From an uncultured Bacteroidota bacterium (GTDB taxonomy: Bacteria; Bacteroidota; Bacteroidia; Bacteroidales; F082), in assembly GCA_913009685.1 (NCBI GenBank), contig CAJVXP010000007.1:1-64000 (forward strand): 64,000 nucleotides of DNA. Direction: 5' to 3'. Every line of letters begins with the position of its first letter. Within the stretch, counting starts at the first letter, position 1. Below, piece by piece: positions 1 to 64,000 of the stretch. The notes beneath the pieces are model-generated. The model searched no databases. It saw only the letters and a list, made by a program, of their open reading frames with translations, and was not told where the DNA came from. A program made the translations under genes and the position numbers.

Positions 1-689
1 TTCATTTCCGGCACAACGTCCGATATATTTTTTTGCAGGCAGTACGCTACATCTTTTTCAAATCCGTTGCGTTTAAGCAGATTCAAATGATAACAATCTT
101 TCAAAAGTTTGTGGAGGTCACCGTTGTCCTTACGGAAAGCTTTCAGCAGCGTTATTGAAAAATCAGAAAGAGCAACCGCTTTCTTTTTCATAATTTCGTC
201 AATGAACAAAGCAGCGCACATGGCATCGTCCATCGAAAAATTGTTGTTGGTTCCCGAGCAGACAAGTACAACATTGTCCAATGCCTGAAACTTCCTGACC
301 AGGGCGCTCATATTCAGAAAAGAACCTATAAAAACTTCCGCAGCTTCCTGTAACCGATTTAGTGCCTGTGTTCCGTTGGAGGTGGTAAAAATCAGTGTTT
401 TCCCCTGCACCTTGTTGCGTGTGTAATCCTGTGGCGAATTTCCCAAATGAAAACCGTCAATAATTTGAGTGTCGCGTTCGCCGCAAAGCAATACTTCTTC
501 CCCGGGAAGATCGAGTGCTTTTTGGTGTGCTTCTTCCACTGTCCTGACCGGAATAAACGCTTTGGCGCCGTTGGCAAAAGCCGTTACCATCACCGAAGAT
601 GCCCGCAACACATCAATCACAATCACATGCCGGTTTTTAATCAAATCGGGACGTATGGCCGAAGCGTAAGGTATGACATCAATTTTCAT
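1..689 (-). CDS. comB: 2-phosphosulfolactate phosphatase ComB (3' end outside window)
   Basis: The reading frame is open from an ATG at 689 to the window edge (229 codons), so the C-terminus is missing. The translation starts MKIDVIPYA and contains VIDVLRASS, a HLGNSP segment, TTSNGT and, near the edge, DVVPEM; these are the conserved blocks of the ComB family, which hydrolyses 2-phosphosulfolactate to sulfolactate. In methanogens this serves coenzyme M synthesis; many Bacteroidota carry comB without a known coenzyme M pathway, so the role here is uncertain. The gene is divergent from gltX. A TATTTTTG box (minus strand) ends only 4 nt before the ATG. Family assignment is firm, physiological role is not. 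Confidence 0.85.
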   Translation of the reverse strand, partial: MKIDVIPYASAIRPDLIKNRHVIVIDVLRASSVMVTAFANGAKAFIPVRTVEEAHQKALDLPGEEVLLCGERDTQIIDGFHLGNSPQDYTRNKVQGKTLIFTTSNGTQALNRLQEAAEVFIGSFLNMSALVRKFQALDNVVLVCSGTNNNFSMDDAMCAALFIDEIMKKKAVALSDFSITLLKAFRKDNGDLHKLLKDCYHLNLLKRNGFEKDVAYCLQKNISDVVPEM

Positions 690-693
690 GGGA

Positions 694-701
694 CAAAAAT
701 A
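694..701 (-). promoter_or_regulatory. -7 box TATTTTTG of comB
   Basis: On the minus strand TATTTTTG is followed by TCCC and then the comB ATG. It matches the Bacteroidota -7 consensus TAnnTTTG exactly. The 4-nt spacing would place the transcription start at or next to the ATG, implying a leaderless message. No clear -33 TTTG is seen. Confidence 0.5.
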
Positions 702-750
702 ATGGCTTTTTTATATGATGGCACCAAATACCATAAACGTCCGCTTATAT

Positions 751-850
751 CCCACATCCCCCCATCCTCACATCCCCACATCCTCACATCCCCACATCCC
801 ACATCCTCACATCCTCACATCCCCACATCCTCACATCCCCACATCCTCTC
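751..850. repeat. 8-bp tandem repeat (ACATCCYC) between comB and gltX
   Basis: About 12 units of ACATCCTC/ACATCCCC, partly alternating, with one 7-bp unit and one degenerate unit. The tract fills the region just upstream of the gltX -7 box, where a -33 element would be expected, so copy-number change could alter gltX promoter spacing. It is C-rich on the plus strand, unlike its surroundings. Confidence 0.9.
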
Positions 851-862
851 CCTGCTTTTTCA

Positions 863-870
863 TATCTTTG
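863..870 (+). promoter_or_regulatory. -7 box TATCTTTG of gltX
   Basis: TATCTTTG, an exact TAnnTTTG match, ends 19 nt before the gltX ATG. The upstream -33 region falls in the ACATCCYC repeat and shows no TTTG. Confidence 0.55.
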
Positions 871-889
871 CCTCTCAAAACAGAAGCAC

Positions 890-2419
890 ATGAGTGAGCA
901 TGATATCCGGGTGCGTTTTGCGCCCAGCCCTACCGGTCCGTTGCACATTGGCGGCGTTAGGACAGCCTTGTACAATTATCTTTTTGCAAGAAAAAACGGT
1001 GGTAAGTTTATCCTTCGTATCGAAGATACCGACCAAACTCGTTTTGTCCCCGGAGCAGAAGATTATATTATCCGGGCTTTCGACTGGTGCGGAATTGAAT
1101 TTGATGAAGGTGTTACCAAAGGTGGAGATTACGGGCCTTACAAACAATCGGAGCGGAAAGCCATGTATAAAGAATATGCCGATCGGCTAATGGTTTCCGG
1201 ACATGCTTATTATGCTTTTGATACGGCGGAGGAGCTAACTGAACTGCGAAAAAAATTTGAAGCTAAGAAAGAAACATTTACTTATAATGCTGCCGAAAGG
1301 AAGCGTTTGAAGAATTCGCTGGCGCTTACCGAAGCCGAAACGCAAAAATTACTGGAAGCTAATACACCTTTTGTAATTCGTTTCAAAATGCCTGAAGACC
1401 AAACTGTCCGGATGGATGATTTGATTCGCGGCACAATAGAAGTTCAGGCTAATGTCTTGGACGATAAGGTTTTGTTTAAGTCGGACGGGATGCCAACATA
1501 CCATTTGGCTAACGTGGTGGACGATCATTTGATGAAAATAAGCCATGTCATCCGCGGCGAAGAGTGGTTGCCTTCGCTGCCGCTTCATGTTTTGTTGTAT
1601 GATGCTTTTGGCTGGGAAACTCCGCAGTTTGCTCATCTGCCACTGTTGCTCAAGCCAGATGGAAAAGGAAAACTCAGCAAGCGCGATGGCGATCGGTTGG
1701 GATTTCCGGTTTTTCCGTTGCAGTGGACCGACCCCAAAACAGGAGAGACCACGCGTGGTTACCGCGAAGATGGCTATTTCCCGGAAGCCTTTATCAATAT
1801 GCTGGCATTGCTGGGATGGAATCCGGGTGACGAACGCGAAATTTTCAGTCTCGACGAAATGTCTGCCGCTTTCTCCATCGAAAGAGTCGGAAAATCAGGC
1901 TCTCGTTTTAATCCTGAAAAAGCCAAATGGTTTAACCATCAGTATATGCTGAAGAAAAGTAACAAAGAGCTGGCCGGGCAGTTTCTTCCCTTCATCAAAA
2001 AGGAAGGCGTTATAGCCGATATCGACTATATTGAGAAAGTGGTTGGACTTGTAAAAGAGCGGGCGCACTTTGTTCACGAATTATGGGATCAGGCGGACTT
2101 CTTTTTCAAAGCTCCTTCAGAATTTGACCCCAAAGCTGTGAAAAAACGATGGAAACAGGTTTCTTATGATCAAATGACGGAGCTGAAAACACTGTTGTCC
2201 GGCTTGGATAATTTCTCTTCGGGAAATGCTGAATCCGTCGTAAAAAAGTGGATAGAAGAAAAAGAATATAGCATGGGCGCCGTGCTGAATGCTTTCCGAC
2301 TGCTGATTGTGGGTGCATTGAAGGGGCCGCATTTGTTTGATATCATTGCCCTTATCGGTCAGGAAGAGACATTACGCCGCATCGAAATCGGACTATATGA
2401 GTTGGGAAGAAAAGAATAA
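890..2419 (+). CDS. gltX: glutamyl-tRNA synthetase
   Basis: Charges tRNA-Glu with glutamate in the cytoplasm. The protein has 509 residues, the usual length. Class I signatures are clear: FAPSPTGPLHIGG near the N-terminus (HIGH-type motif at residues 19-22) and KLSKR at 261-265 (KMSKS equivalent). The Rossmann catalytic domain is followed by a helical anticodon-binding domain. The start MSEHDIRVRF matches the family and sits 19 nt after a good -7 box. folB follows after 48 bp on the same strand. Both are housekeeping genes. Confidence 0.97.
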   Translation: MSEHDIRVRFAPSPTGPLHIGGVRTALYNYLFARKNGGKFILRIEDTDQTRFVPGAEDYIIRAFDWCGIEFDEGVTKGGDYGPYKQSERKAMYKEYADRLMVSGHAYYAFDTAEELTELRKKFEAKKETFTYNAAERKRLKNSLALTEAETQKLLEANTPFVIRFKMPEDQTVRMDDLIRGTIEVQANVLDDKVLFKSDGMPTYHLANVVDDHLMKISHVIRGEEWLPSLPLHVLLYDAFGWETPQFAHLPLLLKPDGKGKLSKRDGDRLGFPVFPLQWTDPKTGETTRGYREDGYFPEAFINMLALLGWNPGDEREIFSLDEMSAAFSIERVGKSGSRFNPEKAKWFNHQYMLKKSNKELAGQFLPFIKKEGVIADIDYIEKVVGLVKERAHFVHELWDQADFFFKAPSEFDPKAVKKRWKQVSYDQMTELKTLLSGLDNFSSGNAESVVKKWIEEKEYSMGAVLNAFRLLIVGALKGPHLFDIIALIGQEETLRRIEIGLYELGRKE

Positions 2420-2467
2420 TTCTGTAATATTGTTACCGAAACAAATCTTAGCATCAAAGAAAATAAT

Positions 2468-2818
2468 ATGTCAGTCATATCAATTGAAGGAATGGAATTT
2501 TTTGCCTATCACGGCTGTTTTAAAGAGGAGCAGGTCATTGGCACTAAATTCCGTTGCGATTTGTTTTTAGAGGTGGACACTACCAAAGCCGAACAAACCG
2601 ATAATCTGCATGATACGGTCAACTATCAGGAAGTCTTTCAGGTGTTGAAGGCCGAGATGGAGGTTAAATCGAAGCTGTTGGAGCATGTGGGCCGCCGCAT
2701 CTTGGAAAGTGTAAAGACCAATTTCCCACAGGTGAAACATGTACGTTTGAAAATCCGGAAACTCAATCCGCCTTTGGGTGGGAAGATGGATTTTGTCAGC
2801 ATAGAGTTGGAAGGTTAA
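2468..2818 (+). CDS. folB: dihydroneopterin aldolase FolB
   Basis: Folate pathway enzyme that cleaves 7,8-dihydroneopterin to 6-hydroxymethyl-dihydropterin and glycolaldehyde. The 116-residue protein has the usual size and family blocks: FFAYHGCFKEEQ near the N-terminus, TVNYQEVF in the middle, LLEHVGRRI, and KIRKLNPPLGG at the C-terminus with the conserved lysine. It follows gltX by 48 bp and may be cotranscribed with it. No other folate genes are in the window. Confidence 0.93.
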   Translation: MSVISIEGMEFFAYHGCFKEEQVIGTKFRCDLFLEVDTTKAEQTDNLHDTVNYQEVFQVLKAEMEVKSKLLEHVGRRILESVKTNFPQVKHVRLKIRKLNPPLGGKMDFVSIELEG

Positions 2819-2954
2819 AGTTCCGTGTTTCATCGCCATTTCACATCTCTTTAAAAGCTGCCAAAAAGATGTGCTGTTCCCGCAGAATGTCTTTTGGCAT
2901 TTGTTTTGATAACATAAGAACCTAACAAAAACAGAAATCTAAATATTTAATTAT

Positions 2955-3887
2955 ATGGAAACAACCAAATGTTTGATTATTGGTTCCGGCCCTGCCGGAT
3001 ATACTGCTGCAATTTATGCTTCCCGCGCTGATTTAAAGCCCATTGTTTACCAGGGTATGGAGCCCGGCGGACAGCTTACTACCACTACGGAGGTGGACAA
3101 CTTCCCCGGTTATCCCGAAGGAATTGATGGCCCCAAAATGATGGAAGATATGCAGAAACAGGCTGAACGTTTCGGTGCAGATATCCGTTGGGGAATGGTC
3201 TCTGAAATTGATACAACCAAACGTCCTTTTAAAATAAAAATTGATGATGGCACTGAATTATTGGCAGAAACTGTCATTATCGCCACAGGTGCCACAGCAA
3301 AATATCTCGGACTGGAATCGGAAGAGAAATTCAAAGGCGGTGGCGTTTCAGCTTGCGCCACTTGTGACGGATTCTTTTATAAAGGCAAAGATGTTGCCGT
3401 TGTGGGTGGCGGTGATACGGCTGCCGAAGAAGCAACTTATCTCGCCAATATGTGCCGGAAAGTCTATTTGATTCATCGTCGTGATCAGTTGCGTGCCTCC
3501 AAAGCCATGCAGAACAAAGTACTCAGCACACCCAATATCGAAGTGTTGTGGAATCACGAAGTGAAAGAGATTGTCGGCGTGGAACAGGGATTTACCAAAG
3601 CACTGAATGGCGCTGTCTTGGTGAACAATAAAACCGGCGAAGAGAAAAAAATTGATATCGATGGTTTCTTTTTGGCTATCGGACACAAGCCCAATACCGA
3701 CCTTTTTGTGGGGAAACTTGATATGGATGAAACGGGATACCTTATTACCAAACCCGACTCGACAGCTACCAACGTGCCCGGCATTTTTGCCGCCGGCGAT
3801 GTGCAGGACAAACATTATCGCCAGGCTGTAACGGCTGCCGGAACCGGTGCCATGGCTGCCATTGAAGCGGAGAGATTTTTAGGCTAA
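2955..3887 (+). CDS. trxB: thioredoxin-disulfide reductase
   Basis: NADPH-dependent flavoenzyme that reduces thioredoxin. It has 310 residues, normal for the low-molecular-weight bacterial type. Visible motifs are the FAD-binding GSGPAGYTAA (residues 10-19), the redox-active CATC (C134 and C137), the NADPH-binding GGGDTAAEEA, and the C-terminal FAD contact GDVQDKHYRQAVTA. A terminator-like hairpin follows at 3920-3970, so the gene probably ends its transcript. Confident assignment. Confidence 0.97.
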   Translation: METTKCLIIGSGPAGYTAAIYASRADLKPIVYQGMEPGGQLTTTTEVDNFPGYPEGIDGPKMMEDMQKQAERFGADIRWGMVSEIDTTKRPFKIKIDDGTELLAETVIIATGATAKYLGLESEEKFKGGGVSACATCDGFFYKGKDVAVVGGGDTAAEEATYLANMCRKVYLIHRRDQLRASKAMQNKVLSTPNIEVLWNHEVKEIVGVEQGFTKALNGAVLVNNKTGEEKKIDIDGFFLAIGHKPNTDLFVGKLDMDETGYLITKPDSTATNVPGIFAAGDVQDKHYRQAVTAAGTGAMAAIEAERFLG

Positions 3888-3919
3888 CACCCGAGCGGCC
3901 GACTTTTTTTGTAAGCTTT

Positions 3920-3970
3920 AAAGGCTTTCTGTTGTTGCTGTTGGAGCAGACAAGAGAAAGCCTTTTCTTT
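3920..3970 (+). terminator. terminator after trxB
   Basis: AAAGGCTTTCT (3920-3930) pairs with AGAAAGCCTTT (3955-3965) across a 24-nt loop and is followed by a T-rich tract. The long loop makes it somewhat weaker than a classical terminator. Confidence 0.55.
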
Positions 3971-3994
3971 TACCTTTGCAGGAAAAAGATTGCC

Positions 3995-4066
3995 ATGCCA
4001 ATAAGAAATCCTGAGAAGCCTTTCCGTGAAAACAGACTGCAAAAAAAAAAGGGCTGTCATTTCTGA
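3995..4066 (+). other. possible small transcription unit (23-codon ORF or sRNA)
   Basis: A TACCTTTG box at 3971-3978 matches the Bacteroidota -7 consensus. It is followed by a 23-codon ORF starting MPIRNPEKPFRENR (ATG 3995, TGA 4064-4066) and then by the strong hairpin at 4041-4079. The only downstream gene (cold-shock protein) is on the other strand, so a plus-strand transcript of roughly 90-100 nt would stand alone. It could be an sRNA, a microprotein or nothing. I do not recognise the peptide. Confidence 0.25.
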
Positions 4067-4079
4067 CGGCCCTTTTTTA
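4041..4079. terminator. bidirectional terminator between trxB and the cold-shock gene
   Basis: GGGCTGTCA (4051-4059) pairs with TGACGGCCC (4064-4072) with one G-U pair and a 4-nt loop. It is flanked by A10 on the left and T6 on the right, so it can work in both directions. It lies just past the stop of the minus-strand cold-shock gene. Confidence 0.85.
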
Positions 4080-4105
4080 ATAATAAGAAAGTTAAAGAAT
4101 AAACA

Positions 4106-4297
4106 TTAAATTACTTTAACATCTGTGGCGTTTAAACCTTTTCTACCTTCTTTTAATTCAAATTCCACATCGTCACCTTCGTGGATTTTGTCAATTAATC
4201 CTGAAATGTGTACGAAGTACTCATTTTTTGAATCTTCTTCAATAATAAATCCAAATCCTTTAGATTCATTGAAGAATTTTACTGTTCCTTTTTTCAT
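4106..4297 (-). CDS. cold-shock domain protein (CspA family)
   Basis: A 63-residue single cold-shock domain that binds single-stranded RNA/DNA. MKKGTVKFFNESKGFGFI carries RNP-1 (KGFGFI) and EYFVHIS is the RNP-2 equivalent; the C-terminus GLNATDVKVI is typical. An upstream in-frame extension to 4336 is rejected because its codons overlap the TACTTTTG promoter box at 4334-4341 and the family starts at MKKG. The 5' leader would be about 30-35 nt. The gene is divergent from purL and ends at a strong terminator. Confidence 0.93.
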   Translation of the reverse strand: MKKGTVKFFNESKGFGFIIEEDSKNEYFVHISGLIDKIHEGDDVEFELKEGRKGLNATDVKVI

Positions 4298-4333
4298 TGT
4301 GTTGTAATAAAATAATAGATAATTAATAATGTG

Positions 4334-4341
4334 CAAAAGTA
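4334..4341 (-). promoter_or_regulatory. -7 box TACTTTTG of the cold-shock gene
   Basis: Exact TAnnTTTG match on the minus strand, 36 nt before the chosen ATG. Its position supports the start at 4297. Confidence 0.5.
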
Positions 4342-4545
4342 CTCCTATTTCTTATTCGGAAAACATTTTAGTACATTTTTTTTATTATTCCACAATACTT
4401 TCTTATATTTTGGCCGGAATAGAAAAACATTCTCTTCGGCTAAGGCTGATTTTCAGGGCGTTGAGACTTTTGAGTGCTAATGAATTGCTCTTCACCGAAG
4501 ATTTTAAAAAATTTGCCATAATTTCAGAAAAGACAAAGCATTTCC

Positions 4546-4553
4546 TATATTTG
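4546..4553 (+). promoter_or_regulatory. -7 box TATATTTG of purL
   Basis: TATATTTG lies 27 nt before the purL ATG at 4581 and inside the longer open frame, which argues for the downstream start. No -33 TTTG at normal spacing is visible. Confidence 0.5.
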
Positions 4554-4580
4554 CAGGCAGTTTGCCCTAAGTCCACACTT

Positions 4581-7500
4581 ATGATTTATTTTTATTCTTC
4601 TGACCAGCGTCGTTACATTGTAGTAAAAACTAATAATCAGCTTTTGGTAAAAGACCACCGGAAATTGATCTGGCTTTTTGGCGGGTCAAAGCTTTGTCCC
4701 AAAGAGCAGCAGGAAGGCTTTTTTGTCGGCCCGCGAAAGGAAATGATTACCCCCTGGAGTACCAACGCTGTCGAAATTACACAGAATATGGGTATTAAAG
4801 GGATCCTGCGGATGGAAGAGTTTAAGAAAGCAGATAATCCGGATACGGCTTTTGATCCCATGCTGCAACAGTTGTACAACGGTTTAGGCCAGCAATCGCT
4901 GAGTATTGACAAGAAGCCCGAACCAATAAAATATATCGATGACATTAAAGCTTACAACGAAAAAGAAAGCCTGGCGCTTAGTGAGGAGGAGGTGGCTTAT
5001 CTCGAAGAAATCAGCAAAAAATTAAACCGGGAGCTTACCGATTCGGAGATTTATGGTTTTGCCCAAATCAACTCTGAGCATTGTCGTCATAAAATTTTTA
5101 ACGGTAGTTTTGTGATCGATGGCAAAGAGATGCCTGAGAGTTTGTTTGCACTTATCAAAAAGACTTCCAAAGTTAGTCCGGACAGGCTGGTTTCGGCCTA
5201 CAAAGACAATGTAGCCTTTGTGGCAGGCCCGAAGATTGAGCAATTTGCTCCTGCCTGTCAGGATAAAGCTGATTTTTTTGAGATTCGTGAGATTTCCTCT
5301 GTACTTTCGCTGAAAGCAGAAACGCATAATTTCCCTACAACGGTGGAACCTTTTAATGGCGCGGCTACCGGGAGTGGGGGCGAGATTCGCGACCGTATGG
5401 CCGGTGGCAAAGGCAGTATTCCGTTGGCCGGAACTGCCGTTTATATGACCTCCTATCCGCGGCTTGATAGTGTGCGGCCGTGGGAAAACAATATTCAGCC
5501 GCGACCCTGGCTCTACCATGCTCCGGATGAGATTCTTATTAAAGCTTCCAACGGAGCTTCTGATTTTGGTAATAAATTCGGTCAGCCGCTCATTAACGGC
5601 AGCCTCCTGACTTTTGAACATGAAGAGGAAGGCAAAACTTATGCCTATGACAAGGTGGTCATGCAGGCCGGAGGCGTCGGTTTTGCCAATAAAAAAGACA
5701 GCCAAAAAGAGATTCCCGAAGCGGGAGATATTATTGTGGTGCTCGGAGGTGATAATTACCGAATTGGTATGGGGGGCGGGGCGGTTTCATCGGTTGCCAC
5801 CGGTCAGTACGGACAGGGTACGGAGTTGAATGCCGTACAACGTGCCAATCCCGAAATGCAAAAACGGGTGGCCAATGCTATCCGGGCGATGGTCGAATCC
5901 GAAAAAAATCCCATTGTTTCTATCCATGACCACGGAGCCGGCGGACATCTCAACAGCCTCTCGGAGCTGGTGGAGGAAACGGGCGCTGTTATTGAAGTGG
6001 GAAAACTGCCGCTCGGTGATCCTACCCTGTCTTTTAAAGAAATTCTCGGTAACGAATCGCAGGAGCGCATGGGGCTGGTTATCAAAGAAAAAGATATGCC
6101 TGTTCTTGAAAATATCGCTTTGCGTGAAAGAGCTCCGCTTTACAAGGTTGGCGAAGTGAAAGCTGACCACAGGCTGGTAGTAAAAGATGATGATGAAGAT
6201 GCCTGTCCGGTGGATTTAAAATTAGAATATCTTTTTGGGAAGCCGCCCCGGACAGTGCTGAACGATACCACCCAAACCAACAAGTTTAAAAAAGTAATTT
6301 ACGAAGCGGCATACTTTGAGGAATACCTTGTTAATGTGTTACATCTCGAGGCTGTTGCTTCCAAAGACTGGCTCACCAACAAAGTAGACAGGTCGGTTAC
6401 GGGACGCGTGGCTTTGCAGCAGTGTGCCGGCCCTTTGCAGCTGCCGTTGAATAATCTAGGTGTTATGGCACTGGATTATCAGGGGAAGAAAGGAATTGCT
6501 ACGGCGTTGGGGCATGCAGCGGCGGCAGCGTTAACGGATGCCGCAACAGGTTCGCGGCTGGCTATCAGTGAGGCGCTTACAAATTTGCTTTGGGCTCCTG
6601 TTGAGGGAGGATTAAACGGCGTATCGTTGAGTGCCAACTGGATGTGGCCTGCGCGAAATCCGGGAGAAAATGCCCGGCTCTACACGGCCGTGAAAGCAGT
6701 CAGTGATTTTGCCATTGAGCTCGGTATTCCGATTCCTACCGGAAAAGACTCCCTTTCCATGACACAAAAATATGGTAATGGCAAGGTGGTGTATGCTCCC
6801 GGAACGGTGATTATTTCTGCTGTGGGTGAAGTGAGCGATATCAGAAAAAGCCTGAGTCCGGTGGTGAAGACCAGCGTCGGGACAAAGCTTATTTATGTGG
6901 ATTTCTCCCTTTTAGGTTTCGGCCTTGCCGGCAGTAGTTTTGCCCAAACATTGAACCGGGTGGGGCAGGAGTGCCCCGACGTGAAAGATGCTGCTTATTT
7001 TAAAAAGACTTTTAATGCTTTGCAACAACTGATTACTGAAGAGAAAATTCTGGCCGGCCACGATGTTTCCGCCGGAGGACTCATAACCACCTTGCTGGAG
7101 ATGAATTTTGCCAATGTTGAATCAGGCATGGAAATTATTACAGATGCCTTTGGTGAAAAGGACTTCATCCGTTTGATGTTTAGTGAAAAACCAGCTGTTG
7201 TGATTCAGGTTGCCGATGAAAAAGCTGTGGAAAAAGTTTTGAATGAGGCTGGCGTTGTGCATTATGCTCTCGGTGAAATCATTCCCGATCGTAAGTTGAA
7301 GTTACATCATCAGGACAAACTTTTTGAACTGGACATTGTCCGTTTCCGGGATATCTGGTATCAGACATCTTATCTGTTTGACCAGAAGCAAACGGAAAGC
7401 TCGCGCGCACATGCCCGGTTTAAGAATTTTAAACGGCAGGATTTACAGTTTCATTTCAAGAGAAATTTCTCCGGAAAAATCAAAAATATTGTAGGGAAAC

Positions 7501-8270
7501 AGGCTAACGTTCAGGCACCTGTTGCTGCTATTATTCGCGAAAAAGGCGTAAACGGCGACCGCGAAATGGCATATGCGTTGCATATCGCGGGTTTTCGCGT
7601 GAAAGATATTCACATGACCGACCTGGTATCGGGCAGAGAAGATTTGTCGGATGTGGGGCTTGTGGTTTTTGTGGGCGGCTTTTCCAACTCTGATGTGCTG
7701 GGCTCTGCCAAAGGCTGGGCCGGGGCTTTTCTCTATAATGCAAAAGCCCGGAAAGCATTGGATGATTTTTATGAAAGAAAAGACACGCTCAGTCTCGGCG
7801 TCTGCAACGGCTGCCAGCTGATGATGGAATTAGGTCTTGTTTATCCCGAGCACCCTGAAAAGCCGCGTATGTTACCCAATGACTCCGGTAAGTTTGAGTC
7901 CGGTTTTATTAATGTGAGTATTCATGAGAATAATTCTGTTATGTTGAAAAATCTGGCCGGACAGCGGCTGGGGGTATGGGTGGCTCACGGCGAAGGTAAG
8001 TTCAGTTTCCCTTACTACCGTGACAAGTATTGTATTTCGATTTCGTACAGTTACGAGCAATACCCGGGCAATCCCAATGGCTCCGACTGGGGAGCAGCAG
8101 CCGTATGCTCCAACAATGGTCGTCATTTGGCTATGATGCCTCACTTAGAGCGTTCTATTTTCCCATGGCAATGGGCTTTTTATGCTTCCGGACGGGAAAA
8201 AGATGAAGCAAGCCCATGGTTGAAAGCCTTTGTAAATGCCCGAAACTGGCTGAAAAATCAAAAAATATAA
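4581..8270 (+). CDS. purL: phosphoribosylformylglycinamidine synthase (single-chain PurL)
   Basis: Fourth step of purine synthesis: FGAR plus glutamine and ATP gives FGAM. At 1229 residues it is the large form with synthetase and glutaminase in one chain. Order: N-terminal domain (MIYFYSSDQ), linker, two AIRS-like halves (SAETHNFPT-type motif [29 protein letters not shown]), and a C-terminal class I glutaminase with nucleophile C1075 in GVCNGCQLM and H1188/E1190 in MMPHLER. The frame is open 84 codons further upstream, but family N-termini align at 4581 and a -7 box lies at 4546. Monocistronic as far as seen. Confidence 0.96.
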
Positions 8271-8468
8271 AAATATTTTCTTGTTTATTAAGACTATGAA
8301 TAAGCTGCTTTATTTGCTGTATAACAGTGCATTACGCTCTGTGATTATTTAGCAGTTTTTTATTTCTTTCATAAATTGGATTTATTTTTTTTCTATAAGT
8401 TGCTTTTTTTGAACGAAATATCTCTATATTAGCCTCAAATAACATTAATAAATTAAACTCACAATCCT

Positions 8469-10148
8469 ATGAAAAAATTTACTGTCTCTTTTTTCAGTTT
8501 GCTGTTGGTTGTTAATCTTGCATTTGCAGGAGGTTTGGTAACCAATACCAATCAAAGTACAGCATGGTCGCGTATGTTGGTACGCGATGCATCAACAAGT
8601 ATTGATGCTGTGTATTACAATCCTGCCGGTCTTACAAAGCTCGCGGATGGTTTGTACATTTCCCTGAGTAATCAGTCAATTTTCCAAACGCAGACAATTG
8701 ACAACAGTTTCAAGTATCTTAATCATTCTACTTTTACAGGAACGGTAAGTGCACCAATGTTCCCCAGCCTCTATGTTGCTTACAAGATGAATCGCTGGGC
8801 ATTTTCGTTGGGTTTTAACATTGTCGGCGGCGGTGGTAGTGCCGATTTTTCCAAGGGCATCCCAATGGCTGAAATGCCCATTTCCTCTCTTGTGGGCGCA
8901 TTTTCCGGTCTCGGTGTTACCGGTTATTCCGTTGACATGGCTATTAAAGGCACTTCTATTTATTTTGGTCTCCAGATGGGTGTCAGCTATGCTATTTCTG
9001 ATCACGTTTCTGTTTTTGCAGGTGTCCGTTATGTTATGGCAAGAAATTCCTACAAAGGACACATCAGAGATATTAAGTTAAATACAGCCGCCGGCTCAGT
9101 TCGTGCCGATACCTTTATGAAGGGTGTTGGTGATCAGTTAACCGCCGGTGCCACTCAGGCTTCGGGGGCTTCACAGTTGTATAAAGGTGCCGGAGATGGT
9201 ATCAATCCTTTGCTCGACGCCGGTTTGGGTGGAGCAACCATTTCACAGGCTCTGGCAGCCGGAGCTATTACACAAGATCAGGCTACTGCCATGACCTCTA
9301 GTTTGTTAGGTTTAGGTCTTACCCAGGCTCAGGTTGATGCCATGAACTTTAATACAATTCAGACAACTTATTATGGCGCTTCAACAAAGTATGCCACCAT
9401 GGCCGATCAGTTCATTGTACAGGCAACACAAATGTATGGCGGCGCTAAACTGATGGGAGACCAGGATATAGATGTCAGCCAGTCCGGGAACGGTTATACT
9501 CCTATCCTTGGTGTTAACCTCTCTTTTATGGATGATAACCTGAACTTCGGTATTAAATATGAGTTTAAAACCAAAATGACCCTGACCAATACCACCCCTG
9601 CCGGTAAAGGTTTTGTGATTGGAATGAATGCTGATGGATCACCCATTGAAATGTATCCTAATGGTGGAAAAGTAAATGCTGATATGCCGGCAATGCTCTC
9701 CGTTGGCGCCAAAATTAATGTGAGCAAAATGATTTCTCTGCAGGCAGGCTATCACACCTACTGGGATTCTAAAACCGGTTGGAAAAATGTAAACGCAAAT
9801 ATCAAAAAGAACTCTCAGGAATTCGCTCTTGGCGCAGAATTTAATGTTTCCAAAAGTCTTCTGCTGAGCCTCGGTTATCTTCATACTACAACCGGTGTAA
9901 ATCCTTCCTACCAAAGTGATTTAAGCTACAGTCTTAATACAAATACTGTTGGCGCCGGTGGTGCATGGAAATTAAGCGATGCTGTTACCCTTCAGTTTGG
10001 CGGGTATATTGTGAAATATCAAAGTCAGACTATTCCGGGATCTTATGATGTGGCCGGAACCGCAGTGCCTTATACTACTAAATATGCGAAGAAAACCTGG
10101 GCTGTGTCTGTAGGTCTTGATTTTGCTATTGGTAAAAAGAAAAAATAA
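8469..10148 (+). CDS. OmpP1/FadL-family outer-membrane protein
   Basis: A 559-residue beta-barrel predicted to move hydrophobic compounds across the outer membrane. A signal peptide (MKKFTVSFFSLLLVVNLAFA) is followed by the family's N-terminal plug segment with STAWSRMLVRDAST and DAVYYNPAGLTKL. The C-terminal half alternates like barrel strands. Residues about 205-330 form an unusual Ala/Gly/Gln/Thr-rich insertion with repeated LTQAQVDAM / ITQDQATAM segments, not typical of FadL. The gene stands alone and ends at a terminator (10171-10204). The substrate cannot be told from sequence. Confidence 0.87.
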   Translation: MKKFTVSFFSLLLVVNLAFAGGLVTNTNQSTAWSRMLVRDASTSIDAVYYNPAGLTKLADGLYISLSNQSIFQTQTIDNSFKYLNHSTFTGTVSAPMFPSLYVAYKMNRWAFSLGFNIVGGGGSADFSKGIPMAEMPISSLVGAFSGLGVTGYSVDMAIKGTSIYFGLQMGVSYAISDHVSVFAGVRYVMARNSYKGHIRDIKLNTAAGSVRADTFMKGVGDQLTAGATQASGASQLYKGAGDGINPLLDAGLGGATISQALAAGAITQDQATAMTSSLLGLGLTQAQVDAMNFNTIQTTYYGASTKYATMADQFIVQATQMYGGAKLMGDQDIDVSQSGNGYTPILGVNLSFMDDNLNFGIKYEFKTKMTLTNTTPAGKGFVIGMNADGSPIEMYPNGGKVNADMPAMLSVGAKINVSKMISLQAGYHTYWDSKTGWKNVNANIKKNSQEFALGAEFNVSKSLLLSLGYLHTTTGVNPSYQSDLSYSLNTNTVGAGGAWKLSDAVTLQFGGYIVKYQSQTIPGSYDVAGTAVPYTTKYAKKTWAVSVGLDFAIGKKKK

Positions 10149-10170
10149 TCAGATTATTCTTTTAAGTGAG

Positions 10171-10204
10171 AAAAGCCACGGAGCACAGGTTTCGTGGCTT
10201 TTTT
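10171..10204 (+). terminator. terminator after the OmpP1-like gene
   Basis: AAGCCACG (10173-10180) pairs with CGTGGCTT (10193-10200) over a 12-nt loop, followed by T4. It lies 25 nt after the stop codon. Confidence 0.75.
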
Positions 10205-10229
10205 GCTTGTTTCGAAAAAGGGAAATATA

Positions 10230-10922
10230 ATGAACACAAGATATCCGGGACTGTTAACTTTTATTTTACTCATTTGGCTGACACCGCTCTGGGGACAAAC
10301 CATTAAAGTGCCAAATTTTGCTGTGGCTACCCATCCTTTTCTTGTTAATGAGGTGAGTTACCGGGAAAATGGTTTTATGATTGAACTGACCATCGAAAAT
10401 CAGGCTCCTTCCGGTTACTTTTGTGCCAGCAAGCACATTTATCTTCAAAATATTCAAACTAAAAAAAAGATTTATCTCCTGCGGTCGGAGGGAATCCCTG
10501 TTTGCCCTGATGTTTACCGGTTTAAATGGAAAGGTGAAAAACTTACTTTTAAACTGTTCTTTCCAAAGCCCGACAAAAAGATTCGCTATGTGGATGTGAT
10601 TGAAAATTGTAATGACCACTGTTTTTCCATTTTTGGTCTGATTCTCGACCCGGAGATGAACAAGGCCATCAACCAAGGATATGATGCTTTTGATAACGGC
10701 GATTTTCAGAAAGCCTACGAAGATTTTAAAAAGGCTATTGATAAAAATCCTGCTTATCCTTATGGCTTTTTATACGCCAATATCATAAAAGTATTGGCAC
10801 AGCAAAAAAATTATACGGAGGCTAAAGTCTGGTATAAAAAATTGCAACAAAAAGATTTTATGGATGAGAAAGCCATACTGGAACAAATCTCGAAGGAAGA
10901 TTATTTTGACAAACTAAAGTAA
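10230..10922 (+). CDS. secreted TPR-containing protein of unknown function
   Basis: A 230-residue protein with a signal peptide (MNTRYPGLLTFILL...LWGQ). The N-terminal half looks like a small beta domain (ENGFMIELTIENQAPSGYF; paired cysteines around 67 and 93). Residues about 148-210 hold TPR-like helices (GYDAFDNGDFQKAYEDFKKAI). I do not recognise a named family. The start at 10230 is preferred over 10194, which would lie inside the previous gene's terminator. The stop codon TAA (10920-10922) overlaps the first bases of a repeat element, so the present C-terminus may result from that insertion. Confidence 0.75.
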   Translation: MNTRYPGLLTFILLIWLTPLWGQTIKVPNFAVATHPFLVNEVSYRENGFMIELTIENQAPSGYFCASKHIYLQNIQTKKKIYLLRSEGIPVCPDVYRFKWKGEKLTFKLFFPKPDKKIRYVDVIENCNDHCFSIFGLILDPEMNKAINQGYDAFDNGDFQKAYEDFKKAIDKNPAYPYGFLYANIIKVLAQQKNYTEAKVWYKKLQQKDFMDEKAILEQISKEDYFDKLK

Positions 10923-11351
10923 GGGGACTTCTAATAATTACTTCGCATCAAGATTTTCAGAGTTTTTTATAGACGATGAAAATTTTTGATGTACTATCGG
11001 GATAATGCAAGAAAATTTGAAGAAGTATATGAAAAACTCTGGAAACCCCATGGGAACAAATGTGATAAACAATCTGACAGCGTTAAAATTTTTATCAATA
11101 GCTACGGCTATTCAGAAAAATTTATGCCTTGCATGTTATACCAACAATGATCCTGAATTGGCGATATCAATTGTTCCTTTTTACCTTTCTTATTGTTAGA
11201 AAATCTTTCAATAGCTTAGGCTATTCAAAGATTTCCTGCCGCAATAAAGATAAAAATAATTCAATTTATTTATCGGCAATTTAGAATCATAATTGGTATT
11301 GTTCATCTCATTTGTTTCTTGAAAGAAAGGAATTATTAGAAGTCCCCTTAA
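10920..11351. mobile_element. MITE-like element, family A, long copy
   Basis: 432 bp bounded by inverted ends AAGGGGACTTCTAATAATT and its complement. It matches the 265-bp copy at 28726-28990 (in reverse orientation) over its whole length except for an extra ~168 bp (11109-11277) bordered by GGC. The extra part holds a strong hairpin: 14-nt arms at 11202-11215 and 11220-11233 with loop TTAG. It encodes no transposase. It lies between convergent genes and its first bases supply the TAA stop of the TPR gene. Confidence 0.85.
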
Positions 11352-11372
11352 AATTAAGAGCCTTAAAGCATT

Positions 11373-12476
11373 TTATTTCTCCTTTGGTTTTCCGTTCAGT
11401 ATCTCCATTTGGTGGTTGATAGATTCCTGGTGGATAGCTTTGAAAGTGCGGTTGATAAACTCGCGGCTCAGCCCTTTTTTGGCTCCTTTTTCAATACTTT
11501 TGTAAATAATGTCTTCCCATCGTTTGTTTTGTAAAATACTGATATTGTTTCGTTTCTTGTACTCACCGATGGTTTCCACCACCTGCATGCGCTGTTCAAT
11601 CAGTTCCAGAAACTGATCGTCAAGCCAGTCGATTTTCCCGCGCAGCTCTTCCAGTACATTCAGCTGTCGTTCGTCTTGGGGCCGGGGACTACGTAAAACC
11701 AGTTTATCAAGCAAAATTCCCAGCTCTGCCGGAGTAATTTGCTGTTTGGCATCACTCAGCGCCACTTTAGGGTTGATGTGCGATTCAATCATCAAACCAT
11801 CAAAATTCAAATCCATGGCTTTTTGGGAAATATCCAAAAGTAAAGCGGCATCGCCACCGATATGGCTGGGATCATTCAGCATGGGGATTTCCGGCAGGCG
11901 GCTTTTCATCTCAATGGGAATCTGCCACTGGGGCAGGTTGCGATAGGTCGTTTTTTCGTAAGTTGAAAATCCGCGATGTATCAGTCCGATTTTCCGGATG
12001 CCGGCCTGGTAAATACGCTCGATGGCACCTACCCAAAGTTCCAGGTCGGGGTTCACCGGGTTTTTGATAAGGACGCCCACATCTGCGCCTTCCAGCGCAT
12101 TGGCAATCTCCTGCACGGCAAAAGGATTAGCCGTGGTACGGGCGCCGAGCCACAAAACGTCTACACCGAATTTCAGGGCTTCGTAAACATGCGTGGCATT
12201 GGCTACTTCAATAGTCAACGGCAGGCCGGTTTCTTTTTTCGCTTTTTTCAGCCAGGATAAACCTTTTGACCCGACTCCTTCAAAGCTGTTGGGACGTGTC
12301 CGTGGTTTCCAGATACCGGCACGCAGCATGTCCGTTCTGCCGGCCTTTTTTAGTCCGAGTGCTGTTTCCATAACTTGTTTTTCCGATTCGGCGCTACACG
12401 GTCCGGCTACCACAAAAGGCCGCCCGTTGTATTCTTCCCATTCAGATAAAGGTTTGATTTGCAAATTCTTTGGCAT
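11373..12476 (-). CDS. bifunctional DAHP synthase / chorismate mutase
   Basis: 367 residues. Residues 1 to about 265 are a type I DAHP synthase of the KDO8P-like class (FVVAGPCSAES, RAGIWKPRTRPNSFEG, GLIHRGFST, ESHINPKVALSDAKQQ), which joins PEP and erythrose-4-phosphate. Residues about 270-367 are an AroQ-type chorismate mutase helix bundle (LRGKIDWLDDQFLELIEQRM...EYKKRNN). This fusion is common in Bacteroidota. It is the last gene of the minus-strand Phe/Tyr operon, 12 bp after tyrA, linking entry into the shikimate route with prephenate formation. Probably controlled by the attenuator upstream of pheA. Confidence 0.94.
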   Translation of the reverse strand: MPKNLQIKPLSEWEEYNGRPFVVAGPCSAESEKQVMETALGLKKAGRTDMLRAGIWKPRTRPNSFEGVGSKGLSWLKKAKKETGLPLTIEVANATHVYEALKFGVDVLWLGARTTANPFAVQEIANALEGADVGVLIKNPVNPDLELWVGAIERIYQAGIRKIGLIHRGFSTYEKTTYRNLPQWQIPIEMKSRLPEIPMLNDPSHIGGDAALLLDISQKAMDLNFDGLMIESHINPKVALSDAKQQITPAELGILLDKLVLRSPRPQDERQLNVLEELRGKIDWLDDQFLELIEQRMQVVETIGEYKKRNNISILQNKRWEDIIYKSIEKGAKKGLSREFINRTFKAIHQESINHQMEILNGKPKEK

Positions 12477-12488
12477 GATATAACAGTT

Positions 12489-13334
12489 TTAAAGTATTTT
12501 TTGAATTTTATTGGATTCGTGAATCAGGGTTGCCAGTTGTTGATGGTCTTTTTTATCAATAGCCTCCCGGAAGCATTGTAATTTTTCAATGTAAGTGTTC
12601 AATACCTCCAGCACATAATCTGAATTCTGTTCAAAAACCGGTACCCACATTTCCGCCGAACTTTTTGCCAGCCGTACCGTGGAAGCGAAACCTCCGCTGG
12701 CGAGGTCGAGGATGCGTTTTTCATCTTTTTCCTTTTCCAGCACCGCCAGCGACAAGGCAAAAGCGGAAATGTGCGAAATATGCGACACATAAGCAGCGCT
12801 CACATCATGTTCATGCGGCTGCATGAAGATGACTTTCATGTGCAGGGTTTTGTACATTTGTTTTACCAGCGTCAGTGCTTGCGGTGCACTGTGCTCCTCG
12901 TCACAAATAATAGCCGTTTTGTAGTCGAACAACCTGCTCATGGCTGCCATTGGTCCCGAAAATTCCGTTCCTGCCATAGGATGTGAAGCCACATACTGAG
13001 CCCGGTTGGGATGACTTTGAATCTTTTGAAGAATCCCGGCTTTGGTGGAGCCCACATCGGTAATTACTTTTTCCGTGCCCTCGCAAAGTGTTAATATCTC
13101 CGGCAACAGCCTTTTAGTTACATCAATGGGAGTGGCAATGATAATCAAATCGGATTGAGATACAGCTTCTTTCAAGTCCGTGGTTTCATCCACCAACCTG
13201 CTGAGTTTGGCAATGTTTGCATGCTGCGGATTGATGTCCACGCCGACAACCTTTTGGGCAAACTCACGTTTTTTCAAATCCAGTGCCATGGAGCCGCCAA
13301 TGAGCCCGATGCCTACAATACAAACGTTTATCAT
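12489..13334 (-). CDS. tyrA: prephenate dehydrogenase
   Basis: Oxidative decarboxylation of prephenate to 4-hydroxyphenylpyruvate for tyrosine. 281 residues: Rossmann domain GIGLIGGSMALDL at 8-20, TDVGSTK, the catalytic region SHPMAGTEFSGP, and a helical dimerisation domain (SHISAFALSLAV, LASGGFASTVRLAKSS). The frame continues upstream to 13544, but MINVCIVGIG is the family N-terminus and its ATG overlaps the aminotransferase stop by 4 bp (ATGA), a sign of translational coupling. No ACT domain is present at the C-terminus. Confidence 0.94.
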   Translation of the reverse strand: MINVCIVGIGLIGGSMALDLKKREFAQKVVGVDINPQHANIAKLSRLVDETTDLKEAVSQSDLIIIATPIDVTKRLLPEILTLCEGTEKVITDVGSTKAGILQKIQSHPNRAQYVASHPMAGTEFSGPMAAMSRLFDYKTAIICDEEHSAPQALTLVKQMYKTLHMKVIFMQPHEHDVSAAYVSHISHISAFALSLAVLEKEKDEKRILDLASGGFASTVRLAKSSAEMWVPVFEQNSDYVLEVLNTYIEKLQCFREAIDKKDHQQLATLIHESNKIQKIL

Positions 13335-14515
13335 GAAAATATCTCCTGTTTGATGATTGATTTCTTTTTTATTCGTGAGGCTGCTTCCTGCAAACGGCTT
13401 TTTTCGGTGCAGAGCGAAAGACGAACGTAACGTGTTCCGCCCGAACCGAAAATAAACCCCGGACTTAGAAACACCTGATTCTTTTCCAGAATACTGTCCG
13501 AAAATTGCTCCGAACCCTGGCTTTCTCCGGGAATTTTTGCCCACACAAACATGCCCGTCTGGTTTTTATCGTAAGTGCATTGCAATGCATTTAGAATTTC
13601 AAAAGCAACATTTCTTCTCTCCCTGTAAATTTCATTCAGCTGCCGATACCAATTCCCCGGCTGCTGCAAAGCTTTCACTGCTGCCAGTTGCAACGGCTTA
13701 AACATCCCCGAATCCATGTTGCTTTTCACCTGCAAAACGGCGCTGACATATTCGGAATGACCGGCCAGCATACCCATCCGCCAGCCCGCCATGTTGTGCG
13801 ATTTGCTCAACGAATTCAGCTCCAGCGCAATCTCTTTCGCTCCCGGAATGCTCAACAAACTCAGTTGCTCTTCATTTAAAATGAAACTATACGGATTATC
13901 GTTGACAATCAAAATGTTATGACGAAGGCCAAAGGCTGTAAGCGCTGTAAAAAGTTCTGCGGAAGCCCGGGTACCGGTGGGCATGTTGGGATAATTGACC
14001 CACATGATCTTCACGCCGGACAAATCGGTTTTTTCCAGGGCATCCAAATCGGGATACCATAGGTTCGCTTCCGTTAAATCAAAATAACGAATACGTGCTC
14101 CCAGTAATCGTGCCACAGCCGAATAAGCCGGATAGCCCGGGTTGGGAATCAATACTTCGTCACCAGGATTGAGAAAAGCCATGGAAACATGCATAATTCC
14201 CTCTTTGGAACCCATCAGCGGGAGAATTTCATTTTCGGGATTCAGCTGAACGCCGAAAAATTCCCGGTACCAGTTAGCGTAAGCTTCCCGCAGTGCCGGA
14301 ATGCCGGAATAGCTTTGGTAAGCATGATTCTCCGGTTTGCGGCTTTCGCACACCACAGTTTCAATAACCTCTTCTGCCGGTGCCATATCCGGACTGCCAA
14401 TACCGAGATTTATCACGTCGATTCCCTGCTGACGTAATGCAGCGATTTCTTTGAGTTTACGCGAAAAATAGTATTCGCTGACAACTTCCAGTCGGTGTGC
14501 CGTTTTAATTTTCAT
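13331..14515 (-). CDS. class I/II aminotransferase (probable aromatic aminotransferase)
   Basis: PLP enzyme of 394 residues with fold-type I motifs: INLGIGSPD (substrate end), NYPNMPTG, VNDNPYS (D206/Y209 contact the cofactor) and SLSKSHNMAGWRMG with Schiff-base K238. It resembles LL-diaminopimelate and aspartate aminotransferases, but its place between pheA and tyrA suggests it transaminates phenylpyruvate and 4-hydroxyphenylpyruvate. The ATG at 14515 has an AAGGAGG site, strong for this genome, and the gene overlaps the pheA end by 11 bp. An upstream ATG at 14536 lies before that site. Confidence 0.9.
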   Translation of the reverse strand: MKIKTAHRLEVVSEYYFSRKLKEIAALRQQGIDVINLGIGSPDMAPAEEVIETVVCESRKPENHAYQSYSGIPALREAYANWYREFFGVQLNPENEILPLMGSKEGIMHVSMAFLNPGDEVLIPNPGYPAYSAVARLLGARIRYFDLTEANLWYPDLDALEKTDLSGVKIMWVNYPNMPTGTRASAELFTALTAFGLRHNILIVNDNPYSFILNEEQLSLLSIPGAKEIALELNSLSKSHNMAGWRMGMLAGHSEYVSAVLQVKSNMDSGMFKPLQLAAVKALQQPGNWYRQLNEIYRERRNVAFEILNALQCTYDKNQTGMFVWAKIPGESQGSEQFSDSILEKNQVFLSPGFIFGSGGTRYVRLSLCTEKSRLQEAASRIKKKSIIKQEIFS

Positions 14516-15356
14516 GAACTTTCCCTCCTTTCTCATACTCTCCCAAAATAGTTAATTCGCTGAGCAACGGCCTAATGGCATCCAGCGACTGGCGATATTT
14601 TTCGTAGCCGGAAAAATCAACATCCACATAAAAAAGATATTCCCACTCCTGTCCGACAATGGGTAACGACTGTATTTTGGTAATGTTGATTTTGTAAAAC
14701 GACAATACGGAAAGCACATCCGAAAGCCGGCCCTGCTGATGCGGCAAAACAAAACAGAGCGACGCTTTGTTGATTTGCTGTCCGTTTAAGTGACTTTGGT
14801 AATTTTCTTCGTGCGAAACAATCAGAAAACGAGTGTAATTCATTTTATTGGTTTCGATATTTTCAGCCAGTATGTCGAGGTTGTACAGCTTTGCAGCCAG
14901 CCGGCTGGCGATGGCAGCTACCCCTTTCATGTTTCCTTCGCTAATCCATTTTGCGCTCAGCGCGGTATCTTCCGAATCGACCAGCTGAACACCTTTTCTG
15001 CGCATGGGCGTTAGAAACTCGCGGCATTGCTGCAAAGCCATTGGATGTGAATAGACTTTTTTGATGTCGTCCGGTGTTTGATCGGGAAGCGCCAGCAGGT
15101 GTTGTTTTATACGCAAATACACCTCACCGAGGATGCGTAACCCCGACTCACGCAATAGCGTATAGTTGGGCAGAATACTTCCAACTATGGAGTTTTCGAT
15201 AGCCACCATGCCGTAATCGGCCTCTTGAAACCGCAAAGCATCAAATAGTTCGTTAAAAGATGCACACGGAACCGTTTCATATGCTTCCCCTTTAAAATAT
15301 TTCCGAATGGCTATTTCGTGAAAAGCTCCTCGTACACCCTGCATGGCTATTTTCAT
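14505..15356 (-). CDS. pheA: prephenate dehydratase
   Basis: Converts prephenate to phenylpyruvate. 283 residues: periplasmic-binding-like catalytic part (MQGVRGAFHE, VAIENSIVGS, YSHPMALQQC) with the catalytic NYTRF at 173-177, then an ACT domain at about 198-275 for feedback by phenylalanine. The usual ESRP in the ACT domain reads QSLP here. First structural gene of the four-gene operon; its ATG lies about 20 nt after the attenuator terminator at 15375-15408. Confidence 0.95.
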   Translation of the reverse strand: MKIAMQGVRGAFHEIAIRKYFKGEAYETVPCASFNELFDALRFQEADYGMVAIENSIVGSILPNYTLLRESGLRILGEVYLRIKQHLLALPDQTPDDIKKVYSHPMALQQCREFLTPMRRKGVQLVDSEDTALSAKWISEGNMKGVAAIASRLAAKLYNLDILAENIETNKMNYTRFLIVSHEENYQSHLNGQQINKASLCFVLPHQQGRLSDVLSVLSFYKINITKIQSLPIVGQEWEYLFYVDVDFSGYEKYRQSLDAIRPLLSELTILGEYEKGGKVHEN

Positions 15357-15374
15357 ATTCCTTTTATTTTATTC

Positions 15375-15408
15375 AAAAAAAAAAGTCCCGAACAACATTC
15401 GGGACTTT
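15375..15408 (-). terminator. attenuator terminator upstream of pheA
   Basis: Read on the minus strand, AAGTCCCGAA (15407-15398) pairs with TTCGGGACTT (15392-15383) around loop TGTTG and is followed by an uninterrupted T-run. It sits between the leader peptide ORF and pheA, so it must be read through for the operon to be expressed. Confidence 0.92.
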
Positions 15409-15457
15409 TTATGATATTGTTTAATTATTTTATTGACGTCAAACCATATACAGCCCC
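15401..15457 (-). promoter_or_regulatory. predicted antiterminator pairing of the pheA leader
   Basis: On the minus-strand RNA, GGGGCUGUAUAUGGU (15457-15443) can pair with AUAUCAUAAAAAGUCCC (15417-15401), about 13 of 15 positions including G-U. The second partner contains the first arm of the terminator, so the two structures exclude each other. The first partner is also the 3' arm of a long hairpin formed by the Phe/Tyr codon region. Confidence 0.65.
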
Positions 15458-15519
15458 TTAATACTTTTAAAATAAAAGTAATAAAAGCTGTAAAAAAAGA
15501 TGTTTGACCTGTTAAGCAT
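15439..15519 (-). CDS. Phe/Tyr leader peptide of the pheA operon
   Basis: A 26-codon ORF whose residues 8-17 read FFYSFYYFYF: nine of ten are Phe or Tyr (five Phe, four Tyr), with another Tyr at 24. It starts 24 nt after a TTTG-N18-TACTTTTG promoter and ends 31 nt before the terminator's first arm. The operon it precedes makes both phenylalanine and tyrosine. By the known logic of amino-acid attenuators, ribosomes stalled at these codons for lack of charged tRNA-Phe or tRNA-Tyr would free the antiterminator strand. Too short for usual gene callers. Confidence 0.85.
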   Translation of the reverse strand: MLNRSNIFFYSFYYFYFKSIKGLYMV

Positions 15520-15543
15520 TCTTTTTGATTTGTTTTAATACGG

Positions 15544-15573
15544 CAAAAGTAGATAAATATTTTTTATATCAAA
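15544..15573 (-). promoter_or_regulatory. promoter of the pheA operon
   Basis: On the minus strand TTTG (15573-15570), an 18-bp spacer, then TACTTTTG (15551-15544). This fits the Bacteroidota -33/-7 consensus well and lies just before the leader peptide. Confidence 0.75.
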
Positions 15574-15629
15574 ATATAAGCCGTGTTTTTTTAAAATTTA
15601 TCAAAGTATTCCGGATGATTCCTCCTGTG

Positions 15630-16253
15630 TTATGGAATAAAATTCCATCCGGGAACCTTATAAGCTTTGTTTTTTAATGCTTTATTTATGACTATGTATG
15701 ATTTTATGCTTCCTTTATAATAGCCGGTAACGGTTTTTCCGCCATAAGTTTTACAATCGAAAGTTATCTCATAATCGTTTCCGCTCTTTTTTACCGAAAA
15801 GGTTCCGGCATTCATTTCAACCTCTGTGCCTACTTCAGTTGCAGAGTTATAATCAAAAACAGCATCTGAATATTGAAATGTTCCCGGATTTTCCAAGGAT
15901 AATGAATCAAATACATATTGACCTTCATCCAGTTTGTCCTGACTGGCAGAAAAAGCTTCAAATACAATTCCGGATCCGGTTCCGGATATGGAATCAACAA
16001 TTCCACCAACTTCATGGAGTGTAAATCCTGATGAAATAAGTAAAAGGCTTATAGGGTATCCCTGAACCGTGCCGGTAAGATGTGCCTGCTTTGTTCCGAA
16101 ATCGCCGGAGAAAATGCCTCCACTGGATAGGTCATATTCTTTGTTGTCATATTTTATGTAATTCTTTGTTGAATTATCAGCTTTTTTGGTGCAACCCATA
16201 AACAGAATACTCAGAAAGAATAAGCCGAAAGTAATTTTTAATAGATTTTTCAT
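15630..16253 (-). CDS. lipoprotein of unknown function
   Basis: 207 residues with a lipoprotein signal peptide ending LFMGC (lipobox, Cys at 21). The mature part is rich in Gly, Ser, Thr and aromatic residues with alternating strand-like segments (AHLTGTVQGYPISLLLI; GNDYEITFDCKTYGGKTVTGYYKGSI), suggesting a small all-beta domain on the outer side of a membrane. I do not recognise the family. It stands alone between dsbD and the pheA leader. Confidence 0.75.
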   Translation of the reverse strand: MKNLLKITFGLFFLSILFMGCTKKADNSTKNYIKYDNKEYDLSSGGIFSGDFGTKQAHLTGTVQGYPISLLLISSGFTLHEVGGIVDSISGTGSGIVFEAFSASQDKLDEGQYVFDSLSLENPGTFQYSDAVFDYNSATEVGTEVEMNAGTFSVKKSGNDYEITFDCKTYGGKTVTGYYKGSIKSYIVINKALKNKAYKVPGWNFIP

Positions 16254-16677
16254 TTTTGGTAATTTAAGGTTTGATCAATAATTTGTCAGATGGTTGAAAA
16301 TGTTTGCTTCTTTTTTTTTGTGAGAAGCAAAAAATTACAGTGTTTGTTTTCGCGGTTGCATCGGCGTGTTACACCTCTGTCAAAACTGATAGCCGGCTAA
16401 CAAATCTGTAATTATATTTCTTTTTAATAATGTTAGGCCCCCTTTCTTTGTAAAAAACAGGTTAGAAATTATTTTTCGATAAGACAAAAGTCATATTCTT
16501 ACGTCAAAGATAAGAAAAATAAGTGTAAAGGTTTCTTCTCCAAAAAAGTATGTGTCCGGTAAAACATTGGAGCATGTGGAACCAGCTTGCCGGGGTGGAA
16601 GATTCAGGGTGCAAAAATATCAGCCGGGAAAGTTTTGGGCGATTTCGGTGCGGGATTTGTAAATGGCTTTTGTTCGC
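16254..16677. other. 424-bp intergenic region between lipoprotein gene and dsbD end
   Basis: No ORF with coding signs. On the minus strand TATCTTTG (16512-16505) matches the -7 consensus but lies about 250 nt before the lipoprotein ATG, so a long 5' leader or an unrelated transcript is possible. No repeat element is recognised. Confidence 0.4.
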
Positions 16678-18699
16678 CTATTTCCTGTTTATGTTAAACA
16701 GACTTTTCCCTGTTTTGTAATTTTTCAATCCTTTATCCAGAAACTTCACAAAATGATCCACATTCAGGTCGTAAGCTTTGGGCTGTACCAGCACATCTCC
16801 TTTGCTGTCCATCAGCACATAAAACGGCTGTGCGTTTACCCCGAATTTGGTAATCTGAAAATCGGCATCTTTCTTGCCGAGGGTTTTTTTCATTCTGCCA
16901 TCGTAAGTAGAGCGAACCCATTCGTTTTCAGGAAGTTTGTACTTGTCATCTACATAAAGCGCCAGAATAATGTAGTCGTTGCGTAACCGTTTAAGCACTC
17001 GCGGGTCAGACCACACATTCGCTTCCATCTTACGGCAGTTCACACAAGCGTGACCGGTAAAATCGATGAAAATCGGTTTGTTTTGCTTTTTGGAGCAAGC
17101 CACTGCCTGTTTGTAATCGAAGTAGCCTTTCAGTCCGTGCGGCAAATCCAGAAATTCATGGTATTTGGGCGTTTCGCAAATTTCTTTGGGTTCGGTTGAC
17201 ATGCCGGAATTGCCATAAACCTGGAGATTGTCACGTACAATTTTATTCATATCGAAGTCCAGCGTGGTTTGTGGTGGCAAATATCCTGACAAGGCCTTCA
17301 ACGGAGCGCCAAACATGCCGGGAATCATGTAAACTACAAAACTGAAAGTGATTATGGCCAACAGTAACCGCGGAACCGATACAAAAGAGACATCCGAATC
17401 GTAAACAAACTTGAGTTTCCCGAGAAAGTACAGCCCCATGAGGAAGAAAATCACAATCCAAAGGGCAAGATAAACTTCACGGTCGAGAATATGCCAATGA
17501 TAGGCCTGGTCGGCAATACTTAGAAATTTCAAAGCTAACGCAAGCTCAAGGAAACCTAAGACGACTTTCACGGAGTTGAGCCAGCCACCCGATTTGGGCA
17601 GATTGGAGAGCCACGAAGGGAAGAAGGCAAACATAGTGAAAGGCAAGGCAAAAGCCAGCGAAAAGCCGAACATTCCTACAATGGGTTTGAGTATCTGACC
17701 CCCGGCCGATTCTACCAAAATGGTTCCAACAATAGGACCGGTACAGCTAAAAGAAACTAAAACCAGCGTTATGGCCATAAAAACAGGGCCAAGAAAACCG
17801 CCTTTATCCGCTCTTTGGTCCGTTTTGTTTACTGCCCAATGGGGCAAAGTGATTTCGAACATGCCAAAAAACGAAAACGCAAAAGCCATGAAAATAAGGA
17901 AAAATAAAATATTAGGCACCCAGTTTGTACTGAGCCAGTTGGCAATGTTGGGACCGGCTATTACCGCCAGCACTGAACCAATAAACGTATAAATCAGAAT
18001 AATACTGAAACCATACAAGAGTGCCTGCATCTTGCCTTTGGCTTTGTTTTCGCCCTCTTTCATGAAAAAACTCACCGTCATGGGAATCATGGGAAAGACA
18101 CAAGGCGTCAGAATACCAAGAAGGCCACCGAGAAAAGCCAGGATGAAGAAGCCCCACAGCCCTTTTTTGCGGCCACCAATGTCAATTCTGTCCTTTCCTG
18201 TAACCGCTTTTTCTGTACCGATAACTGCTGTTACGGCCGCAGGTTTCACCTTTCCCAAATCAAAAGAGAAATCCAAATCTTGTGGCGCCAGACACTGGGT
18301 GTCATTACAGCTCATATAATTGATATCTCCTTTAACGGTAGCGCCGGGAGTATTTAACTTAATATTTTGAACAAAGCGAACACTGTCGGAATAATACTTC
18401 AATACCATATTGAAATTCTTGTCGTATTCCTGAATGACATTGCCCAGCTCTCTCACTTTCCCCACAAGGGTATAACTGCTGTCTTTTTCAAATTTGAAAG
18501 TTGTAGCAGGAGGGGCCTGAGGAATATCCTGTGAATATAAATGCCAGGGATTGTCGATGGAAGCTTTGAAAATTAATTCGTATTCGGTAGCGGAAATTTT
18601 TTGAGAGGAATAAGACCATTTAACCGGCTGCAGAATTTGTGCTGACATGGAGGCTGCCAGCAAAAACAAGCCGATAAACAGGAAAGAGATGCGTTTCAT
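16678..18699 (-). CDS. dsbD: thiol:disulfide interchange protein DsbD
   Basis: Inner-membrane carrier of electrons from cytoplasmic thioredoxin to periplasmic proteins. 673 residues in three parts: signal peptide and periplasmic alpha domain with CNDTQC (C131/C136); a membrane domain with about eight helices and the redox pair in GILTPCVFPM and SFSCTGP; and a C-terminal thioredoxin-like domain with GHACVNCRKM. The start at 18699 (MKRISFLF) gives a clean signal peptide; the longer frame to 18762 overlaps the -7 box at 18736-18743. Confidence 0.94.
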   Translation of the reverse strand: MKRISFLFIGLFLLAASMSAQILQPVKWSYSSQKISATEYELIFKASIDNPWHLYSQDIPQAPPATTFKFEKDSSYTLVGKVRELGNVIQEYDKNFNMVLKYYSDSVRFVQNIKLNTPGATVKGDINYMSCNDTQCLAPQDLDFSFDLGKVKPAAVTAVIGTEKAVTGKDRIDIGGRKKGLWGFFILAFLGGLLGILTPCVFPMIPMTVSFFMKEGENKAKGKMQALLYGFSIILIYTFIGSVLAVIAGPNIANWLSTNWVPNILFFLIFMAFAFSFFGMFEITLPHWAVNKTDQRADKGGFLGPVFMAITLVLVSFSCTGPIVGTILVESAGGQILKPIVGMFGFSLAFALPFTMFAFFPSWLSNLPKSGGWLNSVKVVLGFLELALALKFLSIADQAYHWHILDREVYLALWIVIFFLMGLYFLGKLKFVYDSDVSFVSVPRLLLAIITFSFVVYMIPGMFGAPLKALSGYLPPQTTLDFDMNKIVRDNLQVYGNSGMSTEPKEICETPKYHEFLDLPHGLKGYFDYKQAVACSKKQNKPIFIDFTGHACVNCRKMEANVWSDPRVLKRLRNDYIILALYVDDKYKLPENEWVRSTYDGRMKKTLGKKDADFQITKFGVNAQPFYVLMDSKGDVLVQPKAYDLNVDHFVKFLDKGLKNYKTGKSLFNINRK

Positions 18700-18735
18700 A
18701 TTGACTAATTGAAATTTTTCAATGTAAATGGATAG

Positions 18736-18743
18736 CAAAAATA
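18736..18743 (-). promoter_or_regulatory. -7 box TATTTTTG of dsbD
   Basis: TATTTTTG on the minus strand, 36 nt before the chosen dsbD ATG. A truncated family-A repeat lies about 50 bp further upstream. Confidence 0.5.
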
Positions 18744-18793
18744 GAGTAATATTTTGTTTCATATGCTAACCAGGTAAAGTTTTAACATATGTT

Positions 18794-18846
18794 GACTTCT
18801 AATAATTCTTTTCCTTCAGAAAACAAATGAGATGAACAATGTCAAT
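18794..18846. repeat. family A element, truncated end
   Basis: About 53 bp that match one end of the family-A element (copies at 10920 and 28726): GACTTCTAATAATT followed by the subterminal ACAAATGAGATGAACAAT. The outermost AAGGGG and the other half are gone. It lies between tilS and the dsbD promoter, a relic of an older insertion. Confidence 0.8.
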
Positions 18847-18909
18847 CTACAAAAGGATACTACGCTGCTCTTTCAGGTTTGTAACCTGAAAGCCGAGGGG
18901 CTGAAAAGA

Positions 18910-20238
18910 TTATCGCCGAAAGGTAATTTTAAGAATTCGTTTTGTTTTCCCTGTTACACGAAAGCGGTTAGAGGAACGATGGCCCACCACCCAGATAATC
19001 TCTTCTCCCGAAAGCAACAGCCAAAGGTTCTCCCGTTCAAACCGATTGATTTTTTCATCCGAGAAGAAATCGCTCAGCAGTTTGCTGCCACGCATGCCAA
19101 AAGGGACGAAACGGTCTCCCGTTTGCCAGTGACGGAGCTTTAAGGGAAGCGTGATCTTGTCCGCATCAAAGTAGGCAATGGTTTTGTCTGATGCAAACGA
19201 AAAGCCCGGATGATGCGGAAATTGTTCAAAAATCAAGTGCAGCGGTTCTTTCACAGCTCCGGTCAGGTCGTTTATGAAAAATTCTTTTCCGGAAGCAGGC
19301 ACATTTTTTTTTATAATCAGTTTGTTGCTGTCGTTGAGAAGGGTGTAATTTTCCGCATGGAACATCTGGCCTGTTTGTGATGCTTCCAGCGTTTGGCAAA
19401 AGTCGTCGATGGTGCTGCGGTTGAAACCGAAATCTTCCAAAAGAAAAAAAAGCCAGGCCTCTTTGGGCTCCAAAGGCCGAATGGCTGATTTATCAATGCT
19501 GATTTCGTTATCTGTCCGGTGGAAAAGCTGGTTTTTCTTTTCTTCGAGCAGCTGGCGGAAAATGGCCTCCGTTGTTTTCAGTTTTTCCAGACTTTCGGCC
19601 AGCGCTTTTGTTCCGCCCGGGAATTCCGTTTCGTAAAAAGGGAGCAGGTGATGACGGATGCGGTTGCGGAGATAATCGTCTGAATCGTTTGAAGAGTCTT
19701 CGCGAAACGGCAGCTGATGTTCCTTTGCATAAGTCAGGATTTCTTCGCGGGAAGCAAACAGCAGTGGCCGGATAATATTTTCGCGTTTTGCCAGGATACC
19801 TTTTAGTCCATCTAGTCCCGAACCGCGCAACAATTTGATAAAAAAGGTCTCTGCGTCGTCGTCTTTGTTATGGCCGATAGCCAGTTTCTGAAATTGATGG
19901 GTTTCCAACAGCGCTGCGAACCAGTTGTAGCGCAACCGGCGGGCCGCCATTTCGATGCTGATTTTCTCTTTCTCAGCGTACGCCCGTGTGTCGCAGCTTT
20001 TTACAAAAATTGGAATTCCGTATCGCTCTGTCAGCTTTCTGACAAAGCGCTCATCACCATCTGATTCTTCGGCCCTCAGCTGAAAATTACAGTGTGCCAC
20101 AGCAAGCCGGTAGCCGGAATGATGCAGTAAATGAAGCATAACTACAGAGTCCACGCCTCCGCTGACTGCCACAAGGATTCTTTCCTGCTTTTGGCAAAGC
20201 TCATGTCGCTCAATATGCTCCCGGAAAGCTTCAATCAT
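18910..20238 (-). CDS. tilS: tRNA(Ile)-lysidine synthase TilS
   Basis: Modifies C34 of the CAU-anticodon tRNA-Ile to lysidine so that it reads AUA. 442 residues: the N-type ATP pyrophosphatase P-loop SGGVDS at 26-31, AHCNFQLR, GHNKDDDAETFFIKLLRGSGLDGLKGI in the catalytic domain, and a C-terminal TilS domain (RHWQTGDRFVPFGMRG, KLLSDFF). The minus-strand box TACCTTTG ends 4 nt before the ATG, suggesting a leaderless transcript. Confidence 0.94.
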   Translation of the reverse strand: MIEAFREHIERHELCQKQERILVAVSGGVDSVVMLHLLHHSGYRLAVAHCNFQLRAEESDGDERFVRKLTERYGIPIFVKSCDTRAYAEKEKISIEMAARRLRYNWFAALLETHQFQKLAIGHNKDDDAETFFIKLLRGSGLDGLKGILAKRENIIRPLLFASREEILTYAKEHQLPFREDSSNDSDDYLRNRIRHHLLPFYETEFPGGTKALAESLEKLKTTEAIFRQLLEEKKNQLFHRTDNEISIDKSAIRPLEPKEAWLFFLLEDFGFNRSTIDDFCQTLEASQTGQMFHAENYTLLNDSNKLIIKKNVPASGKEFFINDLTGAVKEPLHLIFEQFPHHPGFSFASDKTIAYFDADKITLPLKLRHWQTGDRFVPFGMRGSKLLSDFFSDEKINRFERENLWLLLSGEEIIWVVGHRSSNRFRVTGKTKRILKITFRR

Positions 20239-20242
20239 AGTG

Positions 20243-20250
20243 CAAAGGTA
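20243..20250 (-). promoter_or_regulatory. -7 box TACCTTTG of tilS
   Basis: TACCTTTG-CACT-ATG on the minus strand. The 4-nt gap to the start codon implies that transcription begins at or beside the ATG. Confidence 0.5.
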
Positions 20251-20311
20251 TGAAAAGCCACGGGTTTACAGCCTGTTTACGACTCTGCTTTGTTTGCAGG
20301 AAAAGCGCGTC

Positions 20312-21715
20312 TTATTTTTCAAAGCGTTTGAAAATCTTTTCCTTTGCGGCTTCGTCAAGCAACCTGACCATATTGGTGCTTCCCTTCACGCCGACATGCG
20401 AGCCCATAGTAACAATATACTGCCCTTCTTTATTGGCTTTTTGCAAAAACTGAAAAAAGATATGGCTTTCGCTAATGTCGCGTTTGATGGTAAAAATCTT
20501 TTCCACACCCCAGACAAGTGCCATACGGTGGCTGACTTTTTCGTCGAAGGTAACAGCATACAGCGGTTTGTGAGGTCTGAATTTGGCAATCTGCCGGACG
20601 GTATATCCGGAGGTGGTGAAAGGAACAATGGCTTTACATGGTACGTTTCCGGATATTTCCGCAGCAGCATGGGCAAAGCCTTCTGTTTTGTCAGGCTTAA
20701 TCTTTTTTATTTTCGGCAAATAATGTTGTGTATCTGACAATGTTTTAACCATTACTTCCACTGCTTCCACGGGGAAAGAGCCCACGGCAGTTTCGTCTGA
20801 AAGCATAACGGCATCGCTACCATCGTAAACGGCGTTGGCAATGTCGGATATTTCGGCACGCGTCGGAGACGAGGCGTGCAGCATCGAAGTCAGCATCTGT
20901 GTTGCCGTAATGACAGGTAAAGCATGTTCGTTAGCTTTTTTAATCATCGTTTTTTGAAGTCCGGGAACAGAAAAAATACCGGCTTCCACACCCAAATCAC
21001 CACGTGCAACCATCAGACCATCGGCAACATCCAGAATTTCATCTAAGTTTTTCATGGCTGATTTCCGTTCAATCTTGGCAACAACCCACGCATCGGAATG
21101 GTTCTCGGTGAGAATTTTTCTGGCTTCGAGAATATCCTTTGCAGTCTCCACAAAAGAAACGGCTACAATATCAATACCGATTTCAGCAGCAAATTTCAAA
21201 TCTGCTTTGTCTTTTTCGGTTAACGCCGACATTTTTATGCCCGCCCTGGGAATATTAACACCTTTTCCTTCCCGCAATTGCCCGTGGGACAGCGCTTGAA
21301 GTACCAGCGTGTCACCTGTTTTTTCCTCTACTTTCGATTTTACGATTCCATCGGCAAAAAAGACCTCATCTCCTACTTCAAGCTGATCGATAATATGTGG
21401 ATAAGTGATGGAAAATGCTTCTCCTACCGCCTTTTTCGACATGATAATCTTATCCCCTTTGTTTATCTCACGGCTCTCTTTCATCCCTTTGATACGGATT
21501 TTCGGACCGCAGATATCCTGCATTATTGCTACTTCTCTTCCCTGTTTTGCCGCACATTGCCTGATGCGGAGAAAACTTTCCAAATGGCTTTCGTGAGTGC
21601 CATAAGAGAAGTTTAGCCGGAAAACGTCTACTCCGGCTTTTACCAGCTGGCAAATGCTTTCCAGACTATTGCTCGCAGGGCCAAGCGTAGCGACAATTTT
21701 TACTTTTCGTCCCAT
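20312..21715 (-). CDS. pyk: pyruvate kinase, probably the K+-independent (Lys117) type
   Basis: Last step of glycolysis: PEP plus ADP gives pyruvate and ATP. 467 residues: KIVATLGPAS, RLNFSYG (35-39; His is usual where Y38 stands), MARGDLGVE, the substrate/metal segment ATQMLTSM...PTRAE, and a C-terminal domain. The stretch that normally reads LDTKGPEIRT is MQDICGPKIRI (65-75). The Glu at muscle-enzyme position 117 is Lys (K72), and the following residue 120 is Ile. In studied enzymes Lys117 goes with activity that does not need K+. No allosteric domain is added. Confidence 0.95.
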   Translation of the reverse strand: MGRKVKIVATLGPASNSLESICQLVKAGVDVFRLNFSYGTHESHLESFLRIRQCAAKQGREVAIMQDICGPKIRIKGMKESREINKGDKIIMSKKAVGEAFSITYPHIIDQLEVGDEVFFADGIVKSKVEEKTGDTLVLQALSHGQLREGKGVNIPRAGIKMSALTEKDKADLKFAAEIGIDIVAVSFVETAKDILEARKILTENHSDAWVVAKIERKSAMKNLDEILDVADGLMVARGDLGVEAGIFSVPGLQKTMIKKANEHALPVITATQMLTSMLHASSPTRAEISDIANAVYDGSDAVMLSDETAVGSFPVEAVEVMVKTLSDTQHYLPKIKKIKPDKTEGFAHAAAEISGNVPCKAIVPFTTSGYTVRQIAKFRPHKPLYAVTFDEKVSHRMALVWGVEKIFTIKRDISESHIFFQFLQKANKEGQYIVTMGSHVGVKGSTNMVRLLDEAAKEKIFKRFEK

Positions 21716-21784
21716 AGTTTATTTTTTTTGCAAAATAAATCATTAATTTCACGCAAAATACTTTATTTTTATTTTGAAGTCATT

Positions 21785-22552
21785 ATGTTGATAACCGAGA
21801 ATAATTTACAGGAAATCAGTAAAATAGGCCGCGTAAACAGCGTGGTTTCACTGGTCCCCTCCCTCACGGAAACGATTGCATCACTCGGAGCAAAAAGCAC
21901 TTTAGCAGGGATAACCCGCTTTTGTAAATATCCTGAAGACATTCGAAAGGAAGTTGCAATAGTGGGAGGGACCAAAGATTTCGATAACGAAAAGATTATC
22001 AACCTGCTACCGGATGTGGTGGTTGCCGTCAAAGAAGAAAATAAGGAAACGCGTATTTTGCGCCTTGCCGAATATTTGCCGGTTGTTTTGTTTGATATTG
22101 TGCACGTAGAAGATGCTTTTGGCATGATAATTATGCTGGGAAGGTTGTTGTATAAGGAGAAAGAAGCCCGGCGGTTGGCTGAGAAAATTAAAAAAGTGTT
22201 CGCTCAACTGCCGGAAGTTTTACCCAAAAGAAAATGTCTTTATCTCATTTGGAAGAAGCCGTGGATGGCGGCAGGAAAAGAGACTTTTATTAACGAAATG
22301 CTAAACAAATGCGGTTTTAAAAATATGGTGAGAGGCCGTTATCCGGAAATTACGAAAGAGAATTTCGAGCAGGCAGAATTTATTTTACTTTCTTCGGAAC
22401 CTTATCCGTTCAGAGAGAAACACCGGCAGGAATTACAACAACAATTTCCAGGCAAAAAAGTGTTGCTCGTGGATGGCGAGATGTTCAGCTGGTACGGCAG
22501 CCGTATGCTGAGCGCGGGAGAATATTTCGAAAAGTTACGTCATTGTTTGTAA
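21785..22552 (+). CDS. helical-backbone metal-receptor (BtuF/FecB-like) protein without signal peptide
   Basis: 255 residues with the fold of ABC-transporter binding proteins for cobalamin or siderophore: RVNSVVSLVPSLTETIASLGA at the N-terminus, GITRFCKYP, VGGTKDFDNEKIINLLPDVVVA, and a C-terminal lobe around WKKPWMAAGKETFINEMLNKCGF. Unlike transported binding proteins it has no signal peptide from the ATG at 21785; the upstream frame to 21728 adds no good one. No permease or ATPase gene is adjacent. A cytoplasmic metal-cofactor role is possible but unproven. Divergent from pyk. Confidence 0.8.
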   Translation: MLITENNLQEISKIGRVNSVVSLVPSLTETIASLGAKSTLAGITRFCKYPEDIRKEVAIVGGTKDFDNEKIINLLPDVVVAVKEENKETRILRLAEYLPVVLFDIVHVEDAFGMIIMLGRLLYKEKEARRLAEKIKKVFAQLPEVLPKRKCLYLIWKKPWMAAGKETFINEMLNKCGFKNMVRGRYPEITKENFEQAEFILLSSEPYPFREKHRQELQQQFPGKKVLLVDGEMFSWYGSRMLSAGEYFEKLRHCL

Positions 22553-22662
22553 CGGAATGAGTGTGGCCGATAACAACTGCGGTAAATAAAACCGCTTGCA
22601 AACAAATATCATCCTCATTGAAAGAAAAGAAAAAATAAATTATAAACAAACCAAACATAACC

Positions 22663-25239
22663 ATGACCAGAAGATTCATCAGCATTGCAGGCTTGCTTTT
22701 TTTTATCGTTATTATACCGACATCCTGTCGGGAAGTTGCCCCTTATCAAGTGGAAAAGGGTGTATCCAAAAGCCTGAACGATTACCGCAAACAAATCATC
22801 AGTGCAATCAGCTATCAGCTCTCTTTTAATATACCGGCTGAAAAATCAGCGCCCGTTACCGGGGAAGAAACCTTGTCTTTCTATCTGTCGGAAAACAAAA
22901 AACCGTTGGTTATTGATTTTAAAGAAACGGCAGATAAAATAAAAGCAATGGCTGTCAATGGGAAAGAGGTAAAATACCGTTTTGAAAACGGTCATATCAT
23001 CATCCCCGAAAAATATTTGGAGAGAGGAAAAAATGACATTACTCTCGATTTCATTGCGGGAAACCTTTCCCTGAACCGAAATGATGATTACCTCTATACG
23101 CTGTTTGTTCCCGACAGGGCATCTACTGCCTTTCCCTGTTTTGACCAGCCCGACCTGAAAGCCGTTTACCTGCTGACGCTGGATGTGCCTGCCGGGTGGA
23201 CAGCTGTGGCAAACGGGGCGCTGAAAACCATCAAAGAACAAAATGACCGGGCTGTTTATTCCTTTTCGGAAACCAAACCCCTCAGCACTTATCTTTTTGC
23301 TTTTGTGGCCGGAAAGTTCAAATATTCAACCCGGGAAAAAAACGGAAGAGAAATCACCTTTTATTACCGGGAAACCGATCAAAAAAAGATCAAAAAAAAC
23401 ATTGACCGGATTTTTTATTTACAGTTTGATGCCCTGTCGTGGATGGAAAATTATACCGGCATTAAATATTCTTTCAATAAATTTGCCTTTGTGGCCATAC
23501 CATCTTTTCAGTACAGCGGTATGGAGCATCCGGGGGTGGTACTTTACCGTGCCGGGAAACTTTTTCTCGATGCCACGGCCACACAGAATCAGATGCTCGA
23601 CCGGGCCAGCCTCATCTCGCACGAAACGGCTCATCAGTGGTTTGGCGATCTGGTAACCATGGATTGGTTTGACGATGTGTGGCTCAAAGAAGTATTTGCT
23701 AACTTTATGGCCGCCAAAATTGTAAACCCTGCCTTTCCGCAAATTGACCATCGACAGGTCTTTTTGATTGATCATTACCCAAAAGCCTATGCCGTTGACC
23801 GGACAGCCGGTGCCAACGCCATCAGGCAAAAGCTGGATAATCTGAAACAGGCCGGTTCTCTGTATGGGGCAATCATTTACAATAAAGCACCGATCGTGAT
23901 GTTGCAACTTGAAACCTTGCTGGGCCCCGATAAGTTGCAAAAAGGCCTGCGCCAATATCTTCATACTTATGCTTATAGCAATGCTGACTGGGACGACCTG
24001 ATCGGCATACTTGACCCGATGACGGGTAAAGACCTGAAGAGCTGGAGTAACATTTGGGTAAAACAACCGGGGATGCCCTTTTACAAATACAGTGTTAAAA
24101 ACGACAGTATGTTCATTGTCCAGACGGATCCAAATAAACAGGGAAGGTTGTGGCCACAGGCCATGAACATCACAATGTTTTATGGGGATTCCGGTAAGGT
24201 TTTCCCTGTCTTCGCCGACAGCAAACAAATCAAATTGCCGTTGCCGGCAGGTTCCCCCGACATGATCTTGCTGAATGGCAGCGGACAGGCTTACGGCTAT
24301 TTTCAATTCACCGGAGCTGACCTGAATTTCCTGGGTTCCAAAAAAATCTTTTCACTCACTGCCCGGCAACGGGCCATCGCTTATATTTCAGTTTGGGAAA
24401 ATTTTCAGAACAGACAGATCAATCCGCAAAAAACAGCTGCTGACATCGAACTATATCTTTCGAATGAAAGGAATGAACAAAATATTAACCTGCTCTTAAA
24501 ATATTATCGAACTCTTTTCTGGAGATTTTCAGGCAATGTTCAGCGGGAAACCATTTCCAAACGAGTGGAAAAGTTTCTTTGGGAAAAGATGAAAAATACC
24601 CAAAGCAGGTCTCTGAAGTCGGCTTATTACAAAACATTTATGAAAACGGCATACAACTCCGAGACAACAGCGTTGTTGCTTAAACTGTGGAATGGCACAT
24701 TAAAAGTGAAAGGGCTGGACCTGTCTGAGGACGACATGACCACACTGGCTTATGAACTGGCCGTACGGCGGGGGATGAAAGGAAACAGTTTTATTCCCGA
24801 TTCAATTCTCGACATGCAACTTGCCCGGTTATCCAATCCTGACAAACGAAAGAAGATGGAATTTATCATCCCGGCACTGAGCACCGACGACAGCATCAGG
24901 GATGCCTTTTTTGAAAGTTTGAAAAATCCCGCCAACCGTGAACACGAACCATGGGTGTTAACAGCTTTAACTTATTTGAATCATCCGCTTCGGGCCGTTT
25001 ATTCCCAAAAGTATATTCTTCCTTCGCTGAACATGCTTGAAGAAATACAGGCAACCGGGGATATTTTCTTCCCGAAAGGCTGGCTGGACGCCACTTTAAG
25101 CGGGCATAATTCCATTCAGGCTGCCGGTTATGTTACATTGTTCCTGAACAACCACCCAAAACTGGACCCTATGCTGAAGCAGAAAGTCCTCCAGTCGGCT
25201 GACCCGGTTTTCAGGGCCGCAGGAATGATAAAAAATTAA
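22663..25239 (+). CDS. M1-family metallopeptidase lipoprotein
   Basis: 858 residues. An N-terminal lipobox (IIPTSC) predicts membrane anchoring on the periplasmic or outer face. The zinc site is HETAHQWF (H320, E321, H324) followed by E343 in VWLKEVFA, the HExxH-x18-E of M1 aminopeptidases, and YSGMEHPG is the GxMEN-type exopeptidase motif. The N-terminal beta domain covers about 45-230 and a helical C-terminal domain ends the chain. Likely removes N-terminal residues from peptides taken from outside. One base after the stop begins a MITE-like element. Confidence 0.92.
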   Translation: MTRRFISIAGLLFFIVIIPTSCREVAPYQVEKGVSKSLNDYRKQIISAISYQLSFNIPAEKSAPVTGEETLSFYLSENKKPLVIDFKETADKIKAMAVNGKEVKYRFENGHIIIPEKYLERGKNDITLDFIAGNLSLNRNDDYLYTLFVPDRASTAFPCFDQPDLKAVYLLTLDVPAGWTAVANGALKTIKEQNDRAVYSFSETKPLSTYLFAFVAGKFKYSTREKNGREITFYYRETDQKKIKKNIDRIFYLQFDALSWMENYTGIKYSFNKFAFVAIPSFQYSGMEHPGVVLYRAGKLFLDATATQNQMLDRASLISHETAHQWFGDLVTMDWFDDVWLKEVFANFMAAKIVNPAFPQIDHRQVFLIDHYPKAYAVDRTAGANAIRQKLDNLKQAGSLYGAIIYNKAPIVMLQLETLLGPDKLQKGLRQYLHTYAYSNADWDDLIGILDPMTGKDLKSWSNIWVKQPGMPFYKYSVKNDSMFIVQTDPNKQGRLWPQAMNITMFYGDSGKVFPVFADSKQIKLPLPAGSPDMILLNGSGQAYGYFQFTGADLNFLGSKKIFSLTARQRAIAYISVWENFQNRQINPQKTAADIELYLSNERNEQNINLLLKYYRTLFWRFSGNVQRETISKRVEKFLWEKMKNTQSRSLKSAYYKTFMKTAYNSETTALLLKLWNGTLKVKGLDLSEDDMTTLAYELAVRRGMKGNSFIPDSILDMQLARLSNPDKRKKMEFIIPALSTDDSIRDAFFESLKNPANREHEPWVLTALTYLNHPLRAVYSQKYILPSLNMLEEIQATGDIFFPKGWLDATLSGHNSIQAAGYVTLFLNNHPKLDPMLKQKVLQSADPVFRAAGMIKN

Positions 25240-25240
25240 A

Positions 25241-25467
25241 TAGGGTCTGCTGAAAAAGTCCGTAGTGCATCAGATACAAGGCCGCAAGGCGAAGCTGTAT
25301 ACTAATACTGCGAGCCATAGCAACGAAGTAGATGATGTGCTACGGGCTACTAAACAAAAAATGCAGGGAAATTAACGCCTTTCAGTCAAAAACTTTGCAT
25401 TTGAAGTTGCTGAGTTTAATATATCTTATTGATTATTATCTAATAGAGTGTTTTTCAGCAGACCCTA
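25241..25467. mobile_element. MITE-like element, family B
   Basis: 227 bp with perfect 17-bp inverted ends, TAGGGTCTGCTGAAAAA at 25241-25257 and its complement at 25451-25467. The outer TA on each side could be a TA target duplication, as in IS630/Tc1-type insertion. Inside, a region near 25259-25276 is imperfectly complementary to one near 25330-25350 (about 14 of 18). It has no coding capacity, starts right after the M1 peptidase stop and is unrelated to family A. Confidence 0.85.
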
Positions 25468-25560
25468 AATGACCATTGCCAAGGCTCAAGTCGGCCACGT
25501 GTAAAACCGGTACACAAGTCCTGAGCTGTTTTGGGGTTGTTTAGTCTCAGCCCAAAACCA

Positions 25561-25588
25561 AAAAAAGCTGCCCGAAAGCAGCTTTTTT
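25561..25588 (-). terminator. terminator after korB
   Basis: AAAAAAGCTGC (25561-25571) and GCAGCTTTTTT (25578-25588) form a perfect 11-bp stem with loop CCGAAA. It can serve the minus-strand korAB transcript and any plus-strand reading from the M1 gene. Confidence 0.85.
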
Positions 25589-25611
25589 CTTTTACGAACG
25601 GGTAAAGCCCG

Positions 25612-26655
25612 CTATTCTATTTTCCATGTATTCCCGCTGGTGAGCAGGTCATCAACATTTTTATACGGGGAAACTTCTTTTTCATGTTCAACCGAATTCC
25701 AAATGGCATCTTCCAGCGTTTCGGCTTTCACCGAGCGGATAACGCCGAGGGCTGCCGGAAGTTCCGGAGGCGCCATGCTGGCCAGCATCATGTGGATGCC
25801 GGAATCTTCGGTAGTAGGATCGTGAACAAGAATATCATCTTCGGTGATGCCGTTTTCGCCGAGGACAACTGCTTTCAACCGGGTTCCTTCAAGAATAATT
25901 CCTTTGTTTTTCTCTTTTCCAAAAAGCATGGGCTTACCGGTTTCCAGAATTAACTGGTTATCGTTTTTGGTGTCTCTTCCTGTAATCAGTGCATGAATAT
26001 TATTGTTAAAAATGACACAGTTTTGCAGAATTTCGACAATGGAAGTGCCGTGATGCAAAGCAGCTTCGAGGAAGACCTGTTGCATCAGTTTGGGGTTGGT
26101 ATCTACTACCCTGGCAAAGAATTTTCCGCGGGCACCTATCACCAGTTCTCCCGGATTGAAAGGCGTTTCAAAAGATCCCTGCGGAGAGGTTTTGGTTTTT
26201 TGTCCTTTGGGAGTAGTGGGTGAATACTGTCCTTTGGTTAATCCGTAGATTTCATTGTTAAACATCAAATAGTTGATGTCGGGATTCCGCCGGGCAACGT
26301 GAATGAAATGGTTCCCGCCAATAGCCATAGAGTCGCCATCACCACTAATCATCCAAACACTCAGTTTGGGGTTGGTGAGTTTGATGCCCATAGCGAGGGC
26401 TGCGGCACGTCCGTGAATTCCATGAATTCCATAAGTATTCATGTAATAAGGAAACCGTGAGGAGCATCCGATACCGGAAACAACGACAAAATCTTCCTTT
26501 TTATAACCCATTTTCTGTCCCACCAAAGGGAAAACATTTTCCACTGACTTTAAAATGGCATGGTCGCCACAACCCGGGCACCATTTTACCATTTGATCGC
26601 TTTTAAAATCTATTTTAGTAAGCTGTATTTCCTGAGGTTCTATTTTTTGTTCCAT
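25612..26655 (-). CDS. korB: 2-oxoacid:ferredoxin oxidoreductase, beta subunit
   Basis: 347 residues. Thiamine-diphosphate subunit of an enzyme that oxidatively decarboxylates a 2-oxoacid, most likely 2-oxoglutarate, to the acyl-CoA while reducing ferredoxin. Motifs: WCPGCGDHAIL (C26/C29), VSGIGCSSR, HGRAAALAMG, and the ThDP/Mg site SGDGDSMAIGG...MFNNEIYGLTKGQ. It follows korA by 3 bp in the same minus-strand operon. The pairing with a fused gamma-alpha subunit is typical of KorAB in Bacteroidota. The exact 2-oxoacid is inferred. Confidence 0.9.
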   Translation of the reverse strand: MEQKIEPQEIQLTKIDFKSDQMVKWCPGCGDHAILKSVENVFPLVGQKMGYKKEDFVVVSGIGCSSRFPYYMNTYGIHGIHGRAAALAMGIKLTNPKLSVWMISGDGDSMAIGGNHFIHVARRNPDINYLMFNNEIYGLTKGQYSPTTPKGQKTKTSPQGSFETPFNPGELVIGARGKFFARVVDTNPKLMQQVFLEAALHHGTSIVEILQNCVIFNNNIHALITGRDTKNDNQLILETGKPMLFGKEKNKGIILEGTRLKAVVLGENGITEDDILVHDPTTEDSGIHMMLASMAPPELPAALGVIRSVKAETLEDAIWNSVEHEKEVSPYKNVDDLLTSGNTWKIE

Positions 26656-26658
26656 GAT

Positions 26659-28506
26659 TTATTCGTTTAAAAGCGTGTCAAATTTTGTTTTCAATTCAGA
26701 CACCATGAAGGGTAATCCCTGAACTTTGTTGTATTGCTCATATTTAAATTCAGGATGTGTCATCCGCAGGTAATTGACGAACTGCCCCATATTATTTTCA
26801 CAAACGATAATTTTCTTAAATCCGGAAAATACTTCATGAACGTTTTTGGGCAATGGCATGATGTATTTAAACTGCGTCATACTAATGGATTTTCCTTCTG
26901 CTCTCATCTCTTCTACCGCTGTCAGGAGTACGCCGTAAGTGCTGCCCCATCCTACAACCAGCAAGTCGCTTTCAGCATCGCCTTCAACTTCTAATTCGGG
27001 AATATAATTGACAACCATGTCCACTTTAGCCTGACGCAGGTCGGTCATTTTTTGGTGATTCACGGGATCGTGCGATACGTTACCGGTAACATCCTCTTTT
27101 TCCAGGCCGCCCAATCTGTGGCGTAAACCGGGAGTTCCGGCGATGGCCCATTTGCGGGCAAGTGTCTTCGGGTCTCTTTTATAAGGTTTATAATCAGGGT
27201 CGTCAGCTTTGGCAATGGGAGGATTGATATCAGGTAAATCAGCCACTTTCGGTATCCTGAAAACTTCTGAACCATTACCAATAGAACCATCTGTAAGTAA
27301 AATTACCGGAGTCATATGCTCCATGGCCAGTTTGGCAGCTTCATAGGCAGCATAAAAAGCATCGGCAGCACCGGTAGCAGCCATGACAATACACGGGGCT
27401 TCGCCGTTACGGCCAAAAAGTGCCTGCATCAAATCCGATTGCTCAGATTTGGTAGGTAAACCGGTGGAAGGACCGCCACGCTGAACATTAACAACAACCA
27501 TGGGAAGTTCGGTCATTACCGCCAATCCTATTGCTTCACTTTTCAGCGATAAACCAGGGCCTGAGGTAGTAGTAACCGCCATAGCTCCGGCAAAGCTTGC
27601 CCCGATAGTGGAAACAACACCGGCAATCTCATCTTCGGCTTGTTGAGTGATACAGGTAAACTGTTTGTGTTTGGCTAACTCCTGCAAAATATCGGTTGCG
27701 GGAGTTATAGGATAAGAACCGAGGTATATTTTTCGCCCGGAACGCTCGGAAGCTGCCAGCAATCCCCAGGCAGTGGCCAGGTTTCCGGTAACATTACGAT
27801 AATGTCCCTTGTTTAGACTTGCTTTCTCAATCCGGTAAGTGTTGCTAAAAACCTCCAGTGTTTCTGCATAGTTATAACCCGCTTCTAACACCCTCTTATT
27901 GGCTTCAACAACCAGTGGGTTTTTCTTAAACTTGTTTTCAAAGAAAGTAAATGTGTTGGTGAAATCCCTGTTAAATAAATAATAGATAATTCCCAGGGCA
28001 AACATGTTTTTTGACTTTAAAACGGATTTATTGTCCAAGTCTAAGTCCTTGACAGCCTCTTTGGTAAGCATGCTTAAAGGCGCCTGAACCACGAGATGTC
28101 CTGTTAAAGAATTATCCTCAAGCGGATTGGTGTCAAAGCCGGCTTTTTCAAGATTTTTCCCCGTAAATTCATCGTTATTCAAAATAATGATGGCATCTTT
28201 TTTCACCCACCTCATGTTAGCTTTCAGTGAAGCCGGGTTCATGGCTACCAACACATCAGCCAGGTCTCCGGTGGTATGAATGTTCTTATGCCCAAAATGA
28301 ATCTGAAATCCGGAAACACCGGAAACCGTTCCCTGAGGGGCCCTGATTTCGGAGGGATAGTCCGGAAAAGTGGCAAAATCGTTGCCTGCAAAGGCAGTTG
28401 AATCAGAGAACAGACTTCCGGTAAGTTGCATGCCATCACCTGAGTCACCGGCAAACCTTACAACGGCCTCTTCTATTTCAACTATTTTATCTTTTTTCGC
28501 TGTCAT
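26659..28506 (-). CDS. korA: 2-oxoacid:ferredoxin oxidoreductase, fused gamma-alpha subunit
   Basis: 615 residues. The first 190 or so are the gamma domain (VRFAGDSGDGMQLTGSLFS; DYPSEIRAPQGT), the rest the alpha (pyrimidine-binding) domain with GSYPITPATDILQELA, TTTSGPGLSLKSEAIGLA, NVQRGGPSTGLPTKSEQSDLM and a C-terminal part ending with VCENNMGQFVNYLRM. With KorB it forms the full catalytic unit. The ferredoxin gene at 29088, on the other strand beyond a repeat element, could be its electron acceptor. Confidence 0.92.
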   Translation of the reverse strand: MTAKKDKIVEIEEAVVRFAGDSGDGMQLTGSLFSDSTAFAGNDFATFPDYPSEIRAPQGTVSGVSGFQIHFGHKNIHTTGDLADVLVAMNPASLKANMRWVKKDAIIILNNDEFTGKNLEKAGFDTNPLEDNSLTGHLVVQAPLSMLTKEAVKDLDLDNKSVLKSKNMFALGIIYYLFNRDFTNTFTFFENKFKKNPLVVEANKRVLEAGYNYAETLEVFSNTYRIEKASLNKGHYRNVTGNLATAWGLLAASERSGRKIYLGSYPITPATDILQELAKHKQFTCITQQAEDEIAGVVSTIGASFAGAMAVTTTSGPGLSLKSEAIGLAVMTELPMVVVNVQRGGPSTGLPTKSEQSDLMQALFGRNGEAPCIVMAATGAADAFYAAYEAAKLAMEHMTPVILLTDGSIGNGSEVFRIPKVADLPDINPPIAKADDPDYKPYKRDPKTLARKWAIAGTPGLRHRLGGLEKEDVTGNVSHDPVNHQKMTDLRQAKVDMVVNYIPELEVEGDAESDLLVVGWGSTYGVLLTAVEEMRAEGKSISMTQFKYIMPLPKNVHEVFSGFKKIIVCENNMGQFVNYLRMTHPEFKYEQYNKVQGLPFMVSELKTKFDTLLNE

Positions 28507-28530
28507 AAAAATACTTTTTATTAATCAGGG

Positions 28531-28538
28531 CAAAATTA
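28531..28538 (-). promoter_or_regulatory. -7 box TAATTTTG of korAB
   Basis: Exact -7 match on the minus strand, 24 nt before the korA ATG. No -33 TTTG at 17-23 bp. Confidence 0.45.
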
Positions 28539-28725
28539 AATCAATTATTTTCCCGGCCATCATACAAATCAGTTTTTTTTAAAACGTTTGATGTTTTAAT
28601 ATGTAACCATGCAGTATCCATGTAAATAACTGAAAAACAGAGAAATGTGCTCGATTATTGTGATAATAAAACAGCTGAGCGGTCTAAATTATAAAGAGTC
28701 TAAATTCAAAAGAGCTCCCTTTAGC

Positions 28726-28990
28726 TTAAGGGGACTTCTAATAATTCCTTATCTTTCAGGAAACAAATGTGATGAACAATACCAATTATGATTCTAAATT
28801 GCCGTAGCTATTGAGAAAAATTTTAACGCTGTCAGATTGTTTATCACATTTGTTCCCGTAGGGTTTTCAGAGTTTTTCATATACTTCTTCAAATTTTCTT
28901 GCATTATCCCGATAGTTCATCAAAAATTTTCATCGTCTATAAAAAACTCTGAAAATCTTGATGCGAAGTAATTATTAGAAGTCCCCTTAA
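28726..28990. mobile_element. MITE-like element, family A, short copy
   Basis: 265 bp running from TTAAGGGGACTT to AAGTCCCCTTAA. Terminal inverted repeats AAGGGGACTTCTAATAATT enclose two internal inverted repeats. Arm 1: 28759-28780 pairs with 28836-28857 at 20 of 22 positions. Arm 2: CAGAGTTTTTCATATAC (28868-28884) pairs with 28935-28951 at 15 of 17. The whole could fold into a cloverleaf-like structure. It has no transposase and lies between the korAB and ferredoxin promoters. Confidence 0.9.
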
Positions 28991-29052
28991 TTTAGATTTT
29001 CTAAAAATTGATTTTTCTTTGGGGTTGCTGTCTTTTGTATAATCATTCGTCC

Positions 29053-29060
29053 TATATTTG
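29053..29060 (+). promoter_or_regulatory. -7 box TATATTTG of the ferredoxin gene
   Basis: TATATTTG lies 27 nt before the ferredoxin ATG and 62 bp after the family-A element, so the insertion did not separate box and gene. Confidence 0.55.
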
Positions 29061-29087
29061 CCGCGTTAATTTTAAAATTATTGAGTT

Positions 29088-29258
29088 ATGGCATACAAAA
29101 TTGAACCTGATCTGTGTACCGCTTGTGGAAGCTGTATTGATGAATGTCCTGTTGAGGCAATTTCCGAAGGTGATGTTTATGTAATTGATCCTGATTTGTG
29201 CACCGATTGTGGTGCCTGTGCTGATGTTTGTCCTGTTGAGGCCATTCATCCGGAATAA
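29088..29258 (+). CDS. 2[4Fe-4S] ferredoxin
   Basis: A 56-residue electron carrier starting MAYKIEPDLCTACGSC. Two CxxCxxCxxxCP motifs are present: C10-C13-C16-C20-P21 and C38-C41-C44-C48-P49, each followed by VEAI, the standard internal duplication of clostridial-type ferredoxins. It is strongly acidic. It has its own -7 box and its own terminator, so it is expressed alone. Its nearness to korAB suggests, but does not prove, that it accepts their electrons. Confidence 0.96.
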   Translation: MAYKIEPDLCTACGSCIDECPVEAISEGDVYVIDPDLCTDCGACADVCPVEAIHPE

Positions 29259-29274
29259 GAAAAACAGAAAATTT

Positions 29275-29306
29275 AAAAAAACCCCGCCTCTTGGACGGGG
29301 TTTTTT
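29275..29306 (+). terminator. terminator after ferredoxin
   Basis: AAAAAACCCCG-type arm ending at 29286 pairs with CGGGGTTTTTT (29296-29306). It is GC-rich at the core with a T6 tail, 17 nt after the stop. It may also serve the convergent serine hydrolase gene. Confidence 0.88.
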
Positions 29307-29398
29307 GTTGTGTGGAATTTTATTTTGACCTTTTGTGGTAATTGTCCCCAACGACATCATAGAATCACAGCCGCCAGATCTCCGGAACGAATTCAATT

Positions 29399-30733
29399 TT
29401 AATGAAAAGCATCCAAAATCCGTGTCAGAAACTTATTGTAATTAAATTCGCCATGATCATTTAGTCCCATACGGACTACGACCAAATCTTTGGACGGAAT
29501 GATATAGACCCGCTGGCCGTGAAAACCGTCGCAGTAGTAAATACCGGGATATCCTTTAATTTCATGGGTTCCTTTGTTTAACCAGAATTGTGCGCCATAC
29601 TTATCATGCGATTTGCGTGCCGGCGTGGTGGAATATTTTACCCAGCCTTTCGGCAAAATTCGTTTTCCCTGCCATATACCATCTTCGAGATAAAACAATC
29701 CGAAACGTGCCCAGTCGCGGGGCGTGGCAAAAGTGTAAGACGATCCCACAAAATTGCCACTGGCATCGGTTTCGAGTACAGCCGAGCGTGTACCGATTTT
29801 ATTAAACAATGCTTTCCGCGGGAAGTTCCAGTATTGTTGGTTGTTGCCAATGGTCCGGCGGATAATTTCGGAAACAATATTCGTATTTCCCGAAGAGTAA
29901 TACCACACCGAGTCGGGCGGGAAGATGGCCGGTTTGCTCATGGCATAGGCCGCCATGTTGCCTTTTTGGTAAAGCATAATGGTAACATCGGATATATCGC
30001 CATAATTTTCATCCCACTGCAAACCACTGCTTTGGTGCAAAAGGTCGGTAAGCCGGATGTTTTTGCGGTTATCGTTTTGCCATTCTTTGAGCGGAACCGG
30101 AGCGGTTACATCTAATTTCTCTTCTTTCACTAAGATGCCGATGAGTGCGCTGGTGATGCTTTTGCTCATCGACCAACCGAGAATGCGGGTGTTTTTATCA
30201 AAACCCGGAGCGTATTTTTCGCGCATAAAAAGTGTGTCGTAAGCCACAACCACGGCACGGGTATTTCCCGGATTAAAAGCCGAGTCGATGGCTGCCTGTA
30301 GCTTTTTTATGTCAACGTTCGGCGGAATGGTATCGCGCATTTTATCGCCCATGGGCCAGTAAATGTTTTCGGGGTTTTTCGGCAGAACTTCTTCGGTCAT
30401 TTTTTGTTTTTTCACCTTATCAATATCGGCATCAGCCAAAAGGGTACATCCCAGCCCCTGGCGGTAAATGGCAATTTGTTTGGCCATACCGAGAAAAGTT
30501 CCGGTAACGGTTTTGTTTTTGTAATCGATAACATTGTGCGATAAGCCAACCGGGAAAAAGCTTAAATCGTGTTTTTCGATGTCTTGTTTTGTCCGATGGG
30601 TGAGGAAAGTCCACGAAGCCAAATCTTTGGCTGCATAGCCGGTGAAAATAGGCGCCCGTTCAAAGAAATAGTTTGCTCCATAAGCAATGGCGGCCACGAG
30701 AATAATGATAATAAGGTATTTAATCCTTTTCAT
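29399..30733 (-). CDS. serine hydrolase, class C beta-lactamase/esterase family
   Basis: 444 residues with an N-terminal signal anchor (IKYLIIIILVAAIAYGANYF), so periplasmic. The catalytic SxxK is SMSK (S188, K191), the Tyr motif is YYSSGNTN, and FHGQRV near the C-terminus replaces the KTG box. The layout resembles NylB-like (6-aminohexanoate dimer hydrolase) and EstB-type enzymes rather than true beta-lactamases. The substrate is unknown. A TATATTTG box lies 22 nt upstream; the gene is divergent from nadB. Confidence 0.88.
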   Translation of the reverse strand: MKRIKYLIIIILVAAIAYGANYFFERAPIFTGYAAKDLASWTFLTHRTKQDIEKHDLSFFPVGLSHNVIDYKNKTVTGTFLGMAKQIAIYRQGLGCTLLADADIDKVKKQKMTEEVLPKNPENIYWPMGDKMRDTIPPNVDIKKLQAAIDSAFNPGNTRAVVVAYDTLFMREKYAPGFDKNTRILGWSMSKSITSALIGILVKEEKLDVTAPVPLKEWQNDNRKNIRLTDLLHQSSGLQWDENYGDISDVTIMLYQKGNMAAYAMSKPAIFPPDSVWYYSSGNTNIVSEIIRRTIGNNQQYWNFPRKALFNKIGTRSAVLETDASGNFVGSSYTFATPRDWARFGLFYLEDGIWQGKRILPKGWVKYSTTPARKSHDKYGAQFWLNKGTHEIKGYPGIYYCDGFHGQRVYIIPSKDLVVVRMGLNDHGEFNYNKFLTRILDAFH

Positions 30734-30755
30734 AGTGCTGATGTTTAGTGATTTT

Positions 30756-30763
30756 CAAATATA
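30756..30763 (-). promoter_or_regulatory. -7 box TATATTTG of the serine hydrolase gene
   Basis: Exact consensus on the minus strand, 22 nt before the ATG at 30733. Confidence 0.5.
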
Positions 30764-30848
30764 GAAAATAATCAGAACTTTACACTTCCTGAAAATAAAA
30801 TTCTCATGTTAATATTTCACAGGCGTCTTTTACACTCTTGTTTTGCTT

Positions 30849-30856
30849 TACCTTTG
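30849..30856 (+). promoter_or_regulatory. -7 box TACCTTTG of nadB
   Basis: Exact consensus, 17 nt before the nadB ATG at 30874. It falls inside the upstream open frame and so supports the later start. Confidence 0.5.
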
Positions 30857-30873
30857 CGAAAAATATTCAATCC

Positions 30874-32445
30874 ATGAAGCGTAAAATTGATTTTTTAGTT
30901 ATTGGTTCCGGAAGTGCAGGGCTTATCTTTGCCTTGAAAGTGGCTGCACACGGAAAAGTAATCATCTTATCCAAGTCGAACATGGAAGATACGGCCACAT
31001 CCTATGCCCAGGGGGGGATAGCTGCTGTTACCTATTCGCCTGATAATTATGAAAAACATATTGAAGATACCCTTAAGGCCGGAGCAGGCATTAACGACAA
31101 GGAAATTGTCCGTATTACCATTACCGAATCCACTGAACGGGTGAAAGAGCTTATCGAATGGGGAACCCATTTTGACAAGGAGGAGTCGGGGAAGTATGCA
31201 CTGGCACGTGAGGGCGGACATTCTGAATTCAGAATTCTCCATCACAAAGATAACACGGGATTTGAGATTCAGCGTGCACTCAGCGAAAAGGTAAAAGCAC
31301 ATCCGAACATTGAGGTGTTTGAAAACTATTTTGCTATCGACCTGATTACCCAGCACCATTTCAACGAGGTGGTAAACCGTTACAGAAAAGATATACGGTG
31401 CTTTGGTGCCTATGCTATGAACGAAAAGACAGGCAAAGTAGAGACATTTCTTGCTAAGGTAACGGTGATAGCTACCGGTGGTTTGGGAAATATTTATCAG
31501 ACCACTACCAACCCTTTGTTTGCCACTGGCGATGGCATAGCCATGGCTTACCGCGCCAAAGCGCATCTCGAAAATCTGGAGTTTGTTCAGTTTCATCCCA
31601 CCTCGTTATATAATCCGGGTGAAAAACCTTCTTTTTTGATTACCGAGGCTTTGCGTGGTTCGGGTGCCATCTTAAAGACAAAAAAAGGAAATGTATTTAT
31701 GAAGAAATATCACGAACTGGGATCATTGGCCCCGCGGGATATTGTTGCACGTGCTATCGACAACGAGATGAAACTTTCCGGGGACGATTTTGTGTTTCTG
31801 GATGCCCGTCATATCAGTAAAAATGAAATCTTAAATCATTTTCCAACCATTTATGCTAAATGTCTGAGCATTGGTATTGACATTACCAAAGACATGATTC
31901 CCGTGGTGCCGGCAGCGCATTATTCCTGCGGTGGGGTTAATTCAGATAAAGATGGGAGAACGACTATCGAAAATCTGTATGCTGTAGGTGAAGTGGCCCG
32001 TACCGGGCTTCACGGCGCTAACAGGCTTGCCTCCAACTCTTTGCTTGAGTCGGCAGTCTTTTCTCACAGGGCGGCTATGCATGCTATTGGTGGTTTTCGG
32101 CAGATAGATTTTCGCGAGAATGTTCCCGATTGGGATGCCGAAGGCAGGGTGATGAATGAAGAGATGATTCTGATTACCCAATCGAAAAAGGAGCTTCAGG
32201 CTATTATGAGCAGCTATGTGGGCATTGTCCGCTCAAACCTGCGCCTGAAACGGGCTTTTGACCGGCTGGAAATTTTATATAAAGAGACGGAAGATTTGTA
32301 TGATAAATCAATTCTTTCAAAAGATATTTGTGAACTGCGCAACATGATCAACGTGGCTTATCTGGTGATAAAAATGGCCATGAACCGCAAAGAGAGCGTG
32401 GGGTTGCACTATTCCATTGATTATCCCGAAAAAAAGGAAAACTGA
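30874..32445 (+). CDS. nadB: L-aspartate oxidase
   Basis: FAD enzyme that makes iminoaspartate for quinolinate and NAD synthesis. 523 residues: FLVIGSGSAGLIFALK (FAD), SYAQGGIAAV, the catalytic region AREGGHSEFRILHHKD, FVQFHPTSLY, APRDIVARAID, and PAAHYSCGGV...GEVARTGLHGANRLASNSLLE; the C-terminal helical domain is intact. These motifs separate it from fumarate reductase. nadA and nadC are not in the window. The gamma-carbonic anhydrase gene starts 1 nt after the stop, so the two are probably cotranslated. Confidence 0.95.
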   Translation: MKRKIDFLVIGSGSAGLIFALKVAAHGKVIILSKSNMEDTATSYAQGGIAAVTYSPDNYEKHIEDTLKAGAGINDKEIVRITITESTERVKELIEWGTHFDKEESGKYALAREGGHSEFRILHHKDNTGFEIQRALSEKVKAHPNIEVFENYFAIDLITQHHFNEVVNRYRKDIRCFGAYAMNEKTGKVETFLAKVTVIATGGLGNIYQTTTNPLFATGDGIAMAYRAKAHLENLEFVQFHPTSLYNPGEKPSFLITEALRGSGAILKTKKGNVFMKKYHELGSLAPRDIVARAIDNEMKLSGDDFVFLDARHISKNEILNHFPTIYAKCLSIGIDITKDMIPVVPAAHYSCGGVNSDKDGRTTIENLYAVGEVARTGLHGANRLASNSLLESAVFSHRAAMHAIGGFRQIDFRENVPDWDAEGRVMNEEMILITQSKKELQAIMSSYVGIVRSNLRLKRAFDRLEILYKETEDLYDKSILSKDICELRNMINVAYLVIKMAMNRKESVGLHYSIDYPEKKEN

Positions 32446-32446
32446 T

Positions 32447-33086
<640 letters not shown>

Positions 33087-33094
33087 GAAGACAT

Positions 33095-33129
33095 AAAAAA
33101 AACCTGCTGTTGTTCAGCAGGTTTTTTTT
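33095..33129. terminator. bidirectional terminator between carbonic anhydrase and skp genes
   Basis: A8CCTGCTG (33095-33109) and CAGCAGGT8 (33115-33129) form a perfect 15-bp stem with loop TTGTT. It serves nadB-gamma-CA on the plus strand and the skp operon on the minus strand. Confidence 0.93.
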
Positions 33130-33155
33130 ATGAGAAGTTTTCTCAGTTTAGCATC

Positions 33156-33674
33156 TTACTTCAAATGTAATTTCTTTTTCACCAACGGAGTAATATCGTT
33201 CTCTTTGGCATAATAAAGAACAACTCCCTGCGAAACGTCAAGAATATAGGTATAATGATATTCTTTTCCAACTGCATCGATAGCTGCTTTCACTTTAGAG
33301 ATGATGGGCTGGAACAGTTCCTGTTGTTTTTTCTGAACATCCTTGTCAGCAGAGGCCTGGAAAGCCTGGATACGCTGTTGGAGGTCAGAAATTTCTTTTT
33401 CTTTGGTTTGCCTGATTAAATCGGACATAGTGCCGACGTTGCTTTGGTAGTCACGAACTTTACTTTGGTATTCTTGTGCCATAGATTGCATTTGCTTTTG
33501 CAATCCGGTAGCATAAGCTTTAACCTGAGCCTGGGCAGAGTCGGCTTCCGGCATCGTGCTCATAAGTTTGTTAGAATTAATATAGCCGATTTTTAATGTG
33601 CTTTGGGCAAAGCCAAATCCGGAGATAAAAAGAGCGACTGCTAAAAGTAAAAATCCTTTCTTAATTGTTTTCAT
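33156..33674 (-). CDS. OmpH/Skp-family periplasmic chaperone (copy 1)
   Basis: 172 residues with a signal peptide (ends FGFAQ), a short N-terminal strand (LKIGYINSNKLMSTMPE) and a long coiled-coil hairpin (about 50-125, rich in Gln/Lys/Glu), then a C-terminal strand region with YTYILDVSQGVVLYY. This is the Skp fold, which holds unfolded outer-membrane proteins on their way to BamA. Last gene of the bamA cluster; 131 bp separate it from the second skp copy. Confidence 0.9.
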   Translation of the reverse strand: MKTIKKGFLLLAVALFISGFGFAQSTLKIGYINSNKLMSTMPEADSAQAQVKAYATGLQKQMQSMAQEYQSKVRDYQSNVGTMSDLIRQTKEKEISDLQQRIQAFQASADKDVQKKQQELFQPIISKVKAAIDAVGKEYHYTYILDVSQGVVLYYAKENDITPLVKKKLHLK

Positions 33675-33805
33675 TGAATGAATATTGTGATGAGTAAATA
33701 TTTAACTTAAATGTTGAGGGGCAAATGTAAAAAATTTTAGGCAACGCAGGTCATAAAATTCGTTAAATGCAAAAATAATTCTAAGGTATATCTTTTTGCG
33801 TTTGA

Positions 33806-34369
33806 TTATTTACGTGTTCCGGGGCTGCTAGTTTGCATAACTTTACCCAATTCGTCAAGTACGGCATCGCTAATATCATATTTTGGGTTGCCGTATAAAA
33901 GGGTAGGGCTTCCTGCTTTGTCAAAGACGAGAGCAATATGTTCGGTTGTTGCAATGGTTTCGATAGCATTGTAAACTTTTTCCTGAATGGGTTTTATCAA
34001 TTCTTCCCGTTTTTTAAATAATTCGCCCCCCGGGCCGAAATATTTCTTCTGAAGTGCTTTTACTTCATTGTCTTTTTCTACAATTTCATCTTCCCGTTTC
34101 TTTTTCACATCCGCAGGTAGTAAAACAGCTTCCGCCTGATATTTTTTATACATTACACTAACTTCTTTGTGCTTTTCGGTAATTTCTTTTTGCCATTTCT
34201 CCGACAGGCTGTTTAAAACATCTTGGGCATCCGTGTATTCCGGAATATTGTTTAGGATGTACTGTGTATTTACAAAAGCATTTTTCTGTGCATGAAGCTG
34301 TGGGATAAAAGCCATCATAAGCAGTGTGAAAAGAGCTACCGGAAGGATTTGGGATTTTGTCTTTTTCAT
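33806..34369 (-). CDS. OmpH/Skp-family periplasmic chaperone (copy 2)
   Basis: 187 residues: signal peptide ending LHAQ, FVNTQYILNNIPEYTDAQ, a long charged coiled coil (about 50-125, KWQKEITEKHKEVSVMYKK...), and ALVFDKAGSPTLLYGNPKYDIS. It lies 48 bp downstream of bamA. The paralog at 33156 has the same layout but low sequence identity, so the duplication is old. Two tandem skp genes after bamA is a recurrent Bacteroidota arrangement. Confidence 0.9.
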   Translation of the reverse strand: MKKTKSQILPVALFTLLMMAFIPQLHAQKNAFVNTQYILNNIPEYTDAQDVLNSLSEKWQKEITEKHKEVSVMYKKYQAEAVLLPADVKKKREDEIVEKDNEVKALQKKYFGPGGELFKKREELIKPIQEKVYNAIETIATTEHIALVFDKAGSPTLLYGNPKYDISDAVLDELGKVMQTSSPGTRK

Positions 34370-34417
34370 AATGCAATAATTTTATTTTTAATAAAAAACC
34401 ACAATAAGCTGCCAAAA

Positions 34418-37099
34418 TTAGTCTAAAGAACCATTCATGGAGAAGTGGAAGTGACTTCCGGAAGCCGAGGGCAGGCCCGGAATAGGATCGAACCCATAGC
34501 CCCAGTCAAGACCAAGTAAACCGAACATAGGAAGATAAATTCTTGCTCCGATACCGGCAGAACGCTTCAGGTTGAAGGGGTCAAAATTTCTTTGCCCCAG
34601 CCATGAATTTCCGGCTTCAAAGAAAGCTTCAATATAGATGGTAGAGGTTGGCGCCAACGAAACAGGATAGCGCAATTCCAGGGTGTAACGAGAGTAAATG
34701 GTACCTCCAAGGTTTCGGTTTTTATAATAATCGGGGGTAATGGTTTCGTTGCCGTATCCTCGCATGCCAATTATTTCACGCCCATCATAGTTGTTATAAC
34801 CCGACAGGCCATCACCACCAAGATAGAATCTTTCAAACGGGGTAATGCCCAAATTCTTATTGTAGGCTCCAAGATACCCAAATCTTGCTTTGGTTACCAG
34901 CACCAATTTGTCCATAAGCTCGAAATACAGGTAGGATTTAAATTTCCATTTATAGTATTCAATCCATTTATATTTCTCGGCATCGCTGAGTTTTGCATAG
35001 TCTTTATTGGAAAACAGAGAGTAGGGCGGAGTGAGTGTCAGCGACAGGGAGATGTTAGAACCCGAACGGGGATAAATAGGTTGGTCAACGGAGTTCCTTC
35101 CAAAAACCATATTGTAATTCATATTATTATAATTTCCGTTTCCGTTTCCAACGGAGAAAATGGCAGCATAGTTTTCCAAACTGTAAAGTTGAACGTTCAA
35201 AGCCTGGTAAAGCGTAAAATAGTCGTCAGGCCAGTTAAGACGTTTCCCCATACCGATGGTAATGGCATGGCTCATAAACTTTCTGTTTCCAGGAGAATAC
35301 AAAGCGGAGTTGTAAGGGCTGTTCGTGGTCGGAGATTTTATGGAATAGATGGAGTAATAATAAGAAACAGTAAGTGCATTAGGCTTTTTGCCACCGAGCC
35401 AGGGTTCGGTAAAAGAAATCCCCCAGCTCATATATCCCGATCCATAAGTCTGGAAACGTAGTGAAAGCTTTTGGCCATCACCCGAAGGAACAGGTCTCCA
35501 CGCTTTTTTCTTAAAGAAATTTCTTAACGAGAAATTGTTAAAACTCAACGCTACAGTTCCGATAATTCTTCCATAACCCCAGCCTCCGGAAAGTTCAATC
35601 TGGTCGGCAGAGGTTTCTTCCACCTTGTAGTTTATGTCCACCGTCCCGTTGGCCGGATTGGGCTTGATATCCGGTTTGAGGTTTTGTGCATTAAAATATT
35701 TCAGGTTAGCCAGTTCGCGAACACTTCTTATAACATCAGACCGGCTGAAAAGCTGTCCTGGTTTTGTACGTAGTTCCCGGATAACCACATGGTCGTTTGT
35801 TTTGGTATTCCCACTTACAGTTACCTTGTTAATACGCGCCTGTTTCCCCTCACGTACCCTGATTTCAAGGTCAATGGAGTCGTTGCTTACGTATGTCTCT
35901 ACAGGTGTCGCCGAGAAAAACAGATATCCATTGTTCATGTACAGACTGCTGACATCGAAACCTTTATCGTTGTAATTAAGGTTGGTTTCCAGTAGCTTTT
36001 TATTATATACGTCTCCGGGATGTATGCCCAGTACTGCGCTCAGGAATTTTGAAGTATAGATAGTGTTTCCAACCCAGGTGATTTTTCTATAATAATATTT
36101 GTCTCCTTCTTTCAGGTAGATGTTGATACCGATATTTGACTTATCAATTTTAAAAATAGAGTCTTTAACCACTTGTGCATCACGGTAACCGGCGCTATTG
36201 TATTCTTCTACAATTTTATGTAAATCATCCTGAAATTTAGGACTGATAAACTTGGAACTTTTAAAGATTTGCACGTGATAATTTTTTAAAGCATAACCAA
36301 CAAGGTCATCTCTGAATTTCTTAAAACGCAGGGTGGCAGCATCGGCAGTGAGGTCAACTACGAGAGCGCCCAGCGGATTTAAAGGGTTAAAATATCCTTT
36401 TTCCCTGGTGTCTTTCATGGCGCTTTTCACTTTTTCTGCCGAGAAAGCATGATTTCCGTAGATGTTAATGACACCAATTTTTACCTTTTTGTTTTTCTTT
36501 ACATTGATAATAAGGTCCACAAATTCTTTATGACTTTTTCGTGGTCCGGCTTCTTTCTCGGTAATGTTTACCTGTGCATTCAAATACCCTTTATCGCGAA
36601 AATAATTTTTTATAATGTTTTCTGTTCGAATAATCAAATGTCTGCTTACGACATCGTCACTGGTTATGTTTATCTTGTCTTTCAGGTCATCTTGTGCGCT
36701 TTTTTTAATCCCTGTATAAGTGTATTTGTTCAGCTTGGGCTTCTCATGGAGATAAATGTTGAGATAGATTGTGTCGCCTGTAACTTTTGTAGCAATGATA
36801 CGGACATCATCAAAAAGCCCCTGGTTCCACAGGTTTCGGATGGCAGAGGTTATCTCGTCGCCGGGTACTTTTATTTTTTCTCCCTCTTCAAGGTCCGACA
36901 GCATAACAACTACCGATTTATCTAAATAATTTTTCCCTGAAACATCAATTCCTCCGATAATAAATTTCTGGGGATGGTCGTAGCTAATTTCGGAAAGAAG
37001 TTGTCCCTCTTTCGACTGAGCATTTGCCAAAAAGGGCACAAAAATTAAACTAACAAAAACCAATAAAAGCCAAAACAAGCCGTTCTTATATATCTTCAT
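34418..37099 (-). CDS. bamA: outer-membrane protein assembly factor BamA
   Basis: 893 residues. A signal peptide (ends ANAQ) precedes about five POTRA repeats (for example FIIGGIDVSGKNYLDKS; INKVTVSGNTKTNDHVVIREL) and a 16-strand barrel from roughly residue 500, with ERFYLGGDGLSGYNNYDGREIIGMRGYGNE corresponding to the lid-loop region. Inserts barrel proteins in the outer membrane. ATG at 37099 has GGAG 5 nt upstream; the longer frame to 37111 begins with TTG. It overlaps uppS by 14 bp. The last residues are HFHFSMNGSLD, with four residues after the usual aromatic end. Confidence 0.95.
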   Translation of the reverse strand: MKIYKNGLFWLLLVFVSLIFVPFLANAQSKEGQLLSEISYDHPQKFIIGGIDVSGKNYLDKSVVVMLSDLEEGEKIKVPGDEITSAIRNLWNQGLFDDVRIIATKVTGDTIYLNIYLHEKPKLNKYTYTGIKKSAQDDLKDKINITSDDVVSRHLIIRTENIIKNYFRDKGYLNAQVNITEKEAGPRKSHKEFVDLIINVKKNKKVKIGVINIYGNHAFSAEKVKSAMKDTREKGYFNPLNPLGALVVDLTADAATLRFKKFRDDLVGYALKNYHVQIFKSSKFISPKFQDDLHKIVEEYNSAGYRDAQVVKDSIFKIDKSNIGINIYLKEGDKYYYRKITWVGNTIYTSKFLSAVLGIHPGDVYNKKLLETNLNYNDKGFDVSSLYMNNGYLFFSATPVETYVSNDSIDLEIRVREGKQARINKVTVSGNTKTNDHVVIRELRTKPGQLFSRSDVIRSVRELANLKYFNAQNLKPDIKPNPANGTVDINYKVEETSADQIELSGGWGYGRIIGTVALSFNNFSLRNFFKKKAWRPVPSGDGQKLSLRFQTYGSGYMSWGISFTEPWLGGKKPNALTVSYYYSIYSIKSPTTNSPYNSALYSPGNRKFMSHAITIGMGKRLNWPDDYFTLYQALNVQLYSLENYAAIFSVGNGNGNYNNMNYNMVFGRNSVDQPIYPRSGSNISLSLTLTPPYSLFSNKDYAKLSDAEKYKWIEYYKWKFKSYLYFELMDKLVLVTKARFGYLGAYNKNLGITPFERFYLGGDGLSGYNNYDGREIIGMRGYGNETITPDYYKNRNLGGTIYSRYTLELRYPVSLAPTSTIYIEAFFEAGNSWLGQRNFDPFNLKRSAGIGARIYLPMFGLLGLDWGYGFDPIPGLPSASGSHFHFSMNGSLD

Positions 37100-37850
37100 T
37101 CTGTTCTCCAAATTTTAATTGCTCTCTTGTTAAACCAAACCTTCTTTCTCTGCTTTGATATTCATGGATGGCTTCATAAAAATCTTCTTTTCCAAAGTCG
37201 GGCCATAATTTAGGTGAAAAGTACAACTCAGAATAGGCTACCTGCCACAAAAGAAAATTACTGATACGCTGCTCTCCACTGGTTCGAATAAGTAATTCCG
37301 GGTCAGGCATTTGAGAGGTGTTCAGATATCCTGATACGGTTTTCTCACTTATTGTTTCCATACGAAGCTTTCCGCTTTGCTGATCTTTTATCATTTTTTT
37401 TACAGCCTCTAATATTTCCCATCGCCCACTATAATTCATGGCCAGGGTAAGTACCATTTTCCGGTTCTTTCCGGTTTGTTCCATGGTGCTTTTCAATTTC
37501 TCCCTGTTTATCTTCGGAAGACCTTCCAAATTACCAATGGCATTGAGCCGGATATCATTTTTGTTGAGCGTTGGAATTTCCTTCTCAATGGTTTCAACAA
37601 ACAGATGCATCAAAGCTTCCACTTCTCCTTTGGGACGGCTCCAGTTTTCTGTAGAGAAAGTGTAGAGTGTCAGAAACCGGATGCCTATTTCTGCAGCAGC
37701 TTCCGCAATCTCTCGCACAGCATCTACTCCTTTGTGATGCCCAAAAGCCCGATCCTGGCCCTGTTTTCTGGCCCACCTTCCGTTTCCATCCATAATGATG
37801 GCCACATGTACCGGAAGTTTCTTTAGGTCTATGCGTTCTAAAATATCCAT
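37086..37850 (-). CDS. uppS: undecaprenyl diphosphate synthase (isoprenyl transferase)
   Basis: Makes the C55 lipid carrier for peptidoglycan and polysaccharide synthesis. 254 residues from the ATG at 37850: VAIIMDGNGRWARKQG with the catalytic Asp, GHHKGVDAVREI, LTLYTFSTENWSRP, and the C-terminal PELLIRTSGEQRISNFLLWQVAYSELYF, all standard cis-prenyltransferase blocks. A GTG start at 37862 is possible but overlaps the preceding gene and is less likely. The stop overlaps bamA by 14 bp, which implies translational coupling. Confidence 0.95.
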   Translation of the reverse strand: MDILERIDLKKLPVHVAIIMDGNGRWARKQGQDRAFGHHKGVDAVREIAEAAAEIGIRFLTLYTFSTENWSRPKGEVEALMHLFVETIEKEIPTLNKNDIRLNAIGNLEGLPKINREKLKSTMEQTGKNRKMVLTLAMNYSGRWEILEAVKKMIKDQQSGKLRMETISEKTVSGYLNTSQMPDPELLIRTSGEQRISNFLLWQVAYSELYFSPKLWPDFGKEDFYEAIHEYQSRERRFGLTREQLKFGEQNEDI

Positions 37851-37855
37851 ATCCT

Positions 37856-38533
37856 CTACCACCGCTGGTTTTTACAACCACAGTTATTGTTAAACTCTAT
37901 TTTATATGTCAAACTGATGTTGGCCACGCCGAACCAATCCTTTGTTCCGCTATTTCCTTCCCGATCATCCAGCTTATCTGTAAATGTCTTGTGCATCCGC
38001 CACTCTGCCGAGAGCCCGACTTTCTTGCTTATACTGTATTTAAAACCCAGTCCGAAAATTGCGGCAAAGTTATGGTTTTTGGTAAGACTATCATTAATTT
38101 CTGTACTGAAAGAGAAAAAACCTGCTCCGGCAGTGATATAGGGCGTGAAATTATATTTTTTACTGCCGGTTGAATATTCCATAAAATTAAACTCGCCCAT
38201 AGCCGATATATCGTTAATGGTGGTAGTAAAATTCTGTAACCCCTGGACCACAGGCTCTGATTTTGTGGTATCACCAGCCACTTTTGCGTGGGTATAGGTA
38301 ATTTTTGCTGTCCACCGGTCGCCAAAGTTATATCTGACCACTGCACCATAAGCCGGCTTGGGCATAACAAACGGAACCCAGGGGACAATATCGCCATTGT
38401 AATACGCCACACCCCCGGACAGGCCTGCTTCCAATGAATGCTGGGCATGCAAGACCGTCGGAAACATCATCCCAGCCAAAAAGAGGAAAAGAATCTGTTT
38501 ATAAGTTATGGGTATCGGTTCTCTCATTTGCAT
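37856..38533 (-). CDS. DUF6089-like outer-membrane beta-barrel protein
   Basis: 225 residues with a signal peptide (ends VLHAQ) and alternating strands from HSLEAGLSGGVAYYNGDI to WFGVANISLTYKIEF, giving a small eight- to ten-strand barrel. The sequence and its position between nadK and uppS fit the DUF6089 family that precedes uppS-bamA in Bacteroidota. The role is unknown; the context suggests outer-membrane assembly. The C-terminal tail NNNCGCKNQRW extends beyond the last strand and has two cysteines. Confidence 0.85.
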   Translation of the reverse strand: MQMREPIPITYKQILFLFLAGMMFPTVLHAQHSLEAGLSGGVAYYNGDIVPWVPFVMPKPAYGAVVRYNFGDRWTAKITYTHAKVAGDTTKSEPVVQGLQNFTTTINDISAMGEFNFMEYSTGSKKYNFTPYITAGAGFFSFSTEINDSLTKNHNFAAIFGLGFKYSISKKVGLSAEWRMHKTFTDKLDDREGNSGTKDWFGVANISLTYKIEFNNNCGCKNQRW

Positions 38534-38588
38534 GTTTGTTCCTGATATTGAGCGGCAAATTTATCATTTTTTTACAATTGCCGGCAGC

Positions 38589-39464
38589 TTAATTCCGACT
38601 GTCAACACCCCAAAGCAATTTCTCTCGTATGGTGGAAAAAAAGTTTTGCCCCGGCATCTGAACCAGGTTGATTCTAAAATTACATTTTTTTATAATTATC
38701 TCTTCTGATTTGTTAATCTGCTTCTGGCGCGAGTCCAACGATAATAAATATTTTTCTTCTCTCCCCTCTATTTTTATACGCACTTCGCTGCTATCCTGGA
38801 TAACGATGGGGCGTACGGTTAAATTGTGCGAGGCAATGGGTGCAATGACAAAATTCTCCGACCCGGGTGTTAAAATGGGTCCGCCCACACTCATCGAATA
38901 GGCTGTGGAACCTGTAGGCGTGGCAATAATCAGTCCATCGCCCCAGTATGTGTTTAGAAAAAGGTCGTTAACGTAAACATGGATAGTTACCAGCGAAGTG
39001 TTGTTGTTACGATAAATAGTCAGATCATTTAAGGCAAAGTTTAATTTACCAAAAAGTTCTCCGGGTTTTTCAAGCTTTAAAAGTGTTCGCTGGTTGAGGC
39101 TGTAATTTCCGGTGTAGATATGTTCGATGGCTTTTTTCATCTCAAGCCTGGAAACACTCGACAGAAAGCCCATTCGCCCAAGGTTGATGCCGAGAATAGG
39201 GACGCCCAAATCGTGTACATAAGGGATGGCATCAAGTAGCGTTCCATCGCCACCGATGGAAAACAGGAAATCCACGTTTTCAATGTCTTTCGATTGGCTG
39301 AAAACCCCAGGTTTCGTTACAAACTTTAGATGTCCTTTTATTCGGTCGTAATAGCTTTTATACACGCAAAGCTGTGCTCCTTTATGATGCAATTCATCAA
39401 AGAGCTGCTGAACATAGGGAGCCTCCTTCGGGTCAAACTGTTTACCAAAAATGACTATTTTCAT
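38589..39464 (-). CDS. nadK: NAD kinase
   Basis: Phosphorylates NAD to NADP. 291 residues: FSIGGDGTLLDAIPYV (GGDG motif), PILGINLGRMGFLSSV, LNDLTIYR, and TPTGSTAYSMSVGGPILTPG in the C-terminal beta-sandwich, the hallmarks of the family. It opens the minus-strand cluster nadK-DUF6089-uppS-bamA-skp-skp. A TACATTTG box lies 22 nt upstream. nadB, another NAD gene, lies about 7 kb away in an unrelated operon. Confidence 0.96.
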   Translation of the reverse strand: MKIVIFGKQFDPKEAPYVQQLFDELHHKGAQLCVYKSYYDRIKGHLKFVTKPGVFSQSKDIENVDFLFSIGGDGTLLDAIPYVHDLGVPILGINLGRMGFLSSVSRLEMKKAIEHIYTGNYSLNQRTLLKLEKPGELFGKLNFALNDLTIYRNNNTSLVTIHVYVNDLFLNTYWGDGLIIATPTGSTAYSMSVGGPILTPGSENFVIAPIASHNLTVRPIVIQDSSEVRIKIEGREEKYLLSLDSRQKQINKSEEIIIKKCNFRINLVQMPGQNFFSTIREKLLWGVDSRN

Positions 39465-39486
39465 GCAAAATGGACTTGTTTAGATG

Positions 39487-39494
39487 CAAATGTA
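39487..39494 (-). promoter_or_regulatory. -7 box TACATTTG of the nadK-bamA cluster
   Basis: Exact consensus on the minus strand, 22 nt before the nadK ATG. No -33 TTTG at the expected distance. Confidence 0.5.
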
Positions 39495-39692
39495 GGTTAA
39501 AAAACAATATTTTAGCGCAAGTTTGTTTTGACTGTTATAGCCGAAATTGCTGCAGATAATTCTGTGAACATCTGTAATAACGGTATTGCAGGCTTTTGCG
39601 CCGGTTTTGTGCAAAAATTACAAAAAGAAGCAACACTTGTTTTTTAACTTTTTTTTGCTTTTTGCAGTTGGCTGATGCTGAAATGTTAAACC

Positions 39693-41180
39693 ATGAAAAA
39701 GATATTTTTTCTCGTTTTGTTTGTTTTTTTTGTTCAGCTTCTGGTTGCACAGCAGGTAAGGGTCGACCGTCTCTGCCGGCAAGCTTACGGGCAGATTTTG
39801 TCGCTCAGATTTGCTCCTGCCCGGAAACTGCTGAAAGCAGAAAAACAAATCTGTCCGGAAAACGTTTACGTGGATTATCTTGAAAATTATATTGATTTCC
39901 TGCGCGTTTTTATTGGCGAAAACCCGGTAGTGTTCCGGGATGTGGACAAAAGCTTTGGAATCCGCTACAACCGCGTAAAACAACTGCCTGACACCAGCCG
40001 CTATAAAAACTTGTTACTCGCCAATATGAACGTGCAATGGGCTTTTGCCCGACTGAAATTCGGGCAGTATTTCTCTGCCGCCTGGGAGCTAAACCGTGCC
40101 TACCGTATGCTGACCGATAATGTGGATCGTTTCCCCGGCTTTGTTCCTAATTACATTGCCATGGGCGTTTTGCACGTAATGATTGGTCTGGTACCGGATA
40201 AATACGGGTGGATGCTGAAAATTATCTCCATGAAAGGCAGTGTGGAGCAGGGAAAAGCTGAAATTTACAGGGCGCTTGACAATACTTTAAAAAATCCTGC
40301 AAATGCTTATCTGCGCGATGAAGCCTTGTTTTATCTCGGATTTATCGAACTCAACCTCTCACCCGACCAAAAGGCCCTTGACAGGCTTCTGGTTTATCTG
40401 AACCAAACGAAAAAAGAGAATCTATTGATGGATTTTTTGAAAGTGGACATTCACATGCGTTACGGGCAAAACAATGTAGCGCTGCAACAGTTGAACAACC
40501 TTCCGCAGAGTCCGGATTATTTTCCGTTTTACTACCTCGATTATTTAAAAGGAGCATGCTATTTGAGAAAACTGGAGCCGGATTCTGCGACAGTATCCTA
40601 TCGCTATTTTTTAAAGCATTTCAAAGGAATGAACTATGTAAAGGATGCCTGGCGCAAGCGGGCATGGGCGGCTTTGTTACAAAACAAACCGAAAGAGTAT
40701 CAGCAGCTTATGGATTCCGTAACCGTTTTTGGTGCTGCCGGAGTCGGTGCCGATAAAGAGGCGCTGACAGAGGCTGCGTCCGGCATTATTCCAAATACCA
40801 GTTTAATACGGGCACGACTACTGTTTGATGGCGGTTATTATGCCCGCGCCCAAACTATTCTTGATACCATGAACGTCAGCCGGCTGACTAAAGACGAACA
40901 AACAGAACGTCTCTATCGTTATGCCCGAATTGCACACCGGCAGAAAAAGATTCCTTTGGCAAAAAAGGAGTATCGCAAAACGATAGCTCTCGGAAGCCTT
41001 TCTTTAAGATATTTTGCAGCCAATGCCGCGTTAAAATTGGGTGAGATTTATGAATCGGAAGACAGCCTTACGCTTGCGAAATCTTTTTATGAAGAATGCC
41101 TCAACATGAATTTCGATGAGTATAAAAACAGCATTCTCGGTAAAGCCAAAGAGGCTCTATCGGGAATGCGGGAGAAATAA
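39693..41180 (+). CDS. secreted TPR-repeat protein of unknown function
   Basis: 495 residues with a signal peptide (MKKIFFLVLFVFFVQLLVAQQ) and helical repeats through most of the chain: AFARLKFGQYFSAAWELNRAYRM, LRDEALFYLGFIELNLSPDQKAL, LYRYARIAHRQKKIPLAKKEYRKTI and LAKSFYEECLNMNF. Probably a periplasmic protein-protein interaction scaffold. I do not recognise a named family. Monocistronic; its stop is 7 bp from the convergent porin gene. Confidence 0.82.
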   Translation: MKKIFFLVLFVFFVQLLVAQQVRVDRLCRQAYGQILSLRFAPARKLLKAEKQICPENVYVDYLENYIDFLRVFIGENPVVFRDVDKSFGIRYNRVKQLPDTSRYKNLLLANMNVQWAFARLKFGQYFSAAWELNRAYRMLTDNVDRFPGFVPNYIAMGVLHVMIGLVPDKYGWMLKIISMKGSVEQGKAEIYRALDNTLKNPANAYLRDEALFYLGFIELNLSPDQKALDRLLVYLNQTKKENLLMDFLKVDIHMRYGQNNVALQQLNNLPQSPDYFPFYYLDYLKGACYLRKLEPDSATVSYRYFLKHFKGMNYVKDAWRKRAWAALLQNKPKEYQQLMDSVTVFGAAGVGADKEALTEAASGIIPNTSLIRARLLFDGGYYARAQTILDTMNVSRLTKDEQTERLYRYARIAHRQKKIPLAKKEYRKTIALGSLSLRYFAANAALKLGEIYESEDSLTLAKSFYEECLNMNFDEYKNSILGKAKEALSGMREK

Positions 41181-41187
41181 AAATGTT

Positions 41188-42657
41188 TTACAGCCGGTAG
41201 TTAAAGCTGAGAACAATGGACTGGCTCTGGTAAACATTTTTAACCGGGCTGACCCCAATATCTTTTGTTCCGTAAAAGTAATAATCCTTATTCATTTTGG
41301 AATAGACATAAGCCAAATCGATGGAAAGGTTATTAAAATGAAATCCCAGACCTCCCGAATAAGACTGCCGCATACCATCATTCAAATTACGGGCATACGG
41401 GCTGCCATAAACAGCATAGCCGGCACGGACATCTGTAATACCAAAACGCCATTCGGTTCCTACCCGGATGTTGTTTGTCGAACGGAGATAATTTTTAATA
41501 TTCGCATTCTCGGTATTATAGTTGTAATTGGTTGAGTTGAATTTTGCATTTGCATAATTGAGATGTTCGTATTCAAAGGAGATGCTTCCCCTGTCGCCAA
41601 TAAGAATGCCCGCATCAGCAAGAAATTTCATTGGCGTGTTCAGCCGATACTTGTAGGTTCCCGTAGGAGAGGAAACCGAGGCGGGATCTGTCCATCCCAA
41701 ATTGGCAAAAGTGGTGGTGTACCATGTATCACGCAGGTCGAAATACCAGATGGGAGAATGATAAGCCACCCCTACGCGCAACCATTTTACAGGCTGAACG
41801 ATAAGACCGATTTTAATGTTTAAGCCTGTTCCTTTTGTTTCTAAGGTCTGGTCAAATTCCCAGCTGTTGAAGTAAGGAATTGTATCCGCCACATCACGTT
41901 CGGAGTAGTATGAGGTACTGGAGTAATGTAAAGCATCGATGCCGATGGTGGCGCCGAGGTAAAGAAAATTGTTATAATTGGCAGAGAAAGAAAAAAACCA
42001 TTCATTCACCGATCCTCTTGTTTGCAGTTGCTCGCGCTGGTAGGTTCCTCCGAAAGGAACAGGGCTGTAATACCAGTCAGGATAGCCGGGGATGGTATCA
42101 ATAAGATAAAGCTGCCAGGCCGGGTTTAAATCAAATGAATAGTCATTATTTTTATCATTTGAAATGTCATCGTAATTTACACCATCAGCATTTTCAAGAT
42201 AAACATCCAGTCTGGAGTTTTTCGTGTTGGGGCCTTGCATATTCAAGTTTGCGTTGAAATTATTCAGCCGGTTCATCCCAAAAGAAAACTGCATGAATTT
42301 CCATCCTTTTCCATTTTCCGGTCCTAACCGGATAGCGCTTACATACCCCACGTTGTTGAGGTTAAAAATGGTACTGTTATCCGACGATGAGGTAAAATTA
42401 TACTCGGAGCTGATATCACGGGTGTTCATTTCAGGGCTAATGGAGTAATAACTTGCTCTGAAAAGGCCCATTCCGGCGGGATTGGTGGACGCCGTGGAGA
42501 AGTCGGCACCCAAAGCGCCAAACGCACCTCCCATGGCCATGCTGCGGGCTGTACCTTCATAAAAATTCTGTGAAAAAAGCAACGCATCGTCTGCCGTTTG
42601 AGCATAAAGCGAAAATGCGAATAATACGAAAACGGTTATGGCAAATATTTTTTTCAT
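41188..42657 (-). CDS. OmpP1/FadL-like outer-membrane protein (second)
   Basis: 489 residues: signal peptide (ends LYAQ), then GTARSMAMGGAFGALGADFSTASTNPAGMGLFR, the N-terminal signature of the FadL-like transporters in this phylum, and many amphipathic strands up to SIVLSFNYRL, with a C-terminal aromatic-containing strand. Likely a channel for hydrophobic compounds. It is not closely similar to the porin at 8469. The lipoprotein at 42704 is 46 bp upstream on the same strand and could be cotranscribed. Confidence 0.87.
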   Translation of the reverse strand: MKKIFAITVFVLFAFSLYAQTADDALLFSQNFYEGTARSMAMGGAFGALGADFSTASTNPAGMGLFRASYYSISPEMNTRDISSEYNFTSSSDNSTIFNLNNVGYVSAIRLGPENGKGWKFMQFSFGMNRLNNFNANLNMQGPNTKNSRLDVYLENADGVNYDDISNDKNNDYSFDLNPAWQLYLIDTIPGYPDWYYSPVPFGGTYQREQLQTRGSVNEWFFSFSANYNNFLYLGATIGIDALHYSSTSYYSERDVADTIPYFNSWEFDQTLETKGTGLNIKIGLIVQPVKWLRVGVAYHSPIWYFDLRDTWYTTTFANLGWTDPASVSSPTGTYKYRLNTPMKFLADAGILIGDRGSISFEYEHLNYANAKFNSTNYNYNTENANIKNYLRSTNNIRVGTEWRFGITDVRAGYAVYGSPYARNLNDGMRQSYSGGLGFHFNNLSIDLAYVYSKMNKDYYFYGTKDIGVSPVKNVYQSQSIVLSFNYRL

Positions 42658-42703
42658 AATTATAATGTGTTTGTTACCTATTTTTTAAAAATATTTCAGG
42701 ATT

Positions 42704-44206
42704 TTATCGTCTTATTCCTCCCGAACCGGAACTTCTTCTGATGCCACCGCCTCCCGAACCCGACGAAGAGCCAGTCCTGACTGGTGCTGAAAGAGTTCGT
42801 GTGGGCGCTCTGAAAGTCGGTGTGGATCTTGAACCGGAAGAGTTTCTTCTGGCCGGTGCACGAAAAATGTTGGGCGAAGAAAAAGAGCGGGAAGGAGCAT
42901 TGTAAATTTTAATGCCTGAACGCTGTCTGCTATTACCCCGGTAAATCGAATTCCTGGTGCCGGCAGGACGACGATAAACATTTTGTCTGCGCACGGTTTG
43001 TGGACGCTGTCTGCTGTTTCTTGGAGTAAATTCCCGGGCATTTCGATTTCCGGGACGTGTCGGGGCACGGTAAAATTCCTTACTGCTGCGTGGGGAACGT
43101 GATTCCAGACTTTGGTATTGTTTTGGCTTTTGAAATCTTGGTCTGGGCATGTTTTCCCGCTGCCTGTAAGCAGGAGGTCTGCGGTATCCCGATTCCCTGT
43201 TATTTCTTGATTCGGAAATGCCAAAATTAGATTTTCTGTTTCCAACGGTTTTTCCGGAGGGTTTGTTTAGTTTTCCCTGAGTACGCATCTCTTCCGAACG
43301 TTTTTTGGCCAGTTCAGGATTGAAACGCATGGAGCCTGCCGGACGGACATTGGTGCTGCCGGGTTTAATCAGCTTACCATTAGGGTTTATTGGAACCCGT
43401 TTCCCGGAAGTTGTACCGGAAACACGGGCAGACTTGGTGCCATGGTTGAGATAAACACCTGAACCACCGGCAGCAGTACTCCGGGGGATAAAAGATCCGC
43501 CACCCCGGCGCATCCTTGGCTGGTAAACAGCACCCCTGTATCCGTAATCAGCATACCCTGAATAATAAGGAGAGTAATAACCTACGCCCCAGCCGGGATA
43601 ACCCCAACCCCAGTAGGAAGGGTAATAACCGTAATAGGGTGGGTAATATCCCCAACCATAATAGCTACTGCCCCATCCGTAATAAGGGTAACCCCAACCG
43701 TAATAAGGGTAACCCCAACCGAAACCTGTGTCCCAGCCATAATAGGAACCAAACCCAAATGACCAGCTGGAACCGAAATAGGGGCTTCCAAAGCCAAGAC
43801 TTAAGGAAAAACCTGGTATAACTATTGTGGTGGAGGTACTCTGCTGGTTGTTACTTTGGGCAGTCGTGTCTGAATAATTATTGTTGTCTAAGGAGGTGTC
43901 GTTGGACTGGTGAAGATTTTTCAGCCGGGCTGAATAATTCACATCGTATTGGCCACCGGAAGTTGTTTGTCCTGCCGGCTGACTGATGTTTTCAACTTTT
44001 CCCTGCCGGTAAGCTGCTTTGTCTGTCTGCTTTACTTCCTGCTGATGTGTGGCGGAGGAAGAAGCTGTTGTAGTGGTTACGTTGTTGTGCGGAGTTGTAG
44101 AGTAGTAAACATCATCCTGAGGAACACTTTGAGTAGTGCTGCAAGCTGTAATAAAAAAGAAGCTGAGAATTACAGCGGTAAATAATATGTATTTTATCTT
44201 CTTCAT
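42704..44206 (-). CDS. low-complexity lipoprotein: Gly/Tyr/Trp-rich middle, Arg/Ser-rich tail
   Basis: 500 residues with a lipobox (FFITACS, Cys at 22). Residues about 50-125 are Ser/Thr/Asn/Gln-rich. About 130-225 repeat aromatic units such as WGYPYYGWGYPYYGWG, from an 18-bp DNA repeat near 43675-43730. About 260-500 are very basic and Arg/Ser/Pro-rich (RRPPAYRQRENMPRPRFQ). No folded domain is recognisable. The aromatic segment resembles wall or amyloid-like adhesive proteins, and the basic tail could bind polyanions; both ideas are inference. Coding status is supported by a full signal peptide and frame. Confidence 0.75.
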   Translation of the reverse strand: MKKIKYILFTAVILSFFFITACSTTQSVPQDDVYYSTTPHNNVTTTTASSSATHQQEVKQTDKAAYRQGKVENISQPAGQTTSGGQYDVNYSARLKNLHQSNDTSLDNNNYSDTTAQSNNQQSTSTTIVIPGFSLSLGFGSPYFGSSWSFGFGSYYGWDTGFGWGYPYYGWGYPYYGWGSSYYGWGYYPPYYGYYPSYWGWGYPGWGVGYYSPYYSGYADYGYRGAVYQPRMRRGGGSFIPRSTAAGGSGVYLNHGTKSARVSGTTSGKRVPINPNGKLIKPGSTNVRPAGSMRFNPELAKKRSEEMRTQGKLNKPSGKTVGNRKSNFGISESRNNRESGYRRPPAYRQRENMPRPRFQKPKQYQSLESRSPRSSKEFYRAPTRPGNRNAREFTPRNSRQRPQTVRRQNVYRRPAGTRNSIYRGNSRQRSGIKIYNAPSRSFSSPNIFRAPARRNSSGSRSTPTFRAPTRTLSAPVRTGSSSGSGGGGIRRSSGSGGIRR

Positions 44207-44217
44207 GGTGATTAATA

Positions 44218-44247
44218 TTGTGCTTCAATAAACATTGTTTATTTTTG
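44218..44247 (+). promoter_or_regulatory. promoter of proS
   Basis: TTG (44218-44220), 19-bp spacer, TATTTTTG (44240-44247). It ends 42 nt before the proS ATG at 44290, supporting that start over the open frame from 44218. Confidence 0.6.
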
Positions 44248-44289
44248 CCGTTCATTAAAAAGTTGCAAAGACTATACCAAAATATCAAA

Positions 44290-45759
44290 ATGGCAAAAGA
44301 ACTTACAAGCAGAAGTGAAAATTATTCTCAGTGGTACAATGATCTGGTAGTGAAAGCAGGTCTTGCCGAAAATTCGGCGGTTCGGGGTTCTATGGTGATA
44401 AAACCTTATGGCTACGCCATTTGGGAAAAAATGCAAAGGATTTTGGATGAAAAATTCAAAGAAACAGGCCACGAAAATGCCTATTTCCCGCTTTTTATTC
44501 CCAAATCATTTTTTAGCAAAGAAGCTTCCCATGTGGAAGGTTTTGCCAAGGAGTGCGCTGTGGTTACCCACTATCGTCTGAAAAGTGATGGAAAAGGGGG
44601 CGTAATGGTTGACCCAGATGCTAAATTAGAGGAGGAACTTATTGTAAGGCCAACATCTGAAACTATCATTTGGGATACTTATCGTAAATGGGTACAATCG
44701 TATCGCGATTTGCCGCTGCTCATCAATCAATGGGCTAATGTGGTACGCTGGGAAATGCGAACCCGTTTGTTTTTGCGTACGTCTGAGTTCCTGTGGCAGG
44801 AAGGCCATACGGCACACGCTAACCGCGAAGAAGCCGTGCAGGAAGCGGAGACAATTTTGAAAATCTATGCCGATTTTGTGGAGAATTATATGGGCGTTCC
44901 GGTTCTGCAGGGTATGAAATCGGCCGGCGAACGGTTTGCAGGCGCGGTGGAAACTTATTGCATCGAAACACTGATGCAGGATGGAAAAGCCTTACAGGCC
45001 GGGACATCTCATTTCCTCGGACAGAATTTTGCCAAAGCTTTTGATGTTAAATATCTTACCAAAGACAATCGGCAGGAGTTTGTCTGGGCAACCTCGTGGG
45101 GCGTTTCCACCCGGCTGATTGGTGCGCTTATCATGGCACATTCCGATGATAACGGTCTGGTTCTGCCGCCTAAGCTGGCGCCCATTCAGGTGGTGATTGT
45201 CCCTATTTTCAGAAAAGCCCACCAGCTGGAAGCTATTTCCGGGAAAGCAGCGGAAATAATGAAAGCGCTGAAAGCAAAAGGTATTTCGGTGAAATTTGAT
45301 GATCGTGACACACAAAAACCCGGCTTTAAATTTGCCGAATGGGAGTTGAAAGGAGTTCCCGTCCGTCTCGCTATCGGCCCGCGTGACCTGGAAAACGGAA
45401 CCGTGGAAATAGCCCGTCGCGACACCATGGAAAAGGAAATCCTGCGCATGGAAAATATTGCAGATAAAATAGAAAACCTGCTGGAGCTGATTCAGCGGAA
45501 TATCTACCAAAAAGCGCTTGATTTCAGAACGGAGAACACATTTACGGTGGATACCTGGGATGATTTTAAAGCACAAATTGAAAAAGGTGGCTTTGTGTGG
45601 GCACATTGGGATGGAACTACCGAGACTGAACAAAAAATCAAAGAAGAAACTAAAGCCACCATCCGCCTGATTCCGTTGGATGCGAAAAAAGAACCCGGAA
45701 GTTGTATCTATTCGGGAAATCCTTCGGAAAGACGTGTGGTCTTCGCGCGAGCGTATTAA
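44290..45759 (+). CDS. proS: prolyl-tRNA synthetase, short (archaeal/eukaryotic-like) type
   Basis: Charges tRNA-Pro. 489 residues, without the editing insertion of the long bacterial type. Class II motifs: [45 protein letters not shown], and [29 protein letters not shown]. The anticodon-binding domain and the C-terminal zinc-type domain (ending RRVVFARAY) follow. Start [17 protein letters not shown] fits the family. A terminator follows at 45924, after a degenerate repeat. Confidence 0.96.
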
Positions 45760-45767
45760 CTTCAAAC

Positions 45768-45876
45768 GCGTCCCAATTGCGAGCCTGGTGCGGAGGATTA
45801 AGCCCTGAAGGTTTCGGGAGCGAAGAATCTCAATCAGAATAAAATTGTTTCAGTCGTGCCTCCCTCGCAATGACGC
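45768..45876. repeat. degenerate palindromic repeat (GCGTC...TTGCGAG type)
   Basis: About 109 bp whose right end CTCGCAATGACGC is the near-complement of the left end GCGTCCCAATTGCGAG. The inner GCGAAGAATCTC matches the dispersed bacterial repeat type that reads GTCATTGCGAG...GAAGCAATCTC. It is degenerate, so probably old. It lies 8 bp after the proS stop. Confidence 0.6.
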
Positions 45877-45923
45877 CTTGGTGTATTTTCGGAGTGAACT
45901 CAAAAGTTTGAAAAAATAATCAG

Positions 45924-45947
45924 GAGTCTGAAAACAGGCTCTTTTTT
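45924..45947 (+). terminator. terminator after proS
   Basis: GAGTCTG (45924-45930) pairs with CAGGCTC (45935-45941) through one G-U, loop AAAA, then T6. Confidence 0.75.
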
Positions 45948-46004
45948 GTTGCTGTCCGGCTTTTCTGCAAAATCGGATTTAGTCAGTATTTTTACCCAAA
46001 ATTT

Positions 46005-46808
46005 ATGAACGTGGAAAAACAAAACTTTGGCGCTGCCAAACAGGAAAAGCTGAAAGCCTTCGAGCGGCTGTTGGACATTATGGATGACTTGCGCGCAGGT
46101 TGTCCGTGGGATAAAAAACAAACGCTGGAGAGTCTCCGGCATCTGACCTTAGAAGAGGTGTACGAACTTTCGGATGCTATTTTGGATAAAAACATGCAGG
46201 AAATCAGGGAAGAGCTGGGCGATTTGATGATGCATCTGGTGTTTTATGTTAAAATTGGTGAAGAAAAACAGGCGTTTGATATGCGGGACGTATTAGAAGG
46301 TATTTCCGAAAAGCTGATTTACCGCCATCCGCATATTTATGGCGGAGTAGAGGTGGCCGATGCTGACGAGGTGGCGGATAACTGGGAAAAGCTGAAACTG
46401 AAAGAAGGTAAAGAATCAGTACTATCTGGTGTGCCCAAATCGTTGCCGCCATTGTTGAAAGCCTATCGCATGCAGGAAAAGGTAAAAGGTGTCGGCTTCG
46501 AGTGGAAAGAACGTGCACAGGTGTGGGAAAAAGTGGAAGAGGAGATGAACGAACTGAAAACCGAAGTGGAACAAAACACCTCAAAAGATAAAATTGAAGA
46601 GGAATTCGGTGACCTGCTCTTTGCCCTTGTTAATTATGCCCGTTATGCAGGCATCAACCCGGATGATGCGCTGGAACGTACCAACCGTAAATTTATCCGC
46701 CGGTTTCAGTTTATCGAAACCCAATCGGCCAAAGAAGGACACAACCTTACCGACATGAGCCTTGAGGAGATGGATGCATACTGGAACAGGGCGAAAGAAG
46801 AGGAATAA
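46005..46808 (+). CDS. mazG: nucleoside triphosphate pyrophosphohydrolase MazG
   Basis: Hydrolyses non-canonical NTPs to NMP and pyrophosphate. 267 residues with two MazG domains: CPWDKKQTLESLRHLTLEEVYEL with EEVYE and EELGDLMMHLVFY in the first, and EKVEEEMNEL...EEEFGDLLFALVNYAR in the second, with the paired acidic motifs that bind Mg. C-terminal MSLEEMDAYWNRAK is typical. The length equals that of E. coli MazG. The PAP2 gene follows after 64 bp. Confidence 0.94.
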   Translation: MNVEKQNFGAAKQEKLKAFERLLDIMDDLRAGCPWDKKQTLESLRHLTLEEVYELSDAILDKNMQEIREELGDLMMHLVFYVKIGEEKQAFDMRDVLEGISEKLIYRHPHIYGGVEVADADEVADNWEKLKLKEGKESVLSGVPKSLPPLLKAYRMQEKVKGVGFEWKERAQVWEKVEEEMNELKTEVEQNTSKDKIEEEFGDLLFALVNYARYAGINPDDALERTNRKFIRRFQFIETQSAKEGHNLTDMSLEEMDAYWNRAKEEE

Positions 46809-46872
46809 AGCCTGGATTTGCCGGATTTGCTTATGTTTGAAGTTTCAAAAACAAAAGATAAAATACCTCTTT

Positions 46873-47706
46873 ATGAAAATCAATAAATCTATTATTGCCA
46901 TTTCCTTTATCTTGATTTTTTCTGTTCAGTTGTTTGGACAGGGACGAAACACAACGGTGGCTTTTTCGCAATATTCTTACAAACCGGATAAGAATTATTT
47001 TACATCGTATTGGACGGCCATAAAGAAAACAGCTACCGGACCTGCCCGTTGGGGGAAAAAGGAGTGGATTACTTTCGGCGGAGTGGCTGTGGGAGGAACG
47101 GTACTTTATATTTATGATGCACAAATCAGGAATTTTTTCCAGTCACATCGTTCTTCCGGTCTTGATGAGGTGTCAAAATACGGTTTCGAACCATGGGGAA
47201 GAGGCCTTTATACCCTTCCTTTGCTTGGTGGTTTTTATCTTTATGGCCTTTCTGCCAATAATATAAAAGCGAGGCAGGTTGCCATGGCCGGAACACAGGC
47301 TTTTATTTTGGGAGGTATTAGCGTGGAGGTATTGAAAGTTTTTTTTGGCAGACACCGGCCCTATCAGGATGTTCTACCCAATCCCAGAGTTTGGACAGGT
47401 CCCTTCGGGTCGTTGAGTTATAACTCCATGCCTTCCGGACATACCACGGTGGCTTTTTCGGTGGCTACCGTCTTTGCTTCTGTTTATAAAGATAAGCCCT
47501 GGGTAGGAGTACTTTCTTACGGATTAGCTACCGGCGTGGCTCTTTCGCGCCTCAATGATGACAAACACTGGGCTTCCGATGTTTTTATCGGGGCAGCCCT
47601 GGGCTTTGCTGTGGGGAAAACGGTTTACCATATCATGGAAGGACATACAAAACTGACATTGGGTATTTCCGATACGGGAGGCATTGCTCTGGCGTATCAT
47701 TTGTAG
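46873..47706 (+). CDS. PAP2-family phosphatase
   Basis: 277 residues with a signal peptide (ends LFGQ). The three PAP2 motifs are in place: KVFFGRHRPYQD, MPSGHTTVAFS and SRLNDDKHWASD. Hydrophobic segments around 75-135 and 165-245 suggest membrane attachment. Possible substrates are undecaprenyl diphosphate, phosphatidyl-glycerophosphate or lipid A phosphates; sequence alone does not decide. The frame runs upstream into mazG, but only MKINKSIIAISF gives a signal peptide. Confidence 0.88.
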   Translation: MKINKSIIAISFILIFSVQLFGQGRNTTVAFSQYSYKPDKNYFTSYWTAIKKTATGPARWGKKEWITFGGVAVGGTVLYIYDAQIRNFFQSHRSSGLDEVSKYGFEPWGRGLYTLPLLGGFYLYGLSANNIKARQVAMAGTQAFILGGISVEVLKVFFGRHRPYQDVLPNPRVWTGPFGSLSYNSMPSGHTTVAFSVATVFASVYKDKPWVGVLSYGLATGVALSRLNDDKHWASDVFIGAALGFAVGKTVYHIMEGHTKLTLGISDTGGIALAYHL

Positions 47707-47784
47707 AAGTATTCTGCCAGGCAAAAACTATTTGCTAAGAAAATCAAAGTATTCCCGGAAATAGCGCTTTTCCGGCATCATCTG

Positions 47785-48762
47785 TCAAAGATATTGCTGT
47801 TTTTTAAACCATTCGAGCGTGTCGGCAACACTCTCTTCAAGTGGACGGGGAGAAAAATCCAATACTTTCCGGGCTTTGTTATTAAGAATATGCTGGTTAG
47901 CTGATTGCAATATGTTGAGGCTGGTTTTTGTGTATAAAGGTTCTTGTTTTTTCCATTGGGCATACAGCACCAAGAAAGGCACCCCGATGTGTGCCAGCCA
48001 AAAGGGGAAAACCGGCAGCCTGCATTTTTTGTTCCGGTGCGCGCAAACCATTCCGGTAAGCGATTTCAGACTTTGCCATTTGCCTGAAAGCAGATAACGT
48101 TCGCCGGGTTCTCCTTTTTCAATTGCATTGATTGCTGCCTGTGCCACATCGCGCACATCCACCCAGTTGTAGCCTCCTGGAACCAGTCCGGGCAAGGTAC
48201 CTTTATAAATCTTTTGTATCACCTGCCCGAGATAGGAGGGTTTGAAATCGAAAGGACCGATGATGGCTGTAGGATTTAAAACAACCACCTGAAAATCGTT
48301 GCTGTTTTGTTTCAAAATCCATTGCTCGGCAAGGGCTTTGGTTTTTTCATAAACCATTTCGGAATGCAGTGCAAGCGAACGGGTTTCATCCACGGGTGTG
48401 TCTTGCGGATACTGCACCAGCGTATGAATAGAACTGAAATGGATAAACTGTTTTACACCGGCTTCCCGGGCAGCAACGGCCAGATTTTTGGTTCCTTCCA
48501 CATTGACCTTATAAACTTCGTCGTAACTTTCGCTGCCGATGGCAATTTTCGCCGCCAAATGGAAAACTACTTCCCGGTTGTGGCAAAGACGTTTCAGCGA
48601 TGCTGAATCATCGAGGTCGCCTTTTACTGTTTCCACATTCAAACCCTGTAACGCCCTGCTGCTGGTATGTACCAGTACCCGCACTTCATGCTTTTGCCCA
48701 AGCAACATCCGCACAAGGTTTGCCCCGACATGTCCGCCAGCGCCACTGACCGCTATTTTCAT
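47785..48762 (-). CDS. NAD-dependent epimerase/dehydratase (extended SDR)
   Basis: 325 residues. N-terminal Rossmann motif GAGGHVGANL (7-16), D-L-D cofactor contact in VKGDLDD, FHLAAKIAI, and the catalytic YxxxK in MVYEKTKAL with Ser in FSSIHT. The sequence is closest in feel to dihydroflavonol-4-reductase-like or 3-beta-HSD-like enzymes; the substrate is unknown. The classical SDR at 48797 lies upstream on the same strand, 34 bp away, so they may form a pair. Convergent with the PAP2 gene. Confidence 0.87.
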   Translation of the reverse strand: MKIAVSGAGGHVGANLVRMLLGQKHEVRVLVHTSSRALQGLNVETVKGDLDDSASLKRLCHNREVVFHLAAKIAIGSESYDEVYKVNVEGTKNLAVAAREAGVKQFIHFSSIHTLVQYPQDTPVDETRSLALHSEMVYEKTKALAEQWILKQNSNDFQVVVLNPTAIIGPFDFKPSYLGQVIQKIYKGTLPGLVPGGYNWVDVRDVAQAAINAIEKGEPGERYLLSGKWQSLKSLTGMVCAHRNKKCRLPVFPFWLAHIGVPFLVLYAQWKKQEPLYTKTSLNILQSANQHILNNKARKVLDFSPRPLEESVADTLEWFKKQQYL

Positions 48763-48796
48763 AGATAAAATTTTGGAAAAGATATAAAATTTTTAT

Positions 48797-49630
48797 CTAC
48801 ACTCTCTTTTTATACCCCTTTTCCACCACCGACCGTATAATGAACAGAAACCACCTGACCGGGATAATCTTTCTTATGAACAGCAGCATTTTCCCCTGAG
48901 CACTTGACGGGTAACGCATTTTTTTACAGCTACTTGTGGCTGCTCTCCAAATGGTTTTGGCTACCACTTCCGGGCCGGGGGCGTCTTTGCCGAATTTATC
49001 TGTGTTGGCAATGGTAACTTTCTCATAAGTATCATAATCTGAAAACCCTTCTTTTTGAAAAACATCTTTTGAGCGGGAATAGAAGTCAGTTTTTATAGCT
49101 GCCGGCTCCACCAGTTTCACCTCTATGTTGAAGGGGCGTAATTCAAATTGCAGTGATTCGGAAAAGCCTTCCACCGCCCACTTGGTAGCATGATAAACGC
49201 TGTAAACAGGGAATGTAATCCGGCCTCCTACAGATGAAATGTTGATAATTCGTCCTGCTTTCCGTTTCCTGAAATGGGGCAGAAAAGCACGGGTTACGTT
49301 CATCAATCCGAACACATTGGTGTCAAACTGTTTTTGAATCTGCGCGGGTTCGGATTTTTCAAATATTCCCACTGTGCCATAGCCGGCATTGTTGACCAAC
49401 ACATCGATGTCGCCAAAAGCCTTCAAAGCGCTTTCTAATGCTTTGGCAATGGTTTCGGGTTGGGTAACATCCAGCCGGAAAAGCCGGACATTGTCATGTT
49501 TTTGTAAGGATTGCTCCTTTTCGGGGGAGCGCATGGTGGCAGCCACCTGCCAACCCTTTTCGGCAAAAAGTTCAACGGCAGCCCGACCGATACCGGAAGA
49601 AGCGCCGGTGATAAAGATTGTTTTTTTCAT
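48797..49630 (-). CDS. short-chain dehydrogenase/reductase
   Basis: 277 residues from ATG 49630 (MKKTIFITGASSGIG). Classical SDR motifs: TGASSGIG (9-16), NNAGYG, and S...YHATK with catalytic Tyr/Lys in SVYHATKWAVEG. The C-terminal tail after residue 235 is basic and hydrophobic (MLLFIRKIIPVRWFLFIIRSVV), consistent with membrane association. The substrate is unknown. The longer frame to 49780 is rejected because it runs through part of a palindromic repeat region. Confidence 0.88.
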   Translation of the reverse strand: MKKTIFITGASSGIGRAAVELFAEKGWQVAATMRSPEKEQSLQKHDNVRLFRLDVTQPETIAKALESALKAFGDIDVLVNNAGYGTVGIFEKSEPAQIQKQFDTNVFGLMNVTRAFLPHFRKRKAGRIINISSVGGRITFPVYSVYHATKWAVEGFSESLQFELRPFNIEVKLVEPAAIKTDFYSRSKDVFQKEGFSDYDTYEKVTIANTDKFGKDAPGPEVVAKTIWRAATSSCKKMRYPSSAQGKMLLFIRKIIPVRWFLFIIRSVVEKGYKKRV

Positions 49631-49675
49631 CTGTTTATAATTTTGCAATATACTGAATATCATTGTGTTTACCTT

Positions 49676-49876
49676 AGGGTTTGTTACGAAATAAAGTGAC
49701 GGGTCTCGTTTTAAACGAGATTGCGGGTTTTCAAGGCGTAAAAGTTGCGAATAGCCACTGTTTACCCCGTGAAATAGCAAAGCTAATATTTCACAGGGTG
49801 AATTTAAAACTTTTGCAACGAAGAAAAAGCGTAAAAGAACAAGCCGAAACCGTTAGGTTATTTCGTAGCAATCCCT
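49676..49876. repeat. family C palindromic element (multi-hairpin)
   Basis: 201 bp bounded by AGGGTTTGTTACGAAATAA (49676-49694) and a complementary arm (49858-49876) with two mismatches in 19. Inside are the palindrome TCTCGTTTTAAACGAGA (49703-49719) and a hairpin with arms CCCGTGAAATA / TATTTCACAGGG (about 49766-49798). No coding capacity. It may be a MITE or a structured-RNA repeat. It lies about 50 bp upstream of the SDR start. Confidence 0.75.
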
Positions 49877-50280
49877 TTATGATTGTTGTTGCGTAAATTA
49901 ATGTTTTTTCGGGAATAAAACGGTCTCTCAGTAACGGCATTTCTCTCTTTCCGGTGCTACCGGCACAAGCAGAATTACTATGGCTTTATTTTAAGAGCTT
50001 TACACTACAAATTCGGAATGTTTTTATCCAGAATTGGAAAGTTTGCATATTTGGGAACTGTTCTCATAATGGGAAAACCCTATTTGTTTTTCCTTCCATT
50101 GCCTTAATAACTGAAATATAAGCCGTTAGCAAAACGGGCATATAACTTGTTAAACTTTTTTATCGAAATACAATATTTGCACAAGGGAAAAAGAAGAAAA
50201 GCTATTCTCGTTTTGGGAAATTTCCATATTTTGGAAACTTTTACTAAAAAAATGAGTAAACCTTTAAAGGGAAACTAAAT
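49877..50280 (+). promoter_or_regulatory. upstream region of the NtrC-type regulator with two similar sites
   Basis: 404 bp without a gene. Two similar 27-28-nt stretches, 50035-50062 and 50215-50242, share GGAAA-TTTxCATATTT-GGxAACTxTT. The second contains the palindrome TTTCCATATTTTGGAAA (50221-50237), 44 nt before the regulator's ATG. They may be operators for self-control. No convincing sigma-54 -24/-12 pair and no strong -7 box are seen. Confidence 0.4.
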
Positions 50281-51636
50281 ATGCTTAAAATGAAACGGCC
50301 TTTAAGAATTTTTGTAGTCGAAGACGATCTTTTTTACGGAGAGCTCTTAAAGCGTCATTTATCACTTAATCACGACAATGAGGTTCATCTTTTTAAAACG
50401 GGAAAGGAGTGTCTCGAAAAACTTTACCTGAAACCGGATGTGATTTCGCTTGATTATGGTTTACCGGATATCCCCGGCGATACGGTATTGAAGAAAATTA
50501 AAGTGGATTATCCTGAGCTTCCGGTAATTATCGTTTCGGGGCAGGAGGATATTAAAACGGCTGTAAGCTTGCTCAGGGGTGGTGCTTACGACTATTTTGT
50601 GAAAGATGGTGATACCAAAGACCGGCTTTGGAATGCGGTGAACAAGATCAGGCAACATAAAAACCTGCGTGTGGAACTGGAAGAGCTGAAGGATGAAATT
50701 GAGCAAAAATATGCTTTCAGGAATATTATAAAAGGGAGCAGCCCCTCGCTGAAAAAAGTATTTGCTTTAATGGATAAGGCCATTCGTTCCAATATTACGG
50801 TTTCTATTTCCGGGGAAACGGGAACAGGTAAAGAACTGGTGGCCAAAGCTATTCATTATAACTCTCCGCGTGCAAAAAAACCTTTTATACCCATTAATGT
50901 TTCAGCGATACCTAATGAATTGATAGAGAGTGAATTGTTTGGGTATGAGAAAGGTGCTTTTACCGGAGCCAATACCCGGAAGATCGGGAAATTTGAACTG
51001 GCTGGTGGTGGCACATTATTCCTGGATGAGGTGGCCGAAATGGATGCCAATATGCAAACCAAACTCTTGCGGGTTATTCAGGAAAAAGAACTTACCCGGA
51101 TTGGTGGTCATGACGTGGTGAAAACAGATGCCAGGCTTATTGTGGCGACCCATCGTAATCTGGCCGAAGAGGTTCAAAAAGGAAATTTCCGACAAGACCT
51201 CTATTACAGACTGCTGGGATTGCCCATTGAATTACCTCCTCTCCGGCAAAGAGGAGTTGATGTTCTGTTGCTGTCCAAATATTTTGTGAAATTATACTGT
51301 AAAGAAAACGGGTTGGAACAAAAAACGTTTACCAAAGCCGCCAGAGATAAACTGATGAGTTACAGCTATCCGGGTAATGTCCGTGAACTGTCTGCCGTGG
51401 TTGAGCTGGCTGCAGTTATGTCTGACGGAAAATATATTGACGAGCAACATATTAGCTTTAATTCGGCCGGTGTTCCTTCTGACTTTTTAGCTGAAGAGAC
51501 TACGCTGGCAGGCTATAATAAAAAGATTATCCGCTATTTCCTTGAGAAGTTTGATAATAATGTATTTCTTACGGCAGAAAAACTGGGTATTGGTAAGTCA
51601 ACCATCTACCGGATGCTGAAAAATAAAAATATTTAA
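50281..51636 (+). CDS. sigma-54-dependent response regulator (NtrC family)
   Basis: 451 residues in three domains: receiver (about 8-125, phospho-acceptor D58 in VISLDYGLPD, K108 in YFVKDGD); AAA+ activator with Walker A GETGTGKE (178-185), GAFTGA (225-230) for sigma-54 contact, and GGGTLFLDEVAEM; and a Fis-type helix-turn-helix at the C-terminus (VFLTAEKLGIGKSTIYRMLK). Activates RpoN promoters when phosphorylated. No histidine kinase is nearby; the next gene, 1 nt later, is an Hpt protein, so the signal may come from a hybrid kinase elsewhere. Confidence 0.94.
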   Translation: MLKMKRPLRIFVVEDDLFYGELLKRHLSLNHDNEVHLFKTGKECLEKLYLKPDVISLDYGLPDIPGDTVLKKIKVDYPELPVIIVSGQEDIKTAVSLLRGGAYDYFVKDGDTKDRLWNAVNKIRQHKNLRVELEELKDEIEQKYAFRNIIKGSSPSLKKVFALMDKAIRSNITVSISGETGTGKELVAKAIHYNSPRAKKPFIPINVSAIPNELIESELFGYEKGAFTGANTRKIGKFELAGGGTLFLDEVAEMDANMQTKLLRVIQEKELTRIGGHDVVKTDARLIVATHRNLAEEVQKGNFRQDLYYRLLGLPIELPPLRQRGVDVLLLSKYFVKLYCKENGLEQKTFTKAARDKLMSYSYPGNVRELSAVVELAAVMSDGKYIDEQHISFNSAGVPSDFLAEETTLAGYNKKIIRYFLEKFDNNVFLTAEKLGIGKSTIYRMLKNKNI

Positions 51637-51637
51637 A

Positions 51638-51988
51638 ATGTCCGGACAAGAAGATAAATATGCTCTGCTTCGGGCTTATCTCGACAACGACATGCAGCAA
51701 GTCAAAGAGATGCTGGTACTATTCCTTGACAACATCCCCGCTGACCTGACAGAATTAACAACATTTTGCCGGGAACATGATTTTGCAAATATCCAAAAGT
51801 CGGCACACCGTATGAAATCATCCGTGAAATTTTTTGGCTTGAACGAGGTGTCCGAAATGCTGCAGCAAATGGAGAAAATGGCTGAAAATAATGCAAAACC
51901 CGATGATATTGACGCAATGTCTTCCCTGCTGAATCGGAAAATGGAAAATGAACTTGAAATACTCCGGAAAGAACTGACGCTGCTTTAA
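51638..51988 (+). CDS. histidine phosphotransfer (Hpt) domain protein
   Basis: 116 residues, all helical. SAHRMKSSVKFFGL carries the phospho-accepting H57 in the Hpt signature (AHxLKxS), with SEMLQQMEKMAE as the following helix. It would pass phosphoryl groups from a hybrid sensor kinase to the regulator gene directly upstream, whose stop is 1 nt before this ATG. A stand-alone Hpt next to an NtrC-type regulator points to a four-step phosphorelay. Confidence 0.88.
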   Translation: MSGQEDKYALLRAYLDNDMQQVKEMLVLFLDNIPADLTELTTFCREHDFANIQKSAHRMKSSVKFFGLNEVSEMLQQMEKMAENNAKPDDIDAMSSLLNRKMENELEILRKELTLL

Positions 51989-52131
51989 CCTCTTTTTTCT
52001 TTTTTAACGATTAATTTATAGGTCTGTGTTGTTTATTGTGGGTATCATCATGGATCTGTGTGTGGTAAAAAAGTCAAAAAATCCCAAATAACAATCCACA
52101 AATAACAAATAAATCTCAATATTCAATCTCA

Positions 52132-52152
52132 AATTATTAGAAGTCCCCTTAA
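52132..52152. repeat. family A solitary terminal repeat
   Basis: AATTATTAGAAGTCCCCTT plus AA, identical to the right end of the family-A elements at 11351 and 28990. Neighbouring bases do not match the rest of the element, so only one end remains or was copied. Confidence 0.8.
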
Positions 52153-52385
52153 ATTTTAGCATGAATAAAAATACATATAACTGTAATTCAAAGCGTAAAG
52201 AAAGTTTATGATACATACATTTATGATTCTCATCTTTATACGGTTTCGGTTATTGATTTTTGATGCATTGGTGATTATTTGGTTTTTGTGGATTGTTATT
52301 TGTTATTTCATTAAAATGCACCCCACACAAAACGACATAGAACCAATTTATAGATGGTTTATCATCTGAGCGCACATTATTTTTG

Positions 52386-52393
52386 TAATTTTG
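52386..52393 (+). promoter_or_regulatory. -7 box TAATTTTG of the suf operon
   Basis: Exact consensus, 35 nt before the sufB ATG. No recognisable IscR-type site is seen. Confidence 0.5.
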
Positions 52394-52428
52394 CGCATTA
52401 ATTTAAATTTAATCTAAATAGATAGACC

Positions 52429-53883
52429 ATGCGTGACGAAAAGAAAAACAAGGATGTTTTGGAGGAGGTCACCACCGGCGAATATAAATACGGCTTTGTT
52501 ACGGATATCGAATCGGATCAGGCTGCGAAAGGTCTTACTGAAGATACCGTTCGTTTTATTTCAAAAAAGAAAAACGAGCCTGAATGGCTGTTGGAGTTCC
52601 GTCTGAAAGCTTACCGGCACTGGCTTACACTGGAAGAACCTGACTGGGCTCTATTGCATCATCCCCCCATCGATTATCAGGATATTATTTATTATTCGGC
52701 TCCCAGGCCCAAAAAGGAGCTTGAGAACCTGGATGAGATTGACCCGGAGCTTCTCGATACTTTCAATAAACTGGGTATTTCGCTGGAAGAACAAAAACGC
52801 CTGAGCGGGGTGGCCGTGGATGCAGTCATCGACAGTGTTTCGGTGAAAACCACTTTCCAGGATACGCTGGCCAAACACGACATTATCTTTTGCTCCATCA
52901 GCGATGCTGTTAAAAACCATCCGGATCTGGTTAAGAAATATCTCGGAACCGTGGTGCCGTACACCGACAACTATTTTGCGGCATTAAATTCTGCCGTTTT
53001 CAGTGACGGTTCCTTTTGTTATATTCCCAAAGGCGTTCGTTGTCCCATCGAGCTTTCCACCTATTTCAGAATTAATGCAGCCAACACCGGGCAGTTTGAG
53101 CGCACACTGCTTATTGCCGACGAGGGTGCTTATGTGAGTTATCTCGAAGGTTGTACAGCTCCCATGCGCGACGAAAACCAGCTGCATGCAGCTATCGTTG
53201 AGATTGTTACCTACGATGATGCCGAAGTGAAATATTCCACGGTTCAAAACTGGTATCCCGGCAGTAAAGAAGGTAAAGGCGGTATTTATAATTTTGTTAC
53301 CAAACGCGGTCTGTGCAAAGGCCGGAACTCCAAAATCAGCTGGACACAGGTGGAAACCGGCTCAGCTATCACCTGGAAATACCCGAGCTGTATCTTGCTG
53401 GGCGACAATTCGGTAGGAGAGTTTTATTCTGTTGCCGTAACCAATAATTATCAGCAGGCAGATACCGGTACCAAAATGATACACATCGGGAAAAATACAA
53501 AAAGCACTATTATTTCCAAAGGTATTTCTGCCGGGAGAAGCAACAACAGCTACCGTGGTTTGGTAAGGGTTTCGAAAAATGCCGACAATGCCCGCAACTA
53601 TTCGCAATGCGACTCGCTGTTGCTCGGCGACAAATGCGGAGCACACACTTTTCCCTACATAAAAACGGGAAATGATACGGCTATTGTAGAACATGAAGCC
53701 ACCACTTCCAAAATCTCCGACGACCAGCTGTTTTATTGCCAGCAGCGGGGTATTGATAAGGAAAAGGCCATCGGATTAATCGTTAATGGCTATGCCAAGC
53801 AGGTGCTGAACAAACTACCCATGGAGTTTGCCGTGGAAGCGCAAAAGTTGCTGGCCATTACGCTGGAGGGGAGTGTGGGGTAG
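52429..53883 (+). CDS. sufB: Fe-S cluster scaffold subunit SufB
   Basis: Part of the SufBC2D complex that assembles Fe-S clusters. 484 residues, with the SufB beta-helix core: [59 protein letters not shown], and the C-terminal CGAHTFPYI...[21 protein letters not shown] with the conserved Cys and Glu residues. First gene of sufBCDSE-sufT. The N-terminal start is set by the family and by a -7 box 35 nt upstream. Confidence 0.96.
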
Positions 53884-53928
53884 GAAGTGCCCGAATAATA
53901 AATCAGATAACGAATAAATAAAGAACAC

Positions 53929-54684
53929 ATGCTTTTAAACATAAAAAATTTACACGTTTCCATTGATGGAAAAGAGATCATCAAAGGATTGAATTTTAGT
54001 GTTAACAAAGGAGAAATCCATGCTATCATGGGGCCAAACGGTACAGGAAAAAGTACCCTTGCTGCTGCTATCACCGGACGTGAAGGCTATGAGATAACAC
54101 AGGGCGAAATTATTTTCAAAGGACAGGTCATCAACGACTGGTCGCCCGACAAAAGAGCCAACGAAGGCGTTTTTCTGAGTTTCCAGTATCCCATTGAAAT
54201 TCCCGGTGTCAGCATGACAAATTTCATGCGTACGGCATTAAATGCCCGGAGAGAATATCGAAAACTCCCGCCTGTTTCCGCAGGAGACTTTCTCCGGAAA
54301 ATGGAGGAAAAGAAAAAGTTGGTCGATATTCAGTCGAAACTGACCAATCGCTCGGTAAACGAAGGCTTTTCCGGTGGTGAAAAGAAAAAAAATGAAATCT
54401 TTCAAATGGCGATGCTCGAACCGGAACTGGCTATCCTTGATGAAACCGATTCGGGCCTCGACATCGATGCGTTAAAGGTGGTAGCCAATGGTGTGAACCA
54501 ATTGAAATCCGGCGAAAATGCTTTTATTGTCATTACACATTACCAGCGTTTGCTGGAATATATCGTTCCTGATTTTGTGCATGTTATGTACGATGGACGC
54601 ATTGTGAAATCGGGAGGAAAAGGGCTGGCGCTGGAATTGGAAGAGCGGGGCTACGAATGGATTAAAGAACAGTTTGACGACTAA
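53929..54684 (+). CDS. sufC: Fe-S assembly ATPase SufC
   Basis: 251 residues of a soluble ABC ATPase: Walker A GPNGTGKST, Q-loop FLSFQYP, signature FSGGEKKKNE, Walker B LAILDETDSGLD, and H-loop VITHYQRL. Its ATP cycle drives the SufB-SufD interface. It sits between sufB and sufD, 45 bp after sufB and 22 bp before the sufD ATG. Confidence 0.97.
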   Translation: MLLNIKNLHVSIDGKEIIKGLNFSVNKGEIHAIMGPNGTGKSTLAAAITGREGYEITQGEIIFKGQVINDWSPDKRANEGVFLSFQYPIEIPGVSMTNFMRTALNARREYRKLPPVSAGDFLRKMEEKKKLVDIQSKLTNRSVNEGFSGGEKKKNEIFQMAMLEPELAILDETDSGLDIDALKVVANGVNQLKSGENAFIVITHYQRLLEYIVPDFVHVMYDGRIVKSGGKGLALELEERGYEWIKEQFDD

Positions 54685-54706
54685 TCCGGTGAAAGAGAAA
54701 GAGGTT

Positions 54707-56119
54707 ATGGGAAAAATAAAAAAAACAGTCTATCCGCTGGAGGAAATTCTTATCCGACATTTCTCCAATCATTTTGAAAGGTTAAGTAGCCACGACATTC
54801 CGAAAGTAACAAAAATGCGCCGCGAAGCTATGGCAGCTTTTCAGCAAACCGGTTTCCCCCACAAAAAGATGGAAAACTGGCGCAACACGGATATGGAAGG
54901 AGTTTATGAAGAAGAACTTGCGGTTTTTGACCGGGAAATCCCTTTTGAGAAAGCGTTAAGCGAAATTTTTCTCTGCGAAGTACACGGATTTGAAGCCCGT
55001 GTTCTTTCCGTGCTGAACGGCAGTTTTTATAGTTCCGAAGAGGAAAAACTCACCGTGGATAAGAACGGCGTTATTGTAGGAAGTCTGGCTAAAGCCATGC
55101 AGGAATATCCCGAACTTGTTGAAAAATATTACGGCGAAATCATGCAGCAAACCGACGGTTTCAAATCATTGAATACCGCTATGGCTGCCGATGGTGTTTT
55201 TATCTATGTGCCCGATAATGTTGAGGTAGAAAACACTTTTCAAATTATCAATATCCTGAATAAACCCAAGCTGGTCATTAACGTTCGTAACCTGATTATT
55301 TTGGGAAAAAATGCCAGACTCAGGCTGCTGCACTGTGATGACTCGGTGAACCATCATGCCGGATTTATCAATAAAGTGAGCGAAACTTATCTCGGCGAAA
55401 ATGCTGAGTTGGAGCTTTATAAACTTCAGAATCTGAACAACGAAACGGCTTTGTTAAACCAGACTGCCATCCATCAGTCTGCCAACAGCCGGCTGAAAGT
55501 CAATGTGCTCTCGCTCAACGGAGGGCTGATTCGAAATGAAATCACCGATTTGATGAACGGCGAAGGGGCATGGTCTGATATTCGCGGATTATACCTTATG
55601 GATCAGCAGCAACATATTGATAACCAGGTTTTTGTTTACCATAATATGCCGCATTGTAACAGCAATCAACTTTTTAAAGGTATTCTGGATAATGAAGCTA
55701 CGGGTGTTTTCAACGGCTATATTTATGTGGCGAGAGATGCGCAGCAAACCAATGCTTTCCAGAGAAATAGCAATATTTTACTGACCAAAACAGCGCAGGT
55801 GGATACTATGCCGCATTTGGAAATTTATGCCGATGATGTAAAGTGCAGCCATGGAGCTTCGGTAGGACAATTAGATAATGAAGCTTTGTTTTACCTCATG
55901 CAGCGTGGCATTCCCTTTGACGATGCCCGTATGTTGCTTTTGTATGCTTACGCCGATGCCATTATTAAAGAAATTTCTATCTCAGCTCTCCGCATCAGTA
56001 TTGAAGACATGGTGAAACGCCGTTTGCGGGGCGATTTGTCTATTTGCGACCGGTGTGTGTTACATTGCAGCAACCCTGCCTCTCCCGTTATATTTGATAT
56101 TGATTTGAGCAAAATTTAA
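54707..56119 (+). CDS. sufD: Fe-S cluster assembly protein SufD
   Basis: 470 residues from the ATG at 54707, which has GAAAGAGG just upstream; an open frame from a TTG at 54674 overlaps sufC and is less likely. The N-terminal helical part includes KMENWRNTDMEGVYEE. The beta-helix core follows, with the conserved C-terminal block VKCSHGASVGQLDNEALFYLMQRGI containing the His and Cys partners of SufB. Pairs with SufB on SufC2. Confidence 0.95.
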   Translation: MGKIKKTVYPLEEILIRHFSNHFERLSSHDIPKVTKMRREAMAAFQQTGFPHKKMENWRNTDMEGVYEEELAVFDREIPFEKALSEIFLCEVHGFEARVLSVLNGSFYSSEEEKLTVDKNGVIVGSLAKAMQEYPELVEKYYGEIMQQTDGFKSLNTAMAADGVFIYVPDNVEVENTFQIINILNKPKLVINVRNLIILGKNARLRLLHCDDSVNHHAGFINKVSETYLGENAELELYKLQNLNNETALLNQTAIHQSANSRLKVNVLSLNGGLIRNEITDLMNGEGAWSDIRGLYLMDQQQHIDNQVFVYHNMPHCNSNQLFKGILDNEATGVFNGYIYVARDAQQTNAFQRNSNILLTKTAQVDTMPHLEIYADDVKCSHGASVGQLDNEALFYLMQRGIPFDDARMLLLYAYADAIIKEISISALRISIEDMVKRRLRGDLSICDRCVLHCSNPASPVIFDIDLSKI

Positions 56120-56123
56120 CATT

Positions 56124-57335
56124 ATGGATATTAACCAAATAAGAAAAGATTTTCCTATCCTTGACCAAAAAGTCAACGGAAACCCATTGGTATATTTTGA
56201 CAATGCGGCAACTACTCAGAAACCGCTAACTGTTATTCAAAGGATTTCAGATTATTATCTGAGAGAAAACAGCAATGTCCATCGCGGGGTGCATCACCTC
56301 AGCCAGGTGGCTACGGAGGCTTACGAAAATGCTCGCAAATATGTTGCGGATTTTATCAATGCAAAGGAGAGTAAAGAGATCATTTTTACGCGTGGTACTA
56401 CCGAATCCATCAATTTGCTCGCTACCGTTTTTGTTCCCTGGATTCATGCCGGTGATGAAATTGTGGTTTCGGGGATGGAACATCATTCCAATATGGTTCC
56501 CTGGCAGCAGCTGTGTGAGAAAAACAAAGCCCGGCTGAAAGTTCTTCCGGTAGCTCTGAATGGCACGCTCGATTTGGATTTTCTGGAGAAACTGCTGACA
56601 CCAAAAGTTAAATTGCTGGCGGTTACCCATCTCTCCAATGTGTTGGGAACCGTTAATCCGGTAAAAGAGATCATACGTATTGCCCACAAAAAGGGAGTGC
56701 CGGTACTGCTGGATGGCGCCCAGGGCATTGCTCATACCAAAGTGGATGTGCAGGATTTGGATGTTGATTTCTATGCGTTTTCCGGACATAAAGTTTATGC
56801 GCCCATGGGTATCGGAGTGTTATACGGACGTTCTGCCTGGCTCCAAAAGCTGCCTCCTTATCAGTTTGGCGGTGAGATGATCGATGATGTGAGTTTTGAG
56901 AAGACCACTTTCAGCAAACTACCTTACAAATATGAAGCCGGAACACCCAATGTTGCCGGCGCTTTGGGCATGGAAGCCGCTTTGCGTTATGTGAATGAAA
57001 CCGGATGGGAAGATATTCTAAAGCACGAAGACGCCCTGTTGCGTTACGCTACGGAGAAATTGGAAAATATTGCAGGCATGCGTATTATCGGTCAGGCCAA
57101 AGACAAGGCTGCCGTCATCTCCTTTCTAATTCATGGCATTCATCCTTTTGATTTGGGAACGTTGCTGGATCAAATGGGAATTGCTGTTCGAACCGGTCAT
57201 CATTGCGCACAGCCGCTCATGGATTTTTACTGTATCCCGGGAACGGTAAGAGCTTCTTTCGGATTGTATAACACAAAAGAAGAAATCGATATTTTTGCAG
57301 AAGCGATAGAAAAAGCTGTCAGCATGTTGCGTTAA
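56124..57335 (+). CDS. sufS: cysteine desulfurase SufS
   Basis: Supplies sulfur for Fe-S clusters from cysteine. 403 residues, class V aminotransferase fold: FDNAATTQKP, MEHHSNMVPW, LLDGAQGIAH, Schiff-base K223 in FSGHKVYAPMG, and the active-site Cys in RTGHHCAQPLM. The HHCAQP loop without insertion marks the group II (SufS/CsdA) type that needs SufE. sufE follows 26 bp later. The start is 4 nt after the sufD stop. Confidence 0.96.
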   Translation: MDINQIRKDFPILDQKVNGNPLVYFDNAATTQKPLTVIQRISDYYLRENSNVHRGVHHLSQVATEAYENARKYVADFINAKESKEIIFTRGTTESINLLATVFVPWIHAGDEIVVSGMEHHSNMVPWQQLCEKNKARLKVLPVALNGTLDLDFLEKLLTPKVKLLAVTHLSNVLGTVNPVKEIIRIAHKKGVPVLLDGAQGIAHTKVDVQDLDVDFYAFSGHKVYAPMGIGVLYGRSAWLQKLPPYQFGGEMIDDVSFEKTTFSKLPYKYEAGTPNVAGALGMEAALRYVNETGWEDILKHEDALLRYATEKLENIAGMRIIGQAKDKAAVISFLIHGIHPFDLGTLLDQMGIAVRTGHHCAQPLMDFYCIPGTVRASFGLYNTKEEIDIFAEAIEKAVSMLR

Positions 57336-57361
57336 CGGTCATAAATCTAAAACAACAAAAG

Positions 57362-57787
57362 ATGAGTATTGCAGAAAAGGAACAAATGGTCATAGAAGAG
57401 TTTTCTCTGTTTGAAGACTGGATGGACAAATATTCTTATCTTATTGAGCTGGGAAAAGAACTTCCGCTTATTGATGAAAAATACAAGACAAACCAGTATC
57501 TGATTTCCGGTTGTCAAAGCCGGGTCTGGCTTCATGCCGAACTGAAAGGAGATAAGATATTCCTTACTGCCGACAGCGATGCCGTGATTACAAAAGGTAT
57601 TATCAGTTTACTCATCCGTGTTTTGTCGGGACATACACCCAAAGAGATGCTGGAAGCCAAACTGGATTTTCTTGAACAAATCGGCTTGAAAGAACATCTG
57701 TCGCCTACCCGTGCCAACGGTCTTTCGTCTATGGTGAAACAGATTATGTTGTATGCCAGAGCTTTTCAGATAAAGATGAACCAGTAA
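57362..57787 (+). CDS. sufE: sulfur acceptor SufE
   Basis: 141 residues. Accepts persulfide from SufS and passes it to SufB. The acceptor cysteine lies in ISGCQSRVWL (about residue 50); LSGHTPKEMLEAKLDFLEQIGLKEHLSPTRANGLSSM is the conserved C-terminal region. Length and order fit SufE, not the CsdE variant with extra segments. Within the suf operon. Confidence 0.95.
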   Translation: MSIAEKEQMVIEEFSLFEDWMDKYSYLIELGKELPLIDEKYKTNQYLISGCQSRVWLHAELKGDKIFLTADSDAVITKGIISLLIRVLSGHTPKEMLEAKLDFLEQIGLKEHLSPTRANGLSSMVKQIMLYARAFQIKMNQ

Positions 57788-57797
57788 AAATCAGAAA

Positions 57798-58118
57798 ATG
57801 ACGGCTGAAGAAAAAAAAGTACTGGAAGAGAAAATCGTCCATGTTTTAAAAAATATTTTCGATCCGGAAATTCCGGTCAATATTTACGAACTCGGACTGA
57901 TTTATGAGCATAAAGTGGATGACGAGGGAAATGTGAAAGTGGTTATGACCCTCACGGCTCCCAACTGTCCGGTGGCTGATGTGATGCCCCGGCAGGTGAA
58001 AGAGGAAATTTCTTATCTCACCGGCGTGAAGGATGTGGATGTGGAGATCACTTTCGAGCCGCCCTGGGATATGGATATGATTTCGGATGAAGCCAGGCTG
58101 GAGTTAGGACTGATGTAG
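57798..58118 (+). CDS. sufT: SufT-like protein (MIP18/DUF59 family)
   Basis: 106 residues of a DUF59 domain: NIFDPEIPVNIYELGLIYE near the N-terminus, LTAPNCPVADVMPRQV with the conserved Cys, and VEITFEPPWDMDMISDEARLELGL at the C-terminus. Members help mature Fe-S proteins. It is 10 bp after sufE and ends the suf operon in Bacteroidota. The name SufT is used by position and family. Confidence 0.9.
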   Translation: MTAEEKKVLEEKIVHVLKNIFDPEIPVNIYELGLIYEHKVDDEGNVKVVMTLTAPNCPVADVMPRQVKEEISYLTGVKDVDVEITFEPPWDMDMISDEARLELGLM

Positions 58119-58279
58119 GTGTTTCGTTTTCGTTCCAACCCATCGATTGTTATTATTTTTTCAAATTGAAAAATACCTGAGTACGCCACTGTTCTCCTGA
58201 TTTTATCCGTGAAATTGATTCCTTCAAAAAAGTATTTTGCAAAAGATTTCGTAAAAAGTTATTAGTTTCAAAAATATTT

Positions 58280-58287
58280 TACATTTG
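58280..58287 (+). promoter_or_regulatory. -7 box TACATTTG of the leu operon
   Basis: Exact consensus. The leader-peptide ATG at 58293 is only 5 nt further, so transcription should start at or beside it. No -33 TTTG at normal spacing. Confidence 0.6.
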
Positions 58288-58292
58288 TCCCC

Positions 58293-58361
58293 ATGATTAT
58301 GGACAGTCACAACAACATAAGGAGATTTATTCTATCGGCACTTATTATTATGAGGTGTTGA
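58293..58361 (+). CDS. Ile/Leu leader peptide of the leu operon
   Basis: A 22-codon ORF, MIMDSHNN...RRFILSALIIMRC, with in-frame ATGs at 58293 and 58299 and TGA at 58359-58361. Four Ile and two Leu codons fall in its last 14 residues. It lies between a -7 box and a terminator in front of leuA, the standard place for an attenuator leader. The codon bias toward Ile and Leu is clear but weaker than in the pheA leader, so the call is moderate. Confidence 0.65.
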   Translation: MIMDSHNNIRRFILSALIIMRC

Positions 58362-58363
58362 AA

Positions 58364-58404
58364 GGGATTTTTGTAAACTGTTGCTAAAATGATACAAACT
58401 TCCC
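58364..58404 (+). promoter_or_regulatory. predicted antiterminator pairing of the leu leader
   Basis: GGGAUUUUUGU (58364-58374), starting 2 nt after the leader stop, can pair with ACAAACUUCCC (58394-58404) at 9 of 11 positions. The second partner includes the first arm of the terminator, so the structures exclude each other. Confidence 0.55.
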
Positions 58405-58429
58405 GCCGAAAACGGGAAGTTTTTTTTTG
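58396..58429 (+). terminator. attenuator terminator upstream of leuA
   Basis: AAACTTCCCG (58396-58405) pairs perfectly with CGGGAAGTTT (58413-58422) around a 7-nt loop and runs into T9. It lies 51 nt before the leuA ATG and has no other gene to end, which marks it as an attenuator. Confidence 0.9.
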
Positions 58430-58479
58430 CAGGCAACAATAGAAAACAGGTAAACAGAGAAAATTAAATTCACAAAATT

Positions 58480-59973
58480 ATGAGTGAGAAGATCATTGTT
58501 TTTGATACTACCCTCCGGGATGGTGAACAGGTCCCCGGCTGTCAGTTAAATACCGTGGAAAAAATTGAAGTGGCCAGAGCTCTTGAGCTATTGGGAGTAG
58601 ATGTGATTGAAGCCGGGTTTCCCATCTCCAGTCCCGGCGACTTTCATTCGGTGGTCGAAATTTCAAAAGCCGTAACCAAACCAGTGATTTGCGGGCTTAC
58701 CCGTGCTGTGGAAAAAGATATTGATGTGGCCGCCGAAGCGCTTCAGTATGCCAAAAGGAAACGCATCCATACGGGTATCGGCACTTCTCCTTATCACATC
58801 AAATATAAGCTGAATTCTACTCCTGATAAAATTATGGAGCGGGCTGTGGCAGCGGTAAAATATGCCAAAAAGTTTGTGGAAGATGTAGAGTTTTATGCCG
58901 AAGATGCCGGTCGCAGCGATAACGAATATCTTGCAAGAGTAGTCGAAGCCGTCATTGCTGCCGGTGCCACGGTGGTGAATATCCCGGATACTACCGGCTA
59001 CTGCCTGCCGCATGAATTCGGAGAAAAAATCCGTTACCTCATGGAAAATGTTTCCAATGTCCACAAGGCCGTTATTTCCACGCATTGCCATAACGATCTG
59101 GGTATGGCCACAGCCAACACCATCGAAGGTGTGCTCAACGGTGCCAGGCAGGTGGAAGTAACTTTAAACGGCATTGGTGAGCGTGCCGGAAACACTTCTC
59201 TGGAAGAGGTGGTCATGATTTTAAAAAGCCACAAAAACCTGCCCGTTTACACGGAAATCAACACCAAACAGATATACAAAACCAGCAGGCTGGTCTCTTC
59301 ACTCATGAACATGCCTATTCAACCTAACAAGGCCATTGTGGGTAGAAATGCTTTTGCCCATTCCTCTGGAATTCATCAGGATGGGGTGTTGAAAAACCGT
59401 GAAAATTACGAAATCATTAATCCCAAAGATGTGGGGATTAAAGAATCAAGTATTCAGCTGACGGCACGGAGTGGTCGTGCAGCCCTGAAACACCGGCTGA
59501 AAATCCTTGGTTATGATTTTAGCAAAGATGAAATTGATAAGATCTACGATCGTTTCCTGGCTTTAGCCGATAAAAAGAAAGACATCAAAGATGATGATTT
59601 GAGGGCTTTGGTGGGGAAAGCTGCCCGGGAAGACCGGGCGATAAAACTGGAACTGTTGCAGGTGGTTTGTGGTAAATCGTCTGTTCCTATGGCCACGGTA
59701 CGGCTGAAAATAAACAATGAAATCCATTCGGCCACCGCTTCGGGAAACGGTCCTATTGATGCAGCTTTTACTGCTGTAAAACAGCTTGTTAAAAGAAAAG
59801 TTAATCTGGAAGAGTTTCTTATTCAAGCTATTACACGTGGTAGCGATGACCTTGGGAAAGTGCATGTTCAGATTGAAAACCGGGGAAAATTATACTATGG
59901 TTTTTCTGCCAGCACCGATATTATTACAGGAGCTGTAGAGGCTTTTGTGGATGCTATTTCAAAAATAATTTAA
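58480..59973 (+). CDS. leuA: 2-isopropylmalate synthase
   Basis: First step of leucine synthesis: 2-oxoisovalerate plus acetyl-CoA. 497 residues. N-terminal HMGL-type TIM barrel: [72 protein letters not shown], and [10 protein letters not shown]. The C-terminal regulatory LeuA domain (from about 365, [30 protein letters not shown]) gives leucine feedback. First structural gene after the attenuator. Confidence 0.95.
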
Positions 59974-59988
59974 CAAAATTTATTGTTC

Positions 59989-61389
59989 GTGAAACCAAAA
60001 ACATTATTCGATAAGATTTGGGACAGCCATGTGGTTGATTCCATTAGTGATGGTCCGGATGTTCTCTATATCGACCGGCAATATATTCATGAGGTAACCA
60101 GCCCTCAGGCTTTTACGGGTCTGCGTAAAAGAGGTATCCGGCTTTTCAGGCCGGAAAGAACTCTCGCTACTGCAGATCACAACATTCCCACATTGCATCA
60201 GGAACTACCTATCCGTGAAGAGCTTTCGCGGATACAGGTGCAAACGCTTTCCGACAACTGCAAGGAATTTGGGGTGGAACTTTATGGTCTGGGACATCCT
60301 TACAATGGTATTGTACACGTCATTGGCGCTGAGATGGGATTTACACAACCGGGGATGACCATTGTTTGCGGCGACAGCCACACCTCTACGCATGGTGCCT
60401 TCGGCAGTATTGCCTTCGGCATCGGCACCAGCGAAGTGGAAATGGTTTTTGCCAGCCAGTGTGTGTTGCAACCCAAGCCGAAAAAAATGCAAATAAACAT
60501 TGACGGCAAGTTGGGCAAAGGAGTTTCTGCCAAAGACATTATTCTGTACATTATTTCGCAGATTTCTGCCAGCGGCGCCACAGGCTATTTTGTGGAGTTT
60601 GCCGGCAGCACTATTCGCAGCCTGAGCATGGAAGCACGCATGACCGTTTGCAATATGAGTATCGAAATGGGTGCTCGCGGGGGACTCATTGCTCCCGACG
60701 AAACTACCTTTAACTATTTAAAAGGACGTGAGTTTGTACCAAAGGGTGCTGACTGGAACCGGGCGATGGAAAAATGGCAAACATTAAAAAGTGATACTGA
60801 TGCAGCTTTTGATAAAGAGTTGTTTTTTCGTGCCGGAGATATTAAGCCCATGATAACCTACGGTACAAACCCTGGTATGGGCGTCCCCATTGATGGTTGC
60901 GTACCACAACTTGATGAGATTCCGGTGGAGCAACAGGAATCTTTTAAAAAAGCACTAAAATACATGGGATTTGAACCAGGCATGAAGCTGGAAGGTCATC
61001 CCATCGATTATGTTTTTCTCGGAAGCTGTACTAACGGCCGCATTGAAGACATCAGAGCTTTTGCCTCGCTGGTAAAAGGGAAGAAAAAGGCAGAAAATGT
61101 TACGGCATGGATTGTCCCCGGTTCAAAACACGTGGAAAAACAGGCCTGCGACGAAGGGCTGGTGGATATTCTTGAGAAAGCCGGTTTTGCCTTCCGTCAA
61201 CCGGGGTGTTCGGCCTGTCTCGCCATGAACGAAGACAAGATTCCGGCAGGAAAATACTCGGTTTCTACCTCTAACCGGAATTTTGAAGGCAGGCAGGGCC
61301 CAGGCGCCCGTACTTTGCTGGCCAGCCCACTCACTGCTGCTGCTGCTGCCATTACAGGAAAACTTATCAACCCGGCAGATTTGATTTAA
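59989..61389 (+). CDS. leuC: isopropylmalate isomerase, large subunit
   Basis: Isomerises 2- to 3-isopropylmalate with leuD; an aconitase-type [4Fe-4S] enzyme. 466 residues: [12 protein letters not shown] at the N-terminus, [24 protein letters not shown], and the cluster cysteines in [12 protein letters not shown] and [11 protein letters not shown]. There is no ATG at the family start; a GTG at 59989 ([11 protein letters not shown]) or the TTG at 59983 must be used, and GTG gives the better alignment. It begins 15 nt after the leuA stop. Confidence 0.93.
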
Positions 61390-61415
61390 AATGTTTCAAA
61401 AAGAAAATTAAAATT

Positions 61416-62012
61416 ATGGCTATTAAAAAATTCAGCATACTTACATCAGCCTGCATTCCGCTTCCTGCGGAGAATGTGGATACCGACCAGATTATCCCGG
61501 CAAGGTTTCTGAAAGCTACCTCCCGCGAAGGTTTTGGTGAAAACCTTTTCCGCGACTGGCGTTACGATAAAAATAACCAGCCGGTGAAAAATTTTGTCCT
61601 GAACAACCCGGAATATTCGGGTAAAATTCTTGTGGCCGGAAAAAATTTCGGCAGCGGTTCCAGCCGCGAACATGCCGCCTGGGCTATATTTGATTATGGT
61701 TTCCGGGTAGTTGTTTCCAGCTTTTTCGCTGATATTTTTAAAAACAACGCTATGAACAACGGCTTGCTGCCTGTGCAGGTTTCCGAAACGTTCTTGAGAA
61801 ATATTTTTAGCGAAATAGAAAAAGATGCCGCCACGCCGTTACAGATAAATCTTGAAAAACAGGAAACTAAACTATTGTCCACCGGCGAGAGTGAAACCTT
61901 TGAAATAAATACGTATAAAAAACTGTGTTTCCTCAACGGTTACGACGACATTGATTTTCTTTTAAGTAAAAAAGATAAAATAGTTGCATTTGAAGAAAAG
62001 AGAGGAAGTTAG
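61416..62012 (+). CDS. leuD: isopropylmalate isomerase, small subunit
   Basis: 198 residues, the swivelling domain partner of LeuC. Motifs: [16 protein letters not shown] near the N-terminus and [44 protein letters not shown], which is the standard leuD core. It follows leuC by 26 bp and ends 2 nt before the next gene. In Bacteroidota the same LeuCD probably also serves citramalate isomerisation if the next gene is a citramalate synthase. Confidence 0.95.
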
Positions 62013-62014
62013 CT

Positions 62015-63550
62015 ATGCAATTGGAAATAATGGATACGACCCTGCGCGATGGCGAACAAACGCAGGGCATCTCTTTTTCGCCGAGAGAAAAGCTGCATCT
62101 GACGCAGTTTCTGTTAACTGAACTGGGTGTTGACCGGGTTGAAATCGCATCGGCAGGCGTCTCAAAAGGAGAGCTTAAAGCCGCTGAAATGATCGCCCGC
62201 TGGGCCGGTAAAAACGGCTACCTTGATAAAATTGAAGTACTCGGCTTCATCGATGGAGAAAAATCATTACGCTGGATTTATGATGCCGGTTTGAAAGGGG
62301 TCAACCTGTTAAGCAAAGGTTCGCTCCGGCATCTGGAAAAACAGTTGCGCAAAAGTCCCGAACAACATGCCCGCGACATTAAAAATGTGGTGGCAAAAGC
62401 TGAAAAAATGGGTATTTCGGTTAATTTGTATCTCGAAGACTGGTCAAACGGAATGTTGTCCTCGCCCGATTATGTCTCCTTTTTAATGGAAGCTTTGAAA
62501 GATGAAAAAATTGAAAGATTCATGCTCCCCGACACACTGGGCATCTTAAATCCGGACCAGACATACGTATTTTGCCGGAAGATGACAGAAACATATCCTC
62601 ATCTTCATTTCGATTTTCATGCGCATAACGATTACGACCTGGCCGTAGCCAATGTGCTGGCAGCTGTAAAAGCCGGCATAAAAGGGGTTCACACCACTGT
62701 AAACGGGCTGGGCGAAAGAGCCGGAAATACGCCTCTTTCCAGCATTGTCGGCGTGTTACACGACCATCTCAAAATAAAAACCAACATTCAGGAATCCAAC
62801 ATCACCCGCGTCAGCAAGCTTGTCGAACGCTTTTCGGGTATCCGTATTCCGGTGAACAAACCCGTTGTGGGCGAAAATGTGTTTACACAAACATCAGGCA
62901 TCCATGCCGATGGCGATAGTAAAGATAATTTGTATTATAACGAATTACTTCCGGAGCGTTTTGGGCGCAAACGGAAATATGCCCTCGGAAAATTATCGGG
63001 CAAAGCCAGCATTAAAAAAAATCTTGAAGAAATCGGCCTTCAGCTGGATCCCGAATCATTAAAACAGGTTACAAAAAGAATAAATGAGCTGGGCGACAGA
63101 AAAGAGACTATCACACTGGACGACCTGCCTTATATTATTGCCGACGTGCTGGATAACGGGGGCGAAAATCATCATGTTTTCATAAAAAACTATTCGCTTT
63201 CGCTGACACACGGCATGCATCCTTTGGCCAGCATCCAGATAGAGATAAATGGAAAACTATATGAAGGAGCCTCCATTGGCGATGGCCAATACGACGCTTT
63301 TATGAAAGCCTTGTGGGGTGTTTATGACCGTATCGGGGAAAAGAAACCTGTTTTGACCGATTACCGCGTAGCTATCCCGCCGGGAGGCAAAACGGATGCG
63401 CTGGTCGAAACCGTTATCAGTTGGGATTTTGACGGAAATACCATTACCACCAAAGGCCTCGACGCTGACCAAACAGTGGCAGCCTTAAAAGCAACGGAAA
63501 AAATGTTGAATGTTCTGGAGATGAGAAAACAAACTTTTAGTAAGGCATAA
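62015..63550 (+). CDS. second LeuA-family synthase, probably citramalate synthase
   Basis: 511 residues of the HMGL TIM-barrel family: [90 protein letters not shown], and TSGIHADGDSKDNLYYNELLPERFGRKRKYALGKLSGKASIK, with a C-terminal regulatory domain. It differs from leuA at 58480 in the N-terminal and C-terminal parts. Second synthases of this kind often make (R)-citramalate from pyruvate and acetyl-CoA for isoleucine, which would fit the Ile codons of the leader. 2-isopropylmalate or homocitrate synthase cannot be excluded. Confidence 0.75.
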   Translation: MQLEIMDTTLRDGEQTQGISFSPREKLHLTQFLLTELGVDRVEIASAGVSKGELKAAEMIARWAGKNGYLDKIEVLGFIDGEKSLRWIYDAGLKGVNLLSKGSLRHLEKQLRKSPEQHARDIKNVVAKAEKMGISVNLYLEDWSNGMLSSPDYVSFLMEALKDEKIERFMLPDTLGILNPDQTYVFCRKMTETYPHLHFDFHAHNDYDLAVANVLAAVKAGIKGVHTTVNGLGERAGNTPLSSIVGVLHDHLKIKTNIQESNITRVSKLVERFSGIRIPVNKPVVGENVFTQTSGIHADGDSKDNLYYNELLPERFGRKRKYALGKLSGKASIKKNLEEIGLQLDPESLKQVTKRINELGDRKETITLDDLPYIIADVLDNGGENHHVFIKNYSLSLTHGMHPLASIQIEINGKLYEGASIGDGQYDAFMKALWGVYDRIGEKKPVLTDYRVAIPPGGKTDALVETVISWDFDGNTITTKGLDADQTVAALKATEKMLNVLEMRKQTFSKA

Positions 63551-63586
63551 AAACATATTTTATTTTACAAGATAAAGAAAAGCATT

Positions 63587-64000
63587 ATGAAAATGAAAAT
63601 AGCTGTCTTGGCCGGCGATGGAATCGGCCCGGAAATCATTGAGCAGGGCATAAAAGTCTGCCGTGCCATTGGAGAAAAATTTAACCATGAAATTAGTTTC
63701 ACGGAAGCGCTGGTAGGGGCCACTGCCATTGATGCTGTCGGAAATCCTTTCCCTGACGAGACTTTTGAATTGTGTAAAGATTCGGATGCCGTGCTGTTTG
63801 GTGCCATTGGCGACCCGAAATATGATAATGATCCAAAAGCCAAAGTCAGGCCTGAGCAGGGTTTGCTGGCCATGCGCAAAAAGCTGGGATTGTATGCCAA
63901 TGTGCGGCCTGTAACTACCTTCAGCTCGCTTTTAGATAAATCGCCTCTGCGCCGCGACTTGGTGGAAGGTGTTGACTTTGTAGTTCTCCGCGAACTTACC
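63587..64000 (+). CDS. leuB: 3-isopropylmalate dehydrogenase (3' end outside window)
   Basis: 138 codons are visible to the window edge. [19 protein letters not shown] is the NAD-binding start of the isocitrate/isopropylmalate dehydrogenase family; [13 protein letters not shown] and [14 protein letters not shown] are LeuB signatures. It oxidises and decarboxylates 3-isopropylmalate (and possibly 3-methylmalate). ATG at 63587 or the in-frame ATG at 63593 are equally possible. The gene follows the citramalate-synthase-like gene by 36 bp. Confidence 0.93.

Follow-up and report, generated by a model that had tools for sequence, protein, structure and literature searches.

The locus analyzed here, from an uncultured Bacteroidota bacterium, raises the question of how a set of genes for phenylalanine and tyrosine synthesis is controlled, and of what the short region ahead of its first gene, pheA, contributes to that control. 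The stretch of DNA comprises 64,000 nt, and the whole of it is referred to below as the window. We consider it very likely that the region ahead of pheA is a ribosome-mediated transcription attenuator, which senses charged tRNA-Phe and tRNA-Tyr together. The computation supports the leader ORF, its conservation and reading frame, the terminator, the matching antiterminator, and a switch between the paired states where the aromatic cluster ends; the start site, the translation of the leader, the stalling, the coupling of ribosome and polymerase, and the amino-acid response are what we infer.

The pheA operon and the parts of its leader

Analysis of the minus strand reveals four adjacent genes: pheA, encoding prephenate dehydratase (14505..15356; PF00800, with the NCBIfam prephenate dehydratase models below their cut-offs), a gene for a class I/II aminotransferase (13331..14515, with an alternative in-frame start at 14536; PF00155, with no NCBIfam model above its cut-off), tyrA, encoding prephenate dehydrogenase (12489..13334; PF02153 and PF20463, with NF006307 above its cut-off), and a gene for a DAHP synthase fused to a type II chorismate mutase (11373..12476; domain matches PF00793 and PF01817). 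Judging from its context, the aminotransferase is probably an aromatic one. There are overlaps of 11 nt between the first two genes and of 4 nt between the aminotransferase gene and tyrA, and a gap of 12 nt separates tyrA from the fourth gene, thus the four genes look like one operon. Such an operon fits a combined Phe and Tyr signal, in agreement with the sequence-only reading of this DNA, which held that the codons of the leader match the two products of the operon. In the loci analyzed, pheA and the aminotransferase gene come first, and the order of the tyrA and DAHP synthase-chorismate mutase genes behind them varies: tyrA is third in the window and in near relatives, and the prephenate dehydrogenase domain (PF02153) is found in the fourth place in L012 and L032. 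A close relative also has a cobalamin riboswitch (90.6 bits; L004, 2700-2888, minus strand) in the vicinity of its pheA operon. In several genomes of other classes (L054, L058, G133, G184, G236) the open frame that contains pheA is 668-719 aa long; in L054 and L058 the match to the DAHP synthase-chorismate mutase begins ~920-990 nt past the pheA start, and a fusion of the two proteins is possible there.

The leader region is bounded by an upstream gene ending at 15630 and by the ATG of pheA at 15356, and all its elements lie on the minus strand. The promoter proposed in the sequence-only reading, TTTG-N18-TACTTTTG, was found at the claimed place (15573-15544): an element resembling a -33 box, TTTG (15570..15573), is separated by 18 nt from a -7 box of the type TAnnTTTG (TACTTTTG, 15544..15551). 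We take these elements to represent the -33/-7 promoter consensus of Bacteroidota; a scan with the sigma-70 consensus gave no match at this site. Among 133 loci with a leader, TAnnTTTG is found in 93, versus 10.6 in base-shuffled copies, with the end of the box at a median of 22 nt upstream of the leader ATG, and the complete motif TTG-N17-22-TAnnTTTG is found within 110 nt upstream of the ATG in 65, versus 0.95 in base-shuffled copies. The enrichment of these motifs makes a transcription start some 15-20 nt upstream of the leader likely.

The leader-peptide ORF of 26 aa (MLNRSNIFFYSFYYFYFKSIKGLYMV, 15439..15519) has nine Phe/Tyr residues, at positions 8-10 and 12-17, just as had been read from the sequence, and an additional Tyr at position 24; the presumed regulatory codons are codons 8-17 (F F Y S F Y Y F Y F; 15469..15498). 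The codon-rich stretch also forms the hairpin ascribed to it, TACTTTTA-TTT-TAAAAGTA (15462..15480), with 8 bp and the loop TTT. The minimum-free-energy structure of the RNA contains a wider protector structure (15438..15508), in which about 15508-15482 pairs with 15469-15438. Within the 3' end of the ORF lies the antiterminator strand (strand 2), GGGGCTGTATATGGT (15443..15457), whose partner, ATATCATAAAAAGTCCC (15401..15417), overlaps the 5' arm of a strong intrinsic terminator located just ahead of pheA (15380..15410; 14 bp, -17.6 kcal/mol, U tail 15379-15375), again as the sequence-only reading had it.

A short ORF rich in codons for the products, by which leader-peptide attenuators are recognized, is thus present in the sequence, and its translation is predicted. 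When the 300 nt upstream of pheA were shuffled 20,000 times with dinucleotides preserved, the best short ORF starting with ATG had seven Phe/Tyr per ten residues (in 41 shuffles), as compared to nine in the real ORF. The Phe/Tyr count alone is weaker than the count combined with the RNA anatomy and conservation, because the window contains seven further ATG starts of short ORFs with six or seven Phe/Tyr in ten residues (two of these starts are nested). Six consecutive Phe/Tyr codons, tried as a genome-wide search pattern, were discarded for having no power alone (31 matches versus 49 for the backward control). With other Phe/Tyr-rich starts present and the bare pattern not enriched, the leader ORF counts because of its position and surroundings. 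The other Phe/Tyr-rich ORFs of the window, together with the fact that intergenic terminators are ordinary, would agree with there being no regulation at all, the hairpin being the terminator of the upstream gene and the aromatic ORF a chance product of AT-rich DNA. We regard this explanation as scarcely credible, since the promoter-like element and the ORF sit between the upstream gene and the terminator, none of the 20,000 shuffles matches the ORF, and the leader recurs in relatives with matched pairing.

The composition of the leader peptides was analyzed across relatives. In 156 loci (ATG starts only, 300 nt, with L036 and L087, which have no upstream sequence, scored as leaderless) the number of Phe/Tyr per locus is two-peaked, with 37 loci at 0-4, none at 5, and 119 at 6-10; six or more Phe/Tyr are reached in 42 of 3,120 shuffled sequences and on the reverse strand in 2 of the 156 loci. 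A survey of ATG-initiated leaders over 185 loci (again including L036 and L087 as leaderless) yielded 134 peptides, of which 132 contain both Phe and Tyr and two are without Tyr. Among 126 distinct peptides, the densest 10-codon segments contain 8.05 TTY/TAY codons in frame versus 2.67 and 2.49 off frame, an excess which is partly built in, as the segments were selected for Phe/Tyr; the selection does not account for the scarcity of Leu, nor for the occurrence of both third bases (TTT, TTC, TAT and TAC are all found). The residues of these segments include 602 Phe, 412 Tyr, 52 Ser, 41 Asn, 15 Trp and 5 Leu. The surplus of Phe over Tyr and the two peptides devoid of Tyr could be taken to mean that the leader senses Phe only, like the pheA leader of E. 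coli, with the Tyr codons as passengers that look alike (TAY beside TTY) or as a mere means of tuning the speed of translation. This is unlikely, as nearly all peptides have both amino acids, Tyr far exceeds every residue other than Phe, Leu, which is equally near to Phe in its codons, is almost missing, and the operon includes tyrA, a shared aminotransferase, and DAHP synthase.

The antiterminator, the terminator, and the position of the ribosome

The leader RNA folds with -40.5 kcal/mol versus -21.9 +/- 3.3 in shuffles (z -5.6; none of 200 as good). An intrinsic terminator lies between the leader ORF and the first gene, as expected of an attenuator, and this arrangement is shared by relatives: among 203 usable loci, a terminator of -8 kcal/mol or better in the fixed 150 nt upstream of pheA was found in 134 of 140 loci with a leader versus 11 of 63 leaderless ones. 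Among the loci with ATG-initiated leaders it is present in 132 of 134.

A MAFFT alignment of seven near relatives was rejected as a basis for the analysis of pairing, because it shifted the terminator arm by one column between rows; the pairing was therefore measured by anchored helices and swaps. The 132 terminator-bearing loci were reduced to 128 distinct ones by dropping identical rows only, with kinship otherwise ignored, and some genomes enter twice, as a named and an unnamed locus (e.g. L018 and L072, which have the same peptide, look like one genome). With the best alignment sought equally for real and swapped pairs, the antiterminator strand pairs with the terminator arm of its own locus at -14.69 kcal/mol and with those of other loci at -9.42 kcal/mol, and none of 10,000 permutations equalled the real sum. 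Because the GGGAC/GUCCC core is common to many loci, no more than 52 of the 128 own pairings rank among the top 5% of the swaps, and 3 are worse than the median. The three core positions are paired in 123 of 126, 127 of 127, and 124 of 127 loci, a high share that is partly built in, because the core was picked as the best helix; all four Watson-Crick pair types are seen at two of the three positions, and whole cores vary (GAGGTGGG with CCCACCTC, GGCAGGA with TCCTGCC, CGAGGCTTT with AAAGCCTCG). The covariation analysis that the sequence-only reading had proposed for the region upstream of pheA thus comes out in its favor: paired bases of the antiterminator and the terminator co-vary across the 128 distinct loci, which upholds the claim that 15457-15443 can pair with 15417-15401. 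Both the swap test and the pair types show an antiterminator that excludes the terminator and is maintained by compensating changes. The hairpin of the codon-rich stretch is likewise matched within loci (-5.74 kcal/mol for itself versus -4.33 kcal/mol when swapped; 122 loci, 6 of the 128 being left out; 0 of 10,000 permutations).

In 114 distinct loci the antiterminator strand begins at a median of 9 nt past the end of the aromatic cluster and extends to about the stop codon. Each leader was folded up to the apex of the terminator with a ribosome footprint masking -15 to +12 nt of the A site (126 loci, as in two of the 128 the strand is more than 25 nt off); the model is purely thermodynamic, with no rates, and ribosome-polymerase coupling is assumed in it. 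When the A site occupies one of the ten codons up to and including the last aromatic one, the antiterminator has a mean probability of 0.89-0.96, which falls to 0.56, 0.32, 0.20 and 0.13 at one to four codons beyond it (n decreasing from 126 to 116); with the A site on the stop codon it is 0.26. Between 11 and 14 codons beyond the last aromatic one it climbs again, from 0.38 to 0.93 (n from 46 to 7), because in long leaders the ribosome gets beyond the strand. In the window the probability is 1.0 from Ile7 to Phe17, 0.02 at Lys18, and at most 0.17 onward to the stop codon. Changing the footprint by +/-3 nt shifts the switch point by about one codon. In this thermodynamic model, therefore, a stall frees the antiterminator strand and completion of the ORF masks it, as the attenuator mechanism demands.

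The sequence of events that we propose is as follows. Transcription would begin at about 15539-15536, and a ribosome following RNA polymerase would start translating the 26-codon leader. With either tRNA-Phe or tRNA-Tyr poorly charged, the ribosome would stall within codons 8-17, leaving the GGGGCU...AUGGU strand free to pair with AUCAU...AGUCCC, a segment that takes in the terminator's 5' arm; formation of this antiterminator would block the terminator and allow readthrough into pheA-aminotransferase-tyrA-aroF/aroQ. With both tRNAs charged, the ribosome would reach the stop codon (15439) and cover the strand, the terminator (15410-15380) would form, and transcription would stop before pheA. 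Without a ribosome, the protector structure of the window RNA would likewise permit termination. In the folding model the probability of the antiterminator in the ribosome-free window RNA is 0.07, because the protector structure hides the antiterminator strand. Among the 126 loci, the ribosome-free value is below 0.3 in 23, 0.3-0.7 in 15, and above 0.7 in 88, therefore termination without translation is not general. Superattenuation was accordingly rejected as a general trait and is retained for this window only, as the protector state is not shared by all leaders.

The same ribosome positions would operate the same RNA switch if the ribosome were halted not by uncharged tRNA, but by the nascent peptide or by some other effect of the aromatic chain, and the conservation of a dense aromatic chain agrees with this possibility. 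In TnaC-like systems the arrest is indeed caused by the nascent peptide itself; known arrest peptides have fixed residues. The order and number of the aromatic residues and their flanks differ among the loci (126 distinct peptides), no other fixed residue is seen in the listed leader peptides, and codons matched to the products suffice as an explanation, hence peptide arrest appears quite improbable. Even more doubtful is a leader RNA that senses a metabolite or a protein and thereby drives the terminator, with the ORF incidental. Its appeal lies in the fold, which is far better than in shuffles, and in the conserved pairing. It would leave unexplained the conserved frame and residues of the ORF and the start of the antiterminator strand at just the distance from the codons that a ribosome requires, and none of the Rfam matches in the window attains the gathering score of its family.

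Distribution of the leader among Bacteroidota

To be counted as a leader, an ORF had to comprise 8-60 codons, start with ATG or GTG, contain at least six Phe/Tyr in ten residues, and lie within 400 nt of pheA. The pheA loci were taken from contigs of named genomes (38 loci), from a phylum sample of 296 genomes (258 with pheA, the own genome included), and from an order sample of 119 genomes (49 with pheA, the own genome included), with further DNA from 29 sampled genomes. The 49 loci of the order comprise 48 from the order sample and one from the phylum sample, and L001 is the window itself. Upstream DNA from the phylum sample covers all 66 class-mates outside the order, 2 order-mates, the own genome, and 50 of the 189 genomes of other classes.

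A leader precedes pheA in 36 of 38 named loci (e.g. in Carboxylicivirga, Alkaliflexus, Geofilum, Saccharicrinis, Paludibacter, Segatella albensis and Prevotella bins) and in 44 of 49 loci of the order. Of the 66 class-mates from outside the order, 54 have a leader, but the 50 genomes of other classes, which were chosen non-randomly, down the score list, include only 5 carriers. The leaderless counts include L036 (named) and L087 (order), in which the contig ends and there is no sequence upstream of pheA; among the positives L031 is borderline, with exactly six Phe/Tyr and a pheA without the operon, and may be a chance match. The sequence-only reading would have been contradicted by relatives that lack the aromatic ORF and the paired terminator and antiterminator; instead, 140 of the 203 usable loci possess the leader, and 134 of these 140 the terminator.

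The missing leaders can be accounted for in part. In 8 of the 12 leaderless class-mates (L177-L184), pheA is only 30-35% identical, and the 1.5 kb available behind it show no match to the aminotransferase. In three others (L125, L126, L128) the 260 nt upstream of pheA resemble the end of another gene, which we presume to be aroA, and leave no room for a leader, and in L131 coding-like sequence extends nearly up to pheA. Within the order, L162 and L175 have no good aminotransferase match adjoining pheA, L173 was counted as leaderless and has a shorter leader (four Phe/Tyr) and a terminator, and L161 has kept the operon with no leader visible. Since leaderless loci are mostly those without an adjoining aminotransferase gene, the leader mostly travels with the pheA-aminotransferase operon. 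The five carriers from other classes (L045, L049, L054, L113, L114) have pheA at 44-49% identity; their occurrence suggests either a transfer of the operon together with its attenuator or a deeper origin. A search of viral contigs found no relative.

Within the order we found no pheA match in 70 of 119 genomes (59 of 105 near-complete ones), the family-mate G395 included, therefore Phe auxotrophy or the use of another enzyme may be common near this lineage.

Known attenuators and other candidate leaders of the genome

Textbook leader-peptide attenuation comes from Proteobacteria, and in the pheA and trp leaders of gammaproteobacteria an ORF of product codons is combined with an antiterminator and a terminator that exclude each other. 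Vitreschak and others surveyed attenuators in 2004, reportedly with Bacteroidetes included. The leader described here resembles the gammaproteobacterial pheA and trp attenuators (RF01859, RF00513) in its short ORF rich in product codons and in the exclusive antiterminator and terminator, and it stands ahead of pheA, like the gammaproteobacterial pheA leader (RF01859). It differs in addressing two amino acids instead of one, in having the antiterminator strand in the tail of the ORF itself, and in the protector structure, which only some members possess.

Neither of these Rfam families recognizes the leader at its gathering score (Phe_leader RF01859, 21.8 bits versus 55, E 0.21; Trp_leader RF00513, 21.0 bits versus 41), and for Bacteroid-trp (RF01692) and the T-box there is no gathering match in the window and none at E <= 1 in 15300-15650. 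A relaxed Rfam search returned 18 weak matches on both strands, all below gathering, and those over the terminator include matches to Thr, Phe, Trp and Leu leaders; we do not consider them evidence of membership. The Bacteroid-trp RNA (Rfam RF01692), which appears in Table 1 in the available part of PMC2864571, is like the pheA leader a cis-regulatory leader in Bacteroidota, and differs from it in responding to tryptophan and preceding another operon.

The sequence-only reading regarded a dual Phe/Tyr leader in a bacteroidote as little described, and this view has to be narrowed. A putative attenuator before pheA > hisHb > aroAI-beta-aroQ > tyrA of Bacteroides thetaiotaomicron was listed in 2005 (PMC1173090, Table 7, from the web site of E. 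Merino), and it is very probably the same element in another species, with the same operon and in the same phylum; as far as the accessible text of that paper goes, the entry gives no leader peptide, codons or spread, and the term 'leader peptide' does not occur. For Flavobacterium psychrophilum, strong clues to leader-peptide attenuation before amino-acid operons were reported in 2021 (PMC9723704), together with a structured 5' element of pheA common to this species and other Flavobacteriaceae; the gene and the phylum are the same as here, the element was described for a single family, and the portion of the article at hand names no Phe/Tyr codons and links no peptide to it. For B. thetaiotaomicron, long 5' UTRs were said to contain short ORFs reminiscent of leader peptides (PMC7366714, available in part). 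Likewise in the available part of a five-genome study (PMC6429828), uORFs containing Phe and Tyr codons were described before shikimate genes, that is, before aromatic-pathway genes as here, and the genomes named are not Bacteroidota. According to the accessible text of a 2010 survey, leader-peptide attenuation had, to its authors' knowledge, been unshown outside Proteobacteria and Actinobacteria before its own case from Firmicutes (PMC2965389). In the accessible text of that survey and of PMC3766115, PMC1262725, PMC8305728 and PMC8040213 we found no Phe/Tyr leader in Bacteroidota. The part of the claim that stands is that the dual Phe/Tyr leader peptide and its spread in Bacteroidota did not appear in the literature search, which is weak evidence of novelty, since most subscription papers were outside its reach. 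The leader is a conserved attenuator of classical mechanism, and an attenuator at the pheA operon had been listed earlier; what is added here is the strength of the double specificity, the matched switch, and the spread through most of the sampled class.

The same genome contains further candidate leaders. A candidate Trp leader, MNKMNLNNNWWWLFFVRN (with WWW), and a terminator are located ahead of a trpE-like gene (TIGR00564, 424 bits, cut-off 518), and together they represent the best Bacteroid-trp match of the genome (47.2 bits versus the cut-off of 49). A candidate His leader, MKRLFMHHHHLHPHPLR (reverse strand, ATG at 1325 of the reverse complement of L196), and a terminator precede hisG (TIGR00070 above cut-off). 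Within the window, a short ORF on the plus strand, MIMDSHNNIRRFILSALIIMRC (58293-58361), is followed by a terminator (58396-58422, a 27-nt hairpin with a U run) and by leuA at 58480 (TIGR00973 above cut-off); MIMDSHNNIRRFILSALIIMRC and its terminator probably form an attenuator with a Leu/Ile leader peptide. For these three leaders the folding model gives a less clear-cut picture than for the pheA leader: the probability of the antiterminator weakens only at the last codons of the Leu/Ile leader (from 1.0 to 0.45-0.62), drops only at the stop codon of the Trp leader (from 0.95 to 0.53), and shows no fall in the His leader (0.94).

A TACATTTG box ends five bases before the ATG of both the Trp leader (L219, 1508-1520) and the Leu/Ile leader (window, 58280-58292), therefore these two ORFs may come from leaderless transcripts. 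In this they differ from the pheA and His leaders.

We think it likely that the dual Phe/Tyr attenuator, passed on along with the pheA operon in most of the class, is the default control of aromatic amino-acid synthesis there. Taken together with the Trp, His and probable Leu/Ile leaders of the same genome, this would make ribosome sensing an old and general way of amino-acid control in these bacteria, with the leading ribosome and RNA polymerase keeping in step on the leaders. With such a leader one promoter could serve an operon with two end products, as a shortage of either amino acid would open the operon. An attenuator of dual specificity, shared by most sampled members of one Bacteroidota class, would be a natural reporter of the supply of Phe and Tyr, and could serve as a test for the coupling of transcription and translation in that class.
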